This document shows positions 1 through 27,362 of a DNA stretch of 27,362 nt, piece by piece. Source of the stretch: a virus; the IMG/VR virus record IMGVR_UViG_3300030000_000042, positions 1 through 27,362 of that record, one strand, 5' to 3'. Below the pieces are notes generated by a model. That model was not told where the DNA came from and ran no database searches. It worked only from the letters and a program-made list of their open reading frames with translations. Position 1 is the stretch's first letter, and every line of letters starts with the position of its first letter. The translations under genes were made by a program, and so were the position numbers.

Positions 1-1
1 C

Positions 2-76
2 AACAACCGCCTAAACCGCATATTGGAAGCTATTGCAGGAGAGATCAGCAGGCAAATTGCAGGTTTAATAACCTGA
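2..76 (+). CDS. C-terminal end of an unidentified upstream gene (partial)
   Basis: An open frame enters from the left edge and ends in TGA at 74-76, giving 24 residues that finish in RQIAGLIT. The fragment looks helical and amphipathic (NNRLNRILEAIAGE). It is on the strand of the tail genes and 59 bp upstream of the next start, so it is probably the preceding gene of the same late operon. Too little is present to name it. Confidence 0.5.
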   Translation, partial: NNRLNRILEAIAGEISRQIAGLIT

Positions 77-135
77 AGTCGTCTTCAGCCAACCTAATTT
101 TAATAACCCAACCCAATCTAACTCAATCAACCAAC

Positions 136-2256
136 ATGGCATTATTCGCAACTATAGGCCCGAGCGTAACTGGGCTCAATGGCACCCAGGTAACCGGCGA
201 AATCATTATTTCGCTGTTTGATGCAGCCACAGGACAACCCGCAAACGGAAACAATGTTATCGTTTATTTTACGGAAAACTTAAACGGCGTAATTTACCAG
301 GGATCGCAAATTATCGCGGGGCAAACTTACCCGGTATATCATGGCATATTAAACGACTCAAGCCCTACCACCCCCTATTATACCAAATTCACTATCGACA
401 GCATCACCGCCGAACCGCCCGCCGGCCCGCCGGTGAATAGCTGTGATTTGGTGATCAATACCATTATTGTCGATAAACCCGAGTCCTCTCCCGGCACAGC
501 CGACGCGCAGATCTCCGTGCGGGTAAGTTCAAGCTATAGGCCTATTACTTATAGCCTGGATAATGTGACGTTTCAGTCTTCGCCTATATTTACGGGCTTA
601 ACCGGTGGCTTAAAAAATGTTTATGTAACCGACGCCAATGGCTGCACCAATGCTTCGGCAATCACCATCCCGGTGTTGCGCAGTTTACTTATCAGCGATC
701 CATCTGTTAGCTTAACAGGAGGCAATGTTTCCCGCTGGAATGCGGCATTTAATCCGGTAGTTTTTACCTACCAGCGAAAAGATTTTAATGTAACCTCCGT
801 TTCGCAGGATACGATCACCGGAAACGCCGCCGTAATGGCGAACTGCGATAAAACAGACCTTATCGCGGCGGTTAATGCCTACAACAATGCCAATGCAAAC
901 GCGGCCGCTCAAAACATAGTGCTTACCAACAACAGTCCCGTGTGGGTTTATATTAATACCGGTGTTTATACAGGCACCTACCAGATAAATGAGGTTAAAG
1001 ATGATGGCAGCCTGGTGATCAACACGCCTTATATTTCAACTGCGACTGGCTATATTAACAGCAACACTATTCGCCCGTTTTACCAGGTGCGCACACAAAT
1101 TACCTACCAGGACCCTATCAGCGGGCAGCAAAATACCATTACCTCAACCAACCGGCCCGATAGTACCGGTTTGGTTAAAGCCGATATCAGCAATTTTTTA
1201 CAGAGTTTGTTACGCGCCAGGGATGACAGTAACTTTACCCAAATCAACTATCGCGACACCAATCTCAGCGCCAGCTACCAGGTGGCTTACGCCGAATATT
1301 GGGACGGCAAACTAACCGGCGCGCAAAGCTTAACCTATATCCCCGTCAGCACCCCCTATTACGTTTTATATGCCGCAAAACAACTGGGCGACAGCTATGG
1401 TGGCAACCTGGCGGCATATGTGCCTTTCCCTTCAGTTACTACAAACAGCCAGCGGGCAAAATGGATAACCGATTTTGCCGAACCTGCATACTCCAATGAC
1501 TACCCATTTGATATTGGTTTTATTTATAGTGAAGAATTATTGGGCCTACAGTTGTATTGCAACCTTGTGCCGCTTGATATTAACCGTAACCCGTTGTCAG
1601 GTACTACAAACAGTTACATGCTTAATGAAAACGGCACCTGGCTATTGAACCAGGATGGCAGTAAACTGCTGATTGCTAAGCAAACATCAGGCAATACGGA
1701 TCTGCCCGCACAGCTGGGTTTAAACCGGCTGCTGATTAATACTCAATTTGGCAGCGATGTTTATTATTTTAATATAGCACTGATGTATAACGACGAAAAT
1801 AACATTGCGCATACCGTTACCAAAACCCAAACTGTCAGGATTGACGATGCGGTTCACGAACAATCGGTTTACCTGCGCTGGATAGGTTTGAACGGCTGCT
1901 GGAACTATTACCGTTTTGTTTACAACCAGGAAATTTCGCTGGATGTGCAAAATGCAGTCATCATTAAAAACTATGTATCCGATTGGGCCACACAGGATAG
2001 TATTGAAGAAGTGATAGGCAAAAGCGCCGGTCAGAAAATGAAAGTGATGGCAGAGGATCTTTCGGTAAATGATATCAAAGGGCTACAGTCTATCAAATAT
2101 TCGCCCAAAGTACAAATGCTGGTGAATAAAAACCCGGTTAAATGGCAAACCATTGTGCTAAACACGGCCACCTTTAGTGAGTACGAAACCCTAAACGGAC
2201 AGGCGCCATTCAGCGTAACGTTCAATATGCCCTCAATTAATATACAGAGCCAGTAG
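136..2256 (+). CDS. Large phage tail/tail-tip structural protein with a SprB-like repeat
   Basis: This 706-residue protein begins at ATG 136 after an A/C-rich leader. Residues about 104-181 match the SprB-type repeat of Bacteroidota surface adhesins: a YSLDN element near 139, the F-x-GL turn near 152 and VTDANGC near 164-170. The rest is rich in beta strands, Asn, Thr and Tyr, with no signal peptide or membrane segment. It precedes a second tail protein and the tape measure gene, so a distal tail or receptor-binding role is likely. The repeat identification is from pattern memory; the remainder belongs to no family I can name with certainty. The 147-bp gap downstream carries an inverted repeat. 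Confidence 0.6.
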   Translation: MALFATIGPSVTGLNGTQVTGEIIISLFDAATGQPANGNNVIVYFTENLNGVIYQGSQIIAGQTYPVYHGILNDSSPTTPYYTKFTIDSITAEPPAGPPVNSCDLVINTIIVDKPESSPGTADAQISVRVSSSYRPITYSLDNVTFQSSPIFTGLTGGLKNVYVTDANGCTNASAITIPVLRSLLISDPSVSLTGGNVSRWNAAFNPVVFTYQRKDFNVTSVSQDTITGNAAVMANCDKTDLIAAVNAYNNANANAAAQNIVLTNNSPVWVYINTGVYTGTYQINEVKDDGSLVINTPYISTATGYINSNTIRPFYQVRTQITYQDPISGQQNTITSTNRPDSTGLVKADISNFLQSLLRARDDSNFTQINYRDTNLSASYQVAYAEYWDGKLTGAQSLTYIPVSTPYYVLYAAKQLGDSYGGNLAAYVPFPSVTTNSQRAKWITDFAEPAYSNDYPFDIGFIYSEELLGLQLYCNLVPLDINRNPLSGTTNSYMLNENGTWLLNQDGSKLLIAKQTSGNTDLPAQLGLNRLLINTQFGSDVYYFNIALMYNDENNIAHTVTKTQTVRIDDAVHEQSVYLRWIGLNGCWNYYRFVYNQEISLDVQNAVIIKNYVSDWATQDSIEEVIGKSAGQKMKVMAEDLSVNDIKGLQSIKYSPKVQMLVNKNPVKWQTIVLNTATFSEYETLNGQAPFSVTFNMPSINIQSQ

Positions 2257-2403
2257 CATCGTTTGAATGTTGAAAGGCTTAATGTTGGGCATTCATATTT
2301 CAGACATCGGATCTTTAACATAAAGCCTTTCAACATTACAACTTCTCCGCGTCACTGGCTTCTAACATTACAACCTTTCAACATTACAACTTTCCAATAA
2401 AAA
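2257..2403 (+). repeat. Intergenic palindromic repeat, 'aacattacaac' type
   Basis: The gap between two tail genes contains 22-bp inverted arms at 2266-2287 and 2316-2337 (20 of 22 matching, core AATGTTGAAAGGCTT). They are followed by direct repeats of the word AACATTACAAC up to 2391. The 16-mer at 2359-2374 recurs exactly at 15001-15016, in the gap before the portal gene. There is no T-run, so this is not an obvious terminator. Confidence 0.75.
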
Positions 2404-4461
2404 ATGAACCAACTCCAACTTTACATAAACGATCAGCTGGTAGACTTGAGTGATGATACCCCTATCGCGCTTACCTTCCAGATCAATAACCTGGCCGAAG
2501 TGCAAAATCAGCAGGGCAATACCAGCAATCAGTTTAAACTCCCATTAACGCAACGTAACCGGCAAATACTGGGCTTCCCCGATGATATCGCTTTTACCAG
2601 CAATTTGCCCTACCAAAAATACCAGGCAAAAATTATCCAGGACGGGCTCGAAATAGTGCCTTATGGGCTTGGAGAGCTAAATGGCATCGATCAGGATTCA
2701 GCAAACATTACCATATTATCGGGCAATACCGATTTTTTCGATGCAATTGGCGGCAAGCTTTATGATATGGGCGATAGCACCAGCATTTGGAGTAACTACG
2801 GCCAAAACCTCGTCTGGCAGCCATATGATCACAAATGGAATATTGATAACATCGCAAATTCCCAAACCAACACCGACGGCTGGATCTACCCCATTATTGA
2901 CTATGGCGCCATGACTGCAACGGAGGATTTTAGCCAGCCGATTGCTGCACAGAACCTGCGGCCAGGATTTTTTATCAAAACGACTATTGATCTTTTATTA
3001 AAGTCAGCCGGTTACAAAGGCACGGGCTCGCTACTAACCAATCCGCTTTATCCTTTAATAATTTGCCAGTTCAGCAACGGTAGTTGGCAGCATGGCACCG
3101 ATATCCAAAACAGTACCGGGTTCAAAAGCATTATGGTACAAACCGGGCAAAATATAACGGTACAACATATGAATACATCCGGCAGCCTGGGCGAAATTCC
3201 TTTTAGTGCTATACTTTCCGATATCAGCCATTGTTATAATGCCAACGCTAACGGCTATTTTGTTTCGGAGATCACCAGCGTAACGGCTTCGTTTTCATTT
3301 GCATTGTATTTTAGTTCCAAAAACCGCTCACATAAAGGATATTCGTCCAAAGTTGATATACAAATACGCTTATATAACGATATCAATACAGCCGATGGGG
3401 ACGCCCCTGTGCTTGCCACAATCACGTTTGATTATGCCGACCGCGGGACAGCAAGCACCATGTTCTTTCAAAATCAAACACTTTCCTTTGATCAGGTACT
3501 CGAAGCCGGCCAGGGGATTAAAATAACTTACCAGTTTAGCGGATATACAGGATCAATGTTCACGCTCGACAGCGGTGCTGTATTCAGCGTTCAAAACAAA
3601 GTGCAGGATGTGCAATACGGGCAGGTAGTACAATGCGAGCGCATTTTTCCGGATATTGCACAAAAAGACCTTTTAAAAGATACTCTGCAGCGCTTCGGTA
3701 TTATTTGCCAAACTGATAATACAAGCAAAACGGTGTCGTTTAACTCGTTTCGCGACATCGTAAATAATATTGCCATTACTAAAGACTGGAGCGGCAAATG
3801 CCTTAATCAGGGCAAACAGGTAGGCTTTCAACTGGGCAATTACGCGCAGGTAAATTATATGCAATACCAAACCGACCAAAACCTCTTGCCGCTGAAATAT
3901 GGCTGGTCGCAAATAAAAATTGCCGACCAAACTTTGCCGGCAAGCGCCACCCTGGTGCAAAGTCCATTCGGGCCGAGCTTTAACAGGCCCTACTACGGAG
4001 GCAGCATCGCACAAATTACCATGATCGACCAAAAGAGCGATAACAATAGCTTTAGTATAAGCGTGGCGCCGCGAATCCTGATCGATCAGAAACTGGATCT
4101 TCGTAATATCGGCAAAACAGTTACGCTTACCGACGGCATTAACCCCGACCGGGTAATAAATGATATCATCAGTACCCCGTATTTCTACAAACCCGATGCA
4201 CCTAACCTTGGGCCAGGATACGGACAGGCAAGCCTGATGTTTGAGGATCTGCGCAAACAGTACTATCCCGAACTGGAAAAAATTCTGACCCAAACCAAAA
4301 AAGTAGTGCGTTATATCTTACTCAGCCCGCGTGATATATTGGAACTCGACCTGTTGATACCTATTTACATTCAGCAGGATGGCGCTTATTACTACATTAA
4401 TAAAATTGACGCTTGGCGCAAAGGGCAACCTACAAAGGTGGAGTTGGTTAAATTGGGATAA
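2404..4461 (+). CDS. Phage tail protein (probable tail tip/baseplate component)
   Basis: This 685-residue protein starts at ATG 2404 directly after an A-rich leader (AATAAAA). Its N-terminus (LYINDQLVDLSDD, then FQINNLAEV and NTSNQFKLPLTQRN, residues about 5-52) resembles the opening of tail proteins common in Bacteroidota phages, which share an 'ND..v.L.....l' start and an 'F.lP.t..N' segment. The rest is mixed beta with many aromatic residues and no signal peptide, suggesting a virion protein. It lies between another large tail protein and the tape measure region. A hub or tail-tip role is inferred from position; a distal tail protein is equally possible. Confidence 0.6.
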   Translation: MNQLQLYINDQLVDLSDDTPIALTFQINNLAEVQNQQGNTSNQFKLPLTQRNRQILGFPDDIAFTSNLPYQKYQAKIIQDGLEIVPYGLGELNGIDQDSANITILSGNTDFFDAIGGKLYDMGDSTSIWSNYGQNLVWQPYDHKWNIDNIANSQTNTDGWIYPIIDYGAMTATEDFSQPIAAQNLRPGFFIKTTIDLLLKSAGYKGTGSLLTNPLYPLIICQFSNGSWQHGTDIQNSTGFKSIMVQTGQNITVQHMNTSGSLGEIPFSAILSDISHCYNANANGYFVSEITSVTASFSFALYFSSKNRSHKGYSSKVDIQIRLYNDINTADGDAPVLATITFDYADRGTASTMFFQNQTLSFDQVLEAGQGIKITYQFSGYTGSMFTLDSGAVFSVQNKVQDVQYGQVVQCERIFPDIAQKDLLKDTLQRFGIICQTDNTSKTVSFNSFRDIVNNIAITKDWSGKCLNQGKQVGFQLGNYAQVNYMQYQTDQNLLPLKYGWSQIKIADQTLPASATLVQSPFGPSFNRPYYGGSIAQITMIDQKSDNNSFSISVAPRILIDQKLDLRNIGKTVTLTDGINPDRVINDIISTPYFYKPDAPNLGPGYGQASLMFEDLRKQYYPELEKILTQTKKVVRYILLSPRDILELDLLIPIYIQQDGAYYYINKIDAWRKGQPTKVELVKLG

Positions 4462-4482
4462 CTATTAAAAATTACTTTTTAA

Positions 4483-4507
4483 GTTATAGCCTATAAAGTG
4501 CTATAAC
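4483..4507 (+). other. AT-rich hairpin after the tail gene
   Basis: GTTATAGC (4483-4490) and GCTATAAC (4500-4507) are perfect 8-bp inverted arms around a 9-nt loop, 21 bp after the tail gene stop codon. No U-tract follows. It may slow or end transcription before the independently promoted gene at 4627, but this is weak. Confidence 0.35.
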
Positions 4508-4572
4508 AAATATATAATATAAAGAGAAATAATTTTTAACCAAAAATTAATTGAAAAAAAACGACTTTTTGA

Positions 4573-4604
4573 TTTGCATTTTAATATTTTCCTTATTAGC
4601 TTTA
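4573..4604 (+). promoter_or_regulatory. Bacteroidota-type promoter for the secreted cargo gene
   Basis: TTTG at 4573-4576 and TAGCTTTA at 4597-4604 are separated by 20 bp. This fits the Bacteroidota -33 (TTTG) and -7 (TAnnTTTG) consensus with 7 of 8 positions in the -7 box. Transcription would start near 4611, about 15 nt before the ATG at 4627. Confidence 0.55.
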
Positions 4605-4621
4605 CTAAAAATTTTAGTAAA
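4601..4621. promoter_or_regulatory. Perfect 21-bp palindrome overlapping the -7 box (candidate operator)
   Basis: TTTACTAAAA, a single A, and TTTTAGTAAA form a perfect 10-1-10 palindrome. It overlaps the end of the predicted -7 element and the expected start site, and ends five bases before the ATG at 4627. This placement suits a dimeric repressor blocking initiation. It could also form a small hairpin in the transcript. No regulator is identified in the window. Confidence 0.5.
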
Positions 4622-4626
4622 ACATT

Positions 4627-5211
4627 ATGAAAAAATCTATTCTTATCGCATTATTGCTAATTCCGTTTTTGGGATTTGCACAAACCACAAAGCCGATTGA
4701 AGGCTTTTTAGGTATCAAATTTGGCACAAGCAAAGCAGGTGTAGTTGCGGCTATGAAAGCGAAGGGCGGAGTATTATCAAAAGAGAGTACTGATAGCAAG
4801 CTTGTTTTTACAAACGTTAAACTAGGACAAAGAATGCCGGAATGGGTAACGGTATACCTTTTTAATGATAAATTATACCACGGTGTTTTTTATTTTAAAC
4901 CTGAACATGACGCACAGGCCATAGACTATTATAACTCTTTGGTAAGTGATCTTAACGGCATATATGGTGCGGGAAGTCCATATAAAACGTTTAAGTCTCC
5001 ATACAAAGATGGCGATGGATATGAAGTTACAGCGCTCTCCACCGGGAATGCCTCGTTTTTCACGAATTGGGGATCTGAAAAAGCTAATAATATACAAGCA
5101 ACGATCGACCAGGTAAATGACGATCTTTACGTTCTGTTATTCTACATCGACAATGTAGTTGAAGCACAAGCCGAAGCAGCACAAAAAGCAAAAGAAAAAT
5201 CAGATTATTAA
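4627..5211 (+). CDS. Secreted protein of unknown function (phage cargo gene)
   Basis: A 194-residue protein starting MKKSILIALLLIPFLGFAQ, a clear signal peptide with likely cleavage after FAQ (residue 19). There is no lipobox Cys, so it is probably released to the periplasm. The mature part opens with GFLGIKFGTSKAGV, reminiscent of small host periplasmic proteins, and ends in an Ala/Lys/Glu-rich helix. I recognise no catalytic motif. It is the only exported protein within the tail gene block. It has its own promoter (4573-4604), palindrome (4601-4621) and terminator (5225-5248), and its leader is much more AT-rich than neighbouring gaps. That is the layout of a cargo gene expressed from the prophage independently of the late operon. 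Confidence 0.7.
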   Translation: MKKSILIALLLIPFLGFAQTTKPIEGFLGIKFGTSKAGVVAAMKAKGGVLSKESTDSKLVFTNVKLGQRMPEWVTVYLFNDKLYHGVFYFKPEHDAQAIDYYNSLVSDLNGIYGAGSPYKTFKSPYKDGDGYEVTALSTGNASFFTNWGSEKANNIQATIDQVNDDLYVLLFYIDNVVEAQAEAAQKAKEKSDY

Positions 5212-5224
5212 ATTAATAACACAG

Positions 5225-5248
5225 TAAGCCCAAAGTCGGGCTTATTTT
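5225..5248 (+). terminator. Rho-independent terminator after the secreted cargo gene
   Basis: TAAGCCC (5225-5231), loop AAAGTC, GGGCTTA (5238-5244), then TTTT. The 7-bp stem followed by Ts lies 13 bp after the stop codon of the secreted protein gene and isolates it from the tape measure gene. Confidence 0.8.
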
Positions 5249-5300
5249 AACAACCTTATTATGCCGTATGGCATTTATAACATAATAAACGAGCACGAAC

Positions 5301-7862
5301 ATGGCGGACGATATCAGCAAAAAAATAACCATCGAGGTTGAGATGGAGACTGAAAGTATTACTCAGAATATAACCAGCCTCAACAAATCCATCGATAGCC
5401 TTTTGGCTAAACAACAGCAATTAAATGCTGCCGGTCAACAAAATTCGGCAGCCTTCGAAGCAATTACACAGAAACTGGAAGCTTTAAAAGCAAGTCTTAA
5501 AGAAGCCAACACTCAATTAAAAGCCAATACAGCTTCTTTAAACTCTTTAGGCAAGGCCGCCAAAAGTGTCGGGGGGGCTATATCGTCGCTCGCCACAAAG
5601 CATCAAAAACATGCTAAAGCAGCAGGCGATAGTTCTGCAAAATCCAAACAGCTAGGCGACCAGCTAACTATCCTGGGCATATCCAACAAAACAGCCGAAA
5701 GCGCCGTATCTTCTTTATCCGGCCAACATCAGAAGCATGCTAAAGCAACAGGCGACAGCGCCGCGAAAACCAAAGAGTTGGGTGGGCAGTTAAGCAACCT
5801 CGGCACATCCAATAAAACAGCCGAAACTTCTGTATCCTCACTGGCAGGGCAACATCAAAAACATGCCAAAGCATCGGGTGACAGCTCCGCTAAAACAAAA
5901 GAATTAAGCGGGCAACTGGCGTCAATGGATAAAACTGCAAAGCAACAGAAAACCAGTACATCTGCGAGCAAGGGCGCTATGGAGGGCCTGGCATTAAGTA
6001 CATCCAAAGCCTCCGGCAAAACGAAGGAACTGCAATCGGGTACCGGCGCGGCCACCACGGCGCTCAATCAGCAAGCATCGGCTGTAACTACCAATAAAAC
6101 AAAGTTCGATGCTCATAAAGCGACTATGGACCTTTTGAAAACATCTTTCGATAAAATAAAAGATGTTTCCGGCATCTTCGGGCCAAGTTTACAGGAGGCG
6201 GCAAAGGGCTTCGACTTAATGAAAAACGGCCTTGCGCTGGTGGAGGGTGGTTTCAAAGGCGTTGGCGCGGCAATAAAAGCAGACGGTTTTGGTGTTTTGC
6301 TGAACATACTACAGATGTTGTTTGACAATTTTGTACAGTCATCAAACGGTGCGGGCATGCTTAAAGGCGTTATCTCGGCAATTGGTGTTATCGTAAACAC
6401 TGTAACAACAATTTTTCATTCATTAATGGATGGTATCATCAACGCTTTCTCCCATCCCATTGATACGCTTAAATCGTTGGGCAAGATGATCGAAGAAAAC
6501 CTGATCAACAGATTTAAGGCGTTTTCGGTGATATTGCATGGCATTATTCACCTCGATTTTAAAGAGATTGCCAATGGGGTGATCCAGGCCGCAACCGGGG
6601 TAACCAATGCAACCGATAAAATTGCTACAGGTTTTCATAAAGCGGCTGCAGCGGTAAAAACGCTCGGTAAAGAAATGGTTTCCGCCTACAAGCAAGCAGG
6701 TGAACATGTTGATGCCCAAGATAAACAAGTTAAAAAATCTACGGAAAAGCAGGAAAAATATTACAAAAGTTTGAAGGGCGCTATCAATGATACTGAAAAA
6801 GCTGAAAAAGATAAGTGTGCAGCAGAAAAAGAAGATTGCAAACTAGAAAAAGAAGATTGTAAGTGTGATGAGGCTGACAAAACAAGCTCAGGAAATAACA
6901 GCACAAACCCAGGTACCCCGGCATCTCCTGTAGGTGGCACCGGCAACACATCTGACCCCACGGATAATTCAGGCGGCGACAAAAATCCACCGGCGGACGG
7001 AAAAAAAATTGAGGCCGAGAAAACGTTCCAGGAAAAGCTAACCGCCCTTAAAAAGGAAGCCATAGATAAAGCCGAAGATTATGCCAAAAAATCAGCAGGC
7101 AAAATAGCCGCTGGGGCCATCGATGCCTTAAAAAAAACCATAGAACAACAATCTGCCGCTAAAATTGCCGGACTCGAAAAGGATAAAGCAACGGAATTAG
7201 GCAACTCCGCACTTACGTCTACACAAAAACTAGCTATAGAGCAAAAATACAAACAAAAAGAAGGCCAGGTAAAACTTAAAGCTTTTAAGCAGGAACAGGA
7301 AGCATCAATAGCCCAGGCGGTAATAAACGTCGCACTGGCTATTACCAAGGGCGCATCGCAAAGCGGAATCTTAGCGGAATTTTTTATCCCTGTTATTATT
7401 GCTGAAACAGCTGTTCAAATAGCCAAAATAGCATCGCAAAAACCACCAGCTTATGCTTCCGGAGGATTACATTATACGTCAGACGGGCGGGGCGGGGCTT
7501 TAACCGGCTACAGTAAAACGGATAACACAAACGCTTATCTGCGGTCGGGTGAAGCGGTTGTCGTATCTGAAGCAATGCAGGTGCCTTGGGCGCGCAACCT
7601 GGTGAGCGCCATAAACGTGGGTTTTGGAGGCCGGGATTTCTCGACCACCAACCCCGGCCGCGGTTACGCGATAGGTGGCATTTTCACCGATGGCGGCGAT
7701 GCCAACCGCTACTACAACCAACCCGTCCACGATCAGAAAGACCTGGCCAATTCCATCGCATATCAGATGATCAACAATTTCCCGCCTGTTTATGTAGATG
7801 TGAAGGATATCAACAACCAGCAAAACATACTGGCGCAAACTGTTAACAGGGTAAATCTTTAG
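5301..7862 (+). CDS. Phage tail tape measure protein
   Basis: This 853-residue protein has the composition of a tape measure protein, which sets tail length and is ejected with the DNA. Residues 1-90 are a coiled coil rich in Gln, Asn, Lys and Leu. Residues 96-221 hold three 42-residue repeats with HQKHAK and GDS cores. A hydrophobic Gly/Ala-rich stretch at about 295-390 may insert into the host membrane. There is a Lys/Glu region with four Cys (506, 513, 520, 522), a Pro/Gly/Asn/Thr linker at about 530-570, a long Ala/Lys helical part, and a C-terminal Gly-rich segment (YASGGLHYTSDGRGG) typical of tape measure ends. The ATG at 5301 follows a short hairpin (ATGCC/GGCAT, 5261-5274). No lysozyme or peptidase motif was seen. 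Confidence 0.85.
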   Translation: MADDISKKITIEVEMETESITQNITSLNKSIDSLLAKQQQLNAAGQQNSAAFEAITQKLEALKASLKEANTQLKANTASLNSLGKAAKSVGGAISSLATKHQKHAKAAGDSSAKSKQLGDQLTILGISNKTAESAVSSLSGQHQKHAKATGDSAAKTKELGGQLSNLGTSNKTAETSVSSLAGQHQKHAKASGDSSAKTKELSGQLASMDKTAKQQKTSTSASKGAMEGLALSTSKASGKTKELQSGTGAATTALNQQASAVTTNKTKFDAHKATMDLLKTSFDKIKDVSGIFGPSLQEAAKGFDLMKNGLALVEGGFKGVGAAIKADGFGVLLNILQMLFDNFVQSSNGAGMLKGVISAIGVIVNTVTTIFHSLMDGIINAFSHPIDTLKSLGKMIEENLINRFKAFSVILHGIIHLDFKEIANGVIQAATGVTNATDKIATGFHKAAAAVKTLGKEMVSAYKQAGEHVDAQDKQVKKSTEKQEKYYKSLKGAINDTEKAEKDKCAAEKEDCKLEKEDCKCDEADKTSSGNNSTNPGTPASPVGGTGNTSDPTDNSGGDKNPPADGKKIEAEKTFQEKLTALKKEAIDKAEDYAKKSAGKIAAGAIDALKKTIEQQSAAKIAGLEKDKATELGNSALTSTQKLAIEQKYKQKEGQVKLKAFKQEQEASIAQAVINVALAITKGASQSGILAEFFIPVIIAETAVQIAKIASQKPPAYASGGLHYTSDGRGGALTGYSKTDNTNAYLRSGEAVVVSEAMQVPWARNLVSAINVGFGGRDFSTTNPGRGYAIGGIFTDGGDANRYYNQPVHDQKDLANSIAYQMINNFPPVYVDVKDINNQQNILAQTVNRVNL
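5586..5963 (+). repeat. Three in-frame 126-bp repeats inside the tape measure gene
   Basis: Three consecutive 42-codon units start at 5586, 5712 and 5838. Each contains HQKHAKAxGDSxAKxKxL and a QL pair; the first two end in SNKTAExxVS, and the third degenerates after its QL. Expansion or loss of a unit would keep the reading frame and change the protein length in steps. Confidence 0.8.
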
Positions 7863-7863
7863 A

Positions 7864-7895
7864 CCGGCGTACAGTTCCACTATTTTGGACGCCGG
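7864..7895 (+). other. Hairpin just after the tape measure gene
   Basis: CCGGCGT (7864-7870) and ACGCCGG (7889-7895) are perfect 7-bp arms with an 18-nt loop, directly after the stop codon at 7860-7862. No T-run follows, so a terminator role is uncertain. It marks the junction between tail genes and the accessory region. Confidence 0.4.
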
Positions 7896-7982
7896 ATGTT
7901 CGATTTCCGATTCAAAGAATTTTTAACCTCCGGCAATAAAACCACTCACCAAATCAACGTTATTTAACTAATCAACCAATTT

Positions 7983-8222
7983 ATGAACATCAAACTCGCC
8001 AACACATTATTCGACGATGGTGTATTCGCGGCCATGTACAAGGCTGGGTTTATCAACACAAAAGTTTTTATCTACCGAGAGATCTATCTCTGGATAGAAG
8101 CGCAGCGTAAAACCCGCGGGTTAAACAAACGTCAGGCTGTGCTGGAGGCTGAGATAAAATTCATGAAAGATGAGCGTACCATTTGGCGAGCGCTGAATAG
8201 TTTTGAGGAAGCAAATAGTTAA
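7983..8222 (+). CDS. Small HTH-like protein of unknown function
   Basis: A 79-residue protein beginning MNIKLANTLFDDGVFAAMYK. The C-terminal half (RGLNKRQAVLEAEIKFMKDE, then RTIWRALNSF) reads as two helices with a possible recognition helix, resembling the helix-turn-helix of small phage-associated DNA-binding proteins. I do not recognise the family. It follows the tape measure gene after 120 bp and precedes the signal peptidase gene after 158 bp. A hairpin with 9-bp arms lies just downstream. Confidence 0.5.
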   Translation: MNIKLANTLFDDGVFAAMYKAGFINTKVFIYREIYLWIEAQRKTRGLNKRQAVLEAEIKFMKDERTIWRALNSFEEANS

Positions 8223-8246
8223 TTTGAGCCTCGTCAGATCTGCTTA

Positions 8247-8274
8247 AAGTTCAAAAACGACACGATTTGAACTT
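8247..8274. other. 9-bp inverted repeat downstream of the small HTH-like gene
   Basis: AAGTTCAAA (8247-8255) and TTTGAACTT (8266-8274) pair perfectly around a 10-nt loop. There is no U-tract. It may be a weak transcript end or a protein-binding site ahead of the signal peptidase gene. Confidence 0.35.
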
Positions 8275-8380
8275 AAAACAGGTTAACGATGAGCTAACTT
8301 TAATTTACAAGGGGCAAAAAAAATCCATTCCTGTAACAAACAACGCCAACCAACTATCTAAGTGATAAACACCGTTTATC

Positions 8381-9478
8381 ATGAACTGGAAATTTCTGCA
8401 GAAAAAGGATTCAATTAAGCCCAAACCGAAAAAGAGCAAAACCCGCGAATGGCTGGACGCAATAGTTTTCGCGGTTGTAGCAGCTACTATTATCCGCAGT
8501 TTATTGTTTTCTGCCTATGCAATTCCCTCAGGATCAATGGAACGCACTGAGTTAACCGGCGATTATTTATTTGTGAGCAAGTGCAGCTATGGCGCCCGGA
8601 TGCCCGTTACGCTGTTATCCATCCCTTTTACCGAGCCGGTAATGTTTGGCGTAAAAACCTATTGGGACGCCATTCAGTTACCTTATTTTCGTTTGCCCGG
8701 CTATACCGATCCCAAAAAAGGTGATATCGTGGTATTTAATAAGCCCGCAGAGGCCGACCAAAATATACCGGTCGATCAACGAACCACGCTGATCAAGCGC
8801 TGCCAGGCAGCCCCTGGTGACCTGTTGACAATTGTGAACGCCCAGGTTTATATTAACGGAAAAGCAATGCCCAATGCGCCCATGGCACAAACCAACTATA
8901 CCGTTACTACCGACGGTCGTGAAATCAATCCGCAAACTATACAGGACCTTGGCATAACGTCAAACAATGGGTTAGCGGCCAATTCTTACGAAATGCTGAT
9001 TCCTACACAAAATGTTGCAACCATTAAAAGCTTTTCGAATGTTAAAACCGTGACGAAAGAAGTACAGCCTGTGGGTAAGGCGGACACGGAAATTTTTCCG
9101 CACAACACCCGTTTTAAATGGAACCTTGACAATTTCGGCCCGCTGAGGGTGCCAAAAAAAGGCTGGACAGTTCAACTAAATGATTCGACACTTGCCCTTT
9201 ATAGGCGGGCTATTGAGGTTTACGAACATAACAAGGTTGATACCACAGGCAATACCATCGCGATTAATGGCAAAAAAGCCGGCAGTTATACCTTTAAAAT
9301 GAATTATTACTGGATGATGGGCGATAACCGCCACAATTCCTTGGATTCACGTTATTGGGGATATGTGCCCGAAGACCATATCATCGGCAAGGCAATCGTT
9401 ACAGTAATGAGCATAGACTCCACCCAGGATTTCTTCCATAAAATCCGCTGGAGCCGCATTTTTAAGCCGATCAATTAA
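8381..9478 (+). CDS. lepB: Signal peptidase I
   Basis: A 365-residue type I signal peptidase (family S26), which cleaves signal peptides at the outer face of the cytoplasmic membrane. A basic N-terminus (KPKPKKSK) precedes one membrane segment at about 25-45. The catalytic Ser is S52 in PSGSM, followed by TGDYLFVSK. The general-base Lys is K139 in [11 protein letters not shown]. The conserved [12 protein letters not shown] box is at about 313-324. All catalytic elements are therefore present, though 'MERTELTGD' and 'KRCQAAPGD' depart from the usual MEPTL..GD and KRV.GLPGD. Length fits Bacteroidota enzymes, which carry an insertion between the Lys and GDNR boxes. It lies inside a phage gene cluster instead of a housekeeping locus, so it is probably an extra copy. 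Confidence 0.9.
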
Positions 9479-9525
9479 AGTAAAATCGGTATTAAACAGA
9501 TCTTTAAAATAGTTTTAGTTTAGTT

Positions 9526-9571
9526 ACTTCTTCAGATCCTTCTCCGCCAGGGGAGGGGTTTAAGAAGAAGT
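9526..9571. repeat. Imperfect palindrome in the lepB-fic gap
   Basis: ACTTCTTC (9526-9533) pairs with GAAGAAGT (9564-9571), with an inner CTCC/GGAG stem around CGCCAGG. It resembles the palindromic 'ccttctcc...ggag' spacers seen between genes in this phylum. It may end lepB transcription, although no T-run follows. Confidence 0.45.
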
Positions 9572-9645
9572 GTGAACTTTGACAACGTAATTTTTTTCGG
9601 GTGTTTAGTGTAGAATAAACTAAGGGAAGGATATTTACTGGGATT

Positions 9646-9685
9646 ATCGGCTCATTATTGGCTCTTATTGGACCATATCGGTTCA
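9646..9685. promoter_or_regulatory. Repeat copy A upstream of fic: four units of 10-11 bp (candidate operator)
   Basis: This 40-bp segment matches 10759-10798 at 38 of 40 positions. Internally it reads as helical-turn units with consensus YGGNYCWTAT: CGGCTCATTAT (9648), TGGCTCTTAT (9659), TGGACCATAT (9669) and CGGTTCATTAT (9679). A weaker unit (TGGGATTAT) may precede it. It ends 30 bp before the fic ATG, where a -33 element would lie, so binding here should affect fic transcription. The winged helix of Fic itself is a candidate ligand, by inference. Confidence 0.6.
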
Positions 9686-9704
9686 TTATTAAACCAATTT
9701 TATG

Positions 9705-9712
9705 TAAGTTTG
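9705..9712 (+). promoter_or_regulatory. Possible -7 element for fic
   Basis: TAAGTTTG is a full match to the Bacteroidota -7 consensus TAnnTTTG. It ends 3 bp before the ATG at 9716, so initiation here would give a leaderless or almost leaderless mRNA. No clear TTTG lies at the expected -33 position; the repeat units occupy that place. Confidence 0.35.
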
Positions 9713-9715
9713 TAC

Positions 9716-10759
9716 ATGAGTAAGGCAAATGTGCATACCGAAACGCTGGATTTGAATTGGAAGCTGATTAATATAATCAGTGAAATAGATCGCTTTGATG
9801 CATCCTGGCAAGCTATTGAACGACGTGAGGGACAAAGTCTGAAGGAATTAAAATTTATTGCCACGGTTAGGAGCGTTGGGGCATCAACCCGCATTGAAGG
9901 CTCAAAGCTAAGCGACGAAGAAGTCGATGTTCTTTTAAGGAATATGGACATTACAAAGTTGGTGGAGCGCGACCAGCAGGAAGTAGTTGGCTATTTCGAG
10001 GTTTTGGATTTGATAGATGAAAATTATCAAGCTATACCTGTATCTGAAAATGGTCTAAAGAATTTACATAATCAGCTATTAAAATACAGTAAGAAGGACG
10101 AATGGCATAAAGGCAATTATAAGCAGCATACCAATGCAGTTGAAGCCCACCTACCTGATGGAACTACTCAAATCATTTTTCAAACTACGCCTCCTGGTTT
10201 TCCTACAGAGGATGCCATGAGGGAGATGGTGTTTTGGTATGAAACCGATATTGACACGCATGCATTAGTTAAATGTGCGCTTTTATGCTACGAGTTTGTA
10301 TCGATACATCCCTTTCAGGATGGGAACGGGCGGCTTAGCCGTCTGTTGGCGATATTATTGTTAAGGCAAAACGGTTATCAGTGGATCAGGTATGTCAGTT
10401 TTGAACATGAGATCGAAAGCCAAAAAACAGAATATTACCGGGTGTTAAGGGCTTGCCAATCCCAAAGGCCGGGAGAGGATATAACGGAATGGGTTATCTT
10501 CTTTTTATCATGCCTTCGAAATATTCAAGAGGCTTTAATGATTAAACTGGATGCCCAGGGCGTAGCGCAAAAAATTTCAGTCAAAGAAAAACAACTACTT
10601 TATATCATTGAAAGCAATCCGGGAATAAAAACCAGCGAAATATCCAAAAAACTCGATGTTTCTAATTCTACAGTTAAAAGGATGCTTGACAATCTGATCG
10701 CCGCAAAATTGATAGAACGACAAGGCAGCGGGCCGGGGTCATATTACACCTTATTGTAA
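9716..10759 (+). CDS. Fic-domain protein (predicted AMP transferase) with C-terminal winged helix
   Basis: A 347-residue protein from ATG 9716; a TTG at 9668 would extend it by 16 codons into the repeat and is less likely. The Fic core motif HPFQDGNGRLSR is at 198-209 with catalytic H198, so nucleotidyl (usually AMP) transfer to a target hydroxyl is expected. The N-terminal inhibitory motif S/TxxxE(G/N) is present as STRIEG at 57-62, which marks a class II, self-inhibited Fic protein that needs no separate antitoxin. Residues about 285-347 form a winged helix-turn-helix (IKTSEISKKLDVSNSTVKRM), so it probably also binds DNA. The target is unknown. Two nearly identical 40-bp repeats flank the gene, the second beginning on the last base of the stop codon. 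Confidence 0.88.
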   Translation: MSKANVHTETLDLNWKLINIISEIDRFDASWQAIERREGQSLKELKFIATVRSVGASTRIEGSKLSDEEVDVLLRNMDITKLVERDQQEVVGYFEVLDLIDENYQAIPVSENGLKNLHNQLLKYSKKDEWHKGNYKQHTNAVEAHLPDGTTQIIFQTTPPGFPTEDAMREMVFWYETDIDTHALVKCALLCYEFVSIHPFQDGNGRLSRLLAILLLRQNGYQWIRYVSFEHEIESQKTEYYRVLRACQSQRPGEDITEWVIFFLSCLRNIQEALMIKLDAQGVAQKISVKEKQLLYIIESNPGIKTSEISKKLDVSNSTVKRMLDNLIAAKLIERQGSGPGSYYTLL

Positions 10760-10798
10760 TCGGCTCATCATTGGCTCTTATCGGACCATATCGGTTCA
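10759..10798. repeat. Repeat copy B immediately downstream of fic
   Basis: Differs from the upstream copy (9646-9685) at two positions. It begins at the last base of the fic stop codon (10757-10759). The 10-11-bp units are at 10761, 10772, 10782 and 10792. A copy downstream is unexpected for a simple promoter operator and suggests either a second binding site or a duplicated boundary of a mobile cassette. Confidence 0.7.
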
Positions 10799-10831
10799 AC
10801 TACTTATTGCTTAATTCTAAAAAAATATACA

Positions 10832-11261
10832 AAGTACTGACAAAACAGTGTCAGCACTTATTTGAAATATTGATCCGACCTTTGTTTGGATCAGTTGTCT
10901 GAACAGGATTATTAGGATTGAACGGATTATTGGGATTTAGCCGGTTGCCTATCAATAAGGTCCTGGTTTAAAATCGGCAGCTTATAAATTGTTAAAATCT
11001 TAAAGGTCGTGTCCAGGCTAAAGTACTGACAAAACAGTGTCAGCACTTATTTGAAATATTGTTCCGACCTTTGTTTTAATCAGTTGTCTGAACACGATTA
11101 TTAGGATTGAACGGATTATCGGGATTTAGCTGGCAATCTATCATCAAGGCCCCCGTTTAAACTCAGCATCTTATAAATTGTTAAAATCTTGCAAGTCGTG
11201 TCCAGGCATAAGTACTGACAAAACAGTGTCAGCACTTATTTGAAATATTGTTCCGACCTTT
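10832..11261. repeat. 189-bp tandem repeat, 2.3 copies
   Basis: Units begin at 10832, 11021 and 11210, an exact 189-bp period; the third stops after 52 bp (11261). The two full copies are about 90% identical by eye, with the ends best conserved. Each unit starts with a hairpin, AAGTaCTGACA, loop AAACAG, TGTCAGcACTT, and continues with GTTGTCTGAACA and GATTATTAGGATTGAACGGA. The latter word resembles a dispersed intergenic sequence I remember from Sphingobacteriaceae genomes (memory only). No open frame or ribosome start is evident. With the preceding repeat it fills the 637-bp gene-free gap between fic and the head protease gene. Confidence 0.85.
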
Positions 11262-11396
11262 ACATTATGCCAATCAGCATAAAAAACATTTAGCCAAACG
11301 ATGGCAATCCGGGGCTTTGAACGCTCGGTGCTCTTAACCTTTTATTCATCTTCCGGCCTTTCGGACTTTTCCGGCAGCCGGACTTCAACAAAACAC

Positions 11397-12602
11397 ATGA
11401 GTTACAAAATATACCTATACGACACAGATACCGATTGCATTGGCTCCGGTACATTATCATCAGCCTATGTGCAATCACAACTTGAAGCAGCAAACGGGCA
11501 GGATGTTGAAGTACACATCAGTTCGGTTGGCGGCAGCGCCTTTGATGCCATCGCCATTTACGATCTCCTTAAAAAATACCAGGGCAATGTAATCACTTAT
11601 GTAGATGCGCTCGCAGCTTCAGCCGCCTCTATAGTGGCCATGGGTGGTAAACAAGTGGTAATGAGCAAATATGCATTACTGATGATCCACAAGCCGATGG
11701 TGGGTACCGGCGGCAATGCCGACGAATTACTTAAAGATGTGCAGATGTTAAACATAGTTCAATCGCGCCTGGCGCAGATCTATATGGACAAAACCGGGTT
11801 GGACGGCGTTACTATCAATAGCTTAATCAACGCCGTCACCTGGTTATCTGCCGATCAGGCGCTTGATCTGGGCTTTATTGACAAGGTAGAAGACTACAGC
11901 GCCGACATTACCAACAGCGCACTTATTAAAAACTATGTAAACACAGCCCCGGTATTTTACCAGCGCTATATCAACAAAATCTTAACTAAAAAAAGCAACA
12001 TGAACATCGAAAACAAAGAACTTATCGAAAAAACCACGTCGGTTTTGGATAAGATTATGAACTTCTTTAAGAAGGTAGTAAACAAGCAAACCATTACGGA
12101 CAAGGGAACATTGCACCATGCCGGCGAACTGGATGAAGGCACCGAAGTTTACAACGACGAAGACATGAGCAGCCCCGCAGCCAGCGACACCTACACCACC
12201 GCAAGCGGCAGCAAAATAGCGGTACAGGGCGGCCAGGTACAAAAAATCGTTCCTCCTGCGGCCGATCCGGATGCTGACCCCGACGCGGATGATGACGACG
12301 ACAGTGCACCATCCGACAAGTTTAAAACATCAAAAAAACCGATGGCCATTCAAAACAAACTGCAATCCATCAAGGCAAAACTGCATGCACAAAATGCATT
12401 GTTAAACGAAGCCAAAGATGCCCTTGAAGCTGCAAACCATCGCCTGAAAAAAACACGCGAAGAAGTAAAGAACGAGATCCGCTCTGACTTCAGTCCCGAA
12501 GGCTCCAAACGCAGCAACAAAGCCAAAACTGAACCTGTACCTTTCTTCGCACCTCAAACTACGTTGGCACAAAACGCCGTGAGAAAAGCGGTGGCGAAAT
12601 AG
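11397..12602 (+). CDS. ClpP-like head maturation protease fused to a scaffold-like C-terminus
   Basis: A 401-residue protein from ATG 11397, where the fold begins (MSYKIYLYDTDT). An in-frame ATG at 11301 would add 32 residues unlike the family. Residues 1-165 are a ClpP/S14-type domain: HISSVGGSAFDA at 40-51, nucleophile S75 in ALAASAAS, and H98 in MIHKP. The position aligning with the catalytic Asp of ClpP (in NAVTWLSADQA) is V147, so the third triad member may be missing or located elsewhere. Residues 202-401 are scaffold-like: helical, an acidic run (DPDADPDADDDDD), then a coiled coil at about 316-365. It directly precedes the capsid gene, as in other tailed phages. The C-terminus may also be made alone from ATG 12000. 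Confidence 0.8.
   Translation: MSYKIYLYDTDTDCIGSGTLSSAYVQSQLEAANGQDVEVHISSVGGSAFDAIAIYDLLKKYQGNVITYVDALAASAASIVAMGGKQVVMSKYALLMIHKPMVGTGGNADELLKDVQMLNIVQSRLAQIYMDKTGLDGVTINSLINAVTWLSADQALDLGFIDKVEDYSADITNSALIKNYVNTAPVFYQRYINKILTKKSNMNIENKELIEKTTSVLDKIMNFFKKVVNKQTITDKGTLHHAGELDEGTEVYNDEDMSSPAASDTYTTASGSKIAVQGGQVQKIVPPAADPDADPDADDDDDSAPSDKFKTSKKPMAIQNKLQSIKAKLHAQNALLNEAKDALEAANHRLKKTREEVKNEIRSDFSPEGSKRSNKAKTEPVPFFAPQTTLAQNAVRKAVAK
12000..12602 (+). CDS. Possible nested scaffold protein from an internal start
   Basis: ATG at 12000-12002 is in frame at codon 202 of the protease gene and is preceded by TAACTAAAAAAAGCAAC, which looks like the A-rich leader of the independent genes here. Translation would give a 200-residue protein (MNIENKELIEKT...) consisting only of the acidic and coiled-coil scaffold region. 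The arrangement mirrors lambda C/Nu3, where the scaffold starts inside the protease gene. Initiation here is inferred, not demonstrated. Confidence 0.45.
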   Translation: MNIENKELIEKTTSVLDKIMNFFKKVVNKQTITDKGTLHHAGELDEGTEVYNDEDMSSPAASDTYTTASGSKIAVQGGQVQKIVPPAADPDADPDADDDDDSAPSDKFKTSKKPMAIQNKLQSIKAKLHAQNALLNEAKDALEAANHRLKKTREEVKNEIRSDFSPEGSKRSNKAKTEPVPFFAPQTTLAQNAVRKAVAK

Positions 12603-12672
12603 ACCATAGTCGATGGTCGATGGACCATAGCACATTTTCAATTACAAAAACCATGGACCATGGTCTATGGAC
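12602..12672. repeat. Intergenic palindrome, 'gaccatgg' type
   Basis: Arms at 12602-12623 and 12651-12672 match at 18 of 22 positions and are built from the words CCATAG, CCATGG and GATGG. The left arm starts right after the protease stop codon. The right arm contains an in-frame ATG (12660) that could be mistaken for the capsid start. Confidence 0.75.
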
Positions 12673-12704
12673 AACCAAACACTAAAAAATCCTTATTAAA
12701 ACAA

Positions 12705-13913
12705 ATGGCTCAATTTACATTTACAAACAACACCTATGCCGGCGAAGCGCTGGCCGGGTTTATGGCCAGCACGCTTTTGGAAGCCGATTCCGTTAAGCGT
12801 GGATTACTGACCGTTATTAACGACGTTAAAGCCCGCAAGGTGATACTTGATGTGGACGACAACGTGGTATTACAGGACCCTTCGGGTATATTTCACGACC
12901 AGGGAACTACCGCACTGCAAAACGAAAGCTACCTTGACCCGGTAGTATATGAATTTATGAAACAGGAACAATGGGATAAACTGATTCAATCATGGGAAGC
13001 ACAGAGTTTAAAACCTGGTGCCTTTTTGGATTATGAAGGCGTTGTGGACCTGTCGGACTTTATGGTACAGCGTTACCTTACCAAAATACAAATAGCCAAC
13101 GAACGTTTGTACTGGCTGGGTAAAGGATCAACAAAGGAAGCATCTTTTACTGCTGCGTTCCCGGGTTTACTGCCATCCATCGCCGCCGCATCAGGCGTTT
13201 ACAAAGTGGGGCTGAGCAAACCGGCAACATCAATGGCAGCAACTTCAATTGATGCAACTGGTTTGGTAACCGTTTCGGATACTTCAACCTTAGCCGATGG
13301 CGACGTGGTAACAATAACTGCCGTAACCGGAACAAGTAAAGACACTACCAACGGCACGCCGGGCATTTCAATCCAGGGTCAATCTTACTTTATTCAGGTA
13401 GCAAGCGCTACAACCTTTAAACTCGTGCGCAACTACAACGAGGTAAACAGCCGCCTCGCAGCAACCTTTACAGGAACATCAACCGCAGCCACAATCAGCT
13501 ACATCAATGTTAGCAACGTGTTATCTGTTTTGGGCGGCGTTTATGCACAGCTCGACCCGGCCGACCGTATCCAGGATGATTTTAACCTGCAGGTTCCATT
13601 ACACGTGGGGTATGCCTTTGCACAAGCACAGGCAAACAAAGCGCTTAACGTTATCAACGCTTTTACCGACATGAAAAAGATGGATTACTTAGGTATTCCC
13701 CTACAGATCATGAACCACTGGCAGGCAAACACCATTTTGGGTGCACGCTCATCCAACCTATTCTTAGGGGTTGATTTGCTGGGTGATGCTTCAGAACTTT
13801 CAACTGTTTACATGAAGCCATACACCAACGATAATGTTGTCCGCATGAAAGCCCGAATGAAAGCGGCCGTTAACTTCAAATTTGCTAATGAGATATTTTA
13901 TTTGAGCGCGTAA
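12705..13913 (+). CDS. Major capsid protein (HK97-fold candidate with an inserted beta domain)
   Basis: A 402-residue protein following the protease/scaffold gene. I chose ATG 12705 (MAQFTFTNNTYAGEALAGF) because the upstream in-frame ATG at 12660 lies in a palindromic repeat and would add 15 residues of repeat-encoded sequence. Residues about 170-270 are a Thr/Ser/Gly-rich beta segment with DGDVVTITAVTGT and QGQSYFIQVASATTFKL, resembling Ig- or ubiquitin-like insertions that decorate some capsid proteins. The flanks (1-165 and 270-402) are mixed helix/strand, compatible with an HK97 fold. The identification rests on gene position, size and this architecture. No covalent crosslinking residues can be assigned. 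Confidence 0.75.
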   Translation: MAQFTFTNNTYAGEALAGFMASTLLEADSVKRGLLTVINDVKARKVILDVDDNVVLQDPSGIFHDQGTTALQNESYLDPVVYEFMKQEQWDKLIQSWEAQSLKPGAFLDYEGVVDLSDFMVQRYLTKIQIANERLYWLGKGSTKEASFTAAFPGLLPSIAAASGVYKVGLSKPATSMAATSIDATGLVTVSDTSTLADGDVVTITAVTGTSKDTTNGTPGISIQGQSYFIQVASATTFKLVRNYNEVNSRLAATFTGTSTAATISYINVSNVLSVLGGVYAQLDPADRIQDDFNLQVPLHVGYAFAQAQANKALNVINAFTDMKKMDYLGIPLQIMNHWQANTILGARSSNLFLGVDLLGDASELSTVYMKPYTNDNVVRMKARMKAAVNFKFANEIFYLSA

Positions 13914-13928
13914 CGCAATTAGTGAATC

Positions 13929-13981
13929 AGTGAGTTATTGAATTAATGAAAGGCATTGCCTTCTATATTCAATAATTCACT
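13929..13981. repeat. Intergenic palindrome, 'gtgaattattgaa' type
   Basis: The left arm (13929-13955) and right arm (13957-13981) share the core AGTGArTTATTGAAT and close on AAGGCA / TGCCTT around one T. It occupies the gap after the capsid gene. An in-frame ATG at 13956 inside it should not be taken as the start of the next gene. Confidence 0.75.
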
Positions 13982-14018
13982 AAATCAAACACTTCCATTA
14001 AAATCAATAATTAAAAAA

Positions 14019-14606
14019 ATGTCAATTTATAACAAAATAAACGCAGGCTTCACTTTAGGAACTGCATCGCCTGTAACCGCTGGTATCGAGGATGTGATCT
14101 ACGTGTTTAACCAAAACGATTTCACCCTCACTTATGACATTAGCAATCCGCTTATCGTAACCGGCATCACCGCAGTAGGTACGGCCAACATCTACAAGTT
14201 CGAAGGAACCAACAACAGCTTTAATACAATATCCAAGCTGGCCAAAACATCCGTAGGGCCGCGGTACACTGAGGAAATAGATTTTAACGTTGCCGGTTTT
14301 TCTGTCGAAATTAAAACACAACTGATGGCTATGGGCTACGGCCGTATGCGGGCTATCGTAGTAAACAACTACAACTCCAGCGATTCTGCAATCGAATTGT
14401 TCGGTGCAGTAAATGGTTTGATACTCACCGATGCAGAACGTACCGCAGCTGACGAAACGCTTGATGGCGGCTACAAATTAAAACTTACCAACCCGGAAAA
14501 AATGAGGGAGCCTTATCCGCCGCGCGCCGTATCCATACCTCCTACAAGCGGCACCGCTACTTATGCCAGCACCCTTGCGGCAATTGAGGCTTTGGTAGGC
14601 GCGTAG
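14019..14606 (+). CDS. Phage structural protein, possibly major tail tube
   Basis: A 195-residue protein from ATG 14019 (MSIYNKINAGFTLGTAS), preceded by TTAAAAAA. The in-frame ATG at 13956 lies within the palindromic spacer and is rejected. The order is a beta-rich N-terminus, YTEEIDFNVAGFSVEIKTQL at about 84-103, GRMRAIVVNNYNSSD, then ELFGAVNGLILTDAER and a TNPEKMREPYPPR tail. The pattern of an elongated beta protein with 'grm.aiV' and 'lfG...Gl.L' resembles tail-tube-type proteins of Bacteroidota phages. A head-decoration protein is an alternative, since the gene lies between capsid and portal genes. Confidence 0.5.
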   Translation: MSIYNKINAGFTLGTASPVTAGIEDVIYVFNQNDFTLTYDISNPLIVTGITAVGTANIYKFEGTNNSFNTISKLAKTSVGPRYTEEIDFNVAGFSVEIKTQLMAMGYGRMRAIVVNNYNSSDSAIELFGAVNGLILTDAERTAADETLDGGYKLKLTNPEKMREPYPPRAVSIPPTSGTATYASTLAAIEALVGA

Positions 14607-14704
14607 TTCATGGCTGATGGTTCATAGTTCATGATAGAACATAAATTCTACCATAAACTGTGAACCGCCGCCTGCCATGAACCATGATCTATGAACTATG
14701 AACC
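14607..14704. repeat. Intergenic palindrome, 'ttcatagttcatga' type
   Basis: GGTTCATAGTTCAT (14619-14632) and its exact complement ATGAACTATGAACC (14691-14704) are perfect 14-bp arms. Further words on both sides (TTCATGG, CCATGAACC) extend the symmetry. It fills nearly the whole gap. Confidence 0.8.
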
Positions 14705-14713
14705 AATAAACAA

Positions 14714-14983
14714 ATGACAAAGAAATACATCCTGAAACCCGGCAAACACCAGTTCGTACCCGGATCACACGCCGCTCACGACAACGAAAATCTGACTGAT
14801 GAAGAAGTCGAATGGTACCTGGAAAAGTATCCGCATATCACCGGGTTATTTGTTGATAAGTTGGAAAGTTGTAAGGTTGAAAACGTTTCTTCAGCACGCA
14901 TCAAAAGGCAAATCAAAGAAGGCTCAGAAATAGAAGCAACGCCATCCGAAGCTGACGGGAAACTATATCAACCTGAAAAATAA
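14714..14983 (+). CDS. Small phage protein between tube-like and portal genes
   Basis: An 89-residue protein with a basic start (MTKKYILKPGKHQFVPGS) and an acidic helix (NENLTDEEVEWYLEKYP) followed by HITGLFVDKL. The C-terminus is charged and probably disordered. The sequence style recurs in head or tail modules of Bacteroidota prophages as far as I recall, but I cannot name the family. A head or tail completion role is possible from position. It is 41 bp from the portal gene; that gap carries the AACATTACAAC word repeat. Confidence 0.5.
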   Translation: MTKKYILKPGKHQFVPGSHAAHDNENLTDEEVEWYLEKYPHITGLFVDKLESCKVENVSSARIKRQIKEGSEIEATPSEADGKLYQPEK

Positions 14984-14984
14984 C

Positions 14985-15016
14985 ATTCCAACTTTTCAAC
15001 CTTCTAACATTACAAC
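14985..15016 (+). repeat. Short 'ttctaacattacaac' spacer before the portal gene
   Basis: CTTCTAACATTACAAC at 15001-15016 is identical to 2359-2374. The preceding bases (CATTCCAACTTTTCAAC) are variations of the same word. Only one arm is present, so it does not form a hairpin. Confidence 0.6.
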
Positions 15017-15024
15017 AATATTAT

Positions 15025-16320
15025 ATGAAAACATACCTGCCACAAATAGAGCGGAGGATATTTGTACGCCCGAATCAAACATTCGGCATACTAAATTACG
15101 ACCTGGATAATGCTTATCCGCAACGCATGCTCGAACTGGTAGCCGCCTCTCCTACTGCTAAAGATTGCTGGAACAAACGAGCCAAATTTATCGGCGGAAA
15201 TGGTTTTGAAGAACCGGACCTGGGGAAACAAATAATCAATCCAAAAGGACTAACGGTAGCTAAACTGTTAAAAGCTGTTGCCACCGATAAGGCCCTGTTT
15301 ACCGGTTTTGGCATACATGTAAATTACAATGCAAATTTTAAAATAGCATCGGTAAATTATGTAAAATTTGAGGATATCCGCCTGGGAGATACCGATTGCC
15401 CGGAAACGGCCGAAAAATATGCCATTTACTCCGACTGGGGCCGCAAAACGTGGAAGAACATCATGCGCAGTAAAATCGCTTTTCTGGATAAATACAACCC
15501 GGACGAACAGGTTATTAAAAACCAGGTGCTGGTAGCAGGCGGATGGGATAAATACAAAGGGCAGCTATTTTACTTCAATCCCGAAGTAGATGATTATCCG
15601 TTAATAGAAGCAGATTCGGTTTGGGAAGATTTTGAAACGGAGGCCGGCATAAAGATCTTTAACAACAGAGAAGTTACCACCGGCTTTTTACCCTCAACTA
15701 TGCTTTTTATGCAGGCCCGCAGGGAAGAAGCTGATAACAGCCGGCCAGATAACGATGAACTGCCTTATGCTAACATGCCATCGCAGCTGGAAAAAGACCT
15801 GGGCTCGTTTCAGGGAGCAAAAAGCGCGCAAAAGATCATTGTAATTGAGTATGAGGATGAAACGTCAAAACCGGAGTTTAAGCCCTATTCCATCCAAAAT
15901 AACGACAAACTTTTTGAAACGACCGAAAAATCAGTAGAGGCCCGCATTATCAAGGGGTTTTCGGTACCAAAAGAACTCATCAACGCTGAAGGTGCCTCAA
16001 GCCTAAGCAACGGCGGAGAAAAGAAAGCAGCTATAACCGAATTCAACGACAATACCGCTCCCGACAGGCAGGAACTATCCGAAACCTTTGCCGAAATATT
16101 CAGCCGCTATTATTTGGATATTAACCCCGCTGATAACTGGAACATATTACAGGTGCCTGCTAACGTGGCCGATGATATTACGGGCATAAAAGCCGGTGCC
16201 AGCATCAATCAATTACTACTGGCGGATATACCTGCCGAAAATAAAATAGCCACACTAATTTATGTTTATGGCTTTAAGCAAGCCGAAGCGGAAGCGATGT
16301 GCGGCCCCCTGGCCCGCTAA
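15025..16320 (+). CDS. Phage portal protein
   Basis: A 431-residue protein beginning at ATG 15025. Features fitting a portal, the dodecameric ring for DNA entry and exit, are an N-terminal segment with NAYPQRMLELVAASPTAKDC (residues about 30-49), a central alpha/beta region, and a C-terminal helical part (VEARIIKGFSVPKELINAEG, then SLSNGGEKKAAITEFNDN). The segment 'f.vP.ell........n..e......F......P....l...f' is typical of portal stem and wing regions. The stop codon lies in the left arm of the next repeat. Its place after the capsid gene is unusual; portals normally precede capsid genes. No terminase gene is adjacent. Confidence 0.75.
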   Translation: MKTYLPQIERRIFVRPNQTFGILNYDLDNAYPQRMLELVAASPTAKDCWNKRAKFIGGNGFEEPDLGKQIINPKGLTVAKLLKAVATDKALFTGFGIHVNYNANFKIASVNYVKFEDIRLGDTDCPETAEKYAIYSDWGRKTWKNIMRSKIAFLDKYNPDEQVIKNQVLVAGGWDKYKGQLFYFNPEVDDYPLIEADSVWEDFETEAGIKIFNNREVTTGFLPSTMLFMQARREEADNSRPDNDELPYANMPSQLEKDLGSFQGAKSAQKIIVIEYEDETSKPEFKPYSIQNNDKLFETTEKSVEARIIKGFSVPKELINAEGASSLSNGGEKKAAITEFNDNTAPDRQELSETFAEIFSRYYLDINPADNWNILQVPANVADDITGIKAGASINQLLLADIPAENKIATLIYVYGFKQAEAEAMCGPLAR

Positions 16321-16400
16321 AGGGGGGAAAGAGGATCTAAAATCAAATCATTTACAATAATTAACTTTTAAAAACTCCCCCTTTAGGGGGCTGGGGGGCA
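16317..16400. repeat. Intergenic 'cccccttta ggggg' inverted repeat
   Basis: CTAAAGGGGG (16317-16326), which includes the portal stop codon, is the exact inverse of CCCCCTTTAG (16377-16386). The right side continues GGGGCTGGGGGGC. The word CCCCTTTAGGGGGCTGGGGGGC resembles a spacer I recall as common between Bacteroidota genes (memory only). The next ATG is at 16403. Confidence 0.75.
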
Positions 16401-16402
16401 TC

Positions 16403-17035
16403 ATGAACACCATTTATCTCATCAACCAAACAACATTTCAAAACTACGAGGACATCTCCGTAAATATAAAGCCTGAGCGGCTTAACGTTTTCATCAAAAA
16501 AGCGCAGGACCTTGACCTTAAACCATTTTTGGGGCATGCCTTGTATTACGATTTCATCCAGCATTTTAACAGTGATGGAACACTACAGGATACCGCGCCT
16601 CAACCTTATAAAGACCTGTTGAACGGTAGCGAATACCTGGATAAATACGGCCATATCGTTTTGTATGAAGGCTTGCTGCCTGCGTTGGTTTATTTCACCT
16701 TCGCCAGGTTTATTGAGGCCGATGCAGTACACTATACCGCTACCGGCCCGGTTGTGAAACATCATGATATGGGCGACCCGGTGGCACCAAAGGATATTGT
16801 AAAACTGGTGCAGCAGCAGCGCAGCGTAGCCAATGCTCATGCCAACGAAGTAGAGAAATTTCTTTGGGATAATAAAGACGATTTCCCTTTATGGCGGTAC
16901 AACGGCAAAAATAAAAGCAGCCGCCAGTCGGGTCCGCGGATCCGCAGTGTCGATCGTACCAGTTTCAACTTCCCATCCGGCTACGATCCTTCAGGCGCAG
17001 ACAGCTACCTGCCCATTACCGAATTCATGAACTAA
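16403..17035 (+). CDS. Head-tail connector-like protein (DUF6712 type)
   Basis: A 210-residue protein starting MNTIYLINQTTFQNYEDIS, followed by IKPERLNVFIKKAQDLDLKP and a helical middle region (LPALVYFTFARFIEADAVHYT). The opening 'I.ei....i....l.....I..Aq...l.p.lG...y..l' is the signature I associate with DUF6712 proteins, found next to portal genes in Bacteroidota phages and presumed to form the head-tail connector. The C-terminus is basic and then Ser/Pro/Asp-rich. Position right after the portal gene supports the role. The family name is from memory. Confidence 0.65.
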   Translation: MNTIYLINQTTFQNYEDISVNIKPERLNVFIKKAQDLDLKPFLGHALYYDFIQHFNSDGTLQDTAPQPYKDLLNGSEYLDKYGHIVLYEGLLPALVYFTFARFIEADAVHYTATGPVVKHHDMGDPVAPKDIVKLVQQQRSVANAHANEVEKFLWDNKDDFPLWRYNGKNKSSRQSGPRIRSVDRTSFNFPSGYDPSGADSYLPITEFMN

Positions 17036-17036
17036 A

Positions 17037-17100
17037 ACACGATTTGACAAGATTTAACCCATCATCGGTGAAATCATCTTCAAATCGGTGAAATCAAAAA
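17037..17100 (+). repeat. 'aaatcggtgaaatca' spacer before the fibre gene
   Basis: ATCGGTGAAATCA occurs at 17064-17076 and again at 17084-17096, preceded by CACGATTTGACAAGATT. A GTG at 17088, in frame with the fibre gene, lies within it and is an unlikely start. Confidence 0.6.
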
Positions 17101-17108
17101 AACACAAT

Positions 17109-19961
17109 ATGCCAACCGATAAAAAAATAAGCGAACTACCAGTAGCCACATCCATCAACGCCGCCGACACCTCGGTTCTGGTAAATGGCGGTACCGATTA
17201 CCAATACACGTTTACCTTGTTGCTTCAGTTTTTAGAGGCTAACCTTAATACGGGTGCAAAAATTTCTTTCGGCACTGCATTGCCCCAAAATACAAGCGGC
17301 AATAACGGCGACGTGTTTGTAAACACTTCAGCTGGCTCATTTGCACAAAAGGTATCCGGAACCTGGACGGTGGTTTACACCCTCCCTGCGGCAAATGCTG
17401 CCGATGGTGCCTTACTTTACGGTGCAGGTGTCCCGGGATCATCTACAGGCAAAAATTCCGATAGCTACATCAACACCTTAACAGGCATTTTTTACAAAAA
17501 ATCCTCGGGCACATGGGCGCAGGTATTTTCCATGGCAACAGGGCCGCAAGGCCCACAGGGTACCGCCGGAACAAATGGAACAAACGGAACCGACGGCAAC
17601 ACCATTTTATTTGGCTCAGCAAATCCATCAAACAGCACAACCGGGATTGACGGGAATTTTTACATCAATACAAACACCTATACCTTGTTTGGACCAAAAA
17701 CCGCAGGAGATTGGGGCGATGGCATATCACTTGTTGGTACGGGCATACAAACCGGAGGCACAGCGGGTCAAATATTGGTGAAAGCCGACGCTACAGATTT
17801 CAATACTGAATGGGAGGACAACTCATTTGCTAATCTCTCCGGTCAACCGGGCGATAATCCCAATATGGCAGCTGCTTTGGCAGATAAGCAAAATACCTTA
17901 GGCTTTACCCCCGAAAATATTGCCAATAAAAACATAGCAGGAGGATACGCCGGATTAGATGGTGGCGGCAAGGTTGCTGCCGCGCAATTGCCCAGCTATG
18001 TTGATGATGTACTTGAATATGCAAATTTTGCGGCACTCCCTGGTACAGGCGAAACGGGCAAAATATATGTTACGCTTGATACCAATAAGGAATACAGGTG
18101 GAGCGGCTCTACATATATCCAATTAGTTGCTTCTCCCGGCTCCACCGATTCGGTTCCAGAAGGTAGTACTAACTTATATTTTACGGCCGCCAGGGTTTTG
18201 GCTGTTGTTTTAAACGGATTAAGCTTTGGCACAGTTTCGGCAGTAACGGCTACCGACAGTATTTTAGTAGCTTTCGGCAAGTTGCAGGCGCAGATAAATA
18301 ACCTGTTTTTTGCCGGGGGTGTTTTAACAGGCTACGCATCAACTACCGGCACCATAACCGCAACCGACACCATTTTATCGGCCGTAGGGAAACTAAACGG
18401 CAATATGGGAGCTTTACCGGCCGCCGTTTGGGGCAGCATCACCGGCAGCATCGGCTCACAAACTGACCTGCAAAATACCCTCGCTGCAAAGCTTAATGCC
18501 TTAGTACCTACTGCTGTAAAAACCGGTGCTTATACGCTGGCAGCAAGCGACTATGTACCCGTTAACACCACGTCTGGAACTGTGCCACTCACATTGCCAA
18601 CAGCGCCGGCAAACGGCACCATAGCGGGCGCTAAAATGGTTATCCAAAGCGACACAAATACCGCAACCATCACAACTGGTGGCAGCGACGTATTTAACAA
18701 GTTGGGGGGCAGCACAATCATCACATTGTCGCTGGTTAACCAGGGCTTAATACTGCTGTACAATAGCGGCATCTGGCATGTGCTGGCCGACGATCTGCCA
18801 CTATCTGCCCTTGATACCCGTTATTTAACATCAAGCAGTTCATTATCCTGGGCAAATGTGACAAGTTCGCCGACAACACTTGCAGGTTACGGCATTACTG
18901 ATATTCCAAGCCAAACCGGCAATAGTGGTAAATATTTAACCACCAATGATTCTGCAATGAGTTGGGCGACAATATCGGGGAGTGGCATGTCTAATCCCAT
19001 GACTGCAACAGGCGATATTATATTTGCAAGTTCAGGCTCTACACCGGCCAGACTTGCAATAGGCTCAAGCGGTCAGATATTGACTGTTGTTTCAGGAGCG
19101 CCTGCTTGGCAAACTTTAGGAACAAGTATTTATACTGCCGATGGCAGCTTGAGCGGTAACAGGACGATAACTTTATCGAGCCATACTTTTACTTTAAGCG
19201 ATAGTTCACCGGCTATCTATTTGGCGAACCCGGCTTATTCAGGTAGTTACATAACATCGCTGGGTTCCTTCGGTGGTGGCACAGGCCAATTAATATTAGG
19301 CAACAACGGCACTAATTGCATCCAGGCCGGTACAACCGGAACCGGCGGCTCATTAAACATTTATACGAATTGCACGAATGCGCAAGGCGTTACACCAAAT
19401 GGAAATCTGGCTTTGGCCTTTACCGCCGCCGGCAATGCCACCTTTGGTTATAATGCAATTGTAACAGGCTCGCTAACGGTAAACGGTTCGACAACCTTTG
19501 GAAATGTAGGATTCGGAACAGGAAGCGGCGGGGCGGTGTTGACAATAAGCGGAGCCGGTACCAATACCATGTACCAAAAGTTTAACAATGGCGGCGGCAA
19601 CTACTATATAGGGGTTTCAAGCTCAACTGGTGACGGCTTAATGGGTACATCATCAAACTACGCGTTTTGCATGCAAACGGAGAGTGCCCGTGATTTGATA
19701 TTCGGCACAACGAATACCGAAAGGATGCGGATTTGGAGTAATGGCCGAATGAGCATAAATAGCCACACCGATGATGCCGTGAATATGCTGCAGGTAAATG
19801 GCAGTGTCGTTGCAACGCAGTTGAGGATATCCGCTTTAAATGCCGATCCATCCAGTTCGACGGATACCGGAACTATTGGTGAAATTAGGCTAACCTCGAC
19901 CTATATCTATTTATGTACCGCTACTAACACATGGGTGAGGGTAGCTTTTTCGTTATTTTAA
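17109..19961 (+). CDS. Tail fibre protein with collagen-like segment
   Basis: A 950-residue protein from ATG 17109 (MPTDKKISELPVATSINAAD), an opening typical of phage fibre proteins. Three degenerate repeats at about 54-90, 104-140 and 168-206 follow the pattern 'fG...P..stG..Gd.yiNt.tg...kk.sGtW' and flank a short Gly-X-Y run (GPQGPQGTAGTNGTNGTDGN) at about 145-164. Later parts hold 'GGTAGQILVKADA', 'TARVLAVVLNGL' and long Gly/Thr/Ser beta repeats. The end (RMRIWSNGRMSINS, then VNGSVVATQLRISA) resembles fibre tips or chaperone-adjacent regions, but no S74 autoprotease motif was found. It probably binds the host surface. It is the last large virion gene and meets an inverted methyltransferase gene 44 bp downstream. 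Confidence 0.8.
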   Translation: MPTDKKISELPVATSINAADTSVLVNGGTDYQYTFTLLLQFLEANLNTGAKISFGTALPQNTSGNNGDVFVNTSAGSFAQKVSGTWTVVYTLPAANAADGALLYGAGVPGSSTGKNSDSYINTLTGIFYKKSSGTWAQVFSMATGPQGPQGTAGTNGTNGTDGNTILFGSANPSNSTTGIDGNFYINTNTYTLFGPKTAGDWGDGISLVGTGIQTGGTAGQILVKADATDFNTEWEDNSFANLSGQPGDNPNMAAALADKQNTLGFTPENIANKNIAGGYAGLDGGGKVAAAQLPSYVDDVLEYANFAALPGTGETGKIYVTLDTNKEYRWSGSTYIQLVASPGSTDSVPEGSTNLYFTAARVLAVVLNGLSFGTVSAVTATDSILVAFGKLQAQINNLFFAGGVLTGYASTTGTITATDTILSAVGKLNGNMGALPAAVWGSITGSIGSQTDLQNTLAAKLNALVPTAVKTGAYTLAASDYVPVNTTSGTVPLTLPTAPANGTIAGAKMVIQSDTNTATITTGGSDVFNKLGGSTIITLSLVNQGLILLYNSGIWHVLADDLPLSALDTRYLTSSSSLSWANVTSSPTTLAGYGITDIPSQTGNSGKYLTTNDSAMSWATISGSGMSNPMTATGDIIFASSGSTPARLAIGSSGQILTVVSGAPAWQTLGTSIYTADGSLSGNRTITLSSHTFTLSDSSPAIYLANPAYSGSYITSLGSFGGGTGQLILGNNGTNCIQAGTTGTGGSLNIYTNCTNAQGVTPNGNLALAFTAAGNATFGYNAIVTGSLTVNGSTTFGNVGFGTGSGGAVLTISGAGTNTMYQKFNNGGGNYYIGVSSSTGDGLMGTSSNYAFCMQTESARDLIFGTTNTERMRIWSNGRMSINSHTDDAVNMLQVNGSVVATQLRISALNADPSSSTDTGTIGEIRLTSTYIYLCTATNTWVRVAFSLF

Positions 19962-19974
19962 TAACAATTTGAGG

Positions 19975-19993
19975 TATAAAAACAAGTTTTATA
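19975..19993. terminator. Weak AT hairpin between convergent genes
   Basis: TATAAAA (19975-19981) and TTTTATA (19987-19993) pair around ACAAG in the 44-bp gap between the convergent fibre and methyltransferase genes. It could act as a two-way terminator, but the stem has no G:C pair. Confidence 0.3.
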
Positions 19994-20005
19994 TACTTTA
20001 AAATA

Positions 20006-20809
20006 TTAAGTTCTTTGAAATAGCACGCCGTAACCGACAACTGGTTCACCCTTTATCCTGCGAGTTCCAGTTTGATCTTCGACTGTTGCTTTTAATTGGT
20101 AATCTTTATTTAGGATTTCATAAAAGTAATTTTCACTTATATTGGTATGAGGATATTTAACTATCTTATCTTTGAATTGTCCCGGCAATTTACCAATACC
20201 GTTCTCACTTAATAAAGATTGTTGGATAGTAACTATATCCTCATTGCCCGTAATTAAACTTAACCGTGTAAGAAAAATATACTTAGCATTTATGCTGGTT
20301 AGTTTTTTTAGCATTTCACGCGGATCGGTGAGATACATGAGTGTACCGGAAGAAAACAGCAAGTCTATTTTTCCTGCTTGGGAAGCTAATTGAATGTCAT
20401 CATAAAAATGAAGTTCTTCGTTTTCTAACGTTTTAGCATGTTTACACATAGCAGAGGTTTCAACCACACACCAATTCAGTTTACAATTACTCAATATCTT
20501 TTTAAACATAAAATAATTAGCTCCGCAGGCTCCGCCAAAATCTAACACATTAATTTCATTTGAGGGTTGCATGCAGATATTTAAAACCGTTATACCAAAA
20601 GCCAAAGAGGCATCGATATGAATAGGTTCTTCGTCCAACTTTTTCTTGAAAAGTTTGGTTTTTTCTAATACCACTTCTACTATTTCGGTATCCTCGTATC
20701 CTAAGTCATTATTGCAATGAGTTAAAGCATCAGCATAAGACAGGTAAACTGGTTTTTGCTTTTCAAAAAACATAAAATCACGGATTGTGCCCATACGGAT
20801 TTTTAACAT
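20006..20809 (-). CDS. SAM-dependent methyltransferase, TIGR04325-like
   Basis: A 267-residue protein on the minus strand. It has a class I methyltransferase motif VLDFGGACG at 88-96, an acidic end to the next strand (WCVVETSAMC) and LLFSSGTLMYLTDP as the later substrate-side strand. The N-terminal YLSYADALTHCNND with LGYEDTEIVEVV resembles the 'f.sw.eA....gYd...i...v' start of TIGR04325 methyltransferases, which often sit in surface-polysaccharide loci. The substrate is unknown. It is the only clear minus-strand coding gene in the phage part, placed between the fibre and lysis genes. Start codons of this gene and the next are 22 bp apart and divergent, leaving no room for separate promoters. 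Surface-glycan methylation as lysogenic conversion is a reasonable inference. Confidence 0.7.
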   Translation of the reverse strand: MLKIRMGTIRDFMFFEKQKPVYLSYADALTHCNNDLGYEDTEIVEVVLEKTKLFKKKLDEEPIHIDASLAFGITVLNICMQPSNEINVLDFGGACGANYFMFKKILSNCKLNWCVVETSAMCKHAKTLENEELHFYDDIQLASQAGKIDLLFSSGTLMYLTDPREMLKKLTSINAKYIFLTRLSLITGNEDIVTIQQSLLSENGIGKLPGQFKDKIVKYPHTNISENYFYEILNKDYQLKATVEDQTGTRRIKGEPVVGYGVLFQRT

Positions 20810-20831
20810 GCGTCAAATAACACAAAAAATC

Positions 20832-21182
20832 ATGAAAATAACAAAAAAATTTACCAAACAACAACTTGAAGAAATCAGTCATTCAGCCAGTATTTTACGC
20901 ACATGCGATCAGATAAATTTCGATTTGGCAAACAATATTAATGCATGTAAATCAGCGTCGGACATAGAATTAAAAAAAATCAACGAGCTGATAGAAGCCA
21001 GAAAAAATGAAAACGACCATATCGAATCAAATTTGTTTGAAATCAACATACCAGATATAAAAGAAGCGGATTTTAAAGAAATCAATATTTCCGGGTACAA
21101 AGAAGTATTGTCGCCCATCGGATTAGTTAAATTCTTCTACCGAGATGCCTATTTCAATTTGATAGGATCGATCATTTTATAA
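20832..21182 (+). CDS. Small hypothetical phage protein
   Basis: A 116-residue protein, counted from ATG 20832 (MKITKKFTKQQLEEISHSAS). An earlier in-frame ATG at 20787 would overlap the divergent methyltransferase gene and lacks a leader. The N-terminal two thirds are helical and charged (ELKKINELIEARKNENDHIE), followed by an Ile/Lys-rich strand region and a hydrophobic C-terminus (FNLIGSIIL). I recognise no family. It is unusually AT-rich in codon choice compared with the structural genes, as is the neighbouring methyltransferase, suggesting that both were acquired together. Confidence 0.5.
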   Translation: MKITKKFTKQQLEEISHSASILRTCDQINFDLANNINACKSASDIELKKINELIEARKNENDHIESNLFEINIPDIKEADFKEINISGYKEVLSPIGLVKFFYRDAYFNLIGSIIL

Positions 21183-21227
21183 TCCACGCCAACCAGTAAA
21201 TAGTTGATTTAACACCAAAAAACAGAG

Positions 21228-21308
21228 ATGAAACATTTTTTTATAAAAGCGAAAGCGGCCTGGAAAGCCGATTCGCCAAAATGGGCGCCAAAGCGCAAAT
21301 ATTATTAG
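21228..21308 (+). CDS. 5' part of a frame-split membrane protein gene
   Basis: ATG 21228, after CAAAAAACAGAG, opens a 26-codon frame (MKHFFIKAKAAWKADSPKWA, then PKRKYY) that ends at TAG 21306-21308. A short basic helix ending in SPKWA is, as I recall, how a family of small Bacteroidota phage membrane proteins begins, and in them it is followed by hydrophobic segments. Here those segments are encoded in another frame (21281-21493). A -1 shift after the Lys codon at 21291-21293 would join them. Confidence 0.4.
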   Translation: MKHFFIKAKAAWKADSPKWAPKRKYY

Positions 21309-21493
21309 GTACGGCGGCCGGCGCATCCACTGCCATAGCCGCTATACCATGGCCCGGTAAATCGGCTGACATCGGCACCATTGCCGACTATGGCGCAGCC
21401 GCTTGTGGAGGCATAGCTGCCGCTATCCAGTTCTTGCAAAAAGCAGAACGCGAAATGGAATCAGATACACCCACATCCGCAACTATAAATTAA
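21281..21493 (+). CDS. Small membrane protein, 3' part of a frame-split gene (holin-like)
   Basis: Read from ATG 21281, this gives 70 residues with two Ala/Gly-rich hydrophobic stretches (ILLGTAAGASTAIAAIPW and YGAAACGGIAAAIQFL) and an acidic tail (EREMESDTPTS). The ATG has no A-rich leader and lies within the upstream frame, so it may not be a real start. A shift from the 21228 frame would give one protein of about 87 residues: basic N-terminal helix, SPKWA turn, two membrane segments. A holin-like or accessory lysis role is inferred from topology and from neighbouring lysis genes. Confidence 0.5.
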   Translation: MGAKAQILLGTAAGASTAIAAIPWPGKSADIGTIADYGAAACGGIAAAIQFLQKAEREMESDTPTSATIN

Positions 21494-21499
21494 ACATTC

Positions 21500-22000
21500 A
21501 TGGATAAAGCATCAATAGCCAAAATCAATATCGCCCATCCGAACCTAAGGCAAAATATGCTGGCCACTTATGTAAATGAAACACCGGTAAACGTTCACTC
21601 GTCAGTTTCGTGGAATATCATTATAGGTTCAGGTGTTACGTTTACAAATACTGGCTTAAGTACAACTTCTGGAGGCATTACCACAACCGGCACCATCAAC
21701 GGACTAGATAGCACCAGCATTTTTGTAAATAAGAGTGTTTTTGACTATGCTAACTCACAAGAGCCGATGCAGACTGGTAAGCTATATTGTAACCAGGCGA
21801 TGAATACTTTTATATATGGAGCGTCCGGCGCTCAGAATATTACAGTTCCGTCTGACACAACTTCACGTGGCTATAAGAATTTGACTTTAAACGGATCAGG
21901 GACTAAAACGCTTTTGGGAAATGTATCTGTTAAAGGAACTTATACGCTTACATCATCGGCTACACTCGATTCAAACGGGTTTTCACTTACTAATCCATAA
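21500..22000 (+). CDS. Chimeric protein: M15 endopeptidase-like start joined to an adhesin-like beta repeat
   Basis: A 166-residue protein. Residues 1-27 (MDKASIAKINIAHPNLRQ, then NMLATYVNE) match the opening I remember for phage M15 peptidoglycan endopeptidases (MDK.S...I...HP..R...L..Y). The catalytic HxH and zinc-binding parts that should follow are absent. Residues about 36-166 are instead Thr/Ser/Gly-rich beta sequence ending in NLTLNGSGTKTLLGNVSVKG and ATLDSNGFSLTNP, a repeat style of large Bacteroidota surface proteins or phage fibres. It looks like a recombination product in which a fibre or adhesin fragment replaced the enzyme body. Lysis activity is not expected; a lysozyme gene follows downstream. 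Confidence 0.55.
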   Translation: MDKASIAKINIAHPNLRQNMLATYVNETPVNVHSSVSWNIIIGSGVTFTNTGLSTTSGGITTTGTINGLDSTSIFVNKSVFDYANSQEPMQTGKLYCNQAMNTFIYGASGAQNITVPSDTTSRGYKNLTLNGSGTKTLLGNVSVKGTYTLTSSATLDSNGFSLTNP

Positions 22001-22019
22001 ACAAGAATCAAAGAAGTTA

Positions 22020-22266
22020 TCATCGTTCAGCGGGACCATATTTTACAAGGCTATCGTGTATTGCCTTTTCGGTCGCACTGTCTTTAGCGTTCAGGAATCC
22101 CATGGCTTCATATTTATTAAGGCCATCTGTCTTGTAACTGCCTGATTTTAGCCTGCTGCTTTAATTCCTTTTCGTTGACGGTGAGGAAATACAGCACAAT
22201 ACCACAACGGAGATTATAACTGTGAAAACTATGATCCCCCAAAATTCTATAATACTAAGATAGAAA
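22020..22266 (-). pseudogene. Possible decayed small membrane protein gene
   Basis: On the minus strand three frames in turn give plausible pieces: a membrane segment (IIEFWGIIVFTVIISVVVLC), a charged helix (VNEKELKQQAKIRQLQDRW) and a C-terminus (KYEAMGFLNAKDSATEKAIH, then DSLVKYGPAER) ending in TGA at 22020-22022. No start codon was found and at least two frameshifts are needed. The segment fills the 292-bp gap before the holin-like gene. Similarity to any family is unknown. Confidence 0.25.
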
Positions 22267-22292
22267 CTCCTAATTAAAAACTATAAACAAAA

Positions 22293-22514
22293 ATGAAAAC
22301 ATCAGGATTATTCAGCCTTAACCTGAACGATTTAGGGAAAGGTCTGTTAGTTGCCGTTGGCGGGGCCGTAATTGCCGCTATTGAAACTAGCCTAAAGGCC
22401 GGTTCATTAAACATTAACTGGCCGTCGATTGGCAGCGTGGCCTTAGCGGCCGGCTTGGCTTACCTGGGCAAAAATTTTTTTACGCCTGCAAAAACAATCA
22501 CATCTGCCCAATAA
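22293..22514 (+). CDS. Holin-like small membrane protein
   Basis: A 73-residue protein beginning MKTSGLFSLNLNDLGKGLLV. Two hydrophobic segments (about 17-34, GLLVAVGGAVIAAIE; about 45-63, SIGSVALAAGLAYLGK) are joined by a short polar loop, with a NFFTPAKT tail. This is the topology of small phage holins, which open the inner membrane so that the lysozyme can reach the cell wall. It lies 59 bp upstream of the lysozyme gene. I recall similar 'sGLf.ln..d..kal.va...a' proteins in Bacteroidota phages. Confidence 0.65.
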   Translation: MKTSGLFSLNLNDLGKGLLVAVGGAVIAAIETSLKAGSLNINWPSIGSVALAAGLAYLGKNFFTPAKTITSAQ

Positions 22515-22573
22515 AGTCCCTCCAACGCAAGGGCTGGGATACGGCTTATTCATAAACCAATAAACTTAAAAAA

Positions 22574-23050
22574 ATGCAATTAAGTACAAACGGATTTAAA
22601 ATCATCAAAAACTTCGAAGGGTTGCGACTAACGGCTTACCGGGACGTAGCCGGCATCTGGACGATTGGCTACGGATCGACCCGCTACCATGACGGCAAAG
22701 CAGTAAAACCGGGCGACAAACTATCCGGCGAAGCGCAGGCCGATGCCCTTTTCGCAAATACACTGGGCCAGTACGAAGATGCGGTTAACCGCTATGTGAA
22801 GGTACCGCTTACTCAAAACCAATTTGATGCCCTGGTATCGTTTACGTATAACGAAGGCACCGGTGCGCTGAAAGAATCGACCATACTGGTGAAACTTAAC
22901 GAGAAAAACTACACAGAAGCAGCATCTCATTTTTTGGCCTGGAACAAAATAACCGACCCGCACACGGGGCAAAAAGTAATTTGTGATACGCTGGTACACC
23001 GCCGCAGGGAAGAAAGCCGGTTGTTTATGCAGCCCGACACCCGCCACTAA
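22574..23050 (+). CDS. Phage lysozyme (endolysin), GH24 family
   Basis: A 158-residue T4-lysozyme-like muramidase, which cleaves the MurNAc-GlcNAc bond of peptidoglycan. The catalytic triad is visible: E15 in FEGLRL, D24 in YRDVAG and T30 in WTIGYGS, the expected E-x8-D-x5-T spacing. The C-terminal LVHRRREESRLF is the usual 'l..RR..E..l' ending. Length is normal for the family. There is no signal peptide or SAR segment, so export depends on a holin. The upstream neighbour is the holin-like gene, and the next gene encodes a membrane-anchored coiled coil. Confidence 0.92.
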   Translation: MQLSTNGFKIIKNFEGLRLTAYRDVAGIWTIGYGSTRYHDGKAVKPGDKLSGEAQADALFANTLGQYEDAVNRYVKVPLTQNQFDALVSFTYNEGTGALKESTILVKLNEKNYTEAASHFLAWNKITDPHTGQKVICDTLVHRRREESRLFMQPDTRH

Positions 23051-23061
23051 TCTTTTCAATT

Positions 23062-23382
23062 ATGACAGCTATCGAACACCAGGAACTAAAAGGCATTACT
23101 ATCAAAAATCTGATAGTAACCATATTGAGCACCGCCAGCATAGTAGCCTCTGTAATGACAACTTATTTCGGCTTGAAGAGCGACATACAGGAAATCAAAA
23201 GTTCGCAAAGCACAGAAGCGAAAATCAATAACATCCGCATAAAGGTATTGGAAGATCAGGTAAACCTGCTACAAAAGGAGGTGGACCAAATCAAAATCCC
23301 TGAAATTGAAAAACGCACTGTTGCCGGGAATTCTCCGGCAAAAACGATCTGTGCCGACCTGCTAAGCGCCACCCGGCCTTAA
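23062..23382 (+). CDS. Membrane-anchored coiled-coil protein (candidate spanin-like or accessory lysis protein)
   Basis: A 106-residue protein 11 bp after the lysozyme gene. A hydrophobic segment at about 16-37 (NLIVTILSTASIVASVMTTY) is followed by a coiled coil (NIRIKVLEDQVNLLQKEVDQ). This one-membrane-segment plus coil layout and the position next to the lysozyme suit an inner-membrane spanin (Rz-like), but no outer-membrane partner is seen and no sequence family is recognised. Confidence 0.5.
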   Translation: MTAIEHQELKGITIKNLIVTILSTASIVASVMTTYFGLKSDIQEIKSSQSTEAKINNIRIKVLEDQVNLLQKEVDQIKIPEIEKRTVAGNSPAKTICADLLSATRP

Positions 23383-23430
23383 AACTATATCTGTAAAATA
23401 AAAAAAATCACATTAAAAAACAATAAAACT

Positions 23431-23883
23431 ATGAGTTTAAAAACCTTTATCAACAAGATCTGGCATGAAATTAAAAATCTTTTTGACAGCTTTCCCGCCG
23501 AAATGCAAATTGCCATTCATATTGGCGTAGAAGTAGCCGAAAGCATTAAAACCTTTGTGGATTCACCAGCTGTGGATGTATTAACCGCTATCATCCCCGG
23601 CGACATCGACGATGAAATTAAAACCCTGCTTCGCGCTAAACTACCGGACATTTTAACTGAACTGAAGCTTGCAGACAGCTGCGCCGGCCTTACTGACCCC
23701 TCGCAAATTACGGCATGTGCAATAAATGTATTGCAGGGACTTGACGGAGATTTAAAAAGCGCGTTCCTGCATAATCTGTCAGTATTTGTGGCCCAAATCG
23801 CGTCAAAAGGCAAATTAACCTGGAGCGATGGCGTTCAAATTCTTGAATGGTTCTACCAGAATGAGTTTAAAACAGTTGCTTAA
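23431..23883 (+). CDS. Conserved hypothetical phage protein, last gene before the tRNA
   Basis: A 150-residue protein, mostly helical: MSLKTFINKIWHEIKNLFDS, then a hydrophobic stretch (VDVLTAIIPGDIDDEIKTLL) and a C-terminal LTWSDGVQILEWFYQNEFKT. I recall proteins of this kind at the end of Bacteroidota prophage lysis modules, with unknown function. There is no signal peptide; two Cys are present (83 and 94 approximately). Its stop codon is 15 bp from the 3' end of tRNA-Leu(GAG), which appears to be the right prophage boundary. Confidence 0.6.
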   Translation: MSLKTFINKIWHEIKNLFDSFPAEMQIAIHIGVEVAESIKTFVDSPAVDVLTAIIPGDIDDEIKTLLRAKLPDILTELKLADSCAGLTDPSQITACAINVLQGLDGDLKSAFLHNLSVFVAQIASKGKLTWSDGVQILEWFYQNEFKTVA

Positions 23884-23898
23884 TTTTGTGAAGGAAAG

Positions 23899-23982
23899 TG
23901 CCCAGGAGCAGATTCGAACTGCCACATCCTTGCGAATGCCACCCCCTCAAAGTGGTGCGTCTACCAATTTCGCCACCTGGGC
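23899..23982 (-). tRNA. tRNA-Leu (anticodon GAG)
   Basis: An 84-nt class II tRNA. Acceptor arms GCCCAGG (minus strand, from 23982) and CCTGGGC pair fully, with discriminator A at 23899 and no encoded CCA. The D-arm reads GGCGAAATTGGTAGAC. The anticodon stem CCACT/GGTGG encloses loop TTGAGGG, with anticodon GAG. A long variable arm and TTCGAAT T-loop follow. The 3' end faces the prophage, the arrangement expected for tRNA-targeted integration. Confidence 0.93.
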
Positions 23983-23991
23983 TTTTTATGA

Positions 23992-24068
23992 GATTTGAGA
24001 GGTTAGAATTGAGATATGAGACAAAAGCTGGTGCCTGTTTCTCATACCTCAATTCGCATATCTAACCT
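23992..24068. repeat. Imperfect palindrome, 'gagatatgag' type, between two tRNA genes
   Basis: AGAGGTTAGA on the left (near 23998) and TCTAACCTCT on the right (near 24060) are exact inverse words. ATTGAGATATGAGA and TCTCATACCTCAAT extend the arms. It is the host-side counterpart of the word-type palindromes in the phage gaps. Confidence 0.7.
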
Positions 24069-24080
24069 CTGAAAAGGATG

Positions 24081-24164
24081 TGCCCGAAGAGAGACTCGAA
24101 CTCTCAAGAGACAATTCTCAACGGCTTCTGAGACCGCAACGTTTACCAATTTCGCCATCCGGGC
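24081..24164 (-). tRNA. tRNA-Leu (anticodon CAG)
   Basis: An 84-nt class II tRNA. Acceptor arms GCCCGGA and TTCGGGC pair apart from one G:U and one mismatch-prone inner position. The D-arm matches the first tRNA-Leu (GGCGAAATTGGTAAAC). Anticodon loop CTCAGAA gives CAG, and the T-loop is TTCGAGT. No encoded CCA. It lies upstream of tRNA-Leu(GAG) on the same strand. Confidence 0.92.
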
Positions 24165-24198
24165 ATAACCTGTTCGGGCTTACGCCTAAACAAGGGTG

Positions 24199-24232
24199 CA
24201 AATATAATCGTTTCCGGCAAATTGTTTATCAA
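24199..24232 (-). promoter_or_regulatory. Promoter for the tRNA-Leu pair
   Basis: On the minus strand TATATTTG (24206 to 24199) matches TAnnTTTG exactly. A TTG lies 23 bp upstream (24232 to 24230). Transcription would start about 28 nt before the mature 5' end of tRNA-Leu(CAG). Confidence 0.5.
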
Positions 24233-24255
24233 TAAATATAAAAATGCACAAGCTA

Positions 24256-24286
24256 TTTGCATAAAGGGATTTATAAAGTAATTTAG
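24256..24286 (+). promoter_or_regulatory. Promoter for the secreted propeller gene
   Basis: TTTG (24256-24259), 19 bp, then TAATTTAG (24279-24286), 7 of 8 to TAnnTTTG. The expected start near 24293 lies just ahead of the 37-nt hairpin and about 60 nt before the ATG at 24353. Confidence 0.45.
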
Positions 24287-24299
24287 GAACTCAATTCTT

Positions 24300-24336
24300 C
24301 CATTATATAGGATACAAGGTGTATCCTATATAATGG
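24300..24336. promoter_or_regulatory. Perfect 17-bp inverted repeat with 3-nt loop in a 5' leader
   Basis: The left arm CCATTATATAGGATACA (24300-24316) and right arm TGTATCCTATATAATGG (24320-24336) are exact complements around AGG. No T-run follows on either strand, so it is not a standard terminator. It would be transcribed in the leader of the gene at 24353, or act as an operator in DNA. Confidence 0.8.
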
Positions 24337-24352
24337 ATATTGCTATAATAAA

Positions 24353-25372
24353 ATGATAAAAAACGCTTTCAAATACGCGGTAATTACAGCGTGTTTACTA
24401 TTCAACCTTACTGTACGTGCGCAAAGTGTTACACTGCTACAGCAAGGCAATCCTGCAAGTATCCGTGGCTTATCGGTAGTCGACGACAGCATCGCCTGGG
24501 TAAGCGGCAGCAAAGGCACTGTAGCGCTGACGCATGATGGTGGCAAAACCTGGGACTGGCAACAGGTAAAAGGTTTTGAGAAGGCTGATTTCAGGGATAT
24601 TGAAGCTTTTTCGGATAAGGAAGCCATCATCATGAGCTCCGGCACCCCGGCTTTAATATTAAAAACTACCGATGGCGGCATCAATTGGAAAGTGAAATAC
24701 AGCAATACTGACACTGCTTATTTTTTTGATGCGATGGATTTTGCGGGTAAAAAGCACGGCATGGTTTTGGGCGATCCGATTAATGGCAAGTTTTTATTGA
24801 TGGAGACGAACAACGGTGGTGAAAAATGGACTATAGTGGACAATGCGCCTTCAGCGTTGCCCGGTGAAGCGAGTTTCGCCGCCAGCGGCACCTGCCTGCG
24901 CCTGAATGGCCTGATCACGATAGTAACCGGAGGTGGCGGCAGCCGAATACTCGCATCGCCGGATAATCCGAAAAAGGCTTGGGTACCAATACCCTTACCC
25001 CTCACTAACGGCAAACAAAGCCGGGGTGCTTTTTCAATTGCTTTTGGGAAAGATCAAACCATTATTGTAGGCGGAGACTATGAAAACGACAAAAAAACCG
25101 ATTCTGTCGTGTACATAATACTTGAATCTGCTACGGCTTATCATACAGGCTTACCGGTTAAAGGCCCAAATGGGTTTCAATCATGTATAAGCTATTTAAA
25201 TTACGATACTTTTCTCACCACAGGTACGCCCGGCAGCAATATTACCATGGACGGCGGCAAAACCTGGATTAAAATAGATGACACCAGCTTTAACGTTTGC
25301 AGCCGTGCAAAGCATGGAAAATTAGTATTATTAGCCGGAAACAGTGGAAAAATCGGCATTTTTAAACCGTAG
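24353..25372 (+). CDS. Secreted YCF48/BNR-type beta-propeller protein
   Basis: A 339-residue protein with a signal peptide (about 1-24, ending TVRAQ). Asp-box-like repeats recur: LTHDGGKTWDW, KTTDGGINWKV, ETNNGGEKWTIV and ITMDGGKTWIKI, each at the turn of a propeller blade. This composition is typical of Ycf48/BNR-like propellers often annotated in Bacteroidota as oxidoreductase-like; no enzymatic motif is visible. It is host DNA, outside the prophage, with its own promoter and a leader hairpin. It probably acts in the periplasm or at the cell surface. Confidence 0.8.
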   Translation: MIKNAFKYAVITACLLFNLTVRAQSVTLLQQGNPASIRGLSVVDDSIAWVSGSKGTVALTHDGGKTWDWQQVKGFEKADFRDIEAFSDKEAIIMSSGTPALILKTTDGGINWKVKYSNTDTAYFFDAMDFAGKKHGMVLGDPINGKFLLMETNNGGEKWTIVDNAPSALPGEASFAASGTCLRLNGLITIVTGGGGSRILASPDNPKKAWVPIPLPLTNGKQSRGAFSIAFGKDQTIIVGGDYENDKKTDSVVYIILESATAYHTGLPVKGPNGFQSCISYLNYDTFLTTGTPGSNITMDGGKTWIKIDDTSFNVCSRAKHGKLVLLAGNSGKIGIFKP

Positions 25373-25424
25373 CGAACTGGCAATGAAGCCCTTAATCAGC
25401 CTGAAAAATAAATTAAAATAAGTG

Positions 25425-25455
25425 TTGCACACCAAGCTGAATAGTCCTATATTTG
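25425..25455 (+). promoter_or_regulatory. Consensus promoter for tRNA-Lys
   Basis: TTG (25425-25427), 20 bp, TATATTTG (25448-25455), an exact TAnnTTTG. The start would be near 25460, 25 nt ahead of the mature tRNA. Confidence 0.65.
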
Positions 25456-25484
25456 CACCACTTTAAACGAAACGGTTTAAAGCC

Positions 25485-25557
25485 GATTCCGTAGCTCAGC
25501 TGGTAGAGCATAACACTTTTAATGTTGGGGTCCTGGGTTCGAATCCCAGCGGGATCA
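25485..25557 (+). tRNA. tRNA-Lys (anticodon TTT)
   Basis: A 73-nt tRNA. Acceptor GATTCCG pairs with CGGGATC (one T:G), D-arm GCTCAGCTGGTAGAGC, anticodon stem TAACA/TGTTG with loop CTTTTAA (anticodon TTT), and T-arm CTGGG TTCGAAT CCCAG. Discriminator A at 25557, no encoded CCA. Confidence 0.95.
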
Positions 25558-25600
25558 CATAGCAGACAAAATACCAGAGTTTGCTTTCGTTTTGTGAAGT

Positions 25601-25631
25601 AAGAGCCTCTTGAAAAAGAGGCTCTTTTTTG
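25601..25631 (+). terminator. Strong rho-independent terminator after tRNA-Lys
   Basis: AAGAGCCTCTT (25601-25611), loop GAAA, AAGAGGCTCTT (25616-25626), then a T-run. The 11-bp perfect stem with a GAAA tetraloop is a textbook terminator. Confidence 0.92.
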
Positions 25632-25655
25632 TTTAAAAGGCATTTTTTACGCTAA

Positions 25656-25971
25656 AAACGCACTTTTGCGAATCAGCGCGGCATGGGTGCGCTTGAATTT
25701 GAATCGGTGGTGCCATACTTCTACTAAACTGGAAGTAGATAGTTTGGTTGAAATTTCGGAGGCTATTTTATCAGGACGAAAAGACTTTCATACCGATCTA
25801 TCAGCTGTTGAAGAAAAAGGATTACTGGATATTTTAAAGATAGGGAATTCCGCAGGTGGTACACCACTTCGGGTGGAAATAAACCCCATCAGCTGCATTC
25901 GGCAAAGATATGCGAGTACGTTGACGTACATTTTCAATACCTTTATAACTACTAAAGGCCTCTATTTTTAA
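25656..25971 (+). pseudogene. Decayed hipA-like kinase fragment
   Basis: Two frames together give the start of a HipA-like protein. The first (to about 25730) reads NQRGMGALEFESVVPYFY and then stops; the second (to 25971) reads KLEVDSLVEISEAIL, then LLDILKIGNSAGGTPLR. RGMGALEFE and LLxIGxSAGG are HipA landmarks, and the natural link between them crosses the frame break near 25730. The kinase core and catalytic residues are missing after the SAGG motif. No hipB-like gene is seen. It is a relic of a toxin-antitoxin kinase or of a HipA-domain protein. Confidence 0.6.
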
Positions 25972-26154
25972 TCAGATACCAACGTAATTTTCAAATTGAA
26001 GCATCAATAAGCTCCATGTAATCTTTAACCGTTTTAAAAAATCCAATTACCGTAATGTGTGAATTATGCAACTAATTAAAATAATTACGTAAAATTCGGA
26101 TACCTACCTATTCCCACCTTTATATAGTAGATACTTAATCTGCAATTAAAAATC
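25972..26154. other. AT-rich gap without a recognisable gene
   Basis: About 180 bp between the hipA remnant and the next small ORF. On the minus strand a stretch ending at about 25998 reads VIGFFKTVKDYMELIDASI before a stop, which may be the tail of another decayed gene, but it has no start. Nothing else was seen. Confidence 0.3.
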
Positions 26155-26313
26155 ATGTTTTATTACGGCAATTTTTGGGGGATGAACTTCATTTGGTGGT
26201 TCCTTTGGAGTGCCGAATTTTTTTCGTCTGCAAACGCAAAACGGAAATATGGAACGCAATGCAAATCGCATGGTTGGTTACAGCTTAATTACCGGAGACG
26301 GGATAGTAGGTGA
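26155..26313 (+). pseudogene. Truncated small membrane protein fragment
   Basis: ATG 26155 opens 52 codons beginning MFYYGNFWGMNFIWWFLW. I recall small Bacteroidota membrane proteins that begin MFY..NFWGMh.IWWFiW and continue with another hydrophobic segment. Here that pattern breaks at about residue 19 into an unrelated sequence that overlaps the next PRC-barrel fragment in a different frame. A deletion joining two genes is likely. Confidence 0.4.
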
Positions 26314-26383
26314 AATTGAAGAATATTACTTCGATGATGAAACATGGGCTATGCGATATCTTATTATTGAATTGGAGGAATGA
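26249..26383 (+). pseudogene. Truncated PRC-barrel protein (44 residues)
   Basis: ATG 26249 gives MERNANRMVGYSLITGDGIV, then GEIEEYYFDDETWAMRYLII before an early stop. It parallels residues 1-42 of the intact gene at 26436 (LLGYNMQATDGEIGEVEDFY), so it is a shortened paralogue that ends just where the first barrel should continue. Confidence 0.6.
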
Positions 26384-26435
26384 CAGTTCCAACAACAAAC
26401 TTATTAACCGCTAAATTTAATTAAAACTTATAAAA

Positions 26436-27122
26436 ATGAAACGTAACATTGATAGTTTATTAGGATACAATATGCAGGCCACTGACGGGGAGATTGGCGA
26501 AGTCGAAGATTTTTATTTCGATGATGAAACGTGGACCATTCGGTACCTTATTGTCAAAACAGGCAATTGGTTTTCCGGGCGCAAAGCACTGATCTCAACT
26601 GAAGCATTAACAAAAACAAGTGAACTTAAAGAACTGATCAATGTTAACTTGACAAAAGAACAAATCCGAAGCAGCCCGGATATTGATACCGACAAGCCGG
26701 TTTCCCGTCAGCAGGAGGCGATGTTAAACCAGCATAGCTTTTGGAAAAATTATTGGGGAAGTGGTTCTTATGGAGGCGAGATGGGTATTGCAAACGCGCG
26801 ACCAATAAAAATAAAAGCAATTGACCGGGATCCGGCAGAAGATATCCATATACGCAGCATAGTACAGGTAGGCGGCTACGCCATCCATGCTTCAGATGGC
26901 GAAATCGGGCATGTTGCTGATTTTATTATTGATACTCAAACCTGGCAATTGCTTGCCCTTGTAGTTGATACCCATAACTGGATAGGTGGAAAAAAAGTAT
27001 TGATAGATGTATGTCTGGTTCGTACCATATCATTTATAGATTGGGAAGTTTATGTTAACATTACATTAGCTGATATTAATGACAGCAAGTTGTTTGAGGC
27101 CGCCGAATACAACCACGATTAG
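26436..27122 (+). CDS. PRC-barrel domain protein with two barrels
   Basis: A 228-residue cytoplasmic protein. The first PRC-barrel (about 1-80) contains LLGYNMQATDGEIGEVEDFY and FDDETWTIRYLIVKTGNWFS. The second (about 145-215) contains YAIHASDGEIGHVADFIIDT and TWQLLALVVDTHNWIGGKKV. A polar linker with a Gly/Tyr stretch separates them. PRC barrels are small beta barrels, in bacteria often of unknown function or stress-related. The leader is A-rich (TTATAAAA). It is the intact central copy of a three-copy cluster (26249, 26436, 27209). Confidence 0.85.
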   Translation: MKRNIDSLLGYNMQATDGEIGEVEDFYFDDETWTIRYLIVKTGNWFSGRKALISTEALTKTSELKELINVNLTKEQIRSSPDIDTDKPVSRQQEAMLNQHSFWKNYWGSGSYGGEMGIANARPIKIKAIDRDPAEDIHIRSIVQVGGYAIHASDGEIGHVADFIIDTQTWQLLALVVDTHNWIGGKKVLIDVCLVRTISFIDWEVYVNITLADINDSKLFEAAEYNHD

Positions 27123-27208
27123 ATAAAACTGAAATTTATTTCAGGAGCCTACCTGTTCAATGCATACTTTGATTTAACCGTTAATTTTTCTCGTGAAATA
27201 AAAAATAT

Positions 27209-27325
27209 ATAGAACGCAATGTAAATAGTTTAAAAGGCTATCAAATGGAAGCCACAGATGGAGTGATCGGCGAAGTTGAAGAAATGCTTACGCCGAAAGG
27301 GTATCATCGCTTACTGCGGCCATAA
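27209..27325 (+). pseudogene. Decayed third PRC-barrel copy
   Basis: From 27212 the frame reads ERNVNSLKGYQMEATDGVIG, then EVEEMLTPKG, ending at TAA 27323-27325. The leader AAAAATATAT and the ERN start match the first copy (26249), but the start codon position reads ATA (27209-27211) where the first copy has ATG. The barrel breaks off after the first strands. Confidence 0.6.
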
Positions 27326-27362
27326 AATCATGACAGAAACAAATGCCGCGTACAGTCCCACG

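Follow-up and report, generated by a model that had tools for sequence, protein, structure and literature searches.

A gene for a SoFic-type AMPylase, carried as an accessory of a prophage, probably represses itself through an array of short direct repeats immediately upstream of its coding region. This is suggested by comparison of its sequence with those of its relatives and by analogy with characterized Fic proteins. The Fic protein may also bind a second array that immediately follows the gene, which is less certain. The window (the whole stretch of 27,362 nucleotides that was analyzed, a 27-kb virus record) is that of a prophage and contains fic between a signal-peptidase-like gene and the gene for the prohead protease; the coordinates of the relevant features are collected in Table 1.

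Table 1. Features at and around fic in the window.
Feature	Position	Strand	Remarks
Region 5′ of the array, ∼57 bp	9589..9645	.	Homology also found next to a fic-less array (G216); possibly part of what is transferred
Upstream array, putative operator	9646..9685	+	Units 9646-9656, 9657-9666, 9667-9676, 9677-9685; equivalents in 46/74 homologous loci, p ≤ 0.01
Last operator unit, over the −33 region of the predicted fic promoter	9677..9685	+	∼31-40 nt 5′ of the predicted start
−7 element (Bacteroidota), TAAGTTTG	9705..9712	+	TAnnTTTG 11-12 nt before ATG
fic, 347 aa, predicted class II Fic AMPylase with C-terminal winged helix, SoFic family	9716..10759	+	Motif, profile and model matches
Downstream array, putative second Fic-binding array	10759..10798	+	Four direct units; conserved in clade only

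The start codon of fic was placed at the ATG at 9716. The open reading frame list contains a longer form beginning with TTG at 9668, but the ATG was preferred because both the homologues and the promoter fit it. In the encoded protein, Pfam recognized a Fic domain and, at the C-terminal end, a MarR/HTH_24 winged helix, above the curated cut-off, which agrees with the original prediction that Fic carries a winged helix of its own. The inhibitory motif (S/T)xxxE(G/N) is present (STRIEG, S57-G62) and the catalytic motif HxFx(D/E)GNGRxxR is intact (HPFQDGNGRLSR, H198-R209), nearly all positions of both being invariant among 24 homologues. An AlphaFold model of the protein, with a mean pLDDT of 77.7 and lower confidence at the extreme C-terminus, had its best structural matches among Fic structures (8uqu, 4rgl, 8cil, and 3eqx), CbFic2 and SoFic included; by its motifs and modeled fold, the protein is a predicted class II Fic AMPylase. 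The SoFic profile of PADLOC (PDLC03963) matched it over its full length (E = 8e-47; 322 residues, 23-344 against profile positions 28-349 of 361). By this match, the protein is a predicted member of the SoFic anti-phage family, its role in defense likewise being predicted from the profile.

The two arrays comprise 40 bp each and are identical at 38 of 40 positions, the mismatches being at positions 11 and 24. Setting aside unrelated 189-bp tandem repeats (10831-11261), they constitute the best pair of 40-mers in the window; in five first-order Markov randomizations of the window, the best pair reached 27-29 of 40 identities. Each copy is composed of four direct units, ATCGGCTCATT, ATTGGCTCTT, ATTGGACCAT, and ATCGGTTCA, at spacings of 11, 10, and 10 bp, and matching the array against itself resulted in peaks at lags of 10, 11, 20, 21, and 31. 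The four units upstream of fic thus lie on the same face of the DNA. The downstream copy overlaps the TAA stop codon of fic (10757-10759) by one base. The two near-identical repeats around fic, their composition of four units of 10-11 bp, and the one-base overlap of the second repeat with the stop codon had all been noted beforehand and were borne out. A function of the arrays as RNA hairpin or terminator was rejected, as their folding was no better than that of shuffled sequences (z = −0.6 and −0.8). Iteron-type arrays consist of short direct repeats at approximately one helical turn, which are bound cooperatively by one protein. The arrays of the window resemble them in being helically phased direct repeats, but differ from them in being located at a toxin-defense gene, with no replication function.

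The upstream array is positioned such that it could control the fic promoter. A Bacteroidota-type −7 element (TAnnTTTG) is present 11-12 nt 5′ of the ATG in 12 of the 13 members of the window's clade, and its distance from the last unit is nearly fixed within that clade. Among homologues at 51-67%, the element was found at 11-12 nt in 20 of 32 and within 30 nt in 24 of 32; the background in control coding windows was 0.7%. Between the −7 element and the transcription start, 4-5 nt are to be expected (PMC6847099). The predicted mRNA start is, therefore, at the ATG or within about a base of it, and the fic mRNA, together with those of most close relatives, appears to be leaderless (window 9705-9718). 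Leaders of less than 10 nt are rare in Bacteroides thetaiotaomicron (∼3.7%; PMC7366714), and leaderless fic mRNAs would be of a kind rare in Bacteroidota. With the last unit lying over the −33 region, a protein bound to it should exclude RNA polymerase.

GTDB genomes and scans at the family and phylum levels supplied the relatives of fic, and the best chain of three units spaced by 10-11 bp in a 100-bp stretch was scored against dinucleotide shuffles (300 shuffles, which sets a floor of p = 0.003). Arrays just 5′ of the start codon were found at 46 of 74 homologous loci (p ≤ 0.01), which are not independent of each other. For the homologues at 64-67%, the chain statistic, with its 100-bp span, was often marginal. 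Applied 3′ of the stop codon, it was significant at 9 of 73 loci (p ≤ 0.01), all nine from the window's own clade; the downstream array of the window itself scored p = 0.06. The units are specific for the lineage (ATCGGCTCAT, ATCGTATCAT, TTTGGATAT, and AAATGGGTGT), with a YGKNT-like core in common and a spacing of mostly 10-11 bp. Eight of 11 plasmid homologues from Cyanobacteriota and Pseudomonadota also had arrays (p ≤ 0.02); by eye, L217 and L220, which are among these eight, do not have the same kind of unit. The search around winged-helix fic homologues, which had been suggested as a check, thus uncovered upstream arrays of ∼10-bp units across Bacteroidota and beyond. At three Bacillota loci (28-31%), arrays were absent. 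Upstream of position 362 of one Bacillota SoFic homologue (L222), an inverted repeat, CGGTATCA...TGATACCG, takes the place of direct units and is similar to the site of CccR (see below). No clean rule connecting single residues of the recognition helix with the sequence of the units could be discerned by eye.

Whole-genome scans of array-bearing genomes found the 40-mer only around fic. Genomes with intact loci contain two copies, one upstream and one downstream, and none elsewhere; a genome-wide regulon was rejected, with none apparent in the 12 genomes scanned. It is, thus, very improbable that the arrays are operators of another DNA-binding protein, be it a host or a phage regulator: besides the confinement of the 40-mer to fic, the type of unit follows the fic lineage (a single genome, G064, encodes two fic paralogues, each preceded by a different type), and the pattern extends across phyla and several kinds of mobile elements. 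What would fit such a regulator is that winged helices of Fic proteins can do other jobs; the C-terminal domain of E. coli Sofic is needed for toxicity (PMC12249575).

Precedent for the binding of Fic to its own promoter comes from CccR of Yersinia pseudotuberculosis, a toxic AMPylase consisting of a Fic and a C-terminal HTH domain, for which autorepression was demonstrated by footprint, EMSA, and lacZ fusion, the deletion mutant being 3.3-fold derepressed (PMC9755527). The window's Fic has the same combination of Fic and C-terminal winged helix/HTH, self-repression being putative in its case. The sites differ: that of CccR is made up of two inverted 10-bp boxes, 26 bp apart, near −35/−10, whereas the putative operator of the window is not such a pair of inverted boxes with a 26-bp spacer but is made up of four direct units spaced by 10-11 bp. 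The second array behind the gene in the window's clade is a further difference, and CccR is described as a T6SS-secreted effector, whereas fic of the window is phage cargo. Given the upstream arrays, their position over the promoter in this clade, and the example set by CccR, the findings are best explained by negative autoregulation.

Two further Fic proteins are instructive. SoFic of Shewanella (SO_4266) and Sofic of E. coli (PMC12249575) resemble the protein of the window in being single-protein class II Fic enzymes with a C-terminal domain. E. coli Sofic is a dimer and toxic when expressed, its control is described as unresolved, and no operator is mentioned in the sections consulted (PMC12249575). 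Downstream of its gene, it has a small antitoxin gene, AS1, whereas in the window the array follows directly; among the listed open reading frames (at least 60 aa), no small one in the orientation of fic lies between it and the prohead protease gene. CbFic2 of Coxiella burnetii is, like the window's Fic, a class II Fic with C-terminal HTH; binding to DNA induces its dimerization and turns the AMPylase into a deAMPylase (PMC10628234). It was assayed on random DNA only, and no cognate site is known (PMC10628234), whereas the window provides candidate cognate sites.

The downstream copy is limited to one Sphingobacteriales clade. In a tree of 71 proteins, the 13 rows labeled as this clade—a label that includes L005, with a truncated downstream copy, and L047, with three units—formed one group with full support, which indicates that the copy has a single origin. 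A copy behind the gene is, therefore, as unusual as had been assumed. Almost all core GG/TC positions are invariant over 20 upstream and downstream copies, and the downstream copy is retained across the clade down to ∼70% protein identity, in many unrelated neighborhoods whose flanks have nothing in common between contexts. Upstream and downstream copies share 34.9 of 40 positions within a locus and 32.6 of 40 across loci (permutation p = 0.0005, kinship of loci contributing). Several functions of the downstream copy were considered and rejected. It is not apparent as the operator of a second promoter: TAnnTTTG is absent on both strands within 60 bp at 9 of 10 loci, L006 with one leftward match being the single exception, and none is present beside the downstream array of the window. 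As insulator against one type of neighbor it is not plausible, since the adjoining genes occur in both orientations. Neither a recognizable terminator nor an unusual fold was found at the copy. Fixed helical phasing between the arrays, as for looping, was also rejected; their distance varies between loci (1113-1119 bp), and looping is therefore not directly supported.

Whether the downstream copy serves any function has to be weighed against the possibility, which we consider real if tentative, that it is a relic, i.e., a by-product of operator duplication or crossover, similar to the upstream copy via gene conversion. Its single origin in one clade, the lack of a promoter or unusual fold, and the losses seen in L005 and L047 would all be consistent with a relic; furthermore, the upstream copies of the window and of the sister locus L004 differ such that in the window unit 3 (GGACCAT) matches the downstream copies, which suggests conversion. 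However, the near-invariance of the core positions across the clade, to ∼70% protein identity and with unrelated neighborhoods, argues for retention. We, thus, favor the proposal that the downstream copy is a second Fic-binding array, acting via a loop or as a roadblock. No report of a second array behind such a gene was found in the open-access papers searched, which is weak evidence of novelty. The originally suggested autoregulation with operators at both ends is well supported by comparison for the upstream array, which overlies the promoter in this clade, but less so for the downstream copy.

Matches to the array were present in 22 of 399 genomes of the family, of which 11 encode full-length fic, two damaged fic (G012 and G244), and eight no full fic; G271 is probably a chance match. 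A fic tail is kept beside the array in G389 and G025 (in the latter by eye only); in G291 and G216, upstream array and promoter region are kept, but fic is gone. Window positions 9589-9715 match L202 (3229-3352) at 73%, which extends the homology with G216 to the ∼57 bp 5′ of the array. At the same prophage site, G026 carries a single array of approximately six units, the right flank of which is as in the fic-bearing sister L004. The conjugative element of G064 is arranged integrase-array-fic-array, that of G049 and G247 integrase, a different gene, and then one array; to the left of this array, ∼14 bp are as at the upstream copy, and its body and right flank are as at the downstream copy. In the conjugative element (L199, 7380-7419), the integrase reading frame ends within the upstream operator. 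Recombination between the two direct repeats would explain the fic-less single-array alleles; a dedicated cassette is not required.

A mobile fic cassette, inserted and excised site-specifically via terminal direct repeats, is improbable for further reasons. Fic with both copies does occur in prophage, conjugative-element, transposase-flanked, and defense-gene contexts, and the empty site with a single copy postulated for such a cassette does exist (G026, G049, and G247), though deletion between direct repeats accounts for it equally well. However, no recombinase consistently accompanies the repeat, target duplications were not observed, and the boundary is not fixed, as homology extends upstream ∼57 bp past the repeat in one case. 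The solo arrays of G389 and G025, lying beside fic remnants, represent decay. Moreover, both fic and the repeat are missing from 80 related prophages, in which the repeat was, therefore, not a pre-existing target.

These 80 related viral contigs, many of them partial, contained no detectable relative of fic and no near 40-mer (best match, 15 mismatches), and fic is therefore regarded as an accessory gene of the prophage. An initial scan of viral contigs, aimed at close relatives of fic and at the 40-mer pattern, yielded none either. The signal-peptidase-like gene (window 8381-9478) is a gene of this phage group and not of the host, as it was found in approximately 20 of the 80 contigs. A different open reading frame occupies the position of fic in a related prophage (L111, 4695-6010), which suggests a hotspot for accessory genes. 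The 189-bp tandem repeats downstream of fic each contain the palindrome TGACAAAACAGTGTCA and, after it, CCGACCTTTG. Many related prophages have comparable modules in the interval from the signal-peptidase-like gene to the prohead protease gene; they look like arrayed phage promoters or activator sites.

In the mechanism we propose, each unit would be bound by the C-terminal winged helix of one Fic molecule, so that the domains are lined up along a single face of the DNA. Fic on the upstream array would block RNA polymerase, and this repression would keep the amount of toxic enzyme low until infection titrates Fic, removes it, or alters it. Less surely, dimeric Fic might also occupy the downstream array, either bridging the two (a loop of ∼1.1 kb) or acting as a roadblock for transcription. 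The two direct repeats would permit loss of fic, leaving one array. One aspect is left unexplained by the model: when a dimer with two-fold symmetry sits on direct repeats, one of its two DNA-binding domains is unaccounted for, unless it is used for bridging. A variant, rather unlikely and prompted by analogy with CbFic2, is that both arrays form a DNA leash; Fic dimers would bridge them and loop around their own gene, the DNA-bound enzyme would be non-toxic, as in CbFic2, and destruction or displacement of the arrays at infection would both derepress fic and free active enzyme.

What silences and releases SoFic-type defense toxins is stated as open in PMC12249575. The conserved, lineage-specific arrays are candidate binding sites across phyla, which makes both the regulation of these enzymes and the control of AMPylation by DNA testable.
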